The notes under the pieces are model-generated. The model had not been told where the DNA came from. It saw only the letters and a list, made by a program, of their open reading frames with translations, and did no database searches. Source: Streptomyces sp. NBC_00078 (lineage in GTDB: Bacteria; Actinomycetota; Actinomycetes; Streptomycetales; Streptomycetaceae). Taken from it: 64,000 bases of DNA. The position numbers and the translations under genes are program-made. The stretch is taken from NCBI RefSeq assembly GCF_026343335.1, contig NZ_JAPELX010000001.1:1736001-1800000 (forward strand), read 5' to 3'. Position 1 is the first letter of the stretch; each line of letters opens with the position of its first letter. Of the stretch, positions 1-64,000 are shown piece after piece.

Positions 1-102
1 GGCGATCGCGGCCACGGCGCACGGCAGCCGGCCCACGAGCGTGCCCGCGAGCAGCCGCGCGGCATGCCTGGTCCTGAGGATCTCCACGTATCCCGCAGCC
101 AT
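1..102 (-). CDS. MFS transporter, N-terminal fragment (runs off left edge)
   Basis: Only the first 34 codons are present. They start at an ATG whose reverse complement lies at 100-102 and read MAAGYVEILRTRHAARLLAG followed by a hydrophobic Ala-rich stretch. This is the usual opening of actinobacterial major facilitator superfamily permeases: a short basic cytoplasmic end, then the first membrane helix. A GAGAGGAAG ribosome site lies about 6 bases upstream. The gene is divergent from the LacI-type regulator gene that starts at 220, and the shared 117-base gap suggests the regulator controls this transporter. Substrate unknown; the family call rests on this short stretch alone. Confidence 0.55.
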   Translation of the reverse strand, partial: MAAGYVEILRTRHAARLLAGTLVGRLPCAVAAIA

Positions 103-145
103 GTCCGCTTCCTCTCGCCCGCAGCGCCCGCATCATCCGCGGAAG

Positions 146-178
146 TTTTACGTATAACGTCGCCTCTCATACGTACCA
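146..178. promoter_or_regulatory. Candidate LacI-family operator pair between divergent genes
   Basis: The gap between the MFS start (102) and the regulator start (220) holds two copies of the palindrome TACGTA, at 149-154 and 170-175. Their starts are exactly 21 bases apart, two helical turns. LacI-family dimers bind short palindromes with a central CG, so these are reasonable half-sites or twin operators for the adjacent regulator. Binding is inferred, not shown. Confidence 0.4.
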
Positions 179-219
179 TGTGCGCTGTTCGCCAGTCCAG
201 ACGAAGGAGCACTCCGCCG

Positions 220-1236
220 GTGGCACCAGGCAACACCCGCCCCACCAGCCGTGACGTCGCCCAGGCCGCCGGCGTCTCCCAGGCCACGGTCTCCCTGGTC
301 CTCGGCGACAAATGGCGCGGCCGCGTCTCGGAAGCCACCGCGCAGCGCGTCCGCGAAGCCGCACGCGGCCTCGGCTACCGGCCGAACCTCGCCGCCCGCA
401 ACCTGCGCCTCGGCCGCACCCGCACCGTCCTCCTCGTCGTCCCCGCCCTCACCACGGAGTTCTTCGCCGGCGTCTACACCGGCGCCGCCCGAGTCGCCGC
501 CGACCACGGCTTCGGCGTGGTCCTCTACCCCTCCCCCGAGGGCATCGGCCCGGCCCGCGACCCCTTCGCCTCCGCCCAGGCCGCCCTGGACGGCGTCATC
601 GCCTCCTCCATGGCCGCCGACGCCCTCACCGCGATCCGCGGCGACCAACTGCCCCTGGTGATGCTCGACAGCGACCCCGGGGGCAGCCTGGGCGCCGCAA
701 CGGTGAACCTGGACATCACGGACGGCGTCCGACAGGTCGCCGAACACCTCCTGGGCCTGGGACACCGGCGTTTCCTGCACCTCGCCGCGGACGTGGCGTC
801 CTGGACCTTCGAGGTACGCGCGCGCGAACTGGCCGCCCGGATCGCCACCGTCCCGGGCACGTCCGTACGCACGACCCGCGCCCCCATCTCCATCGAGGGC
901 GCCCTCACCGCCGCCGAAGCAGCCCTGTCGGCACCCGGACCGCGACCCACGGCGCTCATCTGCGACGACGACAAGCTGGCGGCCGGCGCCTACAAAGCCG
1001 CCCGCCGCCTCGGCCTGCGCATCCCCGACGACCTCTCCGTCACCGGCCTCGACGACCTGGCCCTCGCCACCGCCCTCGACCCCGAACTGACGACCGTACG
1101 CCTCGACGCCGAACTCTTCGGCGAACAGGGCATGCGGGCACTCCTGGCCGTCCTGGAGAGCCGTACGCCCGACGCGGGTGACATCCCCGTCGAACTGGTC
1201 GTACGAGGCTCCACGGCACCGCCGAACGCGTCCTGA
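220..1236 (+). CDS. LacI-family transcriptional regulator
   Basis: DNA-binding repressor of 338 residues. The N-terminal helix-turn-helix reads TSRDVAQAAGVSQATVSLVL and is followed by the LacI hinge region (RVREAARGLGYRPNLAARNL). A periplasmic-binding-protein-like effector domain fills the rest, ending with the typical DLSVTGLDDLALATALDPEL segment. The GTG start at 220 is chosen because GAAGGAG lies about 10 bases upstream and the product then begins just before the HTH. An in-frame ATG at 178 would add 14 poorly conserved residues and overlap the candidate operators. It is divergent from an MFS transporter gene, which suggests a sugar-responsive regulator of that transporter. The effector is unknown. 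Confidence 0.85.
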   Translation: MAPGNTRPTSRDVAQAAGVSQATVSLVLGDKWRGRVSEATAQRVREAARGLGYRPNLAARNLRLGRTRTVLLVVPALTTEFFAGVYTGAARVAADHGFGVVLYPSPEGIGPARDPFASAQAALDGVIASSMAADALTAIRGDQLPLVMLDSDPGGSLGAATVNLDITDGVRQVAEHLLGLGHRRFLHLAADVASWTFEVRARELAARIATVPGTSVRTTRAPISIEGALTAAEAALSAPGPRPTALICDDDKLAAGAYKAARRLGLRIPDDLSVTGLDDLALATALDPELTTVRLDAELFGEQGMRALLAVLESRTPDAGDIPVELVVRGSTAPPNAS

Positions 1237-1242
1237 ACGCCT

Positions 1243-1272
1243 GTGCCCCGGCCGTAGCGACGGCCGGGGCAC
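1243..1272. terminator. Bidirectional hairpin terminator
   Basis: A perfect 13-bp stem (GTGCCCCGGCCGT and its complement) closes the 4-base loop AGCG. It lies between the convergent stops of the LacI gene (1236) and prcA (1299) and can serve both strands. There is no T-run, as is common in Streptomyces. Confidence 0.8.
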
Positions 1273-1298
1273 CCAGGTGAGGACAAGTCAGGGACGGA

Positions 1299-2048
1299 CT
1301 ACTCCTCGTCCGAACCCTCGGAGCCGTTCTCCGCCTCGGCGGCCGATCCGTCGCCCTCCAGCAGCCGGGAGAGCTGACGGCCGACGATCCGCCTGAACTT
1401 GCGCGCCTGCGGACGCGTACGGTCCAGCACCGCGACCTCCAGGCGCTCGGCCGGGATCTCCCGCTCACTGCCGTTCGTGTCGCGAGACAGAGCCTGGACG
1501 GCCAGCCTGAGGGCCTCCGCCAGGGTCATACCGTCCTGGTGACGCTGGTCCAGATAGCTGCTGATCTGCTCGGCATTACCACCCACCGCGACCGAACCGT
1601 GCTCGTCCACGATGGAACCGTCGTGCGGCAGCCGATAGATCTGATCACCCTCGGGCGTCTCACCGACCTCGGCGACGACCAGCTCCACCTCGTACGGCTT
1701 CTCGGCCGCACTGGAGAAGATCGTGCCCAGCGTCTGCGCATAGACGTTGGCGAGACCACGGGCGGTCACATCGTCACGGTCATAGGTGTAACCACGAAGA
1801 TCGGCATACCGCACACCCCCGATCCGCAGGTTCTCGTACTCGTTGTACTTGCCGGCGGCCGCGAAACCGATCCGGTCGTAGATCTCACTGAACTTGTGCA
1901 GCGCACGGGACGGGTTCTCGCCGACGAAGACAATGCCGTCGGCGTACTGCAGCACGACCAGGCTGCGACCACGAGCGATGCCCTTGCGGGCGTACTCCGC
2001 CCGGTCGGCCATCGCCTGCTGGGGGGAAACATAGAACGGCGTCGACAC
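1299..2048 (-). CDS. prcA: 20S proteasome alpha subunit PrcA
   Basis: Structural alpha-ring subunit of the actinobacterial 20S core particle, 249 residues. It begins [20 protein letters not shown], the alpha-type N-terminus that forms the gate and docks the ATPase ring. The proteasome fold follows ([41 protein letters not shown]), with no propeptide and no catalytic Thr. The C-terminus is a long acidic Glu/Ser tail, typical of these subunits. GTG start with an AAAGGGACGG ribosome site. It lies 73 bases downstream of prcB and is the last gene of the leftward pup/proteasome operon, followed by the hairpin at 1243-1272. Confidence 0.97.
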
Positions 2049-2121
2049 CGGTTATCCGTCCCTTTCTTCCGGGAGTTCCGTCGAATTCACGCGATCACCT
2101 TGTTAACAGCCGGACGCCGGC

Positions 2122-2967
2122 CTAAAGCAGCGCGGCCCGCGGGCCGTCGGGCTGCTCCAGCCGCCGCTCCAGCACGGAACGGGCGATCCCGGAGGACTCG
2201 TCATCAGTGAGCCGACGGAAGCCGTCCTCGGTGATCACGGTGACGATCGGATAGATCCGGCGGGCGACATCGGGACCACCGGTCGCCGAGTCGTCGTCAG
2301 CCGCGTCATAGAGGGCCTGCACCACGAGGGTCGTGGCCTGCTCCTCGGTCAGGTCGCCACGGAAGAGCTTCTTCATCGCACCGCGCGCGAAGACCGAGCC
2401 CGAGCCCGTGGCCGAGAAGTTGTGCTCCTCGGAGCGACCACCCGTCACGTCGTAGGAGAAGATGCGGCCCCGCTCGCGGTCCACGTCATACCCCGCGAAC
2501 AGCGGAACCACCGCCAGACCCTGCATGGCCATGCCCAGGTTGGAACGGATCATGGTCGACAGCCGGTTCGCCTTGCCCTCCAACGAGAGCTGCGCCCCCT
2601 CGACCTTCTCGAAGTGCTCCAGCTCCAGCTGGAACAGCTTGACCATCTCGACAGCCAGACCGGCCGTACCCGCGATACCGACAGCCGAGTACTCGTCCGC
2701 CGGAAAGACCTTCTCGATGTCCCGCTGCGCGATGACATTGCCCATGGTGGCCCGACGGTCACCGGCGAGCACCACACCGCCCGGGAAGGTCACGGCCACG
2801 ATCGTGGTGCCGTGCGGCGCCTCGATCACTCCCTGGGTGGGCGGCAGTTGACGCTTCCCCGGAAGCATCTCCGGCTGGTGCTCGGACAGGAAGTCCATGA
2901 AGGACGACGACCCAGGCGTCAGGAAGGCAGCTGGTAGACGCCCGGTGCTACGAGTGTTGGCTTCCAC
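2122..2967 (-). CDS. prcB: 20S proteasome beta subunit PrcB (precursor)
   Basis: Catalytic beta-ring subunit of the 20S proteasome, an N-terminal-nucleophile threonine protease, 281 residues as precursor. A propeptide of 53 residues precedes the [10 protein letters not shown] motif, so autocleavage after Gly53 would expose catalytic Thr54. The rest shows the beta-subunit pattern [20 protein letters not shown] and [16 protein letters not shown]. The GTG start at 2967 has GGAAGGA 6 bases upstream. Its first 49 bases overlap the end of the endonuclease VII-like gene in another frame, suggesting translational coupling. prcA follows and supplies the alpha rings of the same particle. Confidence 0.97.
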
Positions 2968-3530
2968 GCGATTCCTTCCACGTAAGCAGCAGCCCGCCTT
3001 ATGGCATCGGGCCGATCCTTGAACTGCCCCAGTGCGGCATTGCAGCTGAAGCAGAGTACGCCTCGGACCCTACCCGTCTTGTGGCAGTGATCCACATGGG
3101 CGGCCGGAGCAGACAAACATATGCAGCAGACGCCTCCTTGAGAGGCGGTCAACTCGTCACGTCCGGCTTCCGCGATGCCGTACTGGCGCTTCAGGTGGTC
3201 TTGCCGCCCGCGCTCGGCGCGGCAGGTCTTGCAGCGCGTCGGCAGACCGTCCGAAGCGGTCGCGTTGCGATGCCATTCGCTGTGAGGCTTGACCTCGCCG
3301 CACGTCCTGCAGAGCTTGTGTCCGGCCGGAACAACCAACTTCTCCCGGACCGGCTTACCCATGACCTCCTGACGGCGCCGGTAGTGCGCGGCGCTGTACT
3401 CCGCCACGCACTCCCGGCAATGCACCTGAAGGCCGTCACGCCGATTCCTGTCCCGCGCGAACGCAACAAGCGGCAGGTCCTGCTTGCATTTCCTGCATTG
3501 CTTCGCGTTCGGGTCGCCAGCCACCCTCAT
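2919..3530 (-). CDS. Endonuclease VII-like HNH protein with duplicated zinc ribbon
   Basis: 203 residues encoded inside the proteasome operon. The C-terminal part (about 120-190) matches the recombination endonuclease VII/HNH family: [19 protein letters not shown] then [19 protein letters not shown], giving a CxxC pair, the DHCH core and a second CxxC. The N-terminal half holds two similar units of about 60 residues. Each has CxxC near a K/P, then DGL and a second CxxC (CRKC to CREC, CRTC to CKTC), so it looks like an internal duplication of a zinc-binding module. Enzymes of this family cut branched or mismatched DNA; activity of this one is unknown. The gene lies 44 bases after pup and overlaps prcB by 49 bases. 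The start codon is uncertain because no strong ribosome site is visible. Confidence 0.75.
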
Positions 3531-3574
3531 CCCGCGCAGCCTTCAATTCGAAGGTAAAAGTGGTCCGGTGGCCT

Positions 3575-3790
3575 TTACTGTCCACCTTTCTGCACGAATG
3601 ACCGCACGAAATCCTCGGCGTTTTCCTCGAGTACATCGTCAATCTCGTCCAGCACGGAGTCCACGTCGTCGCTCAGCTTCTCCTGGCGCTCCTTGAGGTC
3701 TTCGGATGCCTGCGCCTCGGGCGCCTCCTCGACCTCTTCCGTGGAGCGCGTCGCCTTCTGCTGGCCGCCGCCGGTGTCCTTGGTCGCCAT
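3575..3790 (-). CDS. pup: Prokaryotic ubiquitin-like protein Pup
   Basis: 71-residue intrinsically disordered protein tag that marks substrates for the proteasome. It begins MATKDTGGGQQKATRSTEEV. The C-terminal half is the conserved Pup helix region (DLKERQEKLSDDVDSVLDEI) and it ends FVRSFVQKGGQ. A C-terminal Gln means Dop must deamidate it to Glu before ligation to substrate lysines. The ATG at 3790 is preferred over the in-frame GTG at 3799 because GGTGAGG sits about 5 bases before it and known Pups begin MATKDTGG. It is followed by the endonuclease VII-like gene and then prcBA. Confidence 0.97.
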   Translation of the reverse strand: MATKDTGGGQQKATRSTEEVEEAPEAQASEDLKERQEKLSDDVDSVLDEIDDVLEENAEDFVRSFVQKGGQ

Positions 3791-3945
3791 AACCCTCACC
3801 CCGCTCGGTTCGACGTTCTTGATCAGACCCTACAAGCAGGGTCCGACATCGGCCCCGCAGTTCCTACAACGTACGGCGGCCACCTCGATGATTCCCTGCC
3901 ACCGGACTTTCCACCCTGTCCGGCGGCCCGGGCACGTGTGCCCGC

Positions 3946-5457
3946 TCAGCCGCCGGACAGCACCCTGACCAGGTCTTCCGCCGTGCGGCAGCGGTCCAGG
4001 AGCTCCTTGACGTGATTTCGCGTTCCGCGAAGCGGTTCCAGGGTTGGGACGCGCTGGAGCGAGTCCCGGCCCGGGAGGTCGAAGATCACGGAGTCCCAGG
4101 AGGCCGCCGCGACGTCGTCCGCGTACTGCTCCAGGCAGCGCCCGCGGAAGTATGCGCGTGTGTCCTCCGGCGGCTTCGTACGGGCCCGCTCGACCTCGTT
4201 CTCGTCCAGCAGGCGCTTCATCCGGCCCCGGGCCGCCAGACGGTTGTAGAGGCCCTTTTCGGGGCGCACGTCGGCGTACTGGAGGTCCACGAGGTGCAGC
4301 CGGGCGGCGTCCCAGTCGAGGTCGTCGCGGCGGCGGTAGCCCTCCATGAGCTCGCGCTTGGCGACCCAGTCCAGCTCGCCGGCCAGGCTCATGGGGTCGT
4401 TCTCCAGGCGGTTGAGGGTGTCCTCCCAGCGGGCCAGGACGTCCTTGGTCTGCTCGTCCGCGTCGGAGCCGAAGCGCTCCTCCACGTACTTGCGTGACAG
4501 CTCGAAGTACTCCATCTGGAGCTGGACCGCGGTGAGTGTGCGGCCGCTGCGGAGCGTGACCAGGCGCTGCAGCGTCGGATCGTGGGAGACCTGGTGGAGG
4601 GTGCGGACGGGCTGGTCCACGGCCAGGTCGACGGCGATGAAGCCGTCCTCGATCATGGACAGGACGAGCGCGGTCGTGCCCAGCTTGAGGTAGGTCGAGA
4701 TCTCGGAGAGGTTCGCGTCGCCGATGATCACGTGCAGGCGGCGGTATTTCTCGGCGTCGGCGTGCGGCTCGTCCCGGGTGTTGATGATCGGGCGCTTCAG
4801 GGTGGTCTCGAGGCCCACCTCGACCTCGAAGTAGTCGGCGCGCTGGCTGAGCTGGAAGCCGTGCTCGTGTCCGTCCTGGCCGATGCCGACACGGCCGGCT
4901 CCGGTGACGACCTGCCGAGAGACGAAGAAGGGCGTGAGGTGGCGCACGATGTCCGAGAAGGGGGTCTCCCGCTTCATCAGGTAGTTCTCGTGCGTGCCGT
5001 AGGAGGCGCCCTTGTTGTCGGTGTTGTTCTTGTAGAGGTGGATCGGCTGGGCGCCGGGGAGTGCGGCGGCGCGCTCGGCGGCCTCGGCCATGATGCGTTC
5101 GCCGGCCTTGTCCCAGAGGACGGCGTCGCGGGGGTTGGTGACTTCGGGGGCGCTGTATTCGGGGTGCGCGTGGTCGACGTAGAGTCGCGCGCCGTTGGTG
5201 AGGATCACGTTGGCGAGGCCGATGTCCTCGTCGGTGAGCTGGCTGGAGTCGGCGGCCTCGCGGGCGAGGTCGAAGCCCCGTGCGTCCCGCAGCGGATTCT
5301 CCTCCTCGAAGTCCCAGCGGGCCCGGCGGGCCCGGTGCATCGCCGCCGCGTAGGCGTTCACGATCTGGGACGAGGTGAGCATGGCATTGGCGTTGGGGTG
5401 GCCGGGGACGGAGATGCCGTACTCCGTCTCGATGCCCATTACTCGCCGTACGGTCAT
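3946..5457 (-). CDS. dop: Pup deamidase/depupylase Dop
   Basis: Carboxylate-amine ligase-fold enzyme of 503 residues. It converts the C-terminal Gln of Pup to Glu and can also strip Pup from substrates. The N-terminus [20 protein letters not shown] carries the metal/nucleotide-binding GIETEYG motif. The segment [17 protein letters not shown] contains Asp94, equivalent to the catalytic Asp of characterised Dop proteins. The extended loop characteristic of Dop ([20 protein letters not shown]) favours Dop over the paralogous ligase PafA, which is not in this window. pup follows 155 bases downstream; arc lies upstream but is separated by a strong hairpin, so dop probably has its own promoter in 5458-5640. 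Confidence 0.93.
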
Positions 5458-5647
5458 GCGGCCCTCCTTGCCCGGCGCTGCCCTCGGTCGGGGGCGGCGC
5501 TCAAGTACCGCTGGCGCTCCGGTGCGTGTGCGGTGCCCGTCCCCGCACTGCGCGACTCGGCGGTACCGAAGAGCCTAGAACGGGTTTGCGCTGGTGGGGA
5601 GATCATTTGCGTCATTGCCTTGCTCCAGCCGTGGCCTGAAAAACAGT

Positions 5648-5682
5648 CGGCTGCGGGTACCCGGTGAGGGCACCCGCAGCCG
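5648..5682 (-). terminator. Terminator after arc
   Basis: An 11-bp stem (CGGCTGCGGGT pairing with ACCCGCAGCCG) lies 10 bases past the arc stop. Read on the minus strand it is followed by GACTGTTTTT, so it resembles an intrinsic terminator. It separates arc from dop. Confidence 0.8.
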
Positions 5683-5691
5683 CCCTGTCTT

Positions 5692-7458
5692 TTACAGGTA
5701 CTGCCCGGTGTTCGCCACCGTGTCGATGGAGCGTCCGGTGTCGGCGCCCTGCTTTCCGGTGATGAGGGTACGGATGTAGACGATCCGTTCGCCCTTCTTT
5801 CCGGAGATTCGGGCCCAGTCGTCCGGGTTGGTGGTGTTGGGCAGGTCCTCGTTCTCCTTGAACTCGTCCACGCAGGCCTGGAGGAGGTGGGAGACGCGGA
5901 GACCCTTGGCGTTGTGGTCGAGGAAGTCCTTGATTGCCATCTTCTTGGCGCGGCCGACGATGTTCTCGATCATGGCGCCGGAGTTGAAGTCCTTGAAGTA
6001 GAGGACTTCCTTGTCACCGTTGGCGTAGGTGACCTCCAGGAAGCGGTTCTCCTCGGATTCCGCGTACATGTGCTCGACGGCCGTCTGGATCATGCTCTCG
6101 ACGGTGGTCGTCTTGCTGCCGCCGTGCTCACCGACGTCGTCGGCGTGGAGCGGGAGGCGCTCGGTGAGGTACTTGGCGAAGATGTCCTTGGCGGCCTCGG
6201 CGTCGGGGCGCTCGATCTTGATCTTCACGTCCAGGCGGCCGGGGCGCAGGATGGCGGGGTCGATCATGTCCTCGCGGTTGGAGGCGCCGATCACGACCAC
6301 GTTCTGCAGGCCTTCGACACCGTCGATCTCGGCGAGCAGCTGCGGGACGATGGTGTTCTCCACGTCCGAGCTGACGCCGGAGCCGCGGGTGCGGAAGAGG
6401 GACTCCATCTCGTCGAAGAAGACGATGACGGGCGTGCCCTCGCTGGCCTTTTCCCGGGCCCGCTGGAAGACGAGGCGGATCTGGCGCTCGGTCTCACCGA
6501 CGTACTTGTTCAGGAGCTCGGGGCCCTTGATGTTGAGGAAGAAGCTCTTGCCGGAGGCCTGGCCGGTGACTTCGGCGACCTTCTTGGCCAGCGAGTTGGC
6601 GACGGCCTTGGCGATGAGCGTCTTTCCGCATCCGGGGGGTCCGTAGAGCAGGACGCCCTTTGGCGGGCGCAGTTCGTGCTCCTTGAACAGGTCCGGGTAG
6701 AGGTACGGCAGCTCGACCGCGTCGCGGATGGCCTCGATCTGGCCGCCCAGGCCGCCGATCTGCTCGTAGCCGATGTCGGGGACTTCTTCGAGGACGAGCT
6801 CTTCGACCTCGCTCTTGGGAACGATCTCGTAGACGTAGCCGGAACGGGGTTCGAGCAGCAGGGCGTCGCCTGGACGGATGTTGACGTCCAGGAGTGGCTC
6901 TGCGAGCCGTACCACCCGCTCCTCGTCGGTGTGCCCGAGGACCAGGGCGCGCTCGCCGTCCTCAAGGATCTCCTTGAGGGTGACGATGTCTCCGACGCGC
7001 TCGTACTCCATGGCCTCGACCACGTTGAGCGCTTCGTTGAGCATCACTTCCTGGCCGCGTCGGAGCTCTTCGAGCTCGACGCTCGGGCTGACGTTCACCC
7101 GGAGCTTGCGGCCGCCGGTGAAGATGTCGGCCGTGCCGTCCTCGTTCGCCGTGAGGAAGACTCCGAAGCCGGCCGGTGGCTGTGCGAGCCGGTCGACCTC
7201 CTCCTTGAGGGCCACGATCTGGTCGCGGGCCTCACGGAGCGTGTTGGCGAGTCGCTCGTTCTGTGCGGACACGCCGGCCAGGTTGGTCTGCAGCTCGACG
7301 ATCCGCTCTTCGAGAATCCTCGTGTGTCGCGGAGAGTCGGCGAGCTTACGTCGCAGGACGGCGATCTCCTGCTCAAGGTAGGCAATCTGCCCGGCCGGGT
7401 CGTCGGACCCGCGTCCCGGGCGGATGCCGCGGTTCATGTCGTCGTCGTGGGCTGCCAC
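5692..7458 (-). CDS. arc: Proteasome-activating AAA ATPase Arc/Mpa
   Basis: Hexameric ATPase that recognises Pup, unfolds pupylated proteins and feeds them to the 20S core; 588 residues. Order of domains: an N-terminal coiled coil (about residues 22-88) that captures Pup, tandem OB-like interdomain (about 95-235), then the AAA domain with Walker A GPPGCGKT at 273-280 and Walker B VFFDEME at about 346-352. The C-terminus is GQYL, the docking tail that inserts into alpha-ring pockets. The GTG start at 7458 is chosen because GGAGGTGAGG lies upstream with good spacing; it gives [17 protein letters not shown], matching known Arc starts. Divergent from the ferredoxin gene. Confidence 0.95.
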
Positions 7459-7703
7459 GGTCCTCACCTCCTCCAAGGGGAGCTGGACGCTTCCAGACCC
7501 TACCTGGGTGGGTGTCGATTGAAACCCCTAGATCACAAAGACTGTCGAGGTGTGTCCGATCTTCACCCTTGCGCTCTCCCTCACGCCAGGGGAATACCCA
7601 CCGAACATGATTGGGAAGCCGCCGGAGGTAGGGTCGAAGTGTTCAACACCCGTCAGAGCTGGCCGGATTCCCGGTTTGGCTCGACATCTGAACGGCAGGA
7701 GAC

Positions 7704-8009
7704 ATGAGCGTGCAGCAGGAGGCCGGGGCCGGCGATGAGGCGCTGGAGGTCTGGATCGACCAGTCCCTGTGTACCGGTGACGGCATCTGTGCCCAGTACG
7801 CGCCCGAGGTGTTCGAGCTGGACATCGACGGGCTGGCGTACGTGAAGGGCTCGGACGACGAGCTGTTGCAGGCGGAAGGGGCCACAACGGCCGTGCCGCT
7901 GCCGCTTCTCACGGACGTGGTGGACTCGGCCAAGGAGTGTCCGGGCGACTGCATCCATGTGCGGCGGGTTTCGGACCGGGTCGAGGTCTACGGTCCGGAC
8001 GCCGAGTGA
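7704..8009 (+). CDS. Ferredoxin with CxxDxxC cluster motif
   Basis: 101-residue small iron-sulfur electron carrier. The cluster motif is QSLCTGDGICAQYAPEVFEL, followed later by KECPGDCIHV. The first motif is Cys-x2-Asp-x2-Cys: the middle position usually held by Cys ([4Fe-4S]) or by a small residue ([3Fe-4S]) is Asp. Such an Asp can act as an oxygen ligand in some ferredoxins, which is established for an archaeal example; here it is inference. AGGAG lies just before the ATG. The gene is divergent from arc across 245 bases that must hold both promoters. No oxidoreductase partner is next to it. Confidence 0.85.
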   Translation: MSVQQEAGAGDEALEVWIDQSLCTGDGICAQYAPEVFELDIDGLAYVKGSDDELLQAEGATTAVPLPLLTDVVDSAKECPGDCIHVRRVSDRVEVYGPDAE

Positions 8010-8065
8010 TCCTTCGGGTGCGTTCTGTTACTGCTGTCTGATATCTCACACGCGGCTTGCGTGGC

Positions 8066-8641
8066 TCAGACGCTGTGTGCGCCGGCGGGTGTCGAGCGCA
8101 CGAACGCGCCGTTCGCCCACTGCCACTTCGCACTGTCCGTGACGTCGGGGCAGCAGCGGGGCACGTCGTTCGACGAGTAGCCGAGGAGCGTGGCGAGGAC
8201 GTTGCCGTCGCGGATGGTGAAGTCGCTGACCGTGTCGCCGATCTTGGGGTCGACCAGGGTGGCCACTACGCGGGCCTTGTCGTCGGCACCCGCGCGCGTG
8301 ATGACGTAGACGCCGTCGGGCGGGGTGCCCATCGGGGCGTCGCAGTGCACCACGGCCACGGTCTCGGGGTTGCCGTCGCCGTCGAGGTCGCCGGTGGCCT
8401 TCTTCTGCACCACGGCTTTCACCGGGCCGCAGGTGATCGGGAAGTCGACGCCCGTGGTGCCGGGTGCGGTGGCTGCGTGGGCGGTCCCGGTGCGGGTGTC
8501 GGCCGGCTGGGCGGCCGTCGCCGGGTTGGGCTGCAGCAGCGAGGAGAGGGCCATCACGCCCGTGACGGCCGTGGCGGTGGCGACCCAGTGGATCGGGCGG
8601 GTGTCCGTGTGTGCCAGTTCCGGAACGGCGGATTGCTGCAC
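8066..8641 (-). CDS. Exported or membrane-anchored hypothetical protein with DxDxDG loop
   Basis: 191 residues, not assigned to a characterised family. The N-terminus is hydrophilic, then a hydrophobic segment HWVATATAVTGVMALSSLL acts as signal or anchor, followed by an Ala/Thr-rich linker. The mature part contains KATGDLDGDGNPETVAVVHC, a DxDxDG calcium-binding loop of the kind found in FG-GAP or EF-hand-like repeats, and paired cysteines (CGPVK, VHC, RCCPD). Start chosen at GTG 8641 because AGGAG precedes it at usable distance; in-frame upstream sequence is Pro-rich and unlikely to be coding. It is convergent with the ferredoxin gene. Confidence 0.6.
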   Translation of the reverse strand: MQQSAVPELAHTDTRPIHWVATATAVTGVMALSSLLQPNPATAAQPADTRTGTAHAATAPGTTGVDFPITCGPVKAVVQKKATGDLDGDGNPETVAVVHCDAPMGTPPDGVYVITRAGADDKARVVATLVDPKIGDTVSDFTIRDGNVLATLLGYSSNDVPRCCPDVTDSAKWQWANGAFVRSTPAGAHSV

Positions 8642-8782
8642 TAGGAGCGTCTCCTGTGAGGGCTGTGCCGGTGGGGGTGGCCTGCATCGTGCCACACGTC
8701 ACAGCGCGTCGGAACGGTGGGGTCCGAGGTGCCGAACACGGGTCGCCCGGATTGGGTGGTTTGTGGCGGAGTGTCAACAGAA

Positions 8783-8832
8783 AGGCGCTGCAGTCGAGTT
8801 CCGGTGGGTTTCCGGGAACTCGACCGCAGCGC
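8783..8832 (-). terminator. Long hairpin terminator after trmI
   Basis: GGCGCTGC-a-GTCGAGTTCC pairs with GGAACTCGAC-c-GCAGCGCC, 18 of 19 positions paired with one internal mismatch. It begins about 30 bases after the trmI stop. The rest of the gap to the exported protein start (8642-8782) holds nothing recognisable. Confidence 0.75.
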
Positions 8833-8861
8833 CGATACGTTGGCTGCGGTACGCGGTCGCG

Positions 8862-9761
8862 TCAGCGGCCGCCCCCGTCGGCGTTCGGGCCGTCGTAGTC
8901 CTCGCCGTAGGCGCCCTTGGAGGGGCGGCGGCGGCGCATGGGGGGCTCGACGCCGTCCGCGAGGCGGCGGGCGGTGAGCAGGAAGCCGGTGTGGCCGATC
9001 ATCCGGTGGTCGGGGCGGACGGCCAGGCCCTCGATGTGCCAGTTGCGGATCATCGTCTCCCAGGCGGTCGGCTCGTTGAAGCAGCCGATCTCGCGGATGG
9101 ACTCGACGGTCCGGGCGAGCTGGGTGGTGGTGGCGACATAGCAACACACGATGCCGCCGGGGACGAGTGCCTTGGAGACGGCCTCAAGGCATTCCCAGGG
9201 GGCGAGCATGTCGAGGATGACGCGGTCGACCTCGGTGTCGGAGAGGTTGTCCTGGAGGTCGCCGACGGTGAGCTGCCAGGCGGGGTGCGGGCCGCCGAAG
9301 TAGCGCTCGACGTTCTGCTGGGCGATCTCGGCGAAGTCCTCGCGGCGCTCGTAACTGTGGAGCATGCCCTGGTCGCCGATGGCGCGCAGCAGGAAGCTGC
9401 TGAGCGAGCCGGAGCCGACGCCGGCCTCGACGACGCGGGCGCCGGGGAAGATGTCGGCGAAAGCGAGGATCTGCCCGGCGTCCTTGGGGTAGACGACGGC
9501 TGCGCCGCGGGGCATGGACAGGACGTAGTCGGGGAGCAGGGGGCGCAGCGCGAGGTAGGCGACGTTCCCGGTGGTGCGGACAACGCTGCCCTCGGGAGCA
9601 CCGATCAGTTCGTCGTGCGGGAAGGAACCCTTGTGGGTGTGGAAGTTCTTCCCGTCCTCGAGCGTGAACGTGTAGTGGCGGCCCTTGGGGTCGGTCAGCT
9701 GAACCTGGTCCCCGACCTTGAAGGGCCCGCGCCTGCGGGCGGCACCGGTCGGTTCGGACAT
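8862..9761 (-). CDS. trmI: tRNA (adenine-N1-)-methyltransferase TrmI
   Basis: SAM-dependent enzyme, 299 residues, that methylates N1 of A58 in the T-loop of tRNA; the family works as a tetramer. An N-terminal small beta domain (GPFKVGDQVQLTDPKGRHYT) is followed by the Rossmann fold with motif I VVEAGVGSGSLSS at 110-122. Motif IV contains VILDMLAPWE with Asp184, the expected catalytic Asp. The C-terminal RRRRPSKGAYGEDYDGPNAD is a low-complexity tail found in streptomycete copies. In actinobacteria trmI often lies near the proteasome genes, as here. The M50 protease gene lies just upstream (38-base gap), so both may be transcribed together. Confidence 0.93.
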   Translation of the reverse strand: MSEPTGAARRRGPFKVGDQVQLTDPKGRHYTFTLEDGKNFHTHKGSFPHDELIGAPEGSVVRTTGNVAYLALRPLLPDYVLSMPRGAAVVYPKDAGQILAFADIFPGARVVEAGVGSGSLSSFLLRAIGDQGMLHSYERREDFAEIAQQNVERYFGGPHPAWQLTVGDLQDNLSDTEVDRVILDMLAPWECLEAVSKALVPGGIVCCYVATTTQLARTVESIREIGCFNEPTAWETMIRNWHIEGLAVRPDHRMIGHTGFLLTARRLADGVEPPMRRRRPSKGAYGEDYDGPNADGGGR

Positions 9762-9799
9762 GTGAACAGCCTACCGGGATTTGGCGGGGCCGCCGACCA

Positions 9800-11371
9800 C
9801 TAGGACGGCCTGGCCATGGCCTTCACGAAGGCGCGCTCGACGTCGGCGGCGGACAGCACGCCGTAGATCTCGCCGGTCTCCTCGACCACCAGGTACTCGG
9901 TGGCCGGGGTCGCTCGCAGGACGTCGAGGAGGTCCTCCCCCGCGAGTTCCGCGGAGACGCGCATGCCGTCGGTGAGGTCCTGGGCGAGGCCGCTGACGGC
10001 GACCCAGGGGCGACGGTGTTCAGGGACGCCGACGATGGCAGCCTCGCGGACGAGGGAGAGGGGGTTGCCCTCGGGGTCGACGACGACCAGGGCTCGGGCC
10101 CCGGCCGCGTTGGCGCGGCGCAGCGCCTCGGACAGCGGGGTGTTCGTCTCCACGGGGACGGCGCGGCGGGTGAGCTTACGGGCGCGCAGATCCGGCAGGT
10201 GTTCCCGGAGCCGGGCCATCCGGAGGCTGTTGCCGGCGCCCGTCCAGATGATGGCGGCGAGGATCGCGGCGAGCAGGGCGTCGGTGACGGTGTCCATGCC
10301 GACGCTGTCCTCGGCGGTGGAGCCGAGGGCGCCGGACTGGGTGAGCAGCGGGAGGCCGATGAGGACGGAGACGGCAAGAGCGCGGCCGACCCAGGCGGCG
10401 GCGATGGTGCCGCTCATCGGGCGTCCGGTGATCTTCCAGACGACCGCGCGGAGCATGCGGCCGCCGTCGAGGGGCAGGCCGGGCAGGAGGTTGAAGACGG
10501 CCACGATGAGGTTGGAGATCATCAGGCCGGCCAACAGGACGCCGGGGACGGTGCCGGGCTCGACGGGCTGCAGGGCGACGTAGAAGAGGCCTGCGAGGAC
10601 CAGGGAGAGCAGGGGGCCGACGAAGGCCAGGACGAACTCGCGGCCGGGGGTCTCGGCCTCCTTCTCGATCTCGGAGACGCCGCCGAAGAACTGGAGTTGG
10701 ATGCGGCGGACCGGGAGTTTGAAGCGCAGGGCGGCGACCGTGTGGGCCAGTTCGTGGATGAGGACGGAGGCGTAGAAGGCGACCGCGAAGAAGAGGGAGA
10801 CGAGGTAGCGGGCGGCGCCCAGTTCGGGCAGCACGCGGTCGAGCTGGCCGCCGAACACCCAGGTGATCAGGGCGGCGACGAGAAACCAGCTGGGCGCCAC
10901 GTACACGGGCACGCCGAAGGGCCGGCCCATGAGCAGGCCGCCTCGGGGGGATTCGGGGCGGTGGGGCGGGGGGTTCTTGGAGGTGCCGGAGTGGGCGAGG
11001 GCGCGGTCGCCGTGCTCGGGCGGGTGGGTGCCCGGGTGGTCGTCGGTGCCCATGGTGTCGACGGTGGGTTCGTCCGTGGAGCTGTTCCCCGCCGTGTCGT
11101 GGCTCGCCGAGACGTGGTCCACGGGGGTCTTGTCCGTGGGGTTGTCGGCGGGGCTGTCGGTGGGGTTCGCTTCCGGGGCTGCGCCGTGGGGCCCGGCCGG
11201 GCCGGCGGCGTCGCCTTCGGTGGTGCCGTCGTCGTCGCCCTCGGTGGCTTTCGTGGGCTGGTCGTCGGCCGGGGTGGGTGTGGGGGCGGCCGGGGTCGCG
11301 GACCCCGCGTGGTGCTCGGCCGGCTCGTCCCTGCCGGACCGCGGCTGCCCGCTCCCGCCGCTCTCGTCCAC
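9800..11371 (-). CDS. Site-2 (M50) intramembrane metalloprotease with CBS domains
   Basis: 523-residue membrane zinc protease of the Rip/SpoIVFB-like M50B group. Such enzymes cut transmembrane anchors, often of anti-sigma factors; the substrate here is unknown. Order: a cytoplasmic, low-complexity Pro/Thr/Asp/His-rich region of about 150 residues, membrane helices starting GVPVYVAPSWFLVAALITWV, zinc motif in VLIHELAHTVAAL (HExxH), third-ligand motif NLLPGLPLDGGRMLRA, more helices, then two C-terminal CBS modules (RRAVPVETNTPLSEALRRAN and LRATPATEYLVVEE) that may sense adenine nucleotides. The GTG at 11371 is chosen because AGGGGAC sits just upstream; further upstream in-frame sequence is Pro/Arg-rich non-coding. 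Divergent from the RecB-like nuclease gene. Confidence 0.9.
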   Translation of the reverse strand: MDESGGSGQPRSGRDEPAEHHAGSATPAAPTPTPADDQPTKATEGDDDGTTEGDAAGPAGPHGAAPEANPTDSPADNPTDKTPVDHVSASHDTAGNSSTDEPTVDTMGTDDHPGTHPPEHGDRALAHSGTSKNPPPHRPESPRGGLLMGRPFGVPVYVAPSWFLVAALITWVFGGQLDRVLPELGAARYLVSLFFAVAFYASVLIHELAHTVAALRFKLPVRRIQLQFFGGVSEIEKEAETPGREFVLAFVGPLLSLVLAGLFYVALQPVEPGTVPGVLLAGLMISNLIVAVFNLLPGLPLDGGRMLRAVVWKITGRPMSGTIAAAWVGRALAVSVLIGLPLLTQSGALGSTAEDSVGMDTVTDALLAAILAAIIWTGAGNSLRMARLREHLPDLRARKLTRRAVPVETNTPLSEALRRANAAGARALVVVDPEGNPLSLVREAAIVGVPEHRRPWVAVSGLAQDLTDGMRVSAELAGEDLLDVLRATPATEYLVVEETGEIYGVLSAADVERAFVKAMARPS

Positions 11372-11547
11372 GATGTCCCCTCGTTCGAAGCGTCTTCCGC
11401 GCCTGCCGGGCGGAAGGGGTCTCGGGTCGATGGTATGCGGCCGTCGCGACGCGTTCCGCCCCGGCACCCCCTGTGTTTCCACAGGCGTCGCACCGGTCGC
11501 GGCCGCGGCTGGGTTCACTGTCAGTGGCGGGCCGTATGGTCTGGGAC

Positions 11548-12651
11548 ATGGAGACGAGCGCGGAGGGCGCGGCGGAGGCCCAGGGCAGCGGTACGGCGCA
11601 GGCGGCTGCGCCGGTGACGGCGGAACCGGCGGCATTGGCGGTCGAGGTGGACCCGACGGCCGTGGTCGCCGAGGCCGACTCGACGGCGGTCGTGGTCGAG
11701 GTGGACCCGACAGCAGTGGTCGTCGAGGCGGACCCGATGACAGCGGTGATCGAGGCGGACCCGGCGGCGGGCGACGCGGCCGGCGCGAACCCGCGTTCGG
11801 CCATAGCGCCCGCCAGTCTGTCGCCCTCGCGGGCCAGTGACTTCATGCAGTGCCCCCTGCTCTACCGGTTCCGCGTGATCGACCGGCTGCCCGAGAAGCC
11901 GAGCGAGGCGGCGACGCGGGGCACGCTGGTGCACGCGGTTCTGGAGCGGCTGTTCGACGCGCCGGCCGTGGAGCGGACAGCGCCGCGTGCCAAGTCCCTG
12001 ATCCCCGCCCAGTGGGACCGGCTGCGCGAGACGAGGCCGGAGGTGGTGAAGCTGTTCGAGGACGATCCGCAGGGCGAGCGGCTGGCTCGCTGGCTGGGCG
12101 AGGCGGAGCAGCTCGTCGAGCGCTGGTTCACCCTGGAGGATCCGACCCGGCTCGAGCCCGCCGAGCGGGAGTTGTGGGTCGAGGCCGAGCTGGAGTCCGG
12201 GCTGACGCTGCGCGGGATCATCGACCGGGTCGACGTGGCGCCCACCGGCGAGGTGCGGATCGTCGACTACAAGACGGGCAAGGCGCCCCGGCCCGAGTAC
12301 GCCGAGGGCGCGCTGTTCCAGATGAAGTTCTACGCCCTGGTGGTCTGGCGCCTGAAGAACGTCGTCCCGAGGCGTCTGCAGCTGGTGTATCTCGGCAGTG
12401 GGGACGTCCTGACCTACGATCCGGTCCTCGCCGACCTGGAGCGCGTCGAGCGCAAGCTGCTCGCACTGTGGGAGGCGATCCGGCAGGCGACGGAGTCGGG
12501 GGACTGGCGGCCGCGGCCCACCAAGCTCTGCGGCTGGTGCGACCACCAGGCGCACTGCCCGGAATTCGGCGGCACTCCTCCGCCCTATCCGCTGCCGGTG
12601 AGGGCGGCCGAGTCGGCAGACGTCACGCAGGGCAGAATGGGGCCGGACTAG
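11548..12651 (+). CDS. RecB-like PD-(D/E)xK exonuclease with predicted Fe-S cluster
   Basis: About 367 residues. The conserved core starts at SPSRASDFMQCPLLYRFRVI and shows the Cas4/AddB-RecB nuclease arrangement: GTLVHAVLERLF (catalytic His region), IDRVDVAPTGEVRIVDYKTG (D...DxK core), and cysteines Cys in MQCPLLY plus CGWCDHQAHCPEF near the C-terminus. One upstream Cys and three closing Cys are the known ligand pattern of a structural [4Fe-4S] cluster. The N-terminal 80 residues are imperfect repeats of a V(E)xDPTAVV unit and are probably a variable extension. ATG 11548 is given as start, with ATG 11536 possible; neither has a strong ribosome site. Precedes the response-regulator gene by 14 bases. 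Confidence 0.85.
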   Translation: METSAEGAAEAQGSGTAQAAAPVTAEPAALAVEVDPTAVVAEADSTAVVVEVDPTAVVVEADPMTAVIEADPAAGDAAGANPRSAIAPASLSPSRASDFMQCPLLYRFRVIDRLPEKPSEAATRGTLVHAVLERLFDAPAVERTAPRAKSLIPAQWDRLRETRPEVVKLFEDDPQGERLARWLGEAEQLVERWFTLEDPTRLEPAERELWVEAELESGLTLRGIIDRVDVAPTGEVRIVDYKTGKAPRPEYAEGALFQMKFYALVVWRLKNVVPRRLQLVYLGSGDVLTYDPVLADLERVERKLLALWEAIRQATESGDWRPRPTKLCGWCDHQAHCPEFGGTPPPYPLPVRAAESADVTQGRMGPD

Positions 12652-12665
12652 CGAAGGAGACTTAC

Positions 12666-13337
12666 GTGGCCATCCGCGTCCTACTGGTCGATGACCAGCC
12701 GCTGCTGCGTACCGGCTTCCGGATGATTCTGGAGGCCGAGCAGGACATTGCGGTCGTCGGCGAGGCCGGAGACGGCCTCCAGGCTCTCGACCAGGTGCGG
12801 GCCCTGCAGCCCGACGTGGTTCTGATGGACATCCGTATGCCCCGCATGGACGGGGTGGAGGCGACCCGGCAGATCACCGGTCCCGAGCGGGACGGCCCGG
12901 CGAAGGTGCTGGTGCTGACCACCTTCGACCTCGACGAGTACGTGGTGGAGGCGCTGCGGGCGGGTGCCAGCGGCTTCCTGCTGAAGGACGCGCCGGCCAA
13001 TGAGCTGGTGCAGGCGATCCGGGTGGTGGCCGGTGGCGAGGCCATGCTCGCGCCGAGCATCACCCGGCGGCTGCTCGACAAGTACGCCACGCATCTGCCC
13101 TCCGGCGACGAGCCCGTGCCGGACACACTGCACACGCTCACCGACCGTGAGGTGGAGGTGCTGAAGCTGGTGGCCCGCGGGCTGTCCAACGCCGAGATCG
13201 CGGCCGATCTCTTCGTCAGCGAGACCACCGTCAAGACGCACGTCGGCCATGTACTGACCAAGCTGGGGCTGCGCGACCGTGTGCAGGCCGCGGTGTACGC
13301 GTACGAGAGCGGGCTGGTGCGCCCCGGCGCGCAGTAG
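12666..13337 (+). CDS. NarL/FixJ-family response regulator (no adjacent kinase)
   Basis: 223 residues. Receiver domain (1-120): acidic pair VLLVDDQPLL, phosphoacceptor Asp in VVLMDIRMPRMDG, and Lys in FLLKDAP. LuxR-type HTH (about 150-210): LTDREVEVLKLVARGLSNAE followed by IAADLFVSETTVKTHVGHVL. GTG start at 12666 with GAAGGAGA 7 bases before it. It lies 14 bases after the RecB-like gene and is probably cotranscribed. No histidine kinase gene lies on either side, so its partner is elsewhere or it works without phosphorylation. Followed by a strong terminator. Confidence 0.9.
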   Translation: MAIRVLLVDDQPLLRTGFRMILEAEQDIAVVGEAGDGLQALDQVRALQPDVVLMDIRMPRMDGVEATRQITGPERDGPAKVLVLTTFDLDEYVVEALRAGASGFLLKDAPANELVQAIRVVAGGEAMLAPSITRRLLDKYATHLPSGDEPVPDTLHTLTDREVEVLKLVARGLSNAEIAADLFVSETTVKTHVGHVLTKLGLRDRVQAAVYAYESGLVRPGAQ

Positions 13338-13351
13338 GCGTCGTGGCGAAC

Positions 13352-13386
13352 AAGGGCGCCCCCCTCGGGGGAGGGGGGCGCCCTTT
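13352..13386. terminator. Bidirectional terminator
   Basis: A perfect 15-bp stem (AAGGGCGCCCCCCTC with its complement) has a GGGG loop and ends in TTT on the plus strand. It lies between the convergent response regulator and solute-binding protein genes. Confidence 0.88.
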
Positions 13387-13422
13387 CGCGTGCACCGGTC
13401 TCTGCGTGGTGGTCTCGGTCGT

Positions 13423-15003
13423 TCAGTCCTTGCTGAGTTCCCAGAAGCGGAAGACCGTCGAGGCGTCGAGGCAGTACTCGAGGCCGTAGACGTTCTCGCG
13501 GGTGACCGCGTACTGCTTGGCCTGCCAGACCGGGAGGACGGGCAGCTGGTCGGCGACGATGTCCTGCAGCCTGCCGTAGTCGTTGTCGGTCGCGGCGCGG
13601 TCGCTCTCGGCGGCGGTGCGCGGGATGAGCGTGCCGGTGATGGTGTTGTTGCTGTAGTTGTTGCTCAGCACGTTGCCGTGGCCGAAGAAGGGGGCCGTGA
13701 AGTTGTCGGCGTCCGGGTAGTCCGGCACCCAGCCCTTCACGTACACGCCGTACCTGCCCTTGGCGATGTCCTTCTCGTACTGGTCGAAGGCGACGGACTT
13801 CACGTCGGCGTCGAAGAGACCGCTGTCGTTGAGCTGCTTCGCTATCGCCTTCAGTTCCTGGTCGGTGGCCGGACCGTAGCGCGAGGGGGTGGACCACAGG
13901 GTCAGTTTCACCTTGCCGGTGATGCCCGCGCCCTTCAGGGCGGAGGCGGCCTTGGCCGGGGAGGGACTGGCGCCGTAGGTGTCGAAGAAGGCCGTGTTGT
14001 GGCCCGCGATACCGGCCGGGATGATCGAGTACAGCGGGGTGGCGGTGCCTTCGTAGACGTCCTTGATGAGGGCGTCGCGGTCGATCAGGTAGGCGATGGC
14101 CTTGCGTACGCCGAGCTTTCCGGCGACCGGGTCGTGCATGTTGAAGACGAGGTGCTGGACCTCAGCGCTGCTGCCCTCGACGACCTCGGCCTTCGAGCTG
14201 TTGTCGGCGTTCTGGATGTCGGCGATGTCGCCTGCGCTGAGGCCTCGGTAGGCGATGTCGATCTTGTTGGCCAGCAGGTTCTTCTTCAGGGCTGACTGGT
14301 CTCCGTGGAAGAACTTCAGCGTGACGCCGGAGTTCTTCACCTTCGCGGTGCCCTTGTAGCTGTCGTTGACGGAGAGGACGGCCTTGTCGTCGCCGAACGA
14401 GTCCAGCTTGTACGGGCCCGAGCCGACGGCCTCGCCGTCCTTGCGCAGCCCGTCGGCGTCGTACTGCTTGTGGTCGACGATGGAGCCTGCGCCGGAGGCG
14501 ATCTTGCTGGGGAAGGTGGCGTCGGGGACCTTCAGGCGGAAGACGACCGTCTTCTCGTCGGGCGCCTCCACCTTGTCCAGCATGGGGAACATGATCGCCG
14601 GGCCGGCGGCGTCGTTGATCTTGAGCGTGCGATCGAAGGAGAACCTGACGTCCTCGGAGGTGAGCGCGTCACCGTTGCTGAACTGGAGGCCGTCCCTCAG
14701 TGTGCACCTGTAGACCGTGGTCGACGTGTCCGTGAATCCGCACGACCTGGCCGCCTCCGGCTGGGGCTCCGTACCTCCGTTGGGAAAGCTGAGCAGCGAC
14801 TGGAAGACGTTGTTGAACAACAGCCAGGAGCCGGGGTCGTAGCCGGAGGCGGGGTCGGTGGCCAGGACGTCGTCGGACATTCCCATGACCAGGGAGGAAC
14901 CGGTTCCCCCGGCATCGCCGCTGCCCGTTCCACAGCCGGTCAAAAGGCCGGAGGCCAGCCCTGCCACTACGGGCAGGACCGGCCACTGGTTGCGCATATT
15001 CAC
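13423..15003 (-). CDS. ABC transporter solute-binding lipoprotein, family 5
   Basis: 526-residue extracytoplasmic binding protein of the peptide/nickel/opine class (SBP_bac_5). Signal peptide MNMRNQWPVLPVVAGLASGL runs into lipobox LLTGC, so it is a lipoprotein anchored through Cys at about residue 24. Family features include the N-terminal strand LATDPASGYDPGSWLLFNNV, YRCTLRDGLQFSNGDALTSE and the C-terminal DIVADQLPVLPVWQAKQYAV. The GTG at 15003 has GAAGG 7 bases upstream; the ATG at 14997 is an alternative. The neighbour at 15073-16677 is a paralogue, and no permease or ATPase gene is adjacent. Ligand unknown, probably an oligopeptide. Confidence 0.88.
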   Translation of the reverse strand: MNMRNQWPVLPVVAGLASGLLTGCGTGSGDAGGTGSSLVMGMSDDVLATDPASGYDPGSWLLFNNVFQSLLSFPNGGTEPQPEAARSCGFTDTSTTVYRCTLRDGLQFSNGDALTSEDVRFSFDRTLKINDAAGPAIMFPMLDKVEAPDEKTVVFRLKVPDATFPSKIASGAGSIVDHKQYDADGLRKDGEAVGSGPYKLDSFGDDKAVLSVNDSYKGTAKVKNSGVTLKFFHGDQSALKKNLLANKIDIAYRGLSAGDIADIQNADNSSKAEVVEGSSAEVQHLVFNMHDPVAGKLGVRKAIAYLIDRDALIKDVYEGTATPLYSIIPAGIAGHNTAFFDTYGASPSPAKAASALKGAGITGKVKLTLWSTPSRYGPATDQELKAIAKQLNDSGLFDADVKSVAFDQYEKDIAKGRYGVYVKGWVPDYPDADNFTAPFFGHGNVLSNNYSNNTITGTLIPRTAAESDRAATDNDYGRLQDIVADQLPVLPVWQAKQYAVTRENVYGLEYCLDASTVFRFWELSKD

Positions 15004-15072
15004 TGCAATGCCTTCTCATCGGGATCGGGACCCCCCGGGGCCGCCGTCCCTGGGCCCCGAACGCGAGACAGA

Positions 15073-16677
15073 TCAGCCGCTCACTCCACGGCCGAGCTCC
15101 CACAACTGAAGGGTCGAGGAGGAGTTGAGAGCATAGGCGGTTCCCGTCACGTCGTCGCGGGCGGCCACGTACTGCTTGCCCTGCCACAGCGGGAGGATCG
15201 GGACGTCGTCGGCGACGATGTCCTGGATCTCGGTGAGGTTGGAGGAGGCCGCGATGCGGTCGGCCTCACGGCGGGACGCCGGGATCAGACTGTTGATGAT
15301 CTTGCTGTTCCGGTACGGCGACTTGAGGAAGTTGTCCTTGTCGAGGAACGGCGCCAGGTAGTTGTCCGGGTCCGGGAAGTCCGGGAACCAGCCCATGCCC
15401 CAGACGTCGTACTGACCCTTGCGCTCGGCCGGGACGAACGTCGACCAGGGCGCGCCCTGGATGCTGACGTCGAACAGGCCGCTGCCGTTGAGCTGCTTCT
15501 GAAGGATCTCGAATTCCTTCTTGGTGGCCGAGCCGTAGTGGTCGGTCGTGTAGTGCAGCGTCAGCTTGACCGGGCTGGTGATGTTGGCATCCGTCAGCAG
15601 GGCCTTGGCCTTGGCGGTGCTCGGGTCGCCGTACTTGTTGAAGAACGAGTTGGAGTGGCCGGTGATGCTCGCCGGGACGAGCGAGTACAGCGGCTCGGCC
15701 TGGGTGCCGTACACCTTGGAGACCAGCTCGCCGCGGTTGATCAGCTGGGCCATCGCCTGGCGGACGGCCTTGGTCTTCACGCTCGGGGCGTTGGTGTTGA
15801 AGGCGAGGTAGCGGATCTCGAGGCCGGCCAGCTCGACCAGGTCGACGTTCGGGTCCGAGTCGTCGGACAGCTTCTGGATCTGCTCGGGCGTCATGGTGCG
15901 GGTCATGACGTCGATGTCACCCTTGTCGAGCGCGGTGCCCATCTTGTCGGCGTCCGCGTACGAGAGCATGTCGACCTTGGAGTTGTTCACCTTCAGCGTC
16001 CCCTGGTAGTTGGGGTTCTTGGTGAAGGTGGCCTTGACGATCGCGTCGTTCTTGACCTCGGCCGAAAGGGTGTACGGGCCGGAGCCGTCGACGTCGAAGC
16101 CGTCGCGCAGCTTGTTCTTCTCGTAGTCGTCGGGGTTGACGATGCCCGCGACCGGAGTCGACAGCTTGTACGGGAACGTGGCGTCCGCGGTCTTGAGGTG
16201 GAAGATGACCTCGTTGTCACCCTGCGTCTCGACGGTGTCGATGGTGGACAGCAGGGCGAACACGCCGGAGTCGGCCTTGATGGCGCGGGCGCGGTCGATG
16301 GAGTACTTCACGTCGGCCGCGGTGACCTTGTCGCCATTGGAGAACTTCAGGCCGTCACGCAGCTTGCAGGCGTAGCGCTCGTTGCCCGAGTCGGTGAAAC
16401 CGCAGCTCTGCGCGGCCTCGGGCACGGGGTCTCCCTCACCCTTCGGCTGGATCATCAGGGTCTGCACGGTCTGGCGCAGGATGTTCCAGGTGCCGACGTC
16501 GTACGCGTACGCCGGATCGAGCGGCGCCGGTGCGTCCTTGGTGGCGGTGAAGGCGTCGGTGGTACCGACGGTGATCGCGTCCCCACCGCTGCTGCCACTG
16601 TCGGAACCCCCACACGCGGCGAGCACGGGTGCGAGCAGGCCGACCACGGCCGGCAGCACCAAAGTCTTGCGGTTCAT
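15073..16677 (-). CDS. ABC transporter solute-binding lipoprotein, family 5 (paralogue)
   Basis: 534 residues. MNRKTLVLPAVVGLLAPVLA then ACGGSDSGSSGG gives a signal peptide with lipobox VLAAC and a Gly/Ser linker. The body has SBP_bac_5 landmarks YACKLRDGLKFSNGDKVTAA, KYSIDRARAI and DIVADDVPILPLWQGKQYVA. It aligns along its length with the next gene downstream (13423-15003), so the two arose by tandem duplication. ATG 16677 is chosen because GGAG lies 10 bases upstream; an in-frame extension would precede the signal peptide. 69 bases separate it from its paralogue, so one promoter in 16678-17116 may drive both. Confidence 0.88.
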   Translation of the reverse strand: MNRKTLVLPAVVGLLAPVLAACGGSDSGSSGGDAITVGTTDAFTATKDAPAPLDPAYAYDVGTWNILRQTVQTLMIQPKGEGDPVPEAAQSCGFTDSGNERYACKLRDGLKFSNGDKVTAADVKYSIDRARAIKADSGVFALLSTIDTVETQGDNEVIFHLKTADATFPYKLSTPVAGIVNPDDYEKNKLRDGFDVDGSGPYTLSAEVKNDAIVKATFTKNPNYQGTLKVNNSKVDMLSYADADKMGTALDKGDIDVMTRTMTPEQIQKLSDDSDPNVDLVELAGLEIRYLAFNTNAPSVKTKAVRQAMAQLINRGELVSKVYGTQAEPLYSLVPASITGHSNSFFNKYGDPSTAKAKALLTDANITSPVKLTLHYTTDHYGSATKKEFEILQKQLNGSGLFDVSIQGAPWSTFVPAERKGQYDVWGMGWFPDFPDPDNYLAPFLDKDNFLKSPYRNSKIINSLIPASRREADRIAASSNLTEIQDIVADDVPILPLWQGKQYVAARDDVTGTAYALNSSSTLQLWELGRGVSG

Positions 16678-17011
16678 GCTCGTGTTTCTCCAGAGCTGTT
16701 CAGGTCCGTGTACCCGGCATGCAGGGGTGTCGCAGCGGATCACGGGGGTAGAGGCGATGGTTCCCCGACGAGATTAGTCCGCACCTGCACGGCGGTTCGA
16801 AGTCACCGGACTTGGGGCCCCATCACGCAGTGGAACCGACTGTGGACAGACCGAAAAACCGACAGGGGAAGGATTAGTGCAGCGTTCCATGAATCGGGAC
16901 ACAAGGGCACGCCGACGCACCCCGTAAGGGGGCGAACAGCACATCGTGCGCGACCTGTCGAGGCTCCAGTGAGTGGGGAACCTCACATTCCTGACGGCGG
17001 GGATCGGTACC

Positions 17012-17067
17012 GGAATTCGGTCATCCGCCGTGATTCGAATTCCCTCGCACACCGGCTCTGGAATTCG
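17012..17067. promoter_or_regulatory. Three GGAATTCG repeats upstream of the binding-protein genes
   Basis: The 440-base gap 16678-17116 precedes the solute-binding operon. It holds GGAATTCG at 17012-17019, its inverted copy CGAATTCC at 17036-17043 (16-base spacer), and a third direct copy at 17060-17067. The arrangement resembles a cluster of regulator sites. I see no gene in this gap. Function inferred only. Confidence 0.35.
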
Positions 17068-17116
17068 TGTCCTATCGGCGCTGCACGCTGGGTGAACGCT
17101 CAGCGCATTTCCGTCA

Positions 17117-17812
17117 TCAGGCGGTGATCAGTCCGCGCAGGAATGCCAGGTCGACGTCTTCGAGAGAGGTGACGACGGTGCGCCGGACGGCGGGGGCGAT
17201 GGGGGCCACCGAGGGGACCGCGACGACGTGGCAGCCCGCGGCCTCGGCCGCGGCGACGCCGGTCGCGGTGTCCTCGATGACCGCGCATCTGGCCGGATCC
17301 ACGCCGAGTCCTGCGGCGGCGGCCAGGTAGGGGTCGGGGTGCGGCTTGGTGCGCGGCACCTCGTCGCCGGCGACCGACAGGGCGAAGTGGTGGGCTCCGA
17401 GCGAGCCGATCACCCGGTCGATGATGCGCCGGTGGGAGGCGGAGACCAGGGCAGTGGGGATCTCGTACTCGAACAGCTCGGCGAGCAGCCTGGCGGCGCC
17501 CGGCATCAGTGGCAGGGCCCGGTCGATGCGGTCCTCGAAACCCTGGTTGAGCAGGACCGTGAGCTCGGCCATGGCGATGTCGGCGCCGGTGGCCTCGATG
17601 AGGAACCCCGCGCTGCGGGTCATGGGGCCGCCGACCACGACATGGCGCCAGGAGTCGTCGAGGACGTGGCCGAGGCCCGCGAAGATCTCGACCTCGACGT
17701 CCCACCAGAAGCCCTCGGTGTCCACCAGGGTTCCGTCCATGTCGAGGAGCACGGCCTGCAGGGCTGAGCCTTCGGCCGTACGGGTTCCGAGCGCGGGGAC
17801 CGTACTGGTCAT
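17117..17812 (-). CDS. HAD-superfamily phosphatase (PGP/beta-phosphoglucomutase-like)
   Basis: 231 residues. Motif I is VLLDMDGTLVDTEGFW with nucleophile Asp and acid/base Asp (DxD), motif II is ALVSASHRRI with Ser, and motifs III/IV are RTKPHPDPYL with Lys and VIEDTATGVAAAEAAGC. The helical cap between motifs I and II makes it subfamily IA. Members hydrolyse phosphorylated sugars or phosphoglycolate; the substrate cannot be told from sequence. AGGAGGTG lies 9 bases before ATG 17812. A strong 13-bp hairpin lies 25 bases upstream of the start, between it and metH. Confidence 0.88.
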   Translation of the reverse strand: MTSTVPALGTRTAEGSALQAVLLDMDGTLVDTEGFWWDVEVEIFAGLGHVLDDSWRHVVVGGPMTRSAGFLIEATGADIAMAELTVLLNQGFEDRIDRALPLMPGAARLLAELFEYEIPTALVSASHRRIIDRVIGSLGAHHFALSVAGDEVPRTKPHPDPYLAAAAGLGVDPARCAVIEDTATGVAAAEAAGCHVVAVPSVAPIAPAVRRTVVTSLEDVDLAFLRGLITA

Positions 17813-17836
17813 CCTGGCGCACCTCCTTGGGGACGA

Positions 17837-17866
17837 CCAGGCCGGTTCCCGCTGGGGAACCGGCCT
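17837..17866 (-). terminator. Hairpin between metH and the HAD gene
   Basis: A perfect 13-bp stem (CAGGCCGGTTCCC with its complement) closes the loop GCTG. It is downstream of metH, so it can end that transcript. It also lies only 25 bases before the HAD start, so it could equally be a leader hairpin. The gap 17867-18011 holds a run of nine G residues and nothing else recognised. Confidence 0.65.
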
Positions 17867-18011
17867 GCAGTGGACCGACCAGTGTACGTCGCCCGCGACG
17901 GAAGTGCCTCGTTTGACCGAAGCAGGTCCCGGGCACTCCGTGAATACCGCCGGGGGGGGGCGCCCTGACGTGCGCCGACGTGTCCCCGAATGTGTCCGGG
18001 GCCGGCCTTTG

Positions 18012-21000
18012 TCAGCGGGCGTTGAAGTACTTCGCCTCCGGGTGGTGGATCACGATCGCGTCCGTGGACTGCTCGGGGTGCAGCTGGAACTCCTCGGAGA
18101 GGTGGACGCCGATGCGCTCCGGCTGGAGCAGGTCGGCGATCTTGGCGCGGTCCTCCAGGTTGGGGCAGGCTCCGTAGCCGAGGGAGAAGCGGGCGCCCCG
18201 GTACTTCAGAGCGAACATGTCCTCCATCTGGCTCGGGTCCTCACCGGCGAAGCCGAGCTCCGACCGCACGCGTGCGTGCCAGTACTCGGCGAGCGCCTCG
18301 GCCAACTGCACCGACAGGCCGTGCAGTTCGAGGTAGTCGCGGTAGGCGTTCGCCTCGAACATCCGCGCCGTCTCCTCGCCGATCCGCGAACCGACGGTGA
18401 CGACCTGGAGGCCGACGACATCGGTCTCCCCCGCCTCCTGAGGGCGGAAGAAGTCGGCGAGGCACAGCCTGCGGCCGCGGCGCTGGCGCGGGAAGGTGAA
18501 GCGGGTGCGTTCGTTGCCGTGCTCGTCCAGGATGATCAGGTCGTCGTCCTTGGAGACGCACGGGAAGTAGCCGTAGACGACGGCCGCTTCCAGCAGGTTG
18601 TCGGTCTGCAGCCGGTCCAGCAGACCGCGCAGCCGCGGCCGGCCCTCGGTCTCGACCAGCTCCTCGTACGTCGGCCCCTCGCCGGTGCGGGCCTGCTTGA
18701 GACCCCACTGGCCCTTGAACAGCGCGCCCTCGTCCAGCCAGCTCGCGTACTCCTTGAGCTGGATGCCCTTGATCACGCGGGTGTCCCAGAAGGGCGGGGC
18801 GGGGATGCGGTTGTCGGTGGCGACGTCGGAGCGGACGTGGCCCTCCTCCGGGCGCTCCTCGACCTCGACGGCCGAAGCCGCCCGCACCCGGCGCTGCTTG
18901 AGCTCGGGCAGCTTCGCCCCGGGCACCCCGCGCTTGACGCCGATCAGCGCGTCCATCAGACGCAGACCCTCGAACGCGTCGCGGGCGTAGCGGACTTCGC
19001 CCTCGTAGATCTCGTGCAGGTCCTGCTCGACGTACGCGCGCGTGAGGGCCGCGCCGCCGAGGATGACCGGGAAGTCCGCCGCCAGGCCGCGCTGGTTGAG
19101 CTCCTCCAGGTTCTCCTTCATGATCACCGTGGACTTGACCAGCAGCCCCGACATGCCGATCACGTCGGCCCGGTGCTCCTCGGCAGCGTCGAGGATCGCT
19201 GAGACCGGCTGCTTGATGCCGAGGTTGACGACGTTGTAGCCGTTGTTGGACAGGATGATGTCGACGAGGTTCTTGCCGATGTCGTGCACGTCGCCGCGCA
19301 CGGTCGCGAGGACGATGGTGCCCTTGCCCTCGTCGTCGGACTTCTCCATGTGCGGTTCGAGGTGGGCCACCGCGGTCTTCATGACCTCGGCGGACTGGAG
19401 CACGAACGGCAGCTGCATCTGGCCGGAGCCGAACAGCTCGCCGACGACCTTCATGCCGTCCAGGAGCGTCTCGTTGACGATGTCCAGGGCCTTACGGGTG
19501 CTCAGGGCCTCGTCGAGGTCGGCCTCCAGGCCGTTCTTCTCGCCGTCGATGATGCGGCGCTTGAGGCGCTCGTCCAGCGGGAGGGCGGCCAGTTCCTCGG
19601 CCCGGCCCGCCTTCAGGGACTTGGTGGTGGCCCCCTCGAACAGGGCCATCAGCTTCTGCAGCGGGTCGTACCCCTCGGCGCGACGGTCGTGGATCAGGTC
19701 GAGGGCCGTCTGCACCTCCTCCTCGCTGAACCGGGCGATCGGCAGGATCTTCGACGCATGGACGATCGCCGAGTCCAGGCCCGCCTTGACGCATTCGTCG
19801 AGAAAGACGGAGTTGAGCAGGATGCGGGCGGCCGGGTTGAGGCCGAAGGAGATGTTCGACAGACCCAGCGTGGTCTGTACGTCGGGGTGCCGGCGCTTGA
19901 GTTCGCGGATCGCCTCGATGGTGGCGACGCCGTCCTTGCGGGACTCCTCCTGGCCGGTGCAGATGGTGAAGGTCAGGGTGTCGATGAGGATGTCCGACTC
20001 GTGGATGCCCCAGTTGCCGGTCAGGTCTTCGATCAGCCGTTCGGCGATCTCGACCTTCTTCTCGGGAGTGCGGGCCTGACCCACCTCGTCGATGGTCAGC
20101 GCGATCAGTGCGGCGCCGTGCTCCTGCGCGAGGCTGGTGACCTTCGCGAAGCGGGACTCCGGACCGTCGCCGTCCTCGTAGTTGACGGAGTTGATGACCG
20201 CGCGGCCGCCGAGCTTCTCCAGCCCGGCGCGGATGACGGGGACCTCGGTGGAGTCAAGGACGATCGGCAGGGTGGAGGCGGTGGCGAAGCGGCCGGCCAG
20301 CTCCTCCATGTCGGCGACGCCGTCGCGGCCGACGTAGTCCACGCAGAGGTCCAGCATGTGGGCGCCCTCGCGGATCTGGTCGCGGGCCATCTCCACGCAG
20401 TCGTCCCAGCGGCCGGACAGCATGGCGTCGCGGAACTTCTTCGAGCCGTTGGCGTTGGTGCGCTCGCCGATGGCCAGGTACGAGGTGTCCTGGCGGAACG
20501 GCACCGTCTGGTAGAGGGAGGCGGCGCCCGGTTCGGGCTGCGGGTGCCGCTCGGTCGGGGCGGTACCTCGGACCCGCTCGACGACCTGGCGCAGATGCTC
20601 GGGGGTGGTGCCGCAGCAGCCGCCGATGAGGGAGAGGCCGTACTCGCGTACGAAGGTCTCCTGGGCGTCGGCGAGCTCCGGCGCCGTGAGCGGGTAGTGG
20701 GCGCCGTCGCGGCCGAGGACCGGCAGGCCCGCGTTGGGCATGCAGGACAGCTGAACGCGCGAGTGGCGGGCCAGGTAGCGCAGGTGCTCGCTCATCTCGG
20801 CCGGTCCGGTGGCGCAGTTCAGCCCGATCATGTCGATGCCGAGCGGTTCCAGCGCGGTGAGCGCGGCGCCGATCTCCGAGCCGAGCAGCATGGTGCCGGT
20901 CGTCTCGACCGTCACCGACACGATGAGCGGGACCTCGTACCCGGCCGTCTCCATGGCCCGGCGGGCGGCCAGGACGGAGGCCTTGGTCTGCAGCAGGTCC

Positions 21001-21527
21001 TGGGTGGTCTCCACCAGCAGCGCGTCGGCGCCGCCGGCGAGCAGGCCCTCGGCGTTCTGCTGGTACGCGTCACGGATGACATCGAAGGTGGTGTGGCCGA
21101 GGGTGGGCAGCTTGGTGCCGGGGCCCATCGAGCCCAGCACCCAGCGCTGGCGGCCGTCGCGCGCGGCGAACTCGTCCGCCGTCTCGCGGGCGATGCGGGC
21201 ACCGGCCTCGGACAGTTCGGCGACGCGCTCGGGAATGTCGTATTCACCCAGGGCGGTGAGGTTCGCGCCGAAGGTGTTGGTCTCCACGCAGTCGACGCCC
21301 GCGTCGAAGTACTCGGAGTGCACCGAGCGGACGATGTCCGGACGGGTCACGTTGAGGACCTCGTTGCAGCCCTCCAACTGCTGGAAGTCGTCCAGTGTGG
21401 GGTCCTGCGCCTGGAGCATGGTGCCCATCGCTCCGTCGGCGACCACCACTCGGGTGGCGAGCGCCTCACGGAGCGCGGACACACGGGTCCGGCTGTCGGC
21501 GGAAGGGGTCAGTGGCGACGAGGCCAT
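18012..21527 (-). CDS. metH: Cobalamin-dependent methionine synthase MetH
   Basis: Transfers the methyl group of 5-methyltetrahydrofolate to homocysteine through methylcobalamin, making methionine; 1171 residues, full length. Modules in order: homocysteine domain (about 20-320) with zinc ligands in GLNCATGPAEM and GGCCGTTPEHL (Cys304, Cys305); folate domain (about 345-610) beginning YLAIGERTNANGSKKF; cobalamin domain with VRGDVHDIGKNLV, whose His748 in DxHxxG is the lower axial ligand; C-terminal SAM-binding reactivation domain with LGYGACPNLEDRAKI. AAGGGAG precedes the ATG. Divergent from gylR. The leader contains an inverted repeat but no cobalamin-riboswitch pattern that I can recognise. 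Confidence 0.97.
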   Translation of the reverse strand: MASSPLTPSADSRTRVSALREALATRVVVADGAMGTMLQAQDPTLDDFQQLEGCNEVLNVTRPDIVRSVHSEYFDAGVDCVETNTFGANLTALGEYDIPERVAELSEAGARIARETADEFAARDGRQRWVLGSMGPGTKLPTLGHTTFDVIRDAYQQNAEGLLAGGADALLVETTQDLLQTKASVLAARRAMETAGYEVPLIVSVTVETTGTMLLGSEIGAALTALEPLGIDMIGLNCATGPAEMSEHLRYLARHSRVQLSCMPNAGLPVLGRDGAHYPLTAPELADAQETFVREYGLSLIGGCCGTTPEHLRQVVERVRGTAPTERHPQPEPGAASLYQTVPFRQDTSYLAIGERTNANGSKKFRDAMLSGRWDDCVEMARDQIREGAHMLDLCVDYVGRDGVADMEELAGRFATASTLPIVLDSTEVPVIRAGLEKLGGRAVINSVNYEDGDGPESRFAKVTSLAQEHGAALIALTIDEVGQARTPEKKVEIAERLIEDLTGNWGIHESDILIDTLTFTICTGQEESRKDGVATIEAIRELKRRHPDVQTTLGLSNISFGLNPAARILLNSVFLDECVKAGLDSAIVHASKILPIARFSEEEVQTALDLIHDRRAEGYDPLQKLMALFEGATTKSLKAGRAEELAALPLDERLKRRIIDGEKNGLEADLDEALSTRKALDIVNETLLDGMKVVGELFGSGQMQLPFVLQSAEVMKTAVAHLEPHMEKSDDEGKGTIVLATVRGDVHDIGKNLVDIILSNNGYNVVNLGIKQPVSAILDAAEEHRADVIGMSGLLVKSTVIMKENLEELNQRGLAADFPVILGGAALTRAYVEQDLHEIYEGEVRYARDAFEGLRLMDALIGVKRGVPGAKLPELKQRRVRAASAVEVEERPEEGHVRSDVATDNRIPAPPFWDTRVIKGIQLKEYASWLDEGALFKGQWGLKQARTGEGPTYEELVETEGRPRLRGLLDRLQTDNLLEAAVVYGYFPCVSKDDDLIILDEHGNERTRFTFPRQRRGRRLCLADFFRPQEAGETDVVGLQVVTVGSRIGEETARMFEANAYRDYLELHGLSVQLAEALAEYWHARVRSELGFAGEDPSQMEDMFALKYRGARFSLGYGACPNLEDRAKIADLLQPERIGVHLSEEFQLHPEQSTDAIVIHHPEAKYFNAR

Positions 21528-21611
21528 TTAAGGGGCTCCCTTGGGTGCGACGGCTGTCGGCTTTGCACCCCTGGGCGGATCTCCCGCGGCGGGCGCACCT
21601 CGCCAGGGTAA

Positions 21612-21657
21612 CCGGGTCCGCACCGGGATGGTCAGGGCGTCCACGGGGCGGACCCGG
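21612..21657 (-). other. Inverted repeat in the metH 5' leader region
   Basis: CCGGGTCCGC at 21612-21621 pairs with GCGGACCCGG at 21648-21657, a perfect 10-bp stem with a 26-base loop. It lies 85-130 bases upstream of metH and before the gylR promoter region. It could be a leader RNA structure or a protein site. I could not match it to a known riboswitch class. Confidence 0.35.
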
Positions 21658-21750
21658 GTGACGGGCAGGTCACTCAGGGGATACGAGTGACACAACAGAT
21701 CGCGACGGATGACGACCAACCATTAGCGGGAGGTCGACATCGACCGGTAG

Positions 21751-21769
21751 TGTTCGACATTGCCGAACA
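21751..21769. promoter_or_regulatory. GylR operator at gylR (autoregulatory)
   Basis: The perfect inverted repeat TGTTCG-N7-CGAACA lies 53 bases before the gylR start. A closely related site precedes glpF at 22805-22823. GylR is known in Streptomyces to control its own gene and the glycerol operon, so shared palindromes at just these two promoters are very likely its operators. Confidence 0.75.
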
Positions 21770-21821
21770 GCGGCAGCGGCGTCGCACGTCGACGGTCGAA
21801 GGGGACGGAGGCAGCACGGCG

Positions 21822-22586
21822 ATGGCACGGAACATCCAGTCGCTCGAACGGGCGGCCGCGATGCTGCGGCTGCTCGCGGGCGGCGAGCGACGGCTCGGCC
21901 TCTCGGACATCGCCTCGTCACTGGGCCTCGCCAAGGGCACCGCCCACGGGATTCTGCGCACCCTCCAGCAGGAGGGCTTCGTCGAGCAGGACGACGCCTC
22001 CGGGCGCTATCAGCTGGGCGCCGAACTGCTGCGCCTGGGCACCACCTACCTCGATGTGCACGAGCTGCGGGCGCGGGCCCTGGTGTGGACGGACGACCTG
22101 GCCAGGTCCAGCGGGGAGAGCGTGTATCTCGGCGTCCTGCACCAGCAGGGCGTGCTGATCGTGCACCACGTCTTCCGGCCCGACGACAGCCGTCAGGTGC
22201 TGGAGATCGGGGCCATGCAGCCCCTGCACTCCACGGCCCTGGGCAAGGTCCTGTCGGCCTACGACCCGGTCGCGCACAGCGAGGCCGTCGAGGCCGACCG
22301 CAAGCCCTTCACCGACCGGACCGTGTGCGGGCTGGAGGACTTCGAGCACATCCTCGACATGTCGCGCGCGCGTGGTTACGCGGCCGACGTCGAGGAGACC
22401 TGGGAGGGCGTGGCGTCCGTCGCCGCGCCCATCCACGACCGGCGGCGGATGCCGGTGGGCGCGGTGGGCATCACCGGCGCCGTGGAGCGACTGTGCCGGG
22501 ACGGAGAGCTGCGCCCCGAGCTGATCGCGGCGGTGCGGGACTGCGCCCGTGCGGTGTCGCGGGACCTGGGCGGCGGGCGGTTCTGA
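21822..22586 (+). CDS. gylR: Glycerol operon regulator GylR (IclR family)
   Basis: 254 residues, the length of characterised GylR. IclR-type winged HTH at the N-terminus (SLERAAAMLRLLAGGERRLG then LSDIASSLGLAKGTAHGILR), followed by the IclR effector domain with IGAMQPLHSTALGKVLSAYD, YAADVEETWEGVASVAAPIH and VGAVGITGAVERL. In Streptomyces GylR represses the glycerol operon and itself, with glycerol 3-phosphate as likely inducer. ATG 21822 gives MARNIQSLERAAAML and has GGAGG upstream at slightly long spacing. It is followed by a strong terminator, then the glpF promoter. Confidence 0.95.
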   Translation: MARNIQSLERAAAMLRLLAGGERRLGLSDIASSLGLAKGTAHGILRTLQQEGFVEQDDASGRYQLGAELLRLGTTYLDVHELRARALVWTDDLARSSGESVYLGVLHQQGVLIVHHVFRPDDSRQVLEIGAMQPLHSTALGKVLSAYDPVAHSEAVEADRKPFTDRTVCGLEDFEHILDMSRARGYAADVEETWEGVASVAAPIHDRRRMPVGAVGITGAVERLCRDGELRPELIAAVRDCARAVSRDLGGGRF

Positions 22587-22594
22587 GTGGCATG

Positions 22595-22634
22595 GACGGA
22601 GGCCGGAACGCCGTTCGGTGTTCCGGCCTCCGTC
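22595..22634 (+). terminator. Terminator after gylR
   Basis: A perfect 15-bp stem (GACGGAGGCCGGAAC with its complement) and a 10-base loop lie just past the gylR stop. It insulates gylR from the glycerol operon. Confidence 0.9.
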
Positions 22635-22804
22635 GTGCCTGGACACAGCGCGGCGAACCGTCCAGCCGGTACGCACCGTGCTTGTTACCCCGCCGTACGC
22701 ATCTGACCTGCAAGATCGAGAGCTCACGGCTTTCAGTAACGATCGCGCTTTCGACCACAGAGCTCTTGACTCGCAGGCGACGCCGGAGCAAGACTCCCGT
22801 CCAT

Positions 22805-22847
22805 CGGTCGGCATTGTCGAACACCTACCGGCAATACGCGCTAGAGT
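22805..22847 (+). promoter_or_regulatory. glpF promoter region with GylR operator
   Basis: CGGTCG-N7-CGAACA at 22805-22823 has one perfect half and one degenerate half. It shares the central GACAATGCCGA-type core, read on the minus strand, with the gylR site. A -10-like TAGAGT follows at 22842-22847, about 100 bases before glpF. The rest of 22635-22950 has no gene that I can support. Confidence 0.6.
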
Positions 22848-22950
22848 GTGACAACGCCAAGGGCCGGCATCGCTCTCACCCCGAGAGCAGCTCGAACTCC
22901 CGGAGGGACCCGGGGTTCGGTCCCCTGGACGAAGGACAAAGGAGTCGCGG

Positions 22951-23745
22951 GTGTCCAGCTCCGACATCTTCATCGGCGAGACCATCGGTACCGCCATACT
23001 CATCCTGCTCGGCGGCGGCGTCTGCGCCGCCGTGACGCTGAAGGCCTCCAAGGCCCGTAACGCCGGCTGGCTGGCCATCACCTTCGGGTGGGGCTTCGCG
23101 GTACTCACGGCGGTCTACACGTCGGCGCCGCTCTCCGGCGCCCACCTGAACCCGGCTGTGACGCTCGCACTCGCGATCAAGGACGGCGACTGGGGCAACG
23201 TCCCGGTGTACTGGGCCGGACAGCTGCTCGGCGCCGCGATCGGCGCGAGCCTGGTCTGGGTCGCCTACTACGGGCAGTTCCACGCGCACCTCACCGACAA
23301 GGAGATCGTCGGCGGTCCGGGTGCGCAGGCCACGAAGGTCAAGGCCGTCGAGGCCCAGGAGGCGGGCGCCGGCCCGGTGCTGGGCATCTTCTCCACCGGC
23401 CCGGAGATCCGCGTCGTGTGGCAGAACCTCGCCACGGAGATCATCGGCACGATCGTGCTGGTGCTGGCCGTCCTCACGCAGGGCCTGAACGACAGCGGCA
23501 AGGGCCTCGGCACGCTGGGCGCCCTGATCACCGCACTCGTGGTCGTCTCGATCGGTCTGTCCCTCGGCGGCCCGACCGGCTACGCGATCAACCCGGCCCG
23601 TGACCTCGGCCCGCGCATCGTGCACGCCCTGCTCCCCCTGCCCAACAAGGGCAGGTCCGACTGGAGCTACGCCTGGATCCCGGTGGTCGGTCCGCTGATC
23701 GGCGGCGCCATCGCTGCAGGCATCTACAACGTCGCTTTTGCTTAA
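22951..23745 (+). CDS. glpF: Glycerol uptake facilitator GlpF (MIP/aquaporin family)
   Basis: Six-helix channel for passive glycerol entry, 264 residues. Two half-helix motifs are present: GAHLNPAVT and [13 protein letters not shown]. The Asp after NPAR in the second motif (NPARD) is the glycerol-channel signature that separates aquaglyceroporins from water channels. Start is GTG 22951 with AAAGGAG upstream. First gene of the glpF-glpK-glpD operon, 79 bases before glpK. Expected to be repressed by GylR and induced on glycerol. Confidence 0.95.
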
Positions 23746-23824
23746 GAGCACCGGGCTTCACCGCACTTAACCAGCACCGCGCCGTACAGACAGCCCCACA
23801 TCCACGGAACTCCAGGAGCACACA

Positions 23825-25366
23825 GTGACCGACGCGCACACCGCCGGCCCCTTCATCGCCGCGATCGACCAGGGCACCACCTCCAGCCGCTGCATCGTGT
23901 TCGACCGGGACGGCCGTATCGTCTCCGTCGACCAGAAGGAGCACGAGCAGATCTTCCCGAAGCCGGGCTGGGTCGAGCACAACGCCAACGAGATCTGGAC
24001 GAACGTCCAGGAGGTCGTCGCCGGAGCCGTCCAGAAGGCCGGCATCACCCGTGACGACATCAAGGCCATCGGCATCACCAACCAGCGTGAGACCACGCTG
24101 CTCTGGGACAAGAACACCGGTGAGCCCGTCCACAACGCCATCGTCTGGCAGGACACCCGCACCGACGCCCTGTGCAAGGAGCTGGGCCGCAACGTCGGCC
24201 AGGACCGCTTCCGCCGCGAGACCGGCCTCCCGCTGGCCTCGTACTTCGCGGGCCCCAAGGCCCGCTGGCTGCTCGACAACGTCGAGGGCCTGCGCGAGCG
24301 CGCCGAGGCGGGCGACATCCTCTTCGGCACCATGGACAGCTGGGTCATCTGGAACCTGACCGGTGGTGTCAACGGCGGCCGGCACGTCACCGACGTCACC
24401 AACGCCTCCCGCACCATGCTGATGAACCTGCACACCATGGAGTGGGACGACAAGATCGCCGAGTCCATCGGCGTCCCGCTGGCGATGCTGCCGGAGATCC
24501 GCTCCTCCGCCGAGGTGTACGGCGAGATCAGCGGCGGCAAGCTGGGCGACCTGCTCGGCGGCATCCCGGTCGCCTCCGCGCTCGGCGACCAGCAGGCGGC
24601 CCTGTTCGGCCAGACCTGTTTCGCGGAGGGCGAGGCCAAGTCGACGTACGGCACCGGCACCTTCCTGCTGATGAACACCGGTCACAAGCCGGTCAACTCG
24701 TACAACGGCCTGCTGACCACGGTCGGCTACCGCATCGGTGAAGAGAAGGCCGTCTACGCCCTGGAGGGCTCGATCGCCGTCACCGGTTCGCTGGTGCAGT
24801 GGATGCGGGACCAGATGGGCCTGATCTCCACCGCCGCCGAGATCGAGACCCTCGCGCTCACGGTCGAGGACAACGGCGGCGCCTACTTCGTGCCGGCCTT
24901 CTCCGGTCTGTTCGCCCCGTACTGGCGCTCCGACGCCCGCGGTGTGATCGCCGGCCTCACCCGGTACGTCACCAAGGCGCACCTCGCGCGCGCCGTCCTG
25001 GAGGCCACGGCCTGGCAGACCCGTGAGATCACCGACGCCATGACGAAGGACTCCGGCGTCGAGCTCGCGGCGATCAAGGTCGACGGCGGTATGACCTCCA
25101 ACAACCTGCTGATGCAGACGCTCTCGGACTTCGTGGACGCCCCCGTGGTGCGCCCGATGGTCGCCGAGACCACCTGCCTCGGTGCCGCTTACGCCGCCGG
25201 TCTCGCCGTCGGCTTCTGGACCAGCACCGACGACCTGCGTGCCAACTGGCGCCGGGCCGCCGAATGGACCCCCAACATGGCCGCGGAGAAGCGCGACCGT
25301 GAGTACAAGAGCTGGCTCAAGGCCGTGGAGCGGACCATGGGCTGGCTCGAGGACGACGAGAGCTGA
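23825..25366 (+). CDS. glpK: Glycerol kinase GlpK
   Basis: FGGY-family kinase, 513 residues, that phosphorylates glycerol to sn-glycerol 3-phosphate with ATP and so traps it in the cell. N-terminal phosphate motif [20 protein letters not shown]; glycerol-binding region [20 protein letters not shown] and [10 protein letters not shown]; adenosine motif [22 protein letters not shown] start with CAGGAG upstream. 51 bases before glpD in the same operon. Confidence 0.97.
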
Positions 25367-25417
25367 CGAGAGCTCCCGACGGCTCTCGCACGCTCTGATG
25401 AGGAGTAAGAACCCGAA

Positions 25418-27034
25418 ATGACCAGTCAGTCCACCCTGCAGTCCGTGCCTGCCCTGGGTACGCGCCCGGCCTCCGCCTCGAACCCGAGCCGAGCCGAGAC
25501 CCGGGAGCAGCTCTCCAAGGCGTCGTACGACCTTCTCGTGATCGGCGGCGGCATCCTGGGCATCTCCACCGCCTGGCACGCCGCGCAGTCCGGCCTCAGG
25601 GTGGCTCTGGTCGACGCCGGCGACTTCGCCGGCGCCACCTCGTCCGCCTCCTCCAAGCTGCTCCACGGCGGTCTGCGATACCTGCAGACCGGCGCGGTGA
25701 AGCTGGTGGCGGAGAACCACTTCGAGCGCCGTGCGGTGTCTCGCCAGGTGGCCCCCCACCTGGCGAACCCGCTCACGTTCTACCTCCCCGTGTACAAGGG
25801 CGGGCCGCACGGCGCTGCGAAGCTCGGGGCGGGCGTCTTCGCCTACTCCGCGCTCTCCGCGTTCGGTGACGGCGTGGGCCACCTCCTCTCCCCCGCCAAG
25901 GCGGCGCAGGACGTGCCCGAGCTGCGCACCGACAACCTCAAGGCCGTCGCGGTCTACGGCGACGACCAGATGAACGACGCGCGCATGGCGCTGATGACGG
26001 TCCGTGCGGCCGTCGAGGCGGGCGCGGTCGTCCTCAACCACGCCGAGGTGACCGGCCTGAGGTTCACCAAGGGCCGGGTGACCGGTGCCGACCTGCGCGA
26101 CCGCACCTCCGGCGACGAATTCGGCGTCAACGCCCGTCTGGTGCTCAACGCGACCGGCCCGTGGGTCGACCACCTGCGCCGCATGGAGGACCCGAACGCC
26201 GCCCCTTCGATCCGGCTGTCGAAGGGCGCGCATCTGGTCCTGAAGCGGACGTCCCCGTGGAAGGCCGCGCTCGCGACCCCGATCGACAAGTACCGCATCA
26301 CCTTCGCCCTCCCCTGGGAGGACATGCTCCTGCTCGGCACGACCGACGAGGAGTTCGAGGGCGACCCGGCGGACGTCGCGGTCAACGAGAAGGACATATC
26401 CCAGATCCTGGACGAGGCCGCGTTCTCGGTCCGCGACCAGCAGCTGTCCCGTGACCTCATCACGTACTCCTTCGCGGGTCTGCGCGTGCTGCCGGGCGGC
26501 CCCGGCGACACGGCGAAGGCCAAGCGCGAGACCGTGGTGACGGAAGGCCGTGCCGGGATGCTGTCCGTCGCGGGCGGCAAGTGGACGACCTTCCGGCACA
26601 TCGGCCGTACGGTCATGCAGAAGCTGGAGGCGCTGCCGGGCGCTCCGCTGGGTGACGACTTCGAGCCGATCTCGTCCCTGCCGAAGAAGCTGCCGCTTCC
26701 CGGCGTCGCCAACCCGCGCGCGGTCGCGCACCGCCTGCTGGTCGACAACCCCGGGCCGGGTCCGCGTATGGCGGCCGACACCGCCAAGCACCTTGCCACG
26801 CACTACGGTTCGCTGGCCTTCGACATCGCCCGTCTGGCCAACGACAACCCGGAGCTGGCCGGGCGCGTCCACCCCGACGCCCCGGAGATCTGGGCGCAGG
26901 TCGTCTACGCCCGGGACAACGAGTGGGCCGAGTCGCCGGACGACGTGCTGCGCCGTCGTACGACGCTGACGATCCGGGGGCTGGCGACGGACGACGTCCG
27001 CGCGAAGGTCCAGGACCTGCTCGACAAGAAGTAG
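25418..27034 (+). CDS. glpD: Aerobic glycerol-3-phosphate dehydrogenase GlpD
   Basis: Membrane-associated FAD enzyme, 538 residues, oxidising glycerol 3-phosphate to dihydroxyacetone phosphate and passing electrons to quinone. FAD-binding Rossmann motif YDLLVIGGGILGISTAWHAA at about 33-52, followed by the family motif SSASSKLLHGGLRYLQTGAV. Substrate-domain landmarks include LLLGTTDEEFEGDPADVAVN and GKWTTFRHIGRTVM. ATG start with GATGAGGAG upstream. Last gene of the glycerol operon; a terminator follows. Confidence 0.97.
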   Translation: MTSQSTLQSVPALGTRPASASNPSRAETREQLSKASYDLLVIGGGILGISTAWHAAQSGLRVALVDAGDFAGATSSASSKLLHGGLRYLQTGAVKLVAENHFERRAVSRQVAPHLANPLTFYLPVYKGGPHGAAKLGAGVFAYSALSAFGDGVGHLLSPAKAAQDVPELRTDNLKAVAVYGDDQMNDARMALMTVRAAVEAGAVVLNHAEVTGLRFTKGRVTGADLRDRTSGDEFGVNARLVLNATGPWVDHLRRMEDPNAAPSIRLSKGAHLVLKRTSPWKAALATPIDKYRITFALPWEDMLLLGTTDEEFEGDPADVAVNEKDISQILDEAAFSVRDQQLSRDLITYSFAGLRVLPGGPGDTAKAKRETVVTEGRAGMLSVAGGKWTTFRHIGRTVMQKLEALPGAPLGDDFEPISSLPKKLPLPGVANPRAVAHRLLVDNPGPGPRMAADTAKHLATHYGSLAFDIARLANDNPELAGRVHPDAPEIWAQVVYARDNEWAESPDDVLRRRTTLTIRGLATDDVRAKVQDLLDKK

Positions 27035-27116
27035 ACCTCGCGCCGGCCCCTTCCCTGACCAGGGCCGGCCGCGTCGGGGAACGGCCCCTCTCCCCGGGGG
27101 GCCGCCTCCCGTGATG

Positions 27117-27150
27117 GGGGCGGCCCCGCGCCGACGGAGCCGCCCCTTTT
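27117..27150 (+). terminator. Terminator of the glycerol operon
   Basis: GGGGCGGC pairs with GCCGCCCC across a 14-base loop and is followed by TTTT at 27147-27150. It lies 83 bases after the glpD stop. Confidence 0.75.
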
Positions 27151-27248
27151 GCGTGCCCGTCCGTCAATGCCGGTGGTTTCATGGGCATATGAGCCCTCCA
27201 CTGGGCCGCACTCCTCGCCGCCCTGGAGATTCTCGCTCTGAGCTGAGC

Positions 27249-27338
27249 GTTCGGTGCCCCGTTCAGTCCACCGAACGCAGACGGACCCCCATAATGGTCT
27301 GAGACATCGGATGTCTGAACGACAGGTCTGAACGACAG
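27249..27338 (+). promoter_or_regulatory. Promoter/operator region of the FadR-type regulator
   Basis: Three repeat elements crowd this stretch: an inverted repeat GTTCGGTG-N12-CACCGAAC (27249-27276); a perfect 15-base palindrome AGACATC-G-GATGTCT (27302-27316); and two perfect head-to-tail copies of GTCTGAACGACAG (27313-27325, 27326-27338), the second ending at the ribosome site. A -10-like CATAAT is at 27290-27295. The gene downstream encodes a GntR-family regulator, so self-regulation through these elements is likely. Confidence 0.5.
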
Positions 27339-27349
27339 GGAGGCCGGCC

Positions 27350-28021
27350 ATGGCAGTCACCGACGAGGCGATCGAGAAAATCAAGGGAATGATCGTCTCC
27401 GGCAAGCTGCGCCCCGGCGACCGGCTGCCCAAGGAGAGCGAACTGGCCGCCGAGCTCGGCCTCTCCCGCAACTCCCTGCGGGAGGCCGTGCGCGCCCTGT
27501 CGCTGATCCGGATCCTGGACGTACGGCAGGGCGACGGCACGTATGTGACCAGCCTCGACCCGCAGCTGCTGCTGGAGGCGATGAGCTTCGTCGTGGACTT
27601 CCACCGCGACGACACAGTCCTTGAGTTCCTGGCGGTGCGGCGCATCCTGGAGCCGGCCGCCACGGCGATGGCGGCCTCCCGGATCAGTGAGCAGCAACTG
27701 GGCGCGCTCTCGGCCCAGTTGGACAAGCTCGGGGACGCGCCGTCGGTGGAGGAACTCGTCGCCTGCGACCTCGACTTCCACCGGGGCATCGTGCAGGCCT
27801 CCGGCAACTCGGTGCTGTGCTCGCTCATGGACGGCCTGTCGGGGCCGACCACCCGGGCCCGCATCTGGCGCGGCCTGACCCAGGAGGACGCGGTCAGCCG
27901 CACCCTGCACGAGCACCGGGCGATCCTGGCCGCCCTGCGCGACCGGGACGCGGAGGCCGCGCGGTCCTGGGCGACGGTGCACATCGCGAGCGTGGAGCAG
28001 TGGCTTCGCTCCACGCTGTGA
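27350..28021 (+). CDS. GntR-family regulator, FadR (FCD) subfamily
   Basis: 223 residues. Winged HTH at the N-terminus: AIEKIKGMIVSGKLRPGDRL, KESELAAELGLSRNSLREAV, RALSLIRILDVRQGDGTYVT. The C-terminal FCD helical effector domain has the metal-ligand pattern FLAVRRILEPAATAMAA, DLDFHRGIVQASGN and LHEHRAILAALRDRDAEAAR. Such regulators bind carboxylic acids. GGAGG lies 7 bases before ATG 27350. It stands between the glycerol operon and the PAC2 gene with no obvious target beyond its own repeat-rich promoter. Confidence 0.9.
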   Translation: MAVTDEAIEKIKGMIVSGKLRPGDRLPKESELAAELGLSRNSLREAVRALSLIRILDVRQGDGTYVTSLDPQLLLEAMSFVVDFHRDDTVLEFLAVRRILEPAATAMAASRISEQQLGALSAQLDKLGDAPSVEELVACDLDFHRGIVQASGNSVLCSLMDGLSGPTTRARIWRGLTQEDAVSRTLHEHRAILAALRDRDAEAARSWATVHIASVEQWLRSTL

Positions 28022-28183
28022 GGGCCCGGGCGCCCCGGGTAAGGCTCGGCCGGCCAGGGGTGTTCATGGGTGGCGAACGGGGCAGTGATGCGTTCACTCC
28101 CCCGTGCAAGGGGGCTGCGGGCGCCCCCGCCGCACGCCGTAAGGTTGGGTGGTCAAGCGAGGGCACGTCGGAAGGAGGCCTGG

Positions 28184-29164
28184 GTGATCGAGCTCGAGGG
28201 GGTTCCCGAGCTGATCGACCCGGTCATGGTGGCCGCGTTCGAGGGCTGGAACGATGCCGGCGACGCCGCCTCCACCGCGGTCGCGCACCTGGACAGGGAG
28301 TGGAAGGGCGAGGTGTTCGCGGCGCTGGACGCCGAGGACTACTACGACTTCCAGGTGAACCGTCCCACGGTGTGGATGGACGGCGGCGTGCGCAAGATCA
28401 CGTGGCCGACGACAAGGTTGTCGGTGGTCCGGGTCGGCGGTGAGAAGCCGCGCGATCTCGTCCTCGTCCGGGGTATCGAGCCGTCGATGCGGTGGCGCTC
28501 GTTCTGCAACGAGCTGCTGGGTTTCGCGCACGAGCTGGGCGTGGAGCTGGTCGTGGTGCTGGGCGCCTTGCTGGGCGACACCCCGCACACGCGTCCGGTC
28601 CCGATCAGCGGCACCACGTCCGACGCGGACCTGGCGCAGCGCATGGACCTGGAGGAGACCAAGTACGAGGGCCCGACGGGCATCGTCGGTGTCCTGCAGG
28701 AGGCCTGCACGCACGCGGGCGTCCCGGCCGTCTCCCTGTGGGCAGCGGTGCCGCACTACGTGTCGCAGCCGCCGAACCCGAAGGCGACGCTGGCCCTGCT
28801 CAACCGCCTGGAGGACCTGATCGACGTGCGCATCCCGCTGGGCGAGCTGCCCGAGGACGCGCGCGCCTGGCAGGTCGGCGTGGACCAGCTGGCCGCCGAG
28901 GACAGCGAGGTCGCCGAGTACGTCCAGACGCTGGAGGAGGCCCGGGACACCGCGGAGCTGCCGGAGGCCACGGGCGAGGCGATCGCCCGCGAGTTCGAGC
29001 GGTATCTGCGGCGCCGGGACGGGTCGGGTCCGTCGAGCGGCGGGCACGCGACCGCGGACGGCAGCGACGGCCCGTCGTACCGGCGGGACAACCCCGGCGG
29101 CCGTACGAAGCCCCCGAAACCACCCAAACCGGATCCGGAGGACGACGAGTCCCCGGAGGAGTGA
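28184..29164 (+). CDS. PAC2-family protein
   Basis: 326 residues, PAC2 (proteasome assembly chaperone 2-like) family, widespread in actinobacteria and of unknown role. Landmarks: VMVAAFEGWNDAGDAASTAV near the N-terminus, RDLVLVRGIEPSMRWRSFCN, VVVLGALLGDTPHTRPVPIS and LWAAVPHYVSQPPNPKATLA. The C-terminal 45 residues are a low-complexity Gly/Pro/Asp tail. GTG 28184 is chosen because GAAGGAGG precedes it. The family name comes from a eukaryotic proteasome chaperone. This genome does have a proteasome, about 21 kb to the left, but any link is inference. Confidence 0.88.
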   Translation: MIELEGVPELIDPVMVAAFEGWNDAGDAASTAVAHLDREWKGEVFAALDAEDYYDFQVNRPTVWMDGGVRKITWPTTRLSVVRVGGEKPRDLVLVRGIEPSMRWRSFCNELLGFAHELGVELVVVLGALLGDTPHTRPVPISGTTSDADLAQRMDLEETKYEGPTGIVGVLQEACTHAGVPAVSLWAAVPHYVSQPPNPKATLALLNRLEDLIDVRIPLGELPEDARAWQVGVDQLAAEDSEVAEYVQTLEEARDTAELPEATGEAIAREFERYLRRRDGSGPSSGGHATADGSDGPSYRRDNPGGRTKPPKPPKPDPEDDESPEE

Positions 29165-29170
29165 GCGAGT

Positions 29171-29205
29171 GAAGGGCGGTGCGCCGGGCGCACCGCCCTT
29201 CTTGT
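29171..29205 (+). terminator. Terminator after the PAC2 gene
   Basis: A perfect 13-bp stem (GAAGGGCGGTGCG with its complement) and a 5-base loop, then CTTG. It starts 7 bases after the stop. Confidence 0.85.
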
Positions 29206-29383
29206 CGCCCGGACGGCCGCGCACGTGTTGCCCGGACGCCCGCGCCGACGCGCGCGAAGATCGTCACCTTTGGCCCGATTGAGGCGTGACACCTATTTTC
29301 AGCCGGAATGCACACGTTGCCCAATTCAACTTGCATCAAACCGAGTTGGGGTGAAAACACTCTGGACGCCTCGGCGCGCGCGT

Positions 29384-29990
29384 GCTTGGTTGTGCAGCGA
29401 CGGCGCACCCGCACGGACCGAACCGAAGGGAGCGGTACCGACGAGCGACCAGGTACAGCCGGCGCAGGGTCCCGGGGCCGGTGGTCCCGGCCCCGACGGA
29501 GCGGGATTCACCTATCGAGGAGCCGAGCAGGAACTGATCGTCGTCGCCAGTGCCGAGACCCGGCTGCGCCCGGACCGAAGGCGTCCGTTCGGCGGCCGGT
29601 GCCGATGTCTCAGCGCTCAACATGTTCCTCGGCGACGAACAGCTCGTACTGCAGCCGCTGTTCGGCAGCGAGGAGCGACTCCAGCAGTCCACCCCCACGC
29701 CGGGCGACCAGAACGTGCCCGACCTCGCGCTGTTCTACCGGGTGCGGGGCGGGGAGAGCCGCGCCCAGGAGCCGCGGTCGCGGATCGCCGCCCTGCCGGG
29801 GATCGACACGGCGTACGTGAACCGGGCGCCGTTCCCGCGACGGTGGCCGACGACGACCGCCGTCTGAAGGAAGGTGCCCCGGTCACCCCCGACTTCAGCA
29901 GCCGCCAGGGCTGTCTGGGCCCGGCGCCCGAGGGGCTCGACCCCACTGGGCATGGCAGCGGCCCACTCGCCGAACGTCCTGCGCAGCGTC
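29384..29990 (+). pseudogene. Frameshifted, truncated remnant of a secreted protease-like gene
   Basis: No single frame is open, but three consecutive blocks in two frames read as one protein. Block 1: GAGFTYRGAEQELIVVASAE (to about 29570). Block 2, other frame: GVRSAAGADVSALNMFLGDE, LALFYRVRGGESRAQEPRSR, IAALPGIDTAYVN (to about 29835). Block 3, back in the first frame: VADDDRRLKEGAPVTPDFSS then RQGCLGPAPEGLD. From memory this resembles the region ahead of the catalytic domain in streptomycete subtilisin-like (S8) proteases; the catalytic part is absent. At least two frameshifts plus a 3' deletion are needed. The boundaries are approximate. Upstream 29206-29383 may keep its old promoter: CCCAATTC and GAGTTGGG form an imperfect inverted repeat there. 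Confidence 0.6.
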
Positions 29991-30033
29991 CGCGTCCAGC
30001 GGGTCTGAGCGCTGCCTGAATGACGGCGCGCAC

Positions 30034-30076
30034 ACGAAGGGGCGCTTCCTCCGCAAAAAAAGCGCCCCTTTTTCGT
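30034..30076. terminator. Bidirectional terminator
   Basis: An 11-bp stem (AAGGGGCGCTT with its complement, 30037-30047 and 30060-30070) and a 12-base A-rich loop. It is followed by TTT on the plus strand and by A/T-rich bases on the minus strand. It lies between the protease remnant and the convergent mshC gene. Confidence 0.85.
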
Positions 30077-30093
30077 GCCTGCGGCGGGAGTGG

Positions 30094-31323
30094 CTACAGG
30101 GCCACGCCCAACAGCGCGTCCACAGCCCGCGATACGACACCGGGCGCGCCGATGTCGGTACCGCCCTCGGCGTCCTGCCGCGCGGCCCAGCGGTCGACCG
30201 CGGCGAGCGCGGCCGGGGCGTCCAGGTCGTCGGCGAGGGCCTCGCGGATCTCCTCGACGAGTGCCTCGGCGGGCGGCCCGTCGGGACGGGACACGGCGGC
30301 GCCCCAGCGGCCGAGGCGGGCCACGGCGTCCTGGAGGACCTGGTCCGTCCACTCCCAGTCGGACCGGTAGTGGTGGGCGAGCAGTGCCAGCCGGATCGCG
30401 GCCGGGTCCACGCCGTCGCGGCGCAGCTTCGACACGAAGACCAGGTTGCCCTTGGACTTGGACATCTTCTCGCCGTCGAGGGCGACCATGCCGGCGTGGA
30501 CGTACGCCTTGGCCATGGGGAACTGGCCGGTCAGCACCTGGGCGTGCGAGGCGCCCATCTCGTGGTGCGGGAAGACGAGGTCGGAGCCGCCGCCCTGCAC
30601 GTCGAAGCCCATGCCGAGGTGGTCCAGGGCGATGGCGACGCACTCGATGTGCCAGCCGGGCCGGCCACGGCCGAGCGAGCCGCCGTCCCAGCTGGGCTCG
30701 CCCTCACGGGCGGCCATCCACAGCATCGGGTCGAGCGGGTTCTTCTTGCCCGGACGGTCCGGGTCGCCGCCGCGCTCGGCGGACAGCAGCCGCATGGCGG
30801 ACGCGTCGAGGCCCGAGACCTTGCCGAAGTCGGGGTCGGACTCGACGGAGAAGTAGGTGTCGCCCTCGAGTTCGTAGGCGGCACCGGCGTACCGCAGCCG
30901 TTCGACGAGCGGCACGATGCCGGGTATCGCCTCGACCGCGCCGATGTACTGCTGCGGGGGCAGCATCCGCAGGGCGGTCATGTCCTCGCGGAACAGGGTC
31001 GTCTGCTGCTCGGCGAGGGCGACCCAGTCGACGCCGTCACGGTGCGCCCGCTCCAGCAGCGGATCGTCGACGTCGGTCACGTTCTGGACGTAGTGAACCT
31101 GCCGCTTGGTGTCGAGCCACACGCGCTGAACGAGGTCGAACGCGTTGTAGGTCGCCGCGTGACCGATGTGGGTCGCGTCGTACGGCGTAATGCCGCAGAC
31201 ATAGATACGGGCGACGGGACCGGGGTCCAGGGGGACCGAACCGCCGGTCGCGGTGTCGTGGATCCTCAGGTCGCGGCCCTGACCAGGCAGGGCGGGGACC
31301 TCGGAAGCGGGCCAGGCATGCAT
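30094..31323 (-). CDS. mshC: Mycothiol biosynthesis ligase MshC
   Basis: ATP-dependent ligase joining cysteine to GlcN-Ins (1-D-myo-inosityl 2-amino-2-deoxyglucopyranoside), the penultimate step of mycothiol synthesis. 409 residues, a homologue of cysteinyl-tRNA synthetase lacking the tRNA-binding domain. Visible motifs: [20 protein letters not shown] with Cys43 (zinc) and [50 protein letters not shown] 31323 gives [20 protein letters not shown]; further upstream in-frame sequence is not protein-like. A hairpin lies 54-85 bases upstream. It shares orientation with the SCO1664-family, DUF3090 and phosphatase genes. Confidence 0.96.
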
Positions 31324-31376
31324 GTCATGAGCGTAACCGGACGGATGTTCCGCATACGAACCGGACCGGGCCGGAT

Positions 31377-31408
31377 GGCCGGTAAGGAGCTCTTGCGCCT
31401 TACCGGCC
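31377..31408 (-). other. Hairpin in the mshC leader/intergenic region
   Basis: A perfect 11-bp stem (GGCCGGTAAGG with its complement) and a 10-base loop lie between the SCO1664-family stop (31660) and the mshC start (31323). There is no T-run. It may end the upstream transcript or be an mshC leader structure. The remaining gap 31409-31659 shows no gene that I can support. Confidence 0.5.
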
Positions 31409-31659
31409 GGTGTGCAGGTGCGGTGTCGGACAGTGTGCTGCCAGTGCCCCGACAGGCAACGTTCGCCCCGTCGCGGCGCCCGGCACGCTCCCCACTGCCT
31501 CAAGGGCGTGGGAGGTGCCCCCCGCTCGCCGCACCGGCCGAAAGCCCAAGTACGTCCAGTACGAGGGCCCGCACCCGGCACTCCCCCAGCCTCCGGCCGG
31601 ACGGACCCCCAGAGCACGCACCGGACGCCGCTCCTTACGCAAACGTTGTCCGCCGGGCA

Positions 31660-32487
31660 CTAGACGGGCGGCCACGGAATGGCCGGCCACTCCCCGCTCG
31701 GCTCCGGGTGCTTGCCGGTCTGCAGCAGTACGGCGACACGCGCGCGCGTGGCGTCGAGTTCGGCGCCGGTGATCAGCGCGGACAGACGGGCGGCCAGCGC
31801 TCCCTGCTCACCCAGGGCTTTCTGAAGGCCCGTGAGGACGTCGACCGCGTCGGGCGTCAGCGGCTCCCCCGCCCACCCCCACAGCAGCGTCCTCAGCTTG
31901 TTCTCGGTGTTGAAGGTCACCCCGTGGTCGATCGCGTAGAGCCGGCCGTCGGCCGTCGGCAGCAGGTGGCCGCCCTTGCGGTCCGCGTTGTTGATCACGG
32001 CGTCGAGCACGGCGAGCCGGCGCAGCCGCTCGTCGTCGGCGTGCACCAACAGCGCCGTCTGCCCCTCACCGACCTCCGCGAGGCCGATCGCCTTCCAGCC
32101 CGGCTCGGGCTCCTCAGCGTCCGCCAGGGCGAGCAGCTCTGGCGCGTCCCCTTCGGCGGAGACCTCGATCCACAGCTGGACCATCCCCTCGCCGTACGGG
32201 CCCTCCCGCAGCACGGTGGGCGGCACGAGCCCCCAGCCGGTCATCTCGGAGACCTCGTGCGCGGCCACCTCGCGCCGGGCGAGGTTGCCGTCGGGGAAGT
32301 CCCACAGGGGCCGCTCACCGGCGACGGGCTTGTAGATGCAGGCCGTCTCCCGGCCCTCATGGGAGATCGTGCAGTACAACGCGGCGTTGGACGCCTCGCG
32401 GATACGGCCGCGCACGGTGAGCTCGCCGCTGGTGAGCAGTTCGACGGGCGTCACGCTCCGCGGCGGTATCCGTTCTGGCGCGGACAT
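31660..32487 (-). CDS. SCO1664-family protein, PI3/PI4-kinase-like fold
   Basis: 275 residues, conserved in actinobacteria beside mshC. Residues resembling a phosphatidylinositol-kinase-like active site are visible: a nucleotide-loop region CIYKPVAGERPLWDFPDG with Lys, a catalytic-loop-like LDAVINNADRKGGHLL, and YAIDHGVTFN in place of DFG. Biochemical activity is unknown. ATG 32487 is chosen because GGAAGG lies 7 bases upstream; this start overlaps the end of the DUF3090 gene by 37 bases, suggesting translational coupling. Forms a conserved trio with DUF3090 and the histidine phosphatase. Confidence 0.8.
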   Translation of the reverse strand: MSAPERIPPRSVTPVELLTSGELTVRGRIREASNAALYCTISHEGRETACIYKPVAGERPLWDFPDGNLARREVAAHEVSEMTGWGLVPPTVLREGPYGEGMVQLWIEVSAEGDAPELLALADAEEPEPGWKAIGLAEVGEGQTALLVHADDERLRRLAVLDAVINNADRKGGHLLPTADGRLYAIDHGVTFNTENKLRTLLWGWAGEPLTPDAVDVLTGLQKALGEQGALAARLSALITGAELDATRARVAVLLQTGKHPEPSGEWPAIPWPPV

Positions 32488-33041
32488 ACGTGTCCTTCCG
32501 GGTCGAGGGGGAGGCTGCACAGCGGGCACGGCGGACGCCCGGCGTTGACGACGTCCAGGGCGCGCTTGGCGAAGGCTCTCGCCTGCACGCCGGTCAGCCG
32601 GACCCGCAGCATCGGGGGCCCGTTCTCCTCGTCCTGGAGGAGGCGTTCCTCGGCCTCGGCGAGGTCCTCCTCGGAGTCGGCGTCCAGCTCCACGAGGGCC
32701 TGCGCCTCGACGATCATGCGCTGCTCCTCGCCGTCCCAGGCGAGGGCCATGGTGCCGACCCGGAACTCCTCCTCGACGGGGGTGTCCAGCGGCTCCGTGT
32801 CGGAGATCTCGGCGGAGGCCACGGCCGGGACGGCGGCGCTGCCGCCACTGCGCCGTACGACCTCGTCGAGCAGTTCGTCCATGCGCTCGGCAAGGGCGGC
32901 GACCTGTGTCTTCTCCAGGGCCACGCTGGTCACACGGGGGCCTGCGACGGCCTGGAGGAAGAACGTACGGCGTCCGGGCATACCGACCGTACCGGCCACG
33001 AAACGGTCCGGGGGGTCGAAGAGGAACACCTGACGGGACAC
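32451..33041 (-). CDS. DUF3090 family protein with C-terminal zinc ribbon
   Basis: 196 residues, function unknown. It begins MSRQVFLFDPPDRFVAGTVG, the conserved opening of the family, and ends with CPLCSLPLDPEGHVCPRQNG, where two CxxC-like pairs suggest a small zinc ribbon. The middle is acidic (DADSEEDLAEAEERLLQDEE). GTG start with AGGAGACAGG upstream. Lies between the histidine phosphatase and the SCO1664-family gene in a set that is syntenic with mshC across actinobacteria. Confidence 0.85.
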   Translation of the reverse strand: MSRQVFLFDPPDRFVAGTVGMPGRRTFFLQAVAGPRVTSVALEKTQVAALAERMDELLDEVVRRSGGSAAVPAVASAEISDTEPLDTPVEEEFRVGTMALAWDGEEQRMIVEAQALVELDADSEEDLAEAEERLLQDEENGPPMLRVRLTGVQARAFAKRALDVVNAGRPPCPLCSLPLDPEGHVCPRQNGYRRGA

Positions 33042-33110
33042 GTCCTGTCTCCTGGATTCGTGGATGGGTGCGGCGCTACTGCGACCGCTTCACCCTACTG
33101 CGCCCGACGA

Positions 33111-33797
33111 TCACGGTGCGCCCGCACCGCCCCCGACCGTGGCGTCCTCGGCCGGGGGCTCCTCGCGCGGCGCCAGGGACGTGAAATCGCCGGTGTCACC
33201 GAGGCGCACGAGGAACGGCCTCAGGCGTGTGTAACGGATGGCGGTGATGGAACACGGTTCAACGGAAATCCTCTGGAAGAGGTCGAGATGAAGTCCGAGT
33301 GCGTCCGCGACAAGAGACTTGATGACGTCGCCGTGCGAGCACATGAGGTACACGGTGTCGGCGCCGTGGTCGCGCTCCACGCGCGCGTTCCACTCACGTA
33401 CGGCTTCGGCGGCGCGGGTCTGCATCGCGCGCATCGACTCGCCGCCGGGGAACGCGGCGGCGGAGGGGTGCGCCTGCACCACCTGCATCAGCGGGTCGTC
33501 CGCGAGCTCGGCGAGCTTGCGGCCGGACCAGTCGCCGTAGTGGGCCTCCCCGATCCGTTCGTCGGTGTGGGGGGTCAGTTCAGGACGGGCGTCCAGAAGC
33601 GGTCGCACCGTCTCCTGGCAGCGTTGCAGCGGGCTGCTGACGACCTCGCGTATCGGCAGCTCGGCGAGCCGCCCGGGCAGCGCGGCGGCCTGTGCGGCGC
33701 CGCGCTCGTCGAGTGCGACACCGGGCGTCCAGCCGGCGAGCACGCCCTCGGTGTTGGCGGTGGAACGTCCGTGCCGGACCAGGATCAGCGTGGGCAT
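33111..33797 (-). CDS. Histidine phosphatase family protein (MSMEG_4193 type)
   Basis: 228 residues. The phosphohistidine motif LILVRHGRSTANTEG opens the protein, followed by VVSSPLQRCQETVRPLLDAR, EAHYGDWSGRKL and the second catalytic His in VYLMCSHGDVIKSLVADALG. The substrate is unknown. ATG 33797 places the catalytic RHG near the N-terminus as usual. No Shine-Dalgarno is visible, so the mRNA may be leaderless. Divergent from corA with only 62 bases between starts, and upstream of the DUF3090 gene. Confidence 0.88.
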   Translation of the reverse strand: MPTLILVRHGRSTANTEGVLAGWTPGVALDERGAAQAAALPGRLAELPIREVVSSPLQRCQETVRPLLDARPELTPHTDERIGEAHYGDWSGRKLAELADDPLMQVVQAHPSAAAFPGGESMRAMQTRAAEAVREWNARVERDHGADTVYLMCSHGDVIKSLVADALGLHLDLFQRISVEPCSITAIRYTRLRPFLVRLGDTGDFTSLAPREEPPAEDATVGGGAGAP

Positions 33798-33859
33798 GGG
33801 GCCAAGGGTAGGCGCACGCCCGGGTGCGTCCATGGGCGGACGGCGGGAGAATACGCTCC

Positions 33860-34858
33860 GTGATCGTCGACTGCGCCATCTACCGGGACGGGCACCGCAC
33901 GGAGGGGCCCGAGGACGTCTCCGACGCCCTGGCTCAGTGCCGTCGCGGACCGGACGACTTCGTGTGGATCGGTCTGTACGAGCCGACGGAGAAGGAGTTC
34001 GAGCGGGTCACCGAGGAGTTCGGGCTGCACCCGCTGGCCGTCGAGGACGCCCTCACCGCGCATCAGCGCCCCAAGCTGGAGGTGTACGACGACTCGCTGT
34101 TCCTGGTCCTCAAGCCGGTCGGGTACGAGAAGGAGAGCGACATCGTCACCTCCGGCGAGGTCATGGTCTTCGTCGGCGACTCGTTCGTGGTGACCGTGCG
34201 GCACGGCGAGGAGGCGCCGCTCGCGGCCGTGCGGCAACGGCTGGAGGAGGAGCCCGAGATGCTCCGGCACGGGCCGACGGCGGTGCTGTACTCGATCGCC
34301 GACGCCGTGGTCGACCACTACCTGGAGGTGGCGGCCGAGCTGAGCACCGACCTGGAGGAACTGGAGGCGGAGGTGTTCTCGCCGACCGGCGGGGGCTCGC
34401 GGCACACGGCGTCCCGCATCTACTCCTTCAAGCGGCAGATCCTGGAGTTCCGCAGGGCCACGGGCCCGCTGGCGCAGCCGCTGGACCGCCTCAGGGGCGG
34501 CGGTCTCCTCGGCGGGCGGGTGCCCTTCGTGCACGAGAAGGCACGGCCCTTCTTCCGGGATGTCAGTGACCACCTCACGCGCGTGAACGAGTCCGTGGAG
34601 GGCCTGGACCGGCTGGTCTCGGACGTGCTGTCGGCGCATCTCGCGCAGATGAGCGTCCGGCAGAACGACGACATGCGGAAGATCTCCGCGTGGGCGGCCA
34701 TGGCCGCGGTCCCCACGATGATCGCGGGAATCTACGGCATGAACTTCGACCACATGCCGGAGCTGCACTGGACCGTGTCGTACCCGGCGGTGATCCTGGC
34801 GATGGCCGTTCTCGAAGTGCTGCTCTTCCGGCTGCTCAAGCGCCGGGGATGGCTGTAG
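33860..34858 (+). CDS. corA: CorA-type magnesium/cobalt transporter
   Basis: 332-residue CorA-family divalent cation channel. A large cytoplasmic N-terminal domain (IVDCAIYRDGHRTEGPEDVS onward), a long helix rich in Glu, then two C-terminal membrane helices. The signature YGMNFDHMPELHW (GMN) lies between them, at the external loop. Basic C-terminus LLKRRGWL. GTG 33860 is chosen; it has no ribosome site and TACGCT-like bases lie just upstream, so it is probably leaderless. It is convergent with the ferritin-like gene, one base apart. Confidence 0.92.
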   Translation: MIVDCAIYRDGHRTEGPEDVSDALAQCRRGPDDFVWIGLYEPTEKEFERVTEEFGLHPLAVEDALTAHQRPKLEVYDDSLFLVLKPVGYEKESDIVTSGEVMVFVGDSFVVTVRHGEEAPLAAVRQRLEEEPEMLRHGPTAVLYSIADAVVDHYLEVAAELSTDLEELEAEVFSPTGGGSRHTASRIYSFKRQILEFRRATGPLAQPLDRLRGGGLLGGRVPFVHEKARPFFRDVSDHLTRVNESVEGLDRLVSDVLSAHLAQMSVRQNDDMRKISAWAAMAAVPTMIAGIYGMNFDHMPELHWTVSYPAVILAMAVLEVLLFRLLKRRGWL

Positions 34859-34859
34859 G

Positions 34860-35648
34860 TCAGGCGAACTCGGGCGCCGTCGTGGTGGATCCGCCGAGTG
34901 CGTCGCGGCGCTCGGGCATCCGCAGGCTCACCATCCGCCGCCAGCCCGCGGCCCGCTCGTACGCGTAGACGGCGTGGATACCGGCGGCGAGCACCGCCGA
35001 CTTGGCCCTCGGCCAGCCGAGGATGCGTCCCATGTGGTCCATGACGGCGAGGCTGACGTCCCGGTAGACGCGGATCTCGGCTAGCGCGCACTCGCGCAGC
35101 GTCCGCTGGATCGCCCGGCCGTGTCCTGCGTACGCGAAGCGCAGCAACTCCTCGTTGCAGTAGGCCAGGTGGTTGTCCTCGTCGTTCGAGATCATCTTCA
35201 CTGCACGCCCGATGTCGGGGTGGTCGGCGAAGTGCCTGCGCAGGAGTTCCATCTGCTCGCAGGCGCGCTGTTCGGTGACCCGGCTGTGTGCGAGGTAGGT
35301 GACGATGTCCTGCACGGTGAGCGCCTCTTCGCTCCTGAGCTTCTCGTGGGCGAGGCCGATGCCGTGCTTCTCCAGGAGCATCGTGTAGTCGGTCTCGGGC
35401 GGTACGGGAACCGGGTCGAGGCCACGCTTCCTCATCAGGGCGTTGAAGATCCGCCCGTGTTTGTCCTCGTCCGCGCCGTGCCGGGTGATCTTGGGGGCGA
35501 GCGCACGTTCGCCCTCCGGTACGAGCGTGGCGATGCGGGCGTTCTCCCAGCCGCCCTGTGACTCCCCGCTGGCCGCGATGGAGCAGAACAGCGCGAAGGA
35601 GTCGTCGCCGTCGAGGATCTCCTGGAACAGGCTCTTTGCCGAAATCAT
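34860..35648 (-). CDS. Ferritin-like diiron protein
   Basis: 262 residues, mainly helical. Carboxylate/His pairs in successive helices fit a ferritin-like diiron site: ITRHGADEDKHGRIFNALMR, SRVTEQRACEQMELL and MISNDEDNHLAYCNEELLRF. Its reaction is unknown; such proteins may be oxidases or rubrerythrin-like. ATG 35648 is chosen because GAGAGG lies 8 bases upstream. A candidate promoter is -35 TTGACT (plus-strand 35711-35716) with -10 TGGAAT about 18 bases on, and a perfect palindrome TGTTGCAACA (35732-35741) lies just beyond, a possible operator. Confidence 0.8.
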   Translation of the reverse strand: MISAKSLFQEILDGDDSFALFCSIAASGESQGGWENARIATLVPEGERALAPKITRHGADEDKHGRIFNALMRKRGLDPVPVPPETDYTMLLEKHGIGLAHEKLRSEEALTVQDIVTYLAHSRVTEQRACEQMELLRRHFADHPDIGRAVKMISNDEDNHLAYCNEELLRFAYAGHGRAIQRTLRECALAEIRVYRDVSLAVMDHMGRILGWPRAKSAVLAAGIHAVYAYERAAGWRRMVSLRMPERRDALGGSTTTAPEFA

Positions 35649-35830
35649 CGTGGGCACCTCTCTGCAGGACTCGCAGAATTCGCCGGATTCCACCGGATCC
35701 GCAAAGAACGAGTCAAATGCGGCTTTGGGGGTGTTGCAACAGATGTGTCCGACAACTCCGCCAAAAGGAGGACCCACGGGGTCACACCGGGAGCGTAACC
35801 GCGCGGGCCCGGGCGCGTTGTTCCCCGTGA

Positions 35831-35871
35831 CGGCCGTGGCGGGGAAGACCCCCGAGCCCCCACCACGGCCG
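35831..35871 (-). terminator. Terminator after the LLM oxidoreductase gene
   Basis: CGGCCGTGG (35831-35839) pairs with CCACGGCCG (35863-35871), with a further G/C-rich hairpin inside the loop. It lies 32 bases past the oxidoreductase stop. The rest of 35649-35902 contains the ferritin-like gene promoter. Confidence 0.65.
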
Positions 35872-35902
35872 CAGACAATCCAGCCCCGATGTCCGGCCCG
35901 TG

Positions 35903-36958
35903 TCAGGCCAGTCCGGCGCGCTCCAGGGCCTCGGTGCCGGCGCGGAGCGAGGCGATCCGCTCGTCGAGCGTGAATCCGGCGGGGTTGAGGCTCAGGGTGG
36001 TGACTCCGGCCTCCGCGTACTCCTTCATCCGGTCCGCGATGCGGTCCACGGAGCCGAGCAGCGTCGTCTTGTCGATCAGGTCGTGCGGAACGGCGGCCGC
36101 GGCGCCCTGCTTGTCGCCGGACAGGTACTTCTCCTGGACCTCGGCGGCCGCGGCCTCGAACCCCATGCGCTGGGCGAGCTGGTTGTAGAAGTTCTGCTTG
36201 GCGCTGCCCATGCCGCCGACGTACAGCGCGGTGTAGGGGCGGAAGGCGTCGGCGAGCGTGGACACGTCCTTGTCCTCGCCCAGGGCCAGCGGGAGCGTCG
36301 GGCAGACGTCGAAGCCGTCGAGGGTCTTGCCCGCCTTCTCGCGCCCGGCTCGCAGGTACTTGATCGTGGTGTCCTCCAGGTGCTCGGCGGAGGGGAAGAT
36401 CAGCAGGGCGCCGTCGGCGATCTCACCGGTCTGTTCGAGGTTCTTCGGGCCGATCGCGGCGATGTACAGCGGGATGTGCTCGCGCTGCGGGTGCACGGTC
36501 AGCTTGATCGGCTTACCGGGGCCGCCGGGCAGCGGCAGCGTCCAGTGCTCGCCGTCGTACGACAGCCGCTCGCGCGTCATCGCCCTGCGCACGATCTCGA
36601 CGTACTCACGCGTGCGGGCCAGCGGCTTGTCGAACTTGACGCCGTACCAGCCCTCGGAGACCTGGGGCCCGGAGACGCCGAGGCCGAGGCGGAAGCGGCC
36701 GCCGGAGAGCGAGTCGAGGGTGGCGGCGGTCATCGCCGTCATCGCCGGCTGGCGGGCCGGGATCTGGAAGATGGCGGAGCCGACGTCGATGCGTTCGGTC
36801 TGGGCTGCGACCCAGCTGAGCACGGTGGCCGCGTCCGACCCGTAGGCCTCGGCGGCCCAGCACACGGCGTACCCGAGCCGGTCGGCCTCCTTGGCGACCG
36901 CGAGGTTGTCCCCGTCCATTCCGGCACCCCAGTAGCCGAGGTTGATCCCGAGCTGCAT
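35903..36958 (-). CDS. LLM-class F420-dependent oxidoreductase
   Basis: 351 residues, luciferase-like monooxygenase fold, actinobacterial F420-type subgroup. It starts MQLGINLGYWGAGMDGDNLA, then AKEADRLGYAVCWAAEAYGS, the TIM-barrel motif GGRFRLGLGVSGPQVSEGWY, and the C-terminal IADRMKEYAEAGVTTLSLNP. Members transfer hydride between F420 and varied substrates; this one cannot be assigned. AAGGGG precedes the ATG. Divergent from the aldo/keto reductase across 112 bases that contain an inverted pair of DnaA-box-like sequences. Confidence 0.9.
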   Translation of the reverse strand: MQLGINLGYWGAGMDGDNLAVAKEADRLGYAVCWAAEAYGSDAATVLSWVAAQTERIDVGSAIFQIPARQPAMTAMTAATLDSLSGGRFRLGLGVSGPQVSEGWYGVKFDKPLARTREYVEIVRRAMTRERLSYDGEHWTLPLPGGPGKPIKLTVHPQREHIPLYIAAIGPKNLEQTGEIADGALLIFPSAEHLEDTTIKYLRAGREKAGKTLDGFDVCPTLPLALGEDKDVSTLADAFRPYTALYVGGMGSAKQNFYNQLAQRMGFEAAAAEVQEKYLSGDKQGAAAAVPHDLIDKTTLLGSVDRIADRMKEYAEAGVTTLSLNPAGFTLDERIASLRAGTEALERAGLA

Positions 36959-37008
36959 GCCGATTCCCCTTACCGATCAGTAACGTCCCTGTTCGGGAGA
37001 CCCTAGCG

Positions 37009-37029
37009 TGTGGAAACCGGTTGTCCACA
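37009..37029. promoter_or_regulatory. Inverted pair of DnaA-box-like sequences
   Basis: TTGTCCACA at 37021-37029 equals the Streptomyces consensus DnaA box as I know it. TGTGGAAAC at 37009-37017 is the complement of GTTTCCACA, a close variant in the opposite orientation. They lie in the gap between divergent LLM and aldo/keto reductase genes. They could be DnaA-binding or titration sites, or chance. Confidence 0.4.
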
Positions 37030-37070
37030 GGCCCCCACGCCACTGGTGCAGGCCAGTAGTGTCGGCGTTC

Positions 37071-38057
37071 ATGGAGCAGAGGTATCTCGGCCGCACCGGC
37101 CTTCGTGTGTCCCGTATCGGACTCGGCACCCTCACCTGGGGCAGGGACACCGACGAGCACGACGCCGCGGACCTCCTGAAGACGTTCTGGGAGGCCGGGG
37201 GCAGCCTGGTCGACAGTGCGGACGTGTACGGCGACGGCGAGGCCGAGTATCTGCTGGGACGCCTCATAGAAGGCCTGGTCCCGCGCCGGGACCTGGTGAT
37301 CTCGACCAAGGCCGGCAGCGTGCCGGACCCGGACCGCCGCGTCGACGGCTCGCGCGGGCACCTGCTCTCCGCGCTGGACGCCTCGCTCACCCGGCTGGGC
37401 ACGGACTACGTCGACATCTGGCACATCCACGGCTTCGACCCGTACACCCCGCTGGAGGAGACCCTCCAGGCCCTCGACATGGCGGTCAGCAGCGGTCGCG
37501 CCCGCTATGCCGGCGTCTCGAACTTCTGTGGCTGGCAGCTCGCCAAGGCGGCGACCTGGCAGCTCGCGGCACCCGGCATCCGGACCCGGCTGGCGGGCAC
37601 GCAGATGGAGTACTCGCTGCTGCAGCGCGGCGTGGAGCGTGAGGTGCTGCCGGCCGCACTGGACCTCGGCATCGGCCTGCTGCCGTCCTCGCCGCTGGGC
37701 CGAGGCGTTCTGACGGGCAAGTACCGTGACGACGCCATGCCTCCCGACTCGCGCGGCGCCTCGGACCATCTGGCGCCTTTTGTCGAGCCGTACCTCGACG
37801 AGACGGCCGGCCACATCGTGGAGGCGGTGCAGACCGCGGCGGACGGGCTCGCGGTGACGCCGCTTCAGGTCGCCCTCGCCTGGATCCGCGACCGGCCGGG
37901 GGTGGCCGCCCCGATCGTCGGTGCGCGCAACTCGCAGCAGCTCACGGCGGCATTGTCAGTGGAGGCACTTAGTCTTCCTGACGAGATCTGCCGGGCTCTC
38001 GACGACGTGTCGGCGCCCGTGCACCGCTATCCCGATCACGACTGGAGCACGCTGTGA
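37071..38057 (+). CDS. Aldo/keto reductase
   Basis: 328-residue NADPH-dependent oxidoreductase of the AKR superfamily. TIM-barrel landmarks: RYLGRTGLRVSRIGLGTLTW, catalytic Asp and Tyr in LVDSADVYGDGEAEYLLGRL, Lys in LVISTKAG, His in VDIWHIHGFD, and C-terminal cofactor region APIVGARNSQQLTAAL. Substrate unknown. ATG 37071 has no ribosome site; TAGTGT at 37057-37062 is placed like a -10 for a leaderless transcript. Its stop overlaps the start of the next gene by 4 bases. Confidence 0.88.
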   Translation: MEQRYLGRTGLRVSRIGLGTLTWGRDTDEHDAADLLKTFWEAGGSLVDSADVYGDGEAEYLLGRLIEGLVPRRDLVISTKAGSVPDPDRRVDGSRGHLLSALDASLTRLGTDYVDIWHIHGFDPYTPLEETLQALDMAVSSGRARYAGVSNFCGWQLAKAATWQLAAPGIRTRLAGTQMEYSLLQRGVEREVLPAALDLGIGLLPSSPLGRGVLTGKYRDDAMPPDSRGASDHLAPFVEPYLDETAGHIVEAVQTAADGLAVTPLQVALAWIRDRPGVAAPIVGARNSQQLTAALSVEALSLPDEICRALDDVSAPVHRYPDHDWSTL

Positions 38058-40258
38058 GCACGGACCCCGAGACCACGGAGAGCGGCGAACCGGACGACAC
38101 CGCCCACCCGGCCGCAGCGGAGCCCGGCACCGTGGACACGGGAGACGGCGGCGGGAACCCGGGAGACGGCGGCGACGGTGAGGCCGCGGCGGTCGTCGCG
38201 GACGGTGACGGCGCGTCCGGCGGTCAGTTGTCCGAAGCCGAGGCGGAGTTGGCCGCCCAGCGGTTGGAGCGGGAGCGGATCGAGCGGCGGAAGTCCGAGA
38301 AGGCGGGGCCCATCGCCGCCGGGACGAAGCTCAGCGGGAAGGCCGCAGATCTGCTCGCCGCCGTGCGTGCCGTGGAGAGCGGCGAGACGCCAGCGGCCAC
38401 CGTCTTCAGCGATCCCGAGCCCACTCCTCGGCGCGCCGCGCCCGAGCCGGCGCGGCGGCCGCAGACACCACAGACGCCGCTGACGGCCGCGGCAGCCGGG
38501 GCACCCGCGCCGGAGGCCGTCGAGGCGGTACGGCGGGCGCTGGCCGACGGCGGCGCACCGGACGCACTGGCCCCGCAGGTCGCCGCCGCCCTCGGCGAAG
38601 GTGCGGACGACGTGCTGCGGGCGGATCCCTGGTCGTTGCTGCGGGTCGGCGGCGTACGGCCCGAGCAGGCCGACGGCTTCGCGCGGGCGCTGCTCGGCGC
38701 GGAGTGCGGGCCGGACGACGAGCGGCGGGGGCGGGCGCTGACGGGGTGGCTGCTGGAGCAGGCGGCCCTCGCCGGACACACGGCTCTGGAGATGCCCGCT
38801 CTCACCGCGGCGCTGGTCCAGCGCGGTGTGCCCGATGCCGACGAGGCCGTGCAGAGTGCCGTCGCGGAGGGTGAGGCGCTGGTCTTCCAGGACGCCCTCG
38901 ACCCCACCGCGCCGGCACCGGAAGCGAGCGAGGAGGGCGAGGAGGCGGAGGAACTCCCGGTGCGGGTCCTGGTCGGCCTGGAGCGGTACGCACTCGCCGA
39001 GGAGAGCCTGGCGGACGGCCTGGCCCGCCTGGTGAACTCGGTGCCGAAGGACGACGGTTCGGCCGAGGACTGGGAGCGCGCCGCCGCCTCCGCACAGGGC
39101 TCCACCGCCGAACTCGTCCGCGCGGTCGCGGGCCACGGCCTGGTGCTGCACACCGGAGGCGAGGCGTCCCGGGCCGAACCGGCGGCACTGCTACGTGCGG
39201 CGGCGGCCCTCGGCCTGCGCACCTGGGCCGCCACGCACACGCCCACCGGCCGGGACCGGTTCGCGGTTTCGGGGGCCGGACCGGACACCGAGGCGAGCGC
39301 CCTCTCGGTCGTCACCGTCGCAGGTCTGCTCTCGGGCGCCGAGGGCCCTGGGCGGGATGCCGATGGTGCGCTGGATCTCGACCTGCTCGTCGTGCTCGAC
39401 GCGCCGCAGCTGGACGTCGAGACCGGCGCACTGCTCATCGAGTCGCTCCCCGACGGGGCCCGGCTGGTGCTGGCCGGTGACCCGGCGGTGCTGTGGTCGG
39501 CCGGGCCGGGCAGGGTGTTCGCCGACCTGCTGGGGGCGCAGGTCTGCCCCCGGGTCGCCTCCCGGCGGCCGGACCCCGGTCCGCTCGGTGAGCTGGTGTC
39601 CGGTATCGGGATCGGAGAGCTCACGCAGGTCGAGGCTCCAGGCAAGGAAGTCGTCATCGTCCCCGTGCGGGACGCGGGCGAGGCCGTGCACCGGACGGTG
39701 CAGCTCGTCGCGGACTCGGTGCCACGGGCGATCGGCGTCCCGCCCGAGCAGACCGTGGTGATCACCCCGGGCCACGGCGGCGCTGCCGGCACCCGCACGC
39801 TCAACGCGGCGCTCAAGGAACGCCTCAACCCCGGCCCCGGCCGCTTCGGCGGCTTCGACCCCGGCGACCGGATCGCCTACTCCCCCGCTCCGGGCCGCAC
39901 GGTGCCGGGCAGCGTGGTGAAGGCCGACGCCGACGGACTGCACCTGTCGTGCTCGGGCGCTCCCGTCGTCGTACCGAAGGAGCGGGTGGAGCAGGCCGTG
40001 CGGCACGGGTGGGCGCTGACCGCGCACCAGGCGGTGGGCGGCCGGTGGCCCGCGGTGGTCGTGGTGCTGCCCGGGGACGCGGCGCAGTCCCTGAGCCGGC
40101 CGTGGATCTACACCGCGTTCGGCCGGGCGGAGCGCCATCTGTCCGTGGTCCACGGCGTGGAACAGGCACTTCCCCGGGCCGTGGCCGAGGTCCCGGCGAA
40201 GCCGCGCACCACCCGCCTGCCGCTCCTGCTGGCGACCCAGGTGCCTGCCGCCGGCTGA
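38054..40258 (+). CDS. RecD2-like protein with degenerate helicase motifs
   Basis: 734 residues. An acidic low-complexity N-terminus and linker are followed (about 155-340) by a region laid out like the RecD2 HhH/winged part: DPWSLLRVGGVRPEQADGFA, TGWLLEQAALAGHTALEMPA, LERYALAEESLADGLARLVN. The C-terminal half matches a superfamily 1 helicase in order. However, Walker A is replaced by GHGLVLHTGGEASRAEPA (no GKT), motif II reads VVLDAPQLD, motif III GARLVLAGDPAVLWSAGPG survives, and TAHQAVGGRWPAVVVVLP and WIYTAFGRAERHLSVVHG stand for motifs V and VI. ATPase activity looks lost. The GTG start overlaps the aldo/keto reductase stop (GTGA), so translation is probably coupled. Confidence 0.75.
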   Translation: MSTDPETTESGEPDDTAHPAAAEPGTVDTGDGGGNPGDGGDGEAAAVVADGDGASGGQLSEAEAELAAQRLERERIERRKSEKAGPIAAGTKLSGKAADLLAAVRAVESGETPAATVFSDPEPTPRRAAPEPARRPQTPQTPLTAAAAGAPAPEAVEAVRRALADGGAPDALAPQVAAALGEGADDVLRADPWSLLRVGGVRPEQADGFARALLGAECGPDDERRGRALTGWLLEQAALAGHTALEMPALTAALVQRGVPDADEAVQSAVAEGEALVFQDALDPTAPAPEASEEGEEAEELPVRVLVGLERYALAEESLADGLARLVNSVPKDDGSAEDWERAAASAQGSTAELVRAVAGHGLVLHTGGEASRAEPAALLRAAAALGLRTWAATHTPTGRDRFAVSGAGPDTEASALSVVTVAGLLSGAEGPGRDADGALDLDLLVVLDAPQLDVETGALLIESLPDGARLVLAGDPAVLWSAGPGRVFADLLGAQVCPRVASRRPDPGPLGELVSGIGIGELTQVEAPGKEVVIVPVRDAGEAVHRTVQLVADSVPRAIGVPPEQTVVITPGHGGAAGTRTLNAALKERLNPGPGRFGGFDPGDRIAYSPAPGRTVPGSVVKADADGLHLSCSGAPVVVPKERVEQAVRHGWALTAHQAVGGRWPAVVVVLPGDAAQSLSRPWIYTAFGRAERHLSVVHGVEQALPRAVAEVPAKPRTTRLPLLLATQVPAAG

Positions 40259-40270
40259 CTCGACGACCGA

Positions 40271-40312
40271 ACGGCGGCGGCCCCGGGCTTCTGACCCCGG
40301 GGCCGCCGCCGT
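40271..40312. terminator. Bidirectional terminator
   Basis: A perfect 17-bp stem beginning ACGGCGGCGGCCCCGGG with an 8-base loop. It lies between the RecD2-like gene and the convergent acidic-protein gene. Confidence 0.88.
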
Positions 40313-40376
40313 CTCGGCGGTATGTCGTGGCCTGTCCCGGCCGCCGTACGTCGGCGGCCGGCGTCAGCGATCGGCG

Positions 40377-41072
40377 TCAGCGATCGGCGTCCAGCGGCTC
40401 CAGGTCCTCCTCGCCGTCCAGGTCCGGGTCCAGGTCGTCGTCCAAGCCGGAAAGACGGACGTCGTCGATCTCGTCGTCGAAGACCGCGCTGACGTCGAAG
40501 CGGCAGACCACCCGCTGCGGATCGATCTGGTCGAACGGCGTCTCCAGCCACTCGCCGGGCTCGGCCGGTTCGTCCGTGGCCGTCACCCAGAGCGTGGAGT
40601 CGCCCTCCTCCAGCCCGAACTCCTTGTGCCGCGAGGCGATCTCGTCCGGTTCGAACTCGCCGAACAGGATGCCCAGCGCCCCGTGCACCGTCGCGGAGGC
40701 CTCCGCCCCGCGCCCGTCGTCGTCCGCCGCCTCCACCCGCTGGGCCTGTGCCAGCAGCCGGTGCGGCTCCGCCACGTGGTAGTCGCGGCGGATGAGCACG
40801 CTCAGCGCGTTCGGCTCCTCGGGGCCCGTGTATGGCGGGAGCGCGTCTTCCGCACCAGGGATCTCGAAGGGCGTGACCTCGTCGTAGCGGTCGTAGAGCA
40901 GCTCGTCGTAGGTCTCGGCGGCCGCGGCCAGCTCGTTGAACGCTTCGTAGACGGCCGGGTCGTCCTCCCCGGACCTGCGTTCGACCGCGGCCAGGTGGCG
41001 GTCGAGCGCGGTCTTGACCGCCTCGGCGGCGGCTCGTACCTCGGCAGCGGTGGGCTGCGCAGCATCAGACAT
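40377..41072 (-). CDS. Conserved hypothetical acidic protein
   Basis: 231 residues, no family recognised. The N-terminal third is helical (VRAAAEAVKTALDRHLAAVE), the middle has NALSVLIRRDYHVAEPHRLL and ASATVHGALGILFGEFEPDE, and the last 35 residues are almost all Asp/Glu/Leu (DDVRLSGLDDDLDPDLDGEE). ATG 41072 is followed by MSDAAQPTAAEV; no ribosome site is visible, so translation may be leaderless. The stop codon lies inside a perfect 13-base tandem repeat (GACGCCGATCGCT twice on the minus strand), so the present C-terminus may result from a small duplication. Divergent from the DUF5703 gene, 47 bases apart. Confidence 0.7.
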   Translation of the reverse strand: MSDAAQPTAAEVRAAAEAVKTALDRHLAAVERRSGEDDPAVYEAFNELAAAAETYDELLYDRYDEVTPFEIPGAEDALPPYTGPEEPNALSVLIRRDYHVAEPHRLLAQAQRVEAADDDGRGAEASATVHGALGILFGEFEPDEIASRHKEFGLEEGDSTLWVTATDEPAEPGEWLETPFDQIDPQRVVCRFDVSAVFDDEIDDVRLSGLDDDLDPDLDGEEDLEPLDADR

Positions 41073-41119
41073 AGTGCAGACGCTATCCGTACCGGGCCCC
41101 AGACCGCACAATAGATGCG

Positions 41120-41308
41120 ATGCCGGAATACGAATTTGTCGACGTGTACGTACCGCGCGGTGTCTCCCGCAAGGACGCCACACGCCTGCTGACGGACCAT
41201 GCCGAGTACGGACACTGGGAGTTGGACCGTCTGAGCCTGATGCGCGACGGCAGCCGCAGGGTGCGGCTGCGACGGCGGATCATCCGCCAGGTACGCGCCA
41301 CGTGGTGA
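41120..41308 (+). CDS. DUF5703-like small basic protein
   Basis: 62 residues: MPEYEFVDVYVPRGVSRKDA then a Leu-rich helix (TRLLTDHAEYGHWELDRLSL) and an Arg-rich end (RRVRLRRRIIRQVRATW). Conserved in streptomycetes, function unknown; I recall it as DUF5703. No ribosome site, but CACAAT lies about 7 bases before the ATG, a typical -10 for a leaderless transcript. Followed by twin hairpins. Confidence 0.75.
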   Translation: MPEYEFVDVYVPRGVSRKDATRLLTDHAEYGHWELDRLSLMRDGSRRVRLRRRIIRQVRATW

Positions 41309-41336
41309 GCCTGGGCGACGACGGAAACGACCGAAA

Positions 41337-41390
41337 CGGAGCGGGCCCCACGAGGGCGGGGCCCGCTCCGTTCTGCGCACCGGCGCAGAA
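41337..41390. terminator. Two tandem hairpin terminators
   Basis: First hairpin: 13-bp stem CGGAGCGGGCCCC and complement (41337-41370, 8-base loop). Second: TTCTGCGC-ACCG-GCGCAGAA (41371-41390). They separate the convergent DUF5703-like and chpC genes and can stop both. Confidence 0.85.
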
Positions 41391-41423
41391 GGTGCGCGGT
41401 GCCTTGCTTGGGAATGCGCCGGT

Positions 41424-42212
41424 TCAGGCCGAAGCGCGCGCCTTGCGGTACATGACCGCTCCCGCCAGCAGCGCACCCGCGCCCACCGGGAGCACGACGC
41501 CCAGCGGCATGTCACTGCCGGTGTGCGCGAGCTGTGCGGTGCCCTGGGGCTGAGTGACCGCCGACTGGGCGCCCGGGTGGTTGGCGTGCGAGGAGCCGCC
41601 CGGCGTCTTGCCACCCGTGCTGGGCGGCGTGCTCGGGGTGCCGGGGTGACCGGGCTCGGCGGGGTGGCCCGGGTTACCCGGTTGCCCGGGGTTGCCGGGC
41701 GGTGTCGTCTCGTGACCGCCGCCCGGAGGCGTGGTGTGCCCGCCGCCCGAATCACCGCCGTTGGCGCAGTCGTTGTCCTTGGCCGCGTTGCCGACACCCA
41801 CGACGTCGACGCTGTTGCCGCAGACGTTCACCGGTACGTCGACCGGCACCTGGACGTGGTTGCCCGCGCCGACACCGGGTGAGTCGCCGGCGTGCCCGCC
41901 GGCCTGGGACCCGCCGGAACCGCCGTGGCCCGAGCCGTGGCCCGAGCCGTGTCCGCCGGACGAGCCTCCGCCCTTGTTGGTGCAGTCGTTGCCGATCGCC
42001 GGGTTGAGGATCCCGATGACGTTGACCGTGTTGCCGCAGACGTTCACCGGCACGTCCACCGGCGCCTGCACGGTGTTGCCGGACAGCACGCCGGGCGAGC
42101 CCGAACTAAAGCCGCTCGCGCCCGAGTCGGCGTGGGCATAGCCGCCCGCCGCGGCGAGCACGCCGGTCGCGGCCGCCACGGTCATCAGGCCCTTGCGGGT
42201 GACCTGTCGCAT
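41424..42212 (-). CDS. chpC: Long chaplin with two chaplin domains and sortase signal
   Basis: 262-residue surface protein of aerial hyphae. A signal peptide (about 1-28, ending YAHA) precedes two chaplin domains, each with the conserved pair of cysteines: VDVPVNVCGNTVNVIGILNP to DCTNK, and VDVPVNVCGNSVDVVGVGNA to DCANG. These are split by a Gly/Ser/His-rich linker. A Pro/Gly-rich wall-spanning region follows, then LAHTG (LAxTG sortase motif), a hydrophobic helix and RKARASA tail. Long chaplins are covalently anchored to peptidoglycan and help assemble the amyloid rodlet layer. The arrangement next to chpH matches the chpC-chpH pair of S. coelicolor. GGGAG lies 10 bases before ATG. Confidence 0.93.
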   Translation of the reverse strand: MRQVTRKGLMTVAAATGVLAAAGGYAHADSGASGFSSGSPGVLSGNTVQAPVDVPVNVCGNTVNVIGILNPAIGNDCTNKGGGSSGGHGSGHGSGHGGSGGSQAGGHAGDSPGVGAGNHVQVPVDVPVNVCGNSVDVVGVGNAAKDNDCANGGDSGGGHTTPPGGGHETTPPGNPGQPGNPGHPAEPGHPGTPSTPPSTGGKTPGGSSHANHPGAQSAVTQPQGTAQLAHTGSDMPLGVVLPVGAGALLAGAVMYRKARASA

Positions 42213-42287
42213 TGCTGAATTCTCCCTGCCTTCAATCCTGACCTGGAATCCCGCGAATTTCGCGAAGAAATCCGCGGCAAAGGCCGG

Positions 42288-42324
42288 TCGGCTCCGGAGC
42301 GCATGGGACGCGCTCCGGAGCCGA
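42288..42324 (-). terminator. Terminator after chpH
   Basis: A perfect 15-bp stem (TCGGCTCCGGAGCGC with its complement) and a 7-base loop lie 32 bases after the chpH stop, separating it from chpC. Confidence 0.88.
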
Positions 42325-42355
42325 CGGGCGTGAAACGACCCTCAGCGGGTCGACG

Positions 42356-42589
42356 TCACTTGTTGATGCAGGTGTTGCCGAAGGCGGGGTTCAGCAGCCC
42401 GATCACGGAGACCGTGTTGCCGCAGACGTTCACCGGGACGTGAACCGGCACCTGAACGACGTTGCCGGACACGATGCCCGGGGAGTGCACTGCGGCACCC
42501 TGAGCACCGGAGTCGGCGACAGCCAGGCCCGCACCCGCGAGAACCAGACCACCAGTGGCAGCCGCAGCGGCGACGACCTTCTTGATCAT
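42356..42589 (-). CDS. chpH: Short chaplin ChpH
   Basis: 77-residue secreted amphipathic protein that forms amyloid fibrils and lowers surface tension so that aerial hyphae can rise. Signal peptide MIKKVVAAAAATGGLVLAGA to about residue 25. The mature part is one chaplin domain: SPGIVSGNVVQVPVHVPVNV, CGNTVSVIGLLNPAFGNTC, INK, with the two disulfide cysteines. A very strong ribosome site (AAGGAGG) is 6 bases before the ATG. Sequence and its place beside chpC identify it as ChpH. Confidence 0.95.
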   Translation of the reverse strand: MIKKVVAAAAATGGLVLAGAGLAVADSGAQGAAVHSPGIVSGNVVQVPVHVPVNVCGNTVSVIGLLNPAFGNTCINK

Positions 42590-42669
42590 TATTCCTCCTT
42601 GTTGGCAAATGCGATCCCAAGTAGCGGATCACATGAGCTGTAACGAGGAGGGAGTAATCGAGCTACGAG

Positions 42670-42699
42670 CTTATGGTCGCATTCACTCTTTTCAGTCAA
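42670..42699 (-). promoter_or_regulatory. Candidate chpH promoter
   Basis: Minus-strand -35 TTGACT (plus 42694-42699) and -10 CATAAG (42670-42675) with an 18-base spacer, giving a leader of about 75 bases before chpH. The gap is unusually AT-rich for this genome. Sigma factor dependence cannot be told. Confidence 0.4.
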
Positions 42700-42763
42700 T
42701 ACCGCACGGGCGCCCGATTATTGAAGTCTCGTTTCACTGGCGAAAACCGGACGCCAAAAGCGG

Positions 42764-44089
42764 TCAGGAGGCGTCGATGAAGCGGTCGAGCACACGCACG
42801 CCGAACTTCAGGCCGTCGACCGGCACCCGCTCGTCGACGCCGTGGAACATCCCGGCGAAGTCCAGCTCCGGGGGCAGCTTGAGCGGGGCGAAGCCGAAGC
42901 CGCGGATGCCCAGGTCGTCGAAGGACTTCGCGTCCGTGCCGCCGGAGAGCATGTACGGAATCGCCTTGGCGGCCGGGTCCTCGGCCAGGAGAGCGGACTG
43001 CATCGCGTCCACCAGCGCCCCGTCGAAGGTCGTCTCCACGGCCTTGTCGGAGTGCACGTCCTCGCGCCTGACCCTGGGCCCGAGGATCTTGTCCAGGTCG
43101 GCGAGGAACTCCTCCTCGAACCCGGGCAGGAAACGCCCGTCGACGTGCGCCGTGGCTTGGCCGGGGATGACGTTGACCTTGTAGCCGGCGCCCAGCTGGG
43201 TCGGGTTGGCGGTGTTGCTCAGGGTCGCGCCGATGAGCTTGGCGATGCCGCCGAGCCTGGCCAGCGTCCCCTCCATGTCCTCCGGGTCCAGCTCGGTGCC
43301 GAGGGCGTCGCCGAGTTCGTCGAGGAAGGCCCGGGTGGTCTTGGTCACCCGTACCGGGAACCTGTGCCGTCCGAGCCGCGCGACGGCCTCCGACAGCTCG
43401 GTGATCGCGTTGTCCCGGTGGATCATCGACCCGTGCCCGGCCGTGCCCGCCACGGTCAGCTTCATCCAGTGGATGCCCTTCTCGGCCGTCTGGATCAGAT
43501 ACAGCCGCCGCTGTTCGTTGACCGTGAACGAGAAGCCGCCGACCTCGCTGATCGCCTCGGTGACGCCCTCGAAGAGACCGGGGTGCTTGTCGACCAGGTG
43601 CCGGGCGCCGTACTTGCCGCCGGCCTCCTCGTCGGCGAGGAAGGCGAGGACGATGTCGCGCGGTGGCCTGCGCCCGCTGCGCAGCCGGTCGCGTACGACC
43701 GCGAGGGTCATCGCGTCCATGTCCTTCATGTCGACGGCCCCGCGCCCCCACACGCACCCGTCGGCGACCTCGCCGGAGAAGGGGTGGTGGGTCCAGTCGC
43801 CGGCGTTGGCCGGTACGACGTCGAGGTGGCCGTGGATGAGGAGCGCGGGCCGCGACGGGTCCTCGCCCTCGATCCGGGCCACCGTGGAGGCCCGGCCCGG
43901 GTGCGACTCGAAGATCTGCGGTTCGAGACCCACCTCGGCGAGCTTCCCGGCGACGTACTCGGCCGCCACCCGCTCACCCGGACCCGAGTGGTCGCCGTAG
44001 TTGCTGGTGTCGATCTGGATCAGCTCGCGGCAGAGGTCCACGACCTCGTCCTCGCCGGTGACGCCCCTGGCCGTGTCCGTCTCGCTCAC
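42764..44089 (-). CDS. M20-family metallopeptidase
   Basis: 441-residue dizinc hydrolase (ArgE/DapE/carboxypeptidase G2 group). Zinc ligands visible: LLIHGHLDVVPANAGDW (His, Asp), GRGAVDMKDMDAMTLAVV (bridging Asp), LAFLADEEAGGKYGARHLVD (Glu-Glu) and the C-terminal FHGVDERVPVDGLKFGV (His). The dimerisation lid lies between. The GTG at 44089 is chosen because GGGAGGAAG lies 6-8 bases upstream. Substrate unknown, likely a dipeptide or N-acyl amino acid. Lies between chpH and the tRNA-Leu gene. Confidence 0.92.
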   Translation of the reverse strand: MSETDTARGVTGEDEVVDLCRELIQIDTSNYGDHSGPGERVAAEYVAGKLAEVGLEPQIFESHPGRASTVARIEGEDPSRPALLIHGHLDVVPANAGDWTHHPFSGEVADGCVWGRGAVDMKDMDAMTLAVVRDRLRSGRRPPRDIVLAFLADEEAGGKYGARHLVDKHPGLFEGVTEAISEVGGFSFTVNEQRRLYLIQTAEKGIHWMKLTVAGTAGHGSMIHRDNAITELSEAVARLGRHRFPVRVTKTTRAFLDELGDALGTELDPEDMEGTLARLGGIAKLIGATLSNTANPTQLGAGYKVNVIPGQATAHVDGRFLPGFEEEFLADLDKILGPRVRREDVHSDKAVETTFDGALVDAMQSALLAEDPAAKAIPYMLSGGTDAKSFDDLGIRGFGFAPLKLPPELDFAGMFHGVDERVPVDGLKFGVRVLDRFIDAS

Positions 44090-44275
44090 GCTGCTTCCTC
44101 CCGCTGTCACTGCTGGTGGTTGCCCTCATCCTCCCTCCGACTCCGGCCGCACCCCAAGACCGGACCCGGTCCGTCACAGGCCGTTCACGCCGGACAGGGG
44201 GTGACCAGGGCGCCCTCGAAAGCCTGGTAATGTTTCCCTCGTCGCCGCGGGGCAACCTCGCACGACAGACGCCTT

Positions 44276-44363
44276 GTCCGGGTGGCGGAATGGCAGACGC
44301 GCTAGCTTGAGGTGCTAGTGCCCTTTATCGGGCGTGGGGGTTCAAGTCCCCCCTCGGACACCA
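44276..44363 (+). tRNA. tRNA-Leu (anticodon GAG)
   Basis: 88 bases including encoded CCA. Acceptor GTCCGGG pairs with CTCGGAC (one G-U pair). Anticodon stem CTAGC/GCTAG holds loop TTGAGGT with GAG at positions 34-36, reading CUC and CUU codons. A long variable arm (GTGCCCTTTATCGGGCGT) marks a class II tRNA, and the T-arm is GGGGGTTCAAGTCCCCC. Followed at once by a terminator. Confidence 0.97.
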
Positions 44364-44366
44364 GCC

Positions 44367-44399
44367 GAAGTCCCCGGCCGCTCAGCGGCCGGGGACTTC
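44367..44399 (+). terminator. Terminator after tRNA-Leu
   Basis: Almost perfect palindrome GAAGTCCCCGGCCGCT-C-AGCGGCCGGGGACTTC starting 4 bases after the tRNA CCA end. Confidence 0.9.
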
Positions 44400-44465
44400 G
44401 TCGTTTCCGCCGCACCAGCCCTTTTCCGCACCGGCAAGGTGCTCCTCACTCACCGTGTGGGCCAT
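44382..44465 (-). CDS. Possible 27-residue ORF with strong ribosome site
   Basis: Minus-strand ATG at 44465 follows GGAGGGAGAG and reads MAHTVSEEHLAGAEKGWCGG then NDEVPGR before a stop inside the tRNA terminator palindrome. No homology is recognised, and the overlap with a terminator argues against it. Recorded because the ribosome site is as good as any in the window. Confidence 0.18.
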   Translation of the reverse strand: MAHTVSEEHLAGAEKGWCGGNDEVPGR

Positions 44466-44484
44466 CTCTCCCTCCAGTGAAAAC

Positions 44485-44501
44485 ACCAGCTCACAGCTGG
44501 T
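44485..44501. promoter_or_regulatory. Perfect palindrome upstream of the Pls-like gene
   Basis: ACCAGCT-CAC-AGCTGGT, 7-bp arms, lies in the 280-base gap between the tRNA terminator and the synthetase gene. Further on, TAAAAT at 44574-44579 in the AT-rich TACTAAAATT resembles a -10 element. The palindrome may be an operator for the synthetase or for the small minus-strand ORF. Confidence 0.35.
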
Positions 44502-44681
44502 TGGCCGGCACTTGATCCACTCCGGGCAGCCCTCCTGGGTGGCCGATCAGCGGTGGGGAACCTAGCTTCGTACTAAAATTTCCGGCTTGTTACGGAACGG
44601 AGCTGGAGGAGGACAACCCCAGGCAGACCTGCGGGCCCACCAGCGCCCCGGAGTCTTCCGGGATCGAGACGCGAGGACCGG

Positions 44682-47600
44682 ATGGCAGCGATAGACGAGA
44701 GCAGTGCTCTCGGCCTGCTCGACGAAGAGCTCAGCGCAGAGATCCACCAGCAGTTCGGCGACACGGCGCGCTTTTCCGGAGGCCACGCGGCCTCCCGGCG
44801 CACGCTCGTCGACATCTTCGACGCATCCGTCAGGTCGTACCCGGACGAGCTCGCTCTCGATGACGGTACGACGCGGCTCACCTATCGTGCCCTGGCCGGC
44901 GAGGTCGAGCGGCTGCGGCGCGAGCTGGCCGCCGCAGGGGTCGGCCTGGGCGACCGGGTGGGGGTCCGCGTTCCCTCCGGCACCAACGACCTCTACGTCG
45001 CCATCCTCGCCGTGCTCGCCGCCGGTGCCGCCTATGTTCCCGTGGACGCCGAGGACCCGGACGAGCGGGCCGAGCTGGTCTTCGGCGAGGCGGACGTCCG
45101 CGCTGTCGTCGGCGCGGGGCACGCGCTCACCGTCAACGGGCGCAGCGACGTTCCCGCCGCCCGGCCCGGCGTCGAGCAGGACGCGTGGATCATCTTCACG
45201 TCCGGCTCCACCGGGAAGCCCAAGGGCGTCGCCGTCAGCCACCGCAGCGCCGCCGCGTTCGTGGATGCCGAGGCCGCGCTGTTCCTGACCGAGGACCCCA
45301 TCGGTCCCGCTGACAGGGTCATGGCGGGTCTGTCGGTCGCCTTCGACGCGTCCTGCGAGGAGATGTGGCTGGCGTGGCGCTACGGGGCGTGTCTGGTGCC
45401 CGTGCCCCGGTCGCAGGTCCGCAGCGGGGCCGACCTCGGTCCCTGGCTGGTCGAGCAGGAGATCACCGTCGTCTCGACGGTGCCCACGCTGGCGGCCCTG
45501 TGGGAGCCGGAGACCCTCAACGACGTACGCCTGCTGATCTTCGGCGGCGAGGCCTGCCCGCCCGAGCTGGTGCAGCGGCTGGTGACGGAGGGGCGCGAGG
45601 TCTGGAACACGTACGGGCCGACGGAGGCGACCGTCGTGGCCTGTGCCTCGCTCATGTCCGGCGAGGAGCCCATTCGGATCGGTCTGCCGCTCGACGGCTA
45701 CGAGCTGGCCGTCGTCGACGAGGCCGGGGAGCCCGTGCCGATGGGCGACAGCGGCCAGCTGGTGATCGGCGGGGTCGGGCTCGCCCGGTACCTCGACGCC
45801 GAGAAGGACGCGGAGAAGTACGCACCGCTCGAGTCCCTGGGCTGGGAGCGGGCGTACCGCAGCGGTGACCTCGTGAAGGCCGAGCCGGAGGGGCTGGTGT
45901 TCCTCGGGCGGGCCGACGAGCAGATCAAGCTCGGCGGGCGCCGGATCGAACTCGGTGAGGTGGACGCGGCCCTGCAGGCGCTGCCCGGCGTCCAGGGCGC
46001 CGCTGCCGCCGTGCGCACCGCGCGCAGCGGCAACCAGCTCCTCGTGGGCTACGTCGTCACCCAGGAGGGCTGGGACCACGCGGCCGCGGTCGAGAAGCTG
46101 CGCGCCGAGCTGCCCGCCGCGCTCGTCCCGCTGCTCGCGCCGGTCGGGGACCTCCCCACCCGCACGTCCGGCAAGGTCGACCGCAACGCTCTGCCCTGGC
46201 CCCTGGAGGGCCTGGAGACCGGCGGCCGTGCCGAGCAGCTCTACGGCACCGAGGCCTGGCTGGCCGAGCAGTGGACGGAAGTCCTCGGCATCCCGGTCTC
46301 CAGCGCCCGTGACGACTTCTTCGCGATCGGCGGCAGCAGCCTGGCCGCCGCCCAGCTGACGACGAAGCTGCGCACCCGCTACCCGAGCGCGGCCGTCCTC
46401 GACATCTACCAGCAGCCCACCCTGCGCAAGCTGGCGCGCCGGCTGGAGGCCTCGGTCCAGGACGACGGCGCCCGGCGCACGATCGCCCCGGTGCCGACCC
46501 GCGCCAAGGTGATCCAGCTGCTGCTTCTCGTCCCGCTTTTCACGCTGCTCGGGCTGCGCTGGACGGTCGCGCTCGCCGCGCTCGGGAACCTGCTGCCCGC
46601 CTACTCCTGGCTGCCGTCCGCCCCCTGGTGGCTGGTCGCGGCCGGCGCCGTCGTACTGTTCAGCCCGCCCGGACGGCTCGCGATCGCCGCCGGCGGTGCG
46701 CGGCTGCTGCTGCGGGGCGTCGAGCCCGGCCGGTACGCGCGCGGTGGCAGCGTCCATCTGCGGTTGTGGACCGCCGAGCGGCTGGCCGAGTTCAGCGGGG
46801 CGACCTCGCTGACCGGCTCGTGGCTGGAGCGCTACGCGCGGGCGCTGGGCGCCAGGATCGGCCAGGACGTCGACCTGCACTCGCTGCCGCCGGTCACCGG
46901 TCTGCTGAAGCTCGGCCGGGGCGCTGCCGTGGAGTCCGAGGTCGACCTGTCCGGCTGGTGGCTGGACGGCGACCGGCTGGAGATCGGCGCGGTCAGGGTC
47001 GGTGCGCACGCCACCGTCGGCACCCGCAGCATGCTCTTCCCGGGCGCCCGCGTGGGCAAGCGGGCCGAGGTGGCGCCGGGTTCGGCGGTCACCGGTCAGA
47101 TCCCGACCGGTCAGCGCTGGGCCGGTGCGCCCGCGGTCAAGCTCGGCAAGGCCAAGCGCAACTGGCCCAAGGAGCGTCCGCAGCGCGGCACGTACTGGCG
47201 TGTGATGTACGGCCTGACGGGCCTCGCGCTGACCGCGCTGCCGCTGCTCGCGGGCGGCGTCGCGTTCCTCGTGGCGCACGCCTTCATCGACGCGGACGCA
47301 CCCCTGCGGGGTGCCGCGCTCGCCCTCGTCCCGGCCACACTGGCGTTCGGGGCGGTGTACGCGCTGCTGATCCTCGTTGCCGTACGGCTGCTGAGTCTCG
47401 GCCTGCGTGAGGGCACGCATCCCACGCACAGCCGGATCGGCTGGCAGGCCTGGACGGTCACGCAGCTGATGGACCGCTCACGCGAGACCCTGTTCCCGCT
47501 GTACGCCGGGCTGGTCACGCCGGTGTGGCTGCGGCTGCTCGGCATGCGGATCGGGCGGGGCGCCGAGGTGTCCACGGTGCTCGCGCTGCCGAGCCTGACC

Positions 47601-48548
47601 ACGGTCGGCGAGGGCGCGTTCCTGGCCGACGACACACTGACCGCGCCGTACGAGCTCGGTGGCGGCTGGATGCGGATCGGGCGCGCGGAGATCGGGCGAC
47701 GGGCGTTCCTCGGGAACTCGGGGATGACCGCGCCGGGGCGCAGCGTGCCGGACGGCGGACTCGTCGGCGTGCTGTCGGCGACGCCGAAGAAGGCGAAGAA
47801 GGGCAGCTCGTACCTGGGCCTTCCGCCGGTGAAGCTGCCGCGCAGCGCGGAGACGGGCGACCAGAGCCTGACGTACGACCCGCCCGCGCGACTGCTGTGG
47901 GCGCGCGGCCTTGTGGAGCTGTTCCGGATCGTGCCGGTGTTCTGCTCGGCCGGCCTCGCGGTGCTGACGGTGGCGGCGCTGTGTCTGCTCGGCCCCTGGG
48001 CTCCCCTGCTGTCCGGTCTGGTGCTGCTGGGCACCGGCGCGGCAGCCGCTGTGGTCTCGTTCGTCGCCAAGTGGCTGCTCGTCGGGCGGCACCGCACCGG
48101 TGAGCACCCGCTGTGGAGCAGCTTCGTGTGGCGCAATGAACTCGCGGACACCTTCGTCGAGGTCGTGGCCGTACCGTGGCTGGCGGGTTCGGTGCCCGGG
48201 ACGCCGGTGATGACCGCGTGGCTGCGCGGTCTGGGCGCCACGATCGGCAAGGGCGTCTGGGTGGAGAGCTACTGGCTGCCCGAGACGGACCTGGTGACCC
48301 TGGAGGACGCGGCCACCGTGAACCGTGGCTGTGTGCTGCAGACCCACCTCTTCCACGACCGGATCTTGCGGACGGATACTGTTGTTCTCCGTGAGGGCGC
48401 CACACTGGGCCCTGGCGGGATCGTGCTGCCCGGCAGCACGATCGGGGCCCGCACCACGCTGGGTCCCGCGTCGCTCGTCATGGCTGCGGAGTCCGTTCCG
48501 GACGACACCCGTTGGCTCGGCAACCCGATCGAGGCATGGCGTCCCTGA
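44682..48548 (+). CDS. Pls/PosA-type NRPS-like synthetase (A-T-three membrane-linked tandem domains)
   Basis: 1288 residues, single module without a classical condensation or thioesterase domain. Adenylation domain (about 35-535): IIFTSGSTGKPKGVAVSHRS, FDASCEEMW, NTYGPTEATVV, YRSGDLV, GRADEQIKLGGRRIELGEVD, TRTSGKVDRNALPWP. Carrier domain: DDFFAIGGSSLAAAQL, phosphopantetheine Ser553. Then three hydrophobic helix pairs (about 605-660, 840-905, 1078-1135), each followed by a hexapeptide-repeat-like segment (about 725-810, 955-1030, 1185-1288). This is the epsilon-poly-lysine synthetase (Pls) layout, in which the three tandem domains form isopeptide bonds iteratively. My motif-based reading of the pocket residues is D-A-E-S-I-G-T-V-V-K; Glu at position 239 suits a basic amino acid. 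Product not proven. An M1 aminopeptidase gene overlaps its end. Confidence 0.88.
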   Translation: MAAIDESSALGLLDEELSAEIHQQFGDTARFSGGHAASRRTLVDIFDASVRSYPDELALDDGTTRLTYRALAGEVERLRRELAAAGVGLGDRVGVRVPSGTNDLYVAILAVLAAGAAYVPVDAEDPDERAELVFGEADVRAVVGAGHALTVNGRSDVPAARPGVEQDAWIIFTSGSTGKPKGVAVSHRSAAAFVDAEAALFLTEDPIGPADRVMAGLSVAFDASCEEMWLAWRYGACLVPVPRSQVRSGADLGPWLVEQEITVVSTVPTLAALWEPETLNDVRLLIFGGEACPPELVQRLVTEGREVWNTYGPTEATVVACASLMSGEEPIRIGLPLDGYELAVVDEAGEPVPMGDSGQLVIGGVGLARYLDAEKDAEKYAPLESLGWERAYRSGDLVKAEPEGLVFLGRADEQIKLGGRRIELGEVDAALQALPGVQGAAAAVRTARSGNQLLVGYVVTQEGWDHAAAVEKLRAELPAALVPLLAPVGDLPTRTSGKVDRNALPWPLEGLETGGRAEQLYGTEAWLAEQWTEVLGIPVSSARDDFFAIGGSSLAAAQLTTKLRTRYPSAAVLDIYQQPTLRKLARRLEASVQDDGARRTIAPVPTRAKVIQLLLLVPLFTLLGLRWTVALAALGNLLPAYSWLPSAPWWLVAAGAVVLFSPPGRLAIAAGGARLLLRGVEPGRYARGGSVHLRLWTAERLAEFSGATSLTGSWLERYARALGARIGQDVDLHSLPPVTGLLKLGRGAAVESEVDLSGWWLDGDRLEIGAVRVGAHATVGTRSMLFPGARVGKRAEVAPGSAVTGQIPTGQRWAGAPAVKLGKAKRNWPKERPQRGTYWRVMYGLTGLALTALPLLAGGVAFLVAHAFIDADAPLRGAALALVPATLAFGAVYALLILVAVRLLSLGLREGTHPTHSRIGWQAWTVTQLMDRSRETLFPLYAGLVTPVWLRLLGMRIGRGAEVSTVLALPSLTTVGEGAFLADDTLTAPYELGGGWMRIGRAEIGRRAFLGNSGMTAPGRSVPDGGLVGVLSATPKKAKKGSSYLGLPPVKLPRSAETGDQSLTYDPPARLLWARGLVELFRIVPVFCSAGLAVLTVAALCLLGPWAPLLSGLVLLGTGAAAAVVSFVAKWLLVGRHRTGEHPLWSSFVWRNELADTFVEVVAVPWLAGSVPGTPVMTAWLRGLGATIGKGVWVESYWLPETDLVTLEDAATVNRGCVLQTHLFHDRILRTDTVVLREGATLGPGGIVLPGSTIGARTTLGPASLVMAAESVPDDTRWLGNPIEAWRP

Positions 48549-49996
48549 ACGCGGGCCACTCGGAGCCGGTGGGCGTCGCATCGGCGACGAAGAGTGGCAG
48601 CGCAGCGCAGGGAGCAGAAGCGGCAGTGGCAGTTCAGCAGTCGGCGGGTTCGGACCCGTACTTCCCGGATCACGGTGACACCGGTTACCGGGTGCACCGG
48701 TACGAGCTCGCGCTCGATTACCGGCCGGGCCCCAACCGGCTGGCCGGGACGGCCCGGATCAACGCGATCGCGGGCCGTTCGCCGCTCGGCGAATTCACCC
48801 TGAACCTCTCCGACTTCAAGATCGGACGGGTCCGGGTCGACGGCCGGCAGCCGCACTACACGCATCGCGGCGGCCGGCTGCGCATCCGCCCCGCCAAGCC
48901 CGTCCGGCCCGGTGCCGCCTTCACCGTGGAGGTGCACTGGGCGGGCAACCCCAAGCCGGTCACCAGTCCCTGGGGCGGGCTCGGCTGGGAGGAGCTGGAG
49001 GACGGGGCGCTGGTGGCGAGCCAGCCGATCGGGGCGCCGTCCTGGTACCCGTGCAACGACCGGCCCGCCGACAAGGCGTCGTACCAGATCTCGATCACCA
49101 CGCCGTCCGCGTACGCGGTGGTGGCGGGCGGCAGGCTGCTGACCCGTACGACACGCGCGTCGACGACCACCTGGGTGTACGAGCAGTCGGCGCCCACGTC
49201 GAGCTACCTGGTGGGCCTGGCCATCGGCAAGTACGAGACGGTGCTGCTGGGTGACCCTGGGCCGGGCGGGGTGCCGCAGCACGGGCACATACCGGCGCAG
49301 CTGCTGCCTGAGTTCTCACGGGACTTCGCCCGGCAGCCGCAGATGATGGACGTGTTCCAGGAGCTTTTCGGCCCCTATCCGTTCGGCGAGTACGCGGTAG
49401 TGGTGACCGAGGAGGACCTGGATGTCCCCGTGGAGGCCCAGGGGTTGTCGCTGTTCGGCGCCAACCACGTGGACGGGGCGCGGGGTTCGGAGCGGCTGGT
49501 GGCGCACGAGCTGGCGCACCAGTGGTTCGGCAACAGCGTCTCCATCGCGGACTGGCGGCACATCTGGCTGAACGAGGGCTTCGCCAAGTACGCCGAGTGG
49601 CTGTGGTCGGAGCGCTCGGGCGGCCGTAGCGCGCAACAACTCGCGGCGGCCGCACACCGGTTGCTGTCCTCCCAGCCGCAGGATCTGCGGCTGGCCGATC
49701 CGGGACGCAAGTCGATGTTCGACGACCGTCTCTACGAGCGCGGCGGGCTGACCGTGCACGCGGTGCGCTGCGCGATGGGCGACGACGCCTTCTTCCGCAT
49801 GCTGCGTGCCTGGGCGGGGCTGCACCGCGGCGGCGCGGTGACGACCGCGACGTTCACGGCGCATGCGGCCCGGTTCGCGGACGAGCCGCTGGACGGCCTG
49901 TTCCAGGCCTGGGTGTACGGCGCGGCGCTGCCTTCGATGCCCACGCAGGTCCCGGCACGTCCCGCGCACCCGCCCACCAACGCCGAGTCGGCGTAG
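48536..49996 (+). CDS. M1-family zinc aminopeptidase
   Basis: 486 residues, short for M1. The N-terminal beta domain has YRVHRYELALDYRPGPNRLA; the catalytic part has GLSLFGANHVD in place of the usual GAMEN exopeptidase loop, then HELAHQWFGN (324-333) and the third zinc ligand Glu347 in WLNEGFAKY, a perfect HExxH-x18-E. The large C-terminal helical domain of ordinary PepN is missing. ATG 48536 overlaps the synthetase stop by 13 bases, so translation is coupled. From memory, epsilon-poly-lysine producers carry a polymer-degrading zinc aminopeptidase gene beside pls; this would be the matching partner. General peptidase activity is the alternative. Confidence 0.88.
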   Translation: MASLNAGHSEPVGVASATKSGSAAQGAEAAVAVQQSAGSDPYFPDHGDTGYRVHRYELALDYRPGPNRLAGTARINAIAGRSPLGEFTLNLSDFKIGRVRVDGRQPHYTHRGGRLRIRPAKPVRPGAAFTVEVHWAGNPKPVTSPWGGLGWEELEDGALVASQPIGAPSWYPCNDRPADKASYQISITTPSAYAVVAGGRLLTRTTRASTTTWVYEQSAPTSSYLVGLAIGKYETVLLGDPGPGGVPQHGHIPAQLLPEFSRDFARQPQMMDVFQELFGPYPFGEYAVVVTEEDLDVPVEAQGLSLFGANHVDGARGSERLVAHELAHQWFGNSVSIADWRHIWLNEGFAKYAEWLWSERSGGRSAQQLAAAAHRLLSSQPQDLRLADPGRKSMFDDRLYERGGLTVHAVRCAMGDDAFFRMLRAWAGLHRGGAVTTATFTAHAARFADEPLDGLFQAWVYGAALPSMPTQVPARPAHPPTNAESA

Positions 49997-50170
49997 GCGG
50001 GCGGGCCGCCCGGCGTCAGCTCGCGGGGCGGTGACGACCGCCGCCTTCTGCACGGTGTGGAAGAAGCCGGTGACGCGCACCGGCGGCGCATGACCCGCAC
50101 ACGATGCGCGCGGGTCGGATCAGGTGCTTCACGGATCTCGCACGGCGAGTGGTGCAGCAGAATGGGGCGC

Positions 50171-50596
50171 ATGTCCCGACGTACCTCGCATCCTGGGCGG
50201 AAGCACGGCTCCGCCCCAGTTGACCACCCCTCCTGCCCTTGCGGTCTCGCGGAGACGTACGAAAAGTGCTGTGGCCGGTTGCACCGGGGTGAGGCCGCGG
50301 CACCGACCGCCGAGACGCTGATGCGATCGCGCTACAGCGCATTCGTGAAGCGCAACGAGCAGTACCTGCTGAGGACTTGGCATCCGCGTACCCGGCCGGG
50401 ACAGGTCGAGTTCGATCCGGGGATGCGGTGGAGCGGCCTGGAGATCCTCGGCGTCGGCGACGGCTCGGCCTTCCACAGCACCGGCACGGTGACCTTCCGC
50501 GCCTCGTACCGGGGCGGGGCGCTGCACGAGCGCAGCCGGTTCGAGCGGGTCGACGGCGCCTGGGTGTACGTCGACGGGGAGTTCCTCGACCAGTAG
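50171..50596 (+). CDS. UPF0225 / YchJ-like protein with SEC-C motif
   Basis: 141 residues. The N-terminal metal motif CPCGLAETYEKCCGRLHRGE is the SEC-C-like zinc knuckle, followed by the conserved AAAPTAETLMRSRYSAFVKR, YLLRTWHPRTRP and the cystatin/NTF2-like C-terminal SRFERVDGAWVYVDGEF. Function unknown. ATG 50171 is preferred, ATG 50162 possible; only GGGG precedes it. The 174-base gap 49997-50170 after the aminopeptidase gene holds nothing recognised. Converges on gntR with 7 bases between stops. Confidence 0.85.
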   Translation: MSRRTSHPGRKHGSAPVDHPSCPCGLAETYEKCCGRLHRGEAAAPTAETLMRSRYSAFVKRNEQYLLRTWHPRTRPGQVEFDPGMRWSGLEILGVGDGSAFHSTGTVTFRASYRGGALHERSRFERVDGAWVYVDGEFLDQ

Positions 50597-50603
50597 CCCG
50601 GCA

Positions 50604-51305
50604 CTAGGGAGCGAGGATGTCGAGTTCCTGAAGGGCCCCGACCGTGATCTCCCGGGTCAGCTGCTCGGCGCGTGCCGCGTCGCCCTCCCGGATCGCCTCG
50701 GCGACCTGGACGTGCAGGGTGACGGCGGACGGATCGGGATCCTCGAACATGACCTCGTGGTGGGTACGGCCCGCGAGGACCTCGGCGACGACGTCACCGA
50801 GCCGCGCGAACATCTCGTTCCCGGACGCGACGAGGACGACCCGGTGGAAGGCCATGTCGTGGACGAGGTACTGCTCCAGCCTGTGGCCGCGGGAGTTGGC
50901 GACCATGCCGAGCGTGCACGCGGTGAGTTCGGCGCACTGCTCGGCGGACGCGTGCCGGGCGGCCAGGCCTGCGGCGACCGGTTCGACGGCCGAGCGCAGG
51001 ACGGTCAGTGAGCGCAGCTGGTGGGGGCGGTCCGCGCCGGCCAGGCGCCAGCGGATGACCTGCGGGTCGTAGACGTTCCACTCGGACTTCGGGCGCACGG
51101 TCACGCCCACCCGTCGGCGTGACTCGACCAGGTGCATGGATTCGAGGACGCGCACCGCCTCGCGCATCACCGAGCGTGAGACGTCGAAGCGCTGGGCCAG
51201 CTCGTCGGTGCGCAGAACACTGCCCGGCGGGTACTCGCCCGCCGTGATGGCGGGTCCGAGGGAGTCCAGTACGCGGCCGTGCAGCCCCCGGCCCAGAGTG
51301 CTCAT
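50604..51305 (-). CDS. gntR: GntR-family (FadR type) gluconate operon regulator
   Basis: 233 residues. Winged HTH: LHGRVLDSLGPAITAGEYPP, RTDELAQRFDVSRSVMREAV, RVLESMHLVESRRRVGVTVR. FCD effector domain with RSAVEPVAAGLAARHASAEQ, VHDMAFHRVVLVASGNEMFA and LHVQVAEAIREGDAARAEQL, including metal-binding Asp/His residues. Divergent from gntK across 141 bases that hold palindromes, so it almost certainly controls the gluconate operon, with gluconate or its phosphate as effector. No ribosome site before ATG 51305; probably leaderless. Confidence 0.9.
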   Translation of the reverse strand: MSTLGRGLHGRVLDSLGPAITAGEYPPGSVLRTDELAQRFDVSRSVMREAVRVLESMHLVESRRRVGVTVRPKSEWNVYDPQVIRWRLAGADRPHQLRSLTVLRSAVEPVAAGLAARHASAEQCAELTACTLGMVANSRGHRLEQYLVHDMAFHRVVLVASGNEMFARLGDVVAEVLAGRTHHEVMFEDPDPSAVTLHVQVAEAIREGDAARAEQLTREITVGALQELDILAP

Positions 51306-51339
51306 GCACTCAGCGTACGGGGAGGTTTACAGAAACAAA

Positions 51340-51383
51340 AAGTCAGACTTATTCGTCACAGACCCTTGAATTGGTCGTACCTA
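51340..51383. promoter_or_regulatory. gntR-gntK operator region
   Basis: Two palindromic elements lie in the divergent promoter: AAGTC-A-GACTT (51340-51350) and TTGGTCGTACCTA (51371-51383), the latter fitting the GGT-N3-ACC core that many FadR-type regulators bind. The gap is AT-rich and must hold both promoters. Confidence 0.5.
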
Positions 51384-51446
51384 ATCGGTTTCAGTGTCGT
51401 CGACGCCGGATGGCGTCCAGATGTCGAAGAAGACAGTGAGAGCACG

Positions 51447-51974
51447 ATGCAGCAGCTGCGCACCCCCCATGTCGTCGTGGTCATGGGCGTCGCGGGCACC
51501 GGCAAGACCACCATCGGTCCCCTGCTCGCGGCCCGTCTCGGTGTTCCGTACGCCGAGGGCGACGACTTCCACCCCCAGGCCAATATCGCCAAGATGTCGG
51601 CCGGGACCCCGCTCCAGGACGAGGACCGGTGGCCCTGGCTCGACGCCATCGGCACCTGGGCGCACGGGAGGGCCGGACTCGGCGGGGTGGTCAGCAGCTC
51701 GGCGCTGAAGCGGTCCTACCGGGACCGGCTCAGGGCCGTCGCCCCCGGTGTCGTCTTCGTGCACCTGACGGGCGACCGTGCCCTCATCGAGGAGCGGATG
51801 TCGCACCGGCAGGGCCACTTCATGCCCACGGCGCTGCTCGACTCCCAGTTCGCCACGCTCCAGCCGCTTCAGCCGGACGAGGCAGGCATCGCGGTGGACG
51901 TCACCGGCAGCCCCGAGGAGATCGCCGCACGGGCCGTGAAGGCGCTGGACGCGCTCCCCCACCCGGCGGGGTAG
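51447..51974 (+). CDS. gntK: Gluconokinase GntK
   Basis: 175-residue P-loop kinase making 6-phosphogluconate from gluconate and ATP. Walker A VVVMGVAGTGKTTIGPLLAA, substrate loop EGDDFHPQANIAKMSAGTPL, DEDRWPWL, VSSSALKRSYRDRLR, and lid region EERMSHRQGHFMPTALLDSQ are all typical gluconokinase signatures. ATG 51447 is chosen as it places the P-loop at the N-terminus; a weak GTGAGAG precedes it. First gene of the gntK-gntP-SDR-idnD operon. Confidence 0.94.
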   Translation: MQQLRTPHVVVVMGVAGTGKTTIGPLLAARLGVPYAEGDDFHPQANIAKMSAGTPLQDEDRWPWLDAIGTWAHGRAGLGGVVSSSALKRSYRDRLRAVAPGVVFVHLTGDRALIEERMSHRQGHFMPTALLDSQFATLQPLQPDEAGIAVDVTGSPEEIAARAVKALDALPHPAG

Positions 51975-52031
51975 CACCTCCCGGTCCCCTCCCTCGAACT
52001 CCCCGTCCCTCATACCTGCAAGGACACCCCT

Positions 52032-53429
52032 GTGACCAGACTCAGCGTCGAGATCCTGGCAGCGGACGCACCGGCACCGATCACCTCGGCCGGTCACGCT
52101 CAGCTGGGCATCGCCGTTCTGGTGGGCATCGCCGTCATCGTCGTGCTCATCACCAGGTTCAAGCTCCACGCCTTTCTGTCCCTGACCATCGGTTCACTGG
52201 TGCTCGGCGCCGTCGCGGGGGCCCCGCTCGACAAGGTGATCCTCAGCTTCAGCACCGGGCTCGGCGCCACGGTCGCCGGCGTGGGCGTGCTGATCGCCCT
52301 CGGCGCGATCCTCGGCAAGATGCTCGCCGACTCCGGCGGTGCCGACGAGATCGTCGACACGATCCTCGCGAAGGCGGGCGGCCGGGCGATGCCCTGGGCG
52401 ATGGTGCTGATCGCCTCGGTGATCGGTCTGCCCCTGTTCTTCGAGGTCGGCATCGTGCTGCTGATCCCGGTCGTGCTGATGGTCGCCAAGCGCGGCAACT
52501 ACTCCCTGATGCGCATCGGCATCCCGGCCCTGGCGGGCCTGTCCGTGATGCACGGCCTGATCCCGCCGCACCCCGGCCCGCTGGTCGCGATCGACGCGGT
52601 GGGGGCCAACCTCGGTGTCACGCTGGCGCTCGGCATCCTCGTCGCCATCCCGACGGTGATCATCGCCGGTCCGCTGTTCTCGAAGGTCGCGGCCCGCTGG
52701 GTGGACGCCCCGGTCCCCGACCGGATGCTGCCGCCGCGCGCCTCCGAGGAGCTGAAGAACCGCCCCGGCTTCGGCGCCACCCTGGGCACCATGCTGCTGC
52801 CGGTCGTGCTGATGCTGGCCAAGGCACTGGTCGACATCGTCATCGACGACCCCGAGAACCGCACCCAGCGCGTCTTCGACGTCATCGGCAATCCGCTGAT
52901 CGCTCTCCTCGCGGCCGTGCTCCTCGGCATCTTCACGCTGCTGCGGCCCGCCGGCTTCGGCAGGGAGCGGCTCACCCCGCTCGTCGAGAAGGGCCTCGCG
53001 CCCATCGCCGGCATTCTGCTGATCGTCGGCGCGGGCGGCGGCTTCAAGCAGACGCTGATCGACTCCGGCGTGGGCCAGATGATCCTGGACATCTCCAAGG
53101 ACTGGTCGATCCCGGCGCTGCTGCTGGCCTGGCTGATCGCGGTGGCCATCCGCCTGGCGACCGGCTCGGCGACGGTGGCGACGGTCTCGGCGGCCGGCCT
53201 GGTCGCCCCGCTCGCGGCCGACATGTCGACCGCCCACACCGCGCTCCTCGTCCTGGCCATCGGCGCCGGCTCGCTCTTCTTCAGCCATGTCAACGACGCG
53301 GGATTCTGGCTGGTCAAGGAGTACTTCGGCCTCAGCGTCGGCGAGACCCTGAAGACCTGGTCCGTCATGGAGACGATCATCTCGGTGGTCGCCGGCGGTC
53401 TGGTCCTGCTCCTCTCGCTGGTCATCTAG
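52032..53429 (+). CDS. gntP: Gluconate:H+ symporter GntP family
   Basis: 465-residue permease with about 12-14 membrane helices. Family motifs: FKLHAFLSLTIGSLVLGAVA, LGAILGKMLADSGGADEIVD, LPLFFEVGIVLLIPVVLMVA, HGLIPPHPGPLVAIDAVGAN, ATGSATVATVSAAGLVAPLA and FFSHVNDAGFWLVKEYFGLS. The HGLIPPHPGP element is characteristic of GntP transporters. GTG start, 57 bases after gntK. Imports gluconate and possibly idonate. Confidence 0.94.
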   Translation: MTRLSVEILAADAPAPITSAGHAQLGIAVLVGIAVIVVLITRFKLHAFLSLTIGSLVLGAVAGAPLDKVILSFSTGLGATVAGVGVLIALGAILGKMLADSGGADEIVDTILAKAGGRAMPWAMVLIASVIGLPLFFEVGIVLLIPVVLMVAKRGNYSLMRIGIPALAGLSVMHGLIPPHPGPLVAIDAVGANLGVTLALGILVAIPTVIIAGPLFSKVAARWVDAPVPDRMLPPRASEELKNRPGFGATLGTMLLPVVLMLAKALVDIVIDDPENRTQRVFDVIGNPLIALLAAVLLGIFTLLRPAGFGRERLTPLVEKGLAPIAGILLIVGAGGGFKQTLIDSGVGQMILDISKDWSIPALLLAWLIAVAIRLATGSATVATVSAAGLVAPLAADMSTAHTALLVLAIGAGSLFFSHVNDAGFWLVKEYFGLSVGETLKTWSVMETIISVVAGGLVLLLSLVI

Positions 53430-53439
53430 GAGTACGAGG

Positions 53440-54198
53440 ATGAGTCATCCCCTGTTCGACGTCAGCGGCCGCACGGCCCTGGTCACCGGCTCCAGCCGCG
53501 GCATCGGTCTCGCCCTCGCCCGGGGCCTCGCGGAGGCCGGCTGCACGGTGGTCCTCAACGGCCGCGACGCCGGCCGTCTCACCACGGCGGCCACGGAGCT
53601 GCCCGGCGACGTCCACACGGCCGTGTTCGACGTGACCGACGGCCCGTCCGTCGCCGCGGGGATCGCGGACGTCGAGGAGCGGGTCGGCCCGCTCGACATC
53701 CTCGTCAACAACGCGGGCGTGCAACTGCGCGCCCCGCTCCTGGAGTTCACGGACGCGGACTGGCACCGCATCCTGGACACCAACCTCACCAGCGCGTTCC
53801 TGGTCGGCCGTGAGGCGGCCCGCCGGATGACGGAACGCGGCCACGGCAAGATCGTGAACATCTGCTCGCTGCAGAGCGAGGTGGTCCGCCCCGGCATCGC
53901 ACCCTACGCGGCCACCAAGGGCGCCCTGAAGATGCTCACCAAGGGCATGTGCGCGGACTGGGGCCCGTACGGCGTGCAGGTCAACGGGTTGGGACCGGGG
54001 TACATCGAGACGGACCTGACCAGGCCCCTCGTCGAGGACGAGGAGTTCAGCGCCTGGGTGCGCCGCCGCACACCGGCCGGCCGCTGGGGCCGCACCGAGG
54101 ACCTGGTGGGCGGGGTGCTGTTCCTCGCCTCGCCCGCCGCGGACTTCGTCAGCGGACAGGTGCTGTATGTCGACGGCGGAATGACGAGCGTGCTGTGA
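53440..54198 (+). CDS. SDR dehydrogenase, gluconate 5-dehydrogenase (IdnO-like)
   Basis: 252-residue classical short-chain dehydrogenase. Cofactor motif ALVTGSSRGIGLALARGLAE, NNAG in DILVNNAGVQLRAPLLEFTD, catalytic Ser in NICSLQSEVVRPGIAPYAAT with Tyr and Lys in YAATKGALK, and C-terminal NGLGPGYIETDLTRPLVEDE. The opening LFDVSGRTALVTGSSRGIG and its place in a gluconate cluster suggest 5-ketogluconate/gluconate interconversion. GGAG precedes ATG by about 10 bases; gap to gntP is 10 bases. Confidence 0.88.
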   Translation: MSHPLFDVSGRTALVTGSSRGIGLALARGLAEAGCTVVLNGRDAGRLTTAATELPGDVHTAVFDVTDGPSVAAGIADVEERVGPLDILVNNAGVQLRAPLLEFTDADWHRILDTNLTSAFLVGREAARRMTERGHGKIVNICSLQSEVVRPGIAPYAATKGALKMLTKGMCADWGPYGVQVNGLGPGYIETDLTRPLVEDEEFSAWVRRRTPAGRWGRTEDLVGGVLFLASPAADFVSGQVLYVDGGMTSVL

Positions 54199-54212
54199 GA
54201 GAGCCTGCTGAC

Positions 54213-55259
54213 ATGACGGAGATGCCCGGCTGCGTGATCCACGGTCGGGGAGACCTGCGGGTCGACCGGCTGCCGGTCCCGGAGCCCGGCCCCGGGCAGG
54301 CCCTGATCGCCGTCCGCTACGGCGGCGTCTGCGGCTCCGACCTGCACTACTGGCGGCACGGAGGGGTCGGCGACTTCCGCCTGAGGGAGCCGATGCTGCT
54401 CGGGCACGAGGTGGTCGGGACGGTCCTGGCGTACGGCTCCCCGGACGCGTCGGGTCCGGACGTCGGTACGGCGGTGGCCGTGCACCCCGCGACTCCTTGC
54501 GGTTCGTGCCCGGAATGCGCGGCCGGACGCCACAACGTCTGCCGGGACACCCGCTACCTGGGCAGCGCGGCGCGCTTCCCGCACGTACAGGGTGGTTTCG
54601 CGGCCCAAGTGGCTGTACCGGTCGGGCAGTTGAGGCCGCTCCCGGAGGGCCTCGAACTGCGGCGGGCGGCGCTCGCCGAGCCGCTGTCCGTCGCCCTGCA
54701 CGCGGTGCGGCGGGCCGGGGAGGTGAGCGGACGGCATGTGCTGGTCACCGGTGCCGGCCCCATCGGGTGCCTCGTGGTCGCCGCGGCGAAGGCGGTGGGT
54801 GCGGCACGGGTGACGGTCACCGACCTTCTCCCGGCGGCTCTGGAGTACGCGCGTGCCGCCGGCGCGGACACCGTCGTACGGGCCGACGATCCGGCCGACG
54901 CCGGGTGGCCGTCCGAGGCGGACGAGGTGGACGCGGCCGTCGAGGCGTCCGGGGTGGCCGCGGGCCTCGACACCTGTCTGCGTCTGGTGCGGCGCGGCGG
55001 GGTCGTCGTACAGCTGGGGATGCTGCCGCCCGGGCCGAGTCCTTTCGCCGGGAACCTCGTCGTGAGCCGGGAGATCGAGCTGCGGGGAGCGTTCCGCTTC
55101 GACACCGAGTTCGACGAGGCGCTGCGGCTGCTCGCCGCCGAGCCCGCCTTCGACGGGCTGGTCAGCGCGGTGGTGCCGGTGACGGACGCCGAGGCGGCGT
55201 TCGTGCTCGCCGCGGACCGGAGCCGGTCCTGCAAGGTCCTGTTGGACTTCGGTGCCTGA
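54213..55259 (+). CDS. idnD: Zinc-dependent L-idonate 5-dehydrogenase-like enzyme
   Basis: 348-residue medium-chain dehydrogenase. Catalytic zinc ligands in YGGVCGSDLHYWRHGGVGDF and GHEVVG; structural zinc cysteines CGSCPECAAGRHNVC; NAD(P) motif VLVTGAGPIGCLVVAAAKAV. The GSDLHYWRHGGVGDFRLREP stretch is typical of L-idonate 5-dehydrogenases. Together with the neighbouring SDR it would turn idonate into 5-ketogluconate and then gluconate for GntK. ATG 54213, 14 bases after the SDR stop. Last gene of the operon. Confidence 0.87.
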   Translation: MTEMPGCVIHGRGDLRVDRLPVPEPGPGQALIAVRYGGVCGSDLHYWRHGGVGDFRLREPMLLGHEVVGTVLAYGSPDASGPDVGTAVAVHPATPCGSCPECAAGRHNVCRDTRYLGSAARFPHVQGGFAAQVAVPVGQLRPLPEGLELRRAALAEPLSVALHAVRRAGEVSGRHVLVTGAGPIGCLVVAAAKAVGAARVTVTDLLPAALEYARAAGADTVVRADDPADAGWPSEADEVDAAVEASGVAAGLDTCLRLVRRGGVVVQLGMLPPGPSPFAGNLVVSREIELRGAFRFDTEFDEALRLLAAEPAFDGLVSAVVPVTDAEAAFVLAADRSRSCKVLLDFGA

Positions 55260-55301
55260 ACCGGCTTCCCCGGCGGCCCGCTCGGCCTCATCATGAGGAG
55301 A

Positions 55302-55324
55302 CCCCCGGCCACGGCCTCCGGGGG
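55302..55324 (+). terminator. Weak hairpin after idnD
   Basis: CCCCCGG pairs with CCGGGGG over a 9-base loop, 43 bases past the idnD stop. The stem is only 7 bp, so termination is uncertain. Confidence 0.4.
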
Positions 55325-55345
55325 GCGACCGTGTCGGGGGGCGTC

Positions 55346-56416
55346 ATGGCGGTTTCCCTCGGGATGCGCGTCTCGGGGCTGCTCGTGGTCGGAGCGGTGG
55401 CGGTGGCTGTCGCGGCCTTCACCGGTGGCGGAAGCGGCACACCGGACGGAGGAGGCGGGCACGGGGCGATCGTGACCGTCGGGCCGTCGGACAGTGCCCG
55501 TTCCCCTGCGTCGCCCCTGCCTCCCGCTCCCCGGCAGTCACCCGCCGGGCAGGCGGGCCCCACGGCGCTGCCGAGCACCCCGGGCCACACCCAGCGCACC
55601 ACGGCATCCCCGGCCGGCACCTCCCCCACCCCTTCGCCCACCCACGGCAACAGCCTTCTCCTGAGCCCCGCTTGGCTCCCGCCGGGACCGGTCTCGCCCG
55701 ATGCCGACCACACCCCGGATCCGTCCGGCGTCTACGACGGGCTCCGGAACCCGGGACAGTGCCGGGCCGCCCACGATCTCGTCCCGGCGGCCTCGGCCGA
55801 CCCGGAGTGGCGGGTGATCCGGGCGCTCGCGACGGCCTGTCTGGCGGTTCAGGGCCGAGGCGGCAGCTGGGACAGCGCGGCCGAGGAGTACGCCGGTCTG
55901 TCCGGGAAGGCGGACACCTGCAAGGGCCGGGCCGGTTACGCCGTACTCGGCGGGCTGCTGGACTTCCACCGGCGGCACCCGGGCGCCACCGTGCGCCTGC
56001 GGGCCTCGGGCGGCACGCCCGCATGCGCCTACCGGGTCGCCGGCGTCGACACGGGCGGCGACGGCGAGGCTCAGCCCGGCGAGACGGTCGCGGTCGAACT
56101 GCGGGACCTCTGCTTCGACCCGTCCGAACTGCTGCGGTCGGGGAGCGTGTTCATCGACGGGCGGCAGCTCGCCGGGCCGCCCGTGCTGCGGTCGCAGGCG
56201 GGCGACCGGCTGGTGCTGTCCGCGGTGGTGCCGTCCCTGGCCGGCTACCCGCGACCGGTCGACGTGGTCGTCCGGTACGGGACCACCGAGGCGCGCCTGA
56301 AGCACGCGTTCACGGTCGTGGCACCCGCCGCTCTCCCGTCCCCCGGAGTCCCGTCAGGGCCGCCACAGAGGGTGCTCCCGCTCGGCCCACTCCCGGCTCA
56401 CCTCCCCGGTCCTTAG
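55346..56416 (+). CDS. Secreted or membrane-anchored hypothetical protein
   Basis: 356 residues. MAVSLGMRVSGLLVVGAVAV then AVAAF forms a signal peptide or anchor, followed by about 90 residues of Gly/Pro/Ser/Thr-rich linker. The folded region (about 120-320) has paired cysteines (NPGQCRAAHDLVPAASADPE, ATACLAVQGRGG, DTCKGRAGY, ACAYRVAG, DLCFDP) and a C-terminal beta-sandwich-like part (GDRLVLSAVVPSLAGYPRPV) that may be IPT/TIG-like. No family assigned. ATG 55346 is chosen, GTG 55331 possible. Its last 63 bases overlap the end of the cytochrome b gene on the other strand. Confidence 0.65.
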   Translation: MAVSLGMRVSGLLVVGAVAVAVAAFTGGGSGTPDGGGGHGAIVTVGPSDSARSPASPLPPAPRQSPAGQAGPTALPSTPGHTQRTTASPAGTSPTPSPTHGNSLLLSPAWLPPGPVSPDADHTPDPSGVYDGLRNPGQCRAAHDLVPAASADPEWRVIRALATACLAVQGRGGSWDSAAEEYAGLSGKADTCKGRAGYAVLGGLLDFHRRHPGATVRLRASGGTPACAYRVAGVDTGGDGEAQPGETVAVELRDLCFDPSELLRSGSVFIDGRQLAGPPVLRSQAGDRLVLSAVVPSLAGYPRPVDVVVRYGTTEARLKHAFTVVAPAALPSPGVPSGPPQRVLPLGPLPAHLPGP

Positions 56417-56980
56417 ACCGCCGCGTGCCTCGGGATCCGCGATCGCCATGCCGATGTGCCCGGCGAGGACGATGCCGATGGTCAGGGCCAGCCAGTCGTG
56501 GACGAAGGTCGCGCTGGTGCGCCACATGATCGGGGTGAGATGGGTGAACCACATGATCAGGCCCGTGCCGAGCATCACCAGCGTCGCCCCGGCGATCCAG
56601 GCCGCGTAGATCTTCTGCCCGGCGTTGAACTTGGCCGCCGGGCGCGAGGAGCGGCGTTTGTCGCGGCGCAGGGCCGCGCGCAGCCAGACCCTGTCGTGCG
56701 GCCCGAAGCGGTTCAGGTGGCCCAGGTCGGCGCGGAAGAAACGGGAGGCCAGGCCCAGCAGGACGGGTACCGGCAGGGCGAGCCCGGCGCACTCGTGGAC
56801 CCGGACCACCAGCTCGCGGCGGCCGACGAGTTCGGCGAACTGCGGGATGTAGAGGAACGCGGCCGTCACCACGCACACGCCCATGACTGCGGCGGTCGTG
56901 CGGTGCACCCAGCGCTGGACGGGGCCGAACCGGCGGACTCCGGTGGCCGGCGCGGTGTGTGCCTCAGCTCGTAGGGTCAT
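56354..56980 (-). CDS. Cytochrome b-type membrane subunit
   Basis: 208 residues, four predicted membrane helices. Histidines placed for b-type heme binding lie in the first helix region (VQRWVHRTTAAVMGVCVVTA), in VRVHECAGLALPVPVLLGLA and in FVHDWLALTIGIVLAGHIGM. This is the bacterial cytochrome b561 / formate dehydrogenase gamma-like fold. It overlaps the molybdopterin oxidoreductase gene start-to-stop by 17 bases and is its likely electron partner in the membrane. The 3' end overlaps the convergent secreted-protein gene. Confidence 0.83.
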   Translation of the reverse strand: MTLRAEAHTAPATGVRRFGPVQRWVHRTTAAVMGVCVVTAAFLYIPQFAELVGRRELVVRVHECAGLALPVPVLLGLASRFFRADLGHLNRFGPHDRVWLRAALRRDKRRSSRPAAKFNAGQKIYAAWIAGATLVMLGTGLIMWFTHLTPIMWRTSATFVHDWLALTIGIVLAGHIGMAIADPEARGGLRTGEVSREWAEREHPLWRP

Positions 56981-57716
56981 CGTCCCGCCCGTTCGACTTG
57001 CCGACCCAGGCGTCGACGTCGTAGCCGAGGTGCTCCCAGTAGCCGGGTTTCACGTCCTCGGTGACGGTGATGCCGGAGAGCCACTTGGCGGACTTGTAGA
57101 AGTACATCGGCGCCACGTAGAGGCGGACCGGGCCGCCGTGGGCGTGGCCGATGTCCTTGTTCTGCATGCGCAGCGCGACCAGGACGTCGGAGCGGCGGGC
57201 CTGGGCGAGGGTGAGGCTCTCGGTGTAGGTGCCGTCGAAGCAGGTGAAGCGCACGGCGCCGGCCTTGGCGCGGACGCCCGCCGCGTCCAGCAGCCGGGAC
57301 AGCCGTACGCCTTCGAAGGGGGTGTCGGGGACCCGCCAGCCGGTGACGCACTGGACGTCCTTGACCAGCTTGGTCTGCGGCAGGGCGCGCAGGTCGTCGA
57401 GCGTGTAGGTCTTCGGGTGGTCGACGAGTCCGTCCACGGTGAGGCGGTAGTCCGTGGCGTTTTTGTGCGGCACGGAGGAGGCGACCGAGTAGTAGCGGAA
57501 CCCGCCGCCGTTGGGGAGCAGGCCGGTCAGACCGGTGGGGTCCTTGTCGGCCGCCGCGCCGAGGAAGCCCTCCAGGGCGTTCTGCAGCGTGGGCGCGGCG
57601 ATCACGCCGAGGGCGCCCAGGCCGAGGGTGCCGAGCAGGACACGGCGCCCGATCGGTTTGCCGCGCTCCTCGGGGGCCTTCGGGCTGCCGGGCTCCTCGG
57701 GTTGTTCGGAGTTCAC
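56964..57716 (-). CDS. Molybdopterin-dependent oxidoreductase (sulfite oxidase/MsrP-like)
   Basis: 250 residues. The N-terminus has a twin-arginine-like export sequence KPIGRRVLLGTLGLGALGVI. The catalytic domain contains YRLTVDGLVDHPKTYTLDDL, the molybdenum-coordinating Cys in KDVQCVTGWRVPDTPFEGVR, HGGPVRLYVAPMYFYKSAKW and the C-terminal PGYWEHLGYDVDAWVGKS. Shorter than sulfite oxidases and lacking their dimer domain, so closer to YedY/MsrP, which with a cytochrome b repairs oxidised methionines; the substrate here is uncertain. GTG 57716, apparently leaderless. Paired with the cytochrome b gene. Confidence 0.86.
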   Translation of the reverse strand: MNSEQPEEPGSPKAPEERGKPIGRRVLLGTLGLGALGVIAAPTLQNALEGFLGAAADKDPTGLTGLLPNGGGFRYYSVASSVPHKNATDYRLTVDGLVDHPKTYTLDDLRALPQTKLVKDVQCVTGWRVPDTPFEGVRLSRLLDAAGVRAKAGAVRFTCFDGTYTESLTLAQARRSDVLVALRMQNKDIGHAHGGPVRLYVAPMYFYKSAKWLSGITVTEDVKPGYWEHLGYDVDAWVGKSNGRDDDPTS

Positions 57717-57852
57717 GTATCCATTCGAACACCCGCGACCCCGGCGGGGCCAGGAATCCCGGGTGCTCGTCAGGGTTCCGTAAGCACTTCTTACGGCGTT
57801 CTCAGATACCGGCGCCCGAAAGCCGGTCCGCATGCCTGCCCGCTCCGGGTGC

Positions 57853-59394
57853 CTACGACGTCTCCTGCGCCGCCCTGTCCAGTTGGAAGGCCTCGTTGCC
57901 GAGTCCGATACGGGCGTGTGCCTCGGGGGCCCGCGAGCGCAGGACCAGGCCCTGGACCAGACCGGCGACCAGGGCGAGGCCGGTGATGCCCGGCAGCGCC
58001 CAGCTCAGGGCCGAGCCGGGGCCGGCGCCGACCAGTACGTCGAAGTCCTTGACGGTGTAGCCGGCGATCACGAGCAGGGCGAGTGCGGCGAGCGCGGAGG
58101 TCACCAGGCGCCACCACTGGGCGCCCGCCGCGCCGCGCCGGGCGAAGAAGACGATGACCGACACGGAGGCCGCCGCCATCAGCAGGATCACGCCGAGGGC
58201 GCCGACGTTGCCGAACCAGGTGAACAAGTGCAGCACCGGCCCGGTGGGGTCGCCGGTGGGCTTGTCGTCGGCGACCGCGAAGGCGATCACGACGACCGCC
58301 GCCACGGCCGTCTGCAGCAGGGAACCGCTGCCGGGAGCGCCGCTCGAACCGGTCGTACGGCCGAAGGTGCGCGGCAGCAGGCCCTCGCGCCCCATGGCGA
58401 AGGTGTAGCGGGCGACGACGTTGTGGAAGCTGAGCATGGCCGCGAACATGCCCGTGACGAACAGGACGTGCAGGACGTCGGTGAAGGTGGAGCCGAGCCG
58501 GGACTCGGTCAGCGAGAAGAGCATTCCGGCGCTCTCCTTGCGGGCCGCACCGACCACCTGCGTGGGGCCTGCGGCGACGGTCAGGGCCCAGCTGCTGACG
58601 GCGAAGAACACGGCGACGCCCGCGACGGCGAGGAACATCACGCGCGGCACGAGGATGTGCGGCTTGCTGGTCTCCTCCGCGTACACGGGCGCCTGCTCGA
58701 AGCCGAGGAAGGCCGCGATGCAGAAGCAGAGCGCGGTACCCACCCCGGCGCCGCTGAGTGTGTCCGGGTTGAAGGCGTGCAGCGACAGGCCCTCCTTGGC
58801 CGGGTCGCCGATCGCCGCGACGTCGAAGACCACCACCAGGATCACCTCGACGACCAGCAGCACGCCCAGCACGCGTGCGTTGACGTCGATTTTCAGCCAG
58901 CCCAGCAGCCCGACGACCGCGAGGGCCGCCAGCGCCGGTATCCACCAGGCGATCTCCAGGTGGGCGTAGGTGGAGAAGAGCCCGGAGACCTCGAAGCCGA
59001 AGATGCCGTAGATGCCGACCTGCAGGGCGTTGTAGGCGACCAGCGCCACGAGCGCGGCGCCCGCGCCGGCGGTGCCGCCCAGGCCCCGGGAGATGTACGC
59101 GTAGAAGGCGCCCGCGTTGTGGACGTGCCGGCTCATCTCGGCGTAGCCGACGCTGAAGAGGACCAGCACCACGCCGAGGGCGACGAACAGGAGCGGCTGG
59201 CCGACGATCCCCATCACCGCGAATGTGGTGGGCATGACGCCTGCGACCACCATGAGGGGGGCGGTCGCGGCGAGCACGGAGAGCAGCAGCCCTCCCGTGC
59301 CGAGGCGGTCGGCGCGCAGGGCGCGCTCCTGCCCCAGATACGTACTGATGCCGTCGGTGGCGGGTCTGCTCGCGTTGGAACTGCCCGTGGTCAT
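57853..59394 (-). CDS. APC-family amino acid permease
   Basis: 513 residues with about 12 membrane helices. APC signatures: LSVLAATAPLMVVAGVMPTT in helix 1, RHVHNAGAFYAYISRGLGGT in helices 2-3, FLGFEQAPVYAEETSKPHIL in helix 6-7, and ARYTFAMGREGLLPRTFGRT in helix 8. Specificity cannot be told. ATG 59394 is chosen because GAAGGAC lies 8 bases upstream. It begins 34 bases after the stop of the helical-repeat protein gene, with which it may form an operon. Confidence 0.9.
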   Translation of the reverse strand: MTTGSSNASRPATDGISTYLGQERALRADRLGTGGLLLSVLAATAPLMVVAGVMPTTFAVMGIVGQPLLFVALGVVLVLFSVGYAEMSRHVHNAGAFYAYISRGLGGTAGAGAALVALVAYNALQVGIYGIFGFEVSGLFSTYAHLEIAWWIPALAALAVVGLLGWLKIDVNARVLGVLLVVEVILVVVFDVAAIGDPAKEGLSLHAFNPDTLSGAGVGTALCFCIAAFLGFEQAPVYAEETSKPHILVPRVMFLAVAGVAVFFAVSSWALTVAAGPTQVVGAARKESAGMLFSLTESRLGSTFTDVLHVLFVTGMFAAMLSFHNVVARYTFAMGREGLLPRTFGRTTGSSGAPGSGSLLQTAVAAVVVIAFAVADDKPTGDPTGPVLHLFTWFGNVGALGVILLMAAASVSVIVFFARRGAAGAQWWRLVTSALAALALLVIAGYTVKDFDVLVGAGPGSALSWALPGITGLALVAGLVQGLVLRSRAPEAHARIGLGNEAFQLDRAAQETS

Positions 59395-59428
59395 CGCAGG
59401 ACCGTCCTTCTGGTTGGCGTCGGGAGTG

Positions 59429-60382
59429 TCATGCCGTGCCGAGCGCGGCGGCGCGCGCGGCACGGAAGGCGGAGTGCGGTTCGCGGTCCGGGTAGGACCA
59501 GGGTGCCGGGGTGGCGTGCTCGCCGATGCGGTGGAACAGGGCGGCGGCCTCGGCTCCCCGGCCCTCGCAGACCTTGGCGTGGGCGAGGAAGTTGAGGTCG
59601 ACCAGGCGGCGAGGGTGGCCCTCGTGCTCCCATTCCAGCCACCAGTCGAAGGCGGTCTTCATGACCTGGCGGGCCCGGCGGCCGGTCCAGTGCCCGGAGG
59701 CTGCCGGGTTGGCCGGCTCCTGTCCGGAGGCTGCCAGCACGCGGTAGCGCTCGGCATGGGCGACGACCGGCAGGATCGCCAGCGGGGAGTCGGCGGGGGC
59801 CTGTCCGGCGGCCCAGTTGGCGAAGTCGTAGACCTCGTGCAGCGGGTCGGGGCCGGCGTTCGCGTGCCGCTCGGCGAGGTGGGCGACCATCAGGTGGTGG
59901 GCGTGGTGGTGGTCGGCGTACCGGCCGCGGACCTGGTCGAAGAGCCGTGCGGTCTCCTCGTCCGCGCCCACGTCGCGCGCCAGCATGAGCAGGCCGAGCC
60001 ATGGGGTGGGGTCGGCGGGCACGAGGGCGGCGGCGGCGCGGCAGGCCTCCCGGGCACGGTCGGGTTTCTCCTTGCCTCGCAGGGCGCGCCGGACCAGTGC
60101 GAGCGCGAGCAGCACGGCGGCGTCGGCGGAGTCGGGCTCGGCGAGCAGCCAGTCCCCTGCCCAGGCGGCGCTGTAGGGCTCCAGCGCCAGTACGGTGATC
60201 CGGTGCCCGCGGCGGTCCCAGTCGTCGCCTGTGCGCACGAGCAGGGACCGCGCCGCCTGCCACCGCCCCTGCGCCAACGCGGCGCGGGCGCCGGAGAGTT
60301 CGGCGTCGTCCAGAGCCGCGTCGAGCGCCTGGGCGGCCACACGCTTGCGGCCCCGGCCGAGGGGTGGCGGGGGTGGAGACAC
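59429..60382 (-). CDS. Hypothetical helical-repeat (TPR-like) protein
   Basis: 317 residues, Ala-rich and almost entirely helical: AQALDAALDDAELSGARAAL, ARSLLVRTGDDWDRRGHRIT, DAAVLLALALVRRALRGKEK, AREACRAAAALVPADPTPWL, which look like degenerate tetratricopeptide units. A His-rich segment YADHHHAHHLMVAHLAERHA lies near the middle. Function unknown. GTG 60382 is chosen because GAGGAAG sits about 8 bases upstream; an earlier in-frame start at 60466 has no ribosome site. Gap 60383-60780 to the divergent DMT gene contains promoters only. Confidence 0.68.
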   Translation of the reverse strand: MSPPPPPLGRGRKRVAAQALDAALDDAELSGARAALAQGRWQAARSLLVRTGDDWDRRGHRITVLALEPYSAAWAGDWLLAEPDSADAAVLLALALVRRALRGKEKPDRAREACRAAAALVPADPTPWLGLLMLARDVGADEETARLFDQVRGRYADHHHAHHLMVAHLAERHANAGPDPLHEVYDFANWAAGQAPADSPLAILPVVAHAERYRVLAASGQEPANPAASGHWTGRRARQVMKTAFDWWLEWEHEGHPRRLVDLNFLAHAKVCEGRGAEAAALFHRIGEHATPAPWSYPDREPHSAFRAARAAALGTA

Positions 60383-60780
60383 CGCGGGAACTTCCTCACG
60401 CGACGCGGCTCGTCGTCTGGTTTCGGCTTGCCGTCGACTGGTCACGCACAGCAAATCCCCCACCAATGCTTTGCGTCAAGGGATGCACGCCCGTTACACG
60501 CGTCAACTTCCGTTACTGCAGAGACACTTGTGACCCAGGGGCGTGACGCGTCCCGATATGTACGGTCACGGATGTGGCGTACGCCATGGCGCCCCCTGTT
60601 CCGGCACCCCACCATGACGGGACGGCCACGTCACCGTCCTTGACCGTCCTTCGGCCGTCGGGGCAACGTGACGGAGTCGACTCCCCGGATCCGCGCACTC
60701 CCAGCAGCACGCCGGGCGCCGGGAGGCTACAGTCACCCAAACGCACCCCGAGGCCCGGCCCGACGATCGAGGTACGCAGC

Positions 60781-61674
60781 GTGTCCGTTCTGGTTCTGAT
60801 TCTCGCCGTGAGCGCCGCCTGCTGCCTGGGCTTCGGCTTCGTGCTCCAGCAGAACGCGGCCCAGCGGGCACCCCTGAGCGACTTCCTCTCGCTGCGTCTG
60901 CTCTTCGACCTGATACAGGTGCCGCGCTGGCTGGGCGGCATCGGCCTGATGGTGGCCGGCATGGTCCTGGGCGCGATCGCGCTGGGCCAGGGCGAGATCT
61001 CCCTCGTCGAACCCCTGCTGGCCACGAACCTCCTCTTCGCCCTCGCCCTCTCCCGCAAGCAGACCAGGCAGCCGCTGGGCCGCCAGGGCTGGGGCGGACT
61101 CGCGCTGCTCGCGGGCGGCGTCACCGCCTTCATCGTCGCGGGCCGGCCGCACGGCGGCACCGCGGTCAGCGATCCCTTCCGGCACTGGCTGATCATCGGC
61201 GCAATGATCGGCCTGGCGCTGCTCCTGACCACCTACGCGAAGCGCTCCCGCCTCAGCTCCGGCCCGGTCCTCCTCTCCCTCGCCGCGGGCCTCCTCTACG
61301 GCGTCCAGGACGCCCTGACCCGGGTCAGCGGCCAGCGCTTCTCCGAGGGCGGCCTCACCGAGCTGGTCACGGGCTGGCAGCCGTACGGTGTCGCGGCCCT
61401 CGGCGTCACCGGCCTGATCCTGGTCCAGAGCGCCTTCGAGACCGCGCCCCTGCGCATGTCGCTGCCCGCCCTCACCGCGGCCCAGCCGCTCGCCGGCATC
61501 ATCTGCGGAGTGGGCTTCCTGGGCGACCGCCTGCGCACCGACACGGGAGCGCTCGCCTGGGAGGCGGCCGGTCTCGCGGCGATCGTCGGCGGCATCGTGC
61601 TGCTCGGCCTGCACCCGTGCATGCCGAGCGGCGCGGCGAAGCCCGAGCGGGTCCGGGACCTGCAGCCGAAGTGA
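60781..61674 (+). CDS. DMT-superfamily membrane protein (EamA-like)
   Basis: 297 residues with about 9-10 membrane helices. It opens VSVLVLILAVSAACCLGFGF VLQQNAAQRAP, then GIGLMVAGMVLGAIALGQGE and ISLVEPLLATNLLFALALSR, a pattern shared with the DMT/NIPA-like transporters. The C-terminus (LHPCMPSGAAKPERVRDLQP) is cytoplasmic. Substrate unknown, possibly magnesium or a metabolite. GTG 60781 is chosen because GAGGT lies about 7 bases upstream. Followed by the Nudix gene 23 bases later. Confidence 0.8.
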   Translation: MSVLVLILAVSAACCLGFGFVLQQNAAQRAPLSDFLSLRLLFDLIQVPRWLGGIGLMVAGMVLGAIALGQGEISLVEPLLATNLLFALALSRKQTRQPLGRQGWGGLALLAGGVTAFIVAGRPHGGTAVSDPFRHWLIIGAMIGLALLLTTYAKRSRLSSGPVLLSLAAGLLYGVQDALTRVSGQRFSEGGLTELVTGWQPYGVAALGVTGLILVQSAFETAPLRMSLPALTAAQPLAGIICGVGFLGDRLRTDTGALAWEAAGLAAIVGGIVLLGLHPCMPSGAAKPERVRDLQPK

Positions 61675-61697
61675 CGCCGTCCTGCTTGGATGGCCGT

Positions 61698-62231
61698 ATG
61701 ACGAGCCCCGCAGACGAGATCCTCGACATCGTCGACGAGAACGACCGGGTCATCGGCCGGTCCCCGCGCGGCGAGGCCTACGCCGAGGGGCTGCGCCACC
61801 GCTGCGTCTTCATCCAGGCCAGGGACGCGCAGGGCCGCCTCTTCGTCCACCGCCGCACCCCGACCAAGCTGGTCTTCCCCTCCCTCTACGACATGTTCGT
61901 CGGCGGAGTGGTCGGCGCGGGCGAGTCCTACGACGACGCGGCGCTGCGCGAGGCCGAGGAGGAGCTGGGTGTCTCTGGCCTCCCGGGCCCGCACTTCCTC
62001 TTCAAGTTCCTGTACGACGACGGCGCCGGCCGGACCTGGTGGTCGGCGGTGTACGAGGTCCGCTGCGATCTGCCGGTCGACCCGCAGGCCGAGGAGGTGG
62101 CCTGGCACGCGTTCCTGCCGGAGGCGGAGGTGGAGCGGCGTCTGGCGGAGTGGGAGTGGGTGCCGGACGGGCTGGCGGCGTACGAGCGCCTGAAGGCCTA
62201 CCGAGGCGCATCCGGCCCGTCCGGCGTCTGA
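61698..62231 (+). CDS. Nudix hydrolase
   Basis: 177 residues. The Nudix box is complete: GAGESYDDAALREAEEELGV, with the metal-binding REAEEE. It opens EILDIVDENDRVIGRSPRGE, then HRCVFIQARDAQGRLFVHRR and TKLVFPSLYDMFVGGVVGAG, as in the YfcD/IPP-isomerase-like branch. The substrate is unknown. No ribosome site precedes ATG 61698, so translation may be leaderless or coupled to the preceding DMT gene. Confidence 0.9.
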   Translation: MTSPADEILDIVDENDRVIGRSPRGEAYAEGLRHRCVFIQARDAQGRLFVHRRTPTKLVFPSLYDMFVGGVVGAGESYDDAALREAEEELGVSGLPGPHFLFKFLYDDGAGRTWWSAVYEVRCDLPVDPQAEEVAWHAFLPEAEVERRLAEWEWVPDGLAAYERLKAYRGASGPSGV

Positions 62232-62267
62232 GGCCGAGGCCCATTCCGGGCCGATAAAGTTCTGAAC

Positions 62268-62660
62268 GTGATCGACCTTGCACGAAACATCCGGCTCTGG
62301 TTCGCCCCCGAACAGGTCCGGCAGGACGGCCGCACTCCCGATTACCGCTTCTCGCTGGCGAACGAGCGCACCTTCCTGGCCTGGCTGCGCACCGCGCTCG
62401 CCCTGATCGGCGGCGGCTTCGCGGTGGACCAGTTCCTGCCGGACCTGCGCTGGGCCTGGCGCGTCGGACTCGCGCTCGCGCTGCTCGGAGCGGGCGCGCT
62501 GTGCTCCCTGCGTGCCGTCAATCACTGGATGCGCTGCGAGCGTGCCATGCGCCGCGGCGAGGATCTGCCGGTCTCACGGTTCCCGGCGGTGCTGAGTGTG
62601 GTCGTCGCCGTGGTGGCCGTGGCGATGGTCTTCGTCGTGCTCGTCGGGTGGGAGGGATGA
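62268..62660 (+). CDS. DUF202 (YidH-like) membrane protein
   Basis: 130 residues with three membrane helices. The DUF202 signature DYRFSLANERTFLAWLRTAL lies before the first helix, then GGGFAVDQFLP, LALALLGAGALCSLRAVNHW and AVLSVVVAVVAVAMVFVVLV. Function unknown. GTG 62268 follows GATAAAGTTC at -10 distance, pointing to a leaderless transcript. ATGA overlap with the next gene, a second DUF202 protein. Confidence 0.88.
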   Translation: MIDLARNIRLWFAPEQVRQDGRTPDYRFSLANERTFLAWLRTALALIGGGFAVDQFLPDLRWAWRVGLALALLGAGALCSLRAVNHWMRCERAMRRGEDLPVSRFPAVLSVVVAVVAVAMVFVVLVGWEG

Positions 62661-62980
62661 CCGCCGACGCGGAGCCCGGGCGCGACCCCGGGCTGCAGCC
62701 GGAGCGGACCCGGCTGGCCTGGCGGCGTACGACACTGGCGAGCACCGTGGCGGCCGTTCTCGCCATGAGGACCGCCCTGCACGGCGATGCCTCCCCGCTC
62801 TCCGTCGTGGCCTGCGCCCTGTGCTGCGTCCTGTGGCTGGGCTTCCTCCTGATCGCCCACCGCCGCATCCGCACCCTGTCCTCGTCCGACAGCCCCCACG
62901 CCCTCACCCCCCGCCACGCCACCACAGCGGTCCTGTGCACGATCGCCGTCGCAGCATGCGGAGCGACCCTCATCCTCTGA
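62657..62980 (+). CDS. Second DUF202 membrane protein, 3' end duplicated downstream
   Basis: 107 residues. DUF202 motif QPERTRLAWRRTTLASTVAA, then helices VVACALCCVLWLGFLLIAHR and TTAVLCTIAVAACGATLIL at the C-terminus. ATG 62657 overlaps the previous stop (ATGA), and GGAGG precedes it, so the two DUF202 genes are translationally coupled and may form a hetero-oligomer. The last 70 bases of this gene recur, diverged, twice further downstream (see repeat 62911-63345). Confidence 0.85.
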   Translation: MTADAEPGRDPGLQPERTRLAWRRTTLASTVAAVLAMRTALHGDASPLSVVACALCCVLWLGFLLIAHRRIRTLSSSDSPHALTPRHATTAVLCTIAVAACGATLIL

Positions 62981-63345
62981 CCGGCAAGACCGCACCGCAC
63001 GGCACCGCACCGCGATTCCCACGGTCGGCACCGCGACCCGCACCCCGTGTGCGCACCACGATTCCCACGGCCGGCACCGCGGCCCGCACCCCGTGCTGCA
63101 TCCCTCGCTGGGCTCCCCGCCACGCCACCACAGCCGCCCTGCGCACGATCGCCGCCGCAGCGCGCGGAGCAACCCTCATCCTCTGACCGGCAAGACCACA
63201 CCCCACCGCACCGCACCGCACCGGCGATCCCCACGGCCGACGCCGCGACCCGCACCCCGTGCTGCACCCCTCGCTGGGCTCCCCGCCACGCCACCACAGC
63301 CGCCCTGCGCACGATCGCCGCCGCAGCGCGCGGAGCGGGCCTCGT
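62911..63345. repeat. Nested tandem duplications of the DUF202 gene end
   Basis: The block beginning CCGCCACGCCACCACAGC occurs at 62911, 63117 and 63283. The second and third copies share an identical 69-base stretch (63102-63170 and 63268-63336). A smaller unit beginning CGATTCCCACGG occurs at 63013 and 63059 (46-base period) and, changed, at 63225. Short CCGCA repeats fill the junctions. The copies translate as ATTAALRTIAAAARGATLIL, matching the end of the intact gene, but have no start, so they are non-coding debris. The third copy abuts the stop of the quinone oxidoreductase gene. Confidence 0.88.
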
Positions 63346-63348
63346 CGT

Positions 63349-64000
63349 CTATCCGGCCGGCTCCACCTCCCAGTCCACCGTCACGACGATCTTCCCCCGC
63401 GTCCGCCCCTCCTGGCTGCGGCGGTGTGCGTCCGCAGCCCGCTCCAGCGGGAACGTCTCCGAGACGTGCACAGACACGACGCCCTGTTCCACCAGTTCGG
63501 TCAGCCGCAGCAGGTCCTCGGCGTCCGGGCGCACCCAGCAGTACCGGCCGCCGTAGCCGATGACGTCGCCGTCGGCGATGGACGCCAGACGGCCCTGGGG
63601 GACCAGCAGGTCGGCCGAGGTCTTCAGGGCCTCGCCGCCGACGGTGTCGAACACGGCGTCCACTCCCTCGGGCGCCAGCGCGCGCATCCGCTCGGCCAGC
63701 CTCTCGCCGTACTCCACGGGCTCGCAGCCCAGCCCCCGGAGGAAGTCGTGGTTGCCCTCGCTCGCCGTGCCGATCACCCGGGCGCCCAGGTGCCGGGCCA
63801 GCTGGACGGCGACGGAGCCGACCCCGCCCGCGGCCGCGTGCACCAGGACCGTGTCACCGGGCCCCACCTGGAGCACCTTCACCAGCACCTGGTAGGCGGT
63901 GAGCCCCGCCAGCGGCAGCCCGGCCGCCTCCTCCCAGGTGAGGTTGCGCGGCTTGCGGGCGAGGGTGCGCACGGGGGCGGCGACGTACTCGGCGAAGGTG
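63349..64000 (-). CDS. Quinone oxidoreductase-like (zinc-free MDR) enzyme, 5'-truncated by window edge
   Basis: The C-terminal 216 residues are present; the start lies beyond 64000. The visible part begins TFAEYVAAPVRTLARKPRNL and contains AAGLPLAGLTAYQVLVKVLQ, the NADPH motif VLVHAAAGGVGSVAVQLARH, DAVFDTVGGEALKTSADLLV and the C-terminal HRRSQEGRTRGKIVVTVDWE, as in quinone reductase/MDR enzymes. No structural-zinc cysteines are seen in the visible part. Substrate unknown. The stop is only 4 bases from the duplicated DUF202 debris. Confidence 0.88.
   Translation of the reverse strand, partial: TFAEYVAAPVRTLARKPRNLTWEEAAGLPLAGLTAYQVLVKVLQVGPGDTVLVHAAAGGVGSVAVQLARHLGARVIGTASEGNHDFLRGLGCEPVEYGERLAERMRALAPEGVDAVFDTVGGEALKTSADLLVPQGRLASIADGDVIGYGGRYCWVRPDAEDLLRLTELVEQGVVSVHVSETFPLERAADAHRRSQEGRTRGKIVVTVDWEVEPAG

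Follow-up and report, generated by a model that had tools for sequence, protein, structure and literature searches.

Gene pairs in which the epsilon-poly-L-lysine synthetase gene pls is coupled to a peptidase gene, pldII, are a published arrangement (PMC8117764, PMC9223678). In Streptomyces albulus, pldII was described as translationally coupled to pls and needed for self-protection, and pldII repression was reported to lower the polymer tolerance of the strain and lengthen the product (PMC9223678). Length control is disputed, however. Yamanaka 2010 was summarized as finding that neither production nor length changed when Pld and PldII were inactivated (PMC8506220) and that length is not set by degrading enzymes (PMC3937719). 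Of the two roles of PldII, self-protection through polymer degradation has the better support. Outside S. albulus, the Corynebacterium variabile Pls, which was described as 51% identical to S. albulus Pls and silent in its own host, was proved by expression in S. coelicolor (PMC8117764), and an Epichloe festucae synthetase, likewise 51% identical to S. albulus Pls, was reported as an epsilon-poly-L-lysine synthetase (PMC7179176).

Here, we analyzed a gene pair in the window, by which we mean the whole 64,000-nucleotide stretch of Streptomyces sp. NBC_00078 DNA. The results suggested, with a probability of roughly 0.86, that the pair is a pls-pldII operon that makes epsilon-poly-L-lysine. This reading joins features observed directly (the domain layout, pocket code, family score, conserved gene overlap, and position of the M1 protein in a pls-linked clade) to a substrate, product, and peptidase role that we infer from the literature. 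Most likely, the pair is a Streptomyces copy of an arrangement already described in strains that produce epsilon-poly-lysine, a food preservative, and it is probably not a new polymer system. Of the proposals in the earlier note, the Pls family, the cationic substrate, and a coupled peptidase like that of producers held up. Its likeness to beta-lysine codes and its undescribed cationic homopolymer were not supported: the code is the lysine code of 7wew, and the gene pair matches the published pls-pldII arrangement.

Table 1. Features of the pls-M1 peptidase locus, in window positions
Feature	Coordinates	Strand	Basis
Conserved leader and ribosome-binding region just 5' of pls, possible promoter (putative)	44572..44681	+	Alignment, n=39 including the window
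pls, 1288 aa; NRPS-like synthetase of the Pls/PosA family, most likely for epsilon-poly-L-lysine	44682..48548	+	TIGR02353 score; sole match over cut-off in the genome
Adenylation domain, residues 34-509, pocket code DAESIGTVVK	44781..46208	+	Best PDB match 7wew, E 1.5e-191; 66.7% identity
Carrier (T) domain (residues 526-588); Ser553 of GGSS as phosphopantetheine site	46257..46445	+	PF00550; motif position
C1-C3 polymerisation region, C-terminal, three hydrophobic segment pairs	46509..48530	+	TIGR02353 residues 610-1283; hydropathy; AlphaFold model pLDDT 91.6
C3 motif E1201-x-D1203 ... Q1220-T-H1222-L-F-x-D-R1227, candidate catalytic centre	48282..48362	+	Alignment conservation; inference
pldII-type M1 metallopeptidase, 486 aa from ATG 48536, 13-base overlap with pls	48536..49996	+	PF01433/PF17900; pls-linked M1 clade, support 0.983
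M1 zinc site HELAH-x18-E: His324, His328, Glu347 (numbering from ATG 48536)	49505..49576	+	Alignment

Domain layout and C-terminal region of the synthetase

As shown in Table 1, the synthetase open reading frame encoded the protein described earlier, with an adenylation (A) domain, a carrier domain, and three units of helix pairs and hexapeptide repeats, and Pfam, TIGR02353, hydropathy, and AlphaFold supported this layout. The match to TIGR02353, which is the Pls/PosA family of non-ribosomal peptide synthetases in NCBI naming, covered the full profile (1-695 of 695) and scored 841.7 bits, about twice the curated cut-off of 423.1; no other match in this genome was over the cut-off. The Pfam matches were PF00501 (A), PF00550 (carrier), and Hexapep, with AMP-binding_C below its own cut-off, and the Pfam search at E 0.001 reported no Condensation or Thioesterase domain. 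A serine of the Ser553 type is the phosphopantetheine attachment site of a carrier domain.

Hydropathy placed three pairs of hydrophobic segments in the C region and one extra segment in the A domain (residues 103-124). In the AlphaFold model, which used 40 aligned sequences (pTM 0.91; the pLDDT in Table 1 is a mean), each of three helical parts was succeeded by strands of the hexapeptide type; in its secondary-structure listing, the third C unit appeared as a single 51-residue helix and not as a clear hairpin. Six transmembrane helices around the three C units are a prediction from the sequence and model. When the model was used in a structure search, the best PDB matches were hexapeptide acyltransferases, and these matches were weak (E about 1e-3), with 14 of them reaching E 0.001 or better. 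C units of this kind agree with the PosA model published in PMC10522769. Because the layout and the structure matches agreed with the PosA model, the C-terminal units did not appear to be unrelated to Pls C1-C3; TIGR02353 and hydropathy pointed the same way.

Two residues in the third C unit, E1201 and H1222, were identical in all 145 aligned sequences, and D1203, Q1220, T1221, D1226, and R1227 were identical in 144 of the 145. We propose that the third C unit is the catalytic one. Conserved residues of the tandem domains were reportedly studied by Kito in 2013.

In the mechanism that we favor, the A domain would convert L-lysine to lysyl-AMP and load it onto the carrier domain, after which the C1-C3 region, embedded in the membrane, would join lysines repeatedly through epsilon-amino/alpha-carboxyl isopeptide bonds to yield epsilon-poly-L-lysine. 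The coupled M1 peptidase would degrade the polymer, chiefly for self-protection and possibly to set its length.

Pocket code and substrate

The best PDB relative of the A domain was 7wew, listed by molecule name as an epsilon-poly-L-lysine synthase (465 aligned residues). Alignment to 7wew recovered the ten pocket residues that had been read earlier, including the acid at position 239, and in the same alignment columns the code of 7wew was identical. A PosA homologue (L144) yielded DMEHNGTVSK in these columns, which is the published PosA code, so the column mapping is sound. The lysine code DAESIGTVVK was common to 137 of the 146 aligned sequences (window and 7wew included). The other nine were a single-residue variant in the window's own group (L153) and eight distant homologues with 30-36% identity; their codes were DFECLSAVTK (three sequences), DFEYLGTVTK (two), and DFEYIGTVTK, DMEHNGTVSK, DLEDIGTVVK, and DAESVGTVVK (one each). 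One DFECLSAVTK locus (L146) adjoined diaminobutyrate transaminase and aspartate kinase genes.

The earlier note had likened the code to those for beta-lysine, and in favor of an epsilon-poly-beta-lysine synthetase, the window pocket has the Glu239 and Ala236 of lysine pockets. The code published for a poly-beta-lysine synthetase is DGESISVVNK (PMC10522769), which shares six of its ten positions with the window code and differs at 236, 301, 322, and 331. A lysine-2,3-aminomutase gene beside the synthetase gene would be the other mark of such a system, and the one KamA-family aminomutase model that was tried, TIGR00238, had no match in the genome, whereas it matched 9 of 14 control genomes. The beta-lysine resemblance fails because of these four differences and the missing TIGR00238 match, and the code is instead that of the solved epsilon-poly-L-lysine synthetase. 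On the code and the TIGR00238 search, we rejected a beta-lysine product, which we regard as extremely unlikely.

The coupled M1 peptidase

The downstream gene overlapped pls by 13 bases when read from the ATG in Table 1 to the end of its open reading frame, as the earlier note had claimed; an alternative TTG start at 48512 would give a protein of 494 aa. Among the best 80 of 591 relatives, 54 named relatives had at least 75% identity, and 34 of these had an in-frame M1 start at exactly -13, so the 13-base overlap is not due to chance. A start at -4 was found in 52 of the 133 loci that have an M1 gene. The overlap in the window differed from that of the S. albulus-type loci L134 (4 bases) and L147 (start at 4). 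In the L134 plasmid record, a gene named "M1 family metallopeptidase" overlaps "epsilon-poly-L-lysine synthase Pls" by 4 bases.

The M1 protein carried an HExxH-x18-E motif, and its nearest PDB chain was 6a8z, a zinc metalloprotease; we take HELAH-x18-E to be the zinc site. Hydropathy found no hydrophobic segment in the first 65 residues of its N-terminus (maximum 19-residue mean, 0.42). PldII was described as being outside the membrane (PMC9223678).

Of 591 relatives, the best 80 were retained, and in all 80 of these named relatives an M1 gene lay downstream of pls. The same was true in 14 of 14 additional loci from the genus, in 34 of 40 class-wide loci hand-picked from the listed class matches (the broken L171 and distant L180 included), and in 4 of 13 plasmid-collection loci. 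Overall, 133 of the 148 loci had an M1 gene, and none was found in the remaining 15. These 15 included eight loci with the lysine code near which no M1 gene was found (L136, L137, L139, L140, L161, L162, L163, and L198), so the coupling of pls and M1 is strong but not universal.

Elsewhere in the genome, the M1 protein had 11 matches; seven were compared, and six of the seven aligned at 29-39% identity. This abundance might suggest a general aminopeptidase whose gene just happens to lie next to pls. However, in an M1 tree without the broken L171 protein (73 aa), 130 of the 132 pls-linked proteins, including that of the window, formed one clade (support 0.983) that excluded all seven paralogues, and this, together with the conserved overlap and the presence of M1 after pls in the best 80 of 591 relatives, makes a general aminopeptidase very unlikely. 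On the same grounds, chance adjacency was rejected. The two exceptions to the clade were L180, in which the M1 gene lies about 850 bases further on and the protein clusters with paralogues, and L151, which probably fell outside owing to trimming.

The window's M1 gene resembled pldII in lying directly 3' of pls and being coupled to it, and the M1 proteins at S. albulus-type loci fell in its clade. The identity to the proteins at L134, L143, L147-L152, and L154-L156 was 44-48%, and the window motif VEAQG corresponded to VENQT in L134 and L147. The treatment of PldII as an M1 enzyme comes from the L134 annotation and the S. albulus-type loci; in the publications cited here, it is called an aminopeptidase or a metallopeptidase.

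Relationships and distribution

Of 201 sequences, 148 were retained, including the window, after removal of the short loci (L001-L033 and L114-L133). From the synthetase tree, L138 (interrupted reading frame), L196, and L072 were dropped; L143 and L148, which are apparently one locus, were counted separately. The lysine-code sequences clustered together, and the only verified synthetase included was the 7wew A domain. The S. albulus-type sequences and three relatives formed a group of 15 (support 0.998), and the window fell outside it in a separate group of 120 (support 0.996). This group of 120 also contained two plasmid proteins, from Rhodococcus (L136) and Mycobacterium (L137), and all of its members had the lysine code except the variant L153. 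Among the NCBI records examined, naming followed this split: the S. albulus-type L134 is named "epsilon-poly-L-lysine synthase Pls," and L135-L137, which belong to the window's group, have just the Pls/PosA family name.

The window synthetase was like S. albulus Pls in its A-T-C1-C2-C3 layout, hydrophobic helix pairs, identical pocket code, and coupled peptidase gene but differed in sequence, being 56.6-56.9% identical to S. albulus-type L148 and L147 across 1243 positions (A domains of L147 and L148 94.4% and 93.5% identical to 7wew), and in belonging to a separate group that can coexist with the S. albulus type. Two matches were present in 7 of the 168 genomes that have a 7wew-like A domain, and in G390, for which both were fetched, there was one per group (L152 and L153). 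The Rhodococcus opacus plasmid relative L136 was 60% identical to the window synthetase. C. variabile Pls, compared through its published description, shares the layout and the peptidase operon (PMC8117764). PosA, the delta-poly-L-ornithine synthetase, shares the family and layout, but its homologue L144 differed in its code and was 31.4% identical, and no M1 gene was found within 988 bases downstream of L144.

The separate clade and the lower C-region identity (52.5-53.4% to L148 and L147) leave room for another undescribed cationic homopolymer, in which lysine-like monomers enter the pocket and the C region selects otherwise or builds a chain that is mixed or capped. For the PDAP synthetase, parts outside the A domain were suggested to take part in selection (PMC4668381). 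On the other hand, the code and conserved C-region motifs were as in the S. albulus type, the coupled peptidase was of the same clade, and no precursor-pathway gene was evident by eye among the neighbours in the ORF list. We consider another homopolymer unlikely and retain epsilon-poly-L-lysine as the most likely product.

Within the genus, TIGR02353 was over the cut-off in 172 of 295 genomes (forms lacking an A domain counted), and 168 of 392 genomes had an A domain resembling that of 7wew at E 1e-100 or better, 23 of which showed at least 75% identity to 7wew; apparently, the window's group is commoner in the genus than S. albulus-type Pls. Across the class, whole-protein matches at E 1e-150 or better occurred in 99 of 394 genomes and 33 of 137 genera, a few of them distant (36-45% identity). 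The closest named relatives among the best 80 of 591 were Streptomyces proteins with 90-92% identity. The window synthetase was 91% identical to that of a Streptomyces justiciae strain (L076). For another strain of this species, WPN32, a NAPAA cluster was listed as epsilon-Poly-L-lysine at 100% similarity (PMC10749237), and the WPN32 and L076 loci are presumably the same locus. A 100% epsilon-Poly-L-lysine cluster was likewise reported for S. naphthomycinicus (PMC11061393). We found no product of the window's orthologous group, and no experiment on its genes, in the open-licence literature.

One tentative idea on the physiological role of the large window-type group in strains not known as producers, to which we give little weight, is that the group, spread through the class with its own peptidase, makes a poly-lysine that is kept at or in the cell for housekeeping (envelope or stress) rather than secreted as an antibiotic and that is recycled by the non-secreted-looking peptidase. 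By analogy with C. variabile, expression of the operon may be silent in the host. This lysine code recurs widely among actinobacteria, in most cases together with a coupled peptidase, and many strains without known production therefore probably carry a silent epsilon-poly-L-lysine operon.

Regions flanking the synthetase-peptidase pair

The 110 bases before the start of the synthetase gene were well conserved in an alignment of 39 sequences, and this conservation suggested that the segment is a putative conserved promoter and leader. Downstream of the pair, we observed a gene set of the gluconate/idonate type by appearance, which apparently had no relation to the synthetase-peptidase operon.

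Coordinates of the flanking features and of the mycobacterial homologue
Feature	Sequence	Coordinates	Content	Basis
Putative promoter and leader	Window	44572-44681		Alignment
Gluconate/idonate-type set	Window	50604-55259	GntR-type regulator, kinase, permease, dehydrogenases	Visual inspection
Pls homologue	Locus L137, from a Mycobacterium intracellulare plasmid	3866-7846	Lysine code

A pocket variant and plasmid-borne homologues

One homologous locus, L153, had the pocket code DAESVGTVVK, in which a single residue was changed and the pocket was otherwise constant. The genome that carries it (G390) also encoded a second synthetase, L152, which was a Pls of the S. albulus type.

The lysine-code homologue on the Mycobacterium intracellulare plasmid (L137) overlapped a cysteine-synthase-like gene and had a large NRPS gene close by, and a search for an M1 gene in its vicinity found none. 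The reading frame of the homologue on a plasmid of Arthrobacter sp. StoSoilB13 (L138) was interrupted.

TIGR02353 proteins that lack an adenylation domain

TIGR02353 proteins consisting of a carrier domain and C1-C3 units, with no adenylation domain, were also present in genomes of the genus (loci L201, L202, L004, L007, L018, L020, L030, L031, and L033), and their open frames were about 850 to 1100 aa long. At L201 and L202, this gene adjoined an A-T-thioesterase NRPS gene, where the condensation match was partial and under the cut-off. A TauD-type oxygenase gene was also adjacent at L201. At L202, the neighbours further included genes for 2,3-diaminopropionate that resembled those of SbnA and ornithine cyclodeaminase. 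In both proteins, the position of the conserved C3 motif QTHLFxDR was occupied by QCHSQEDG.
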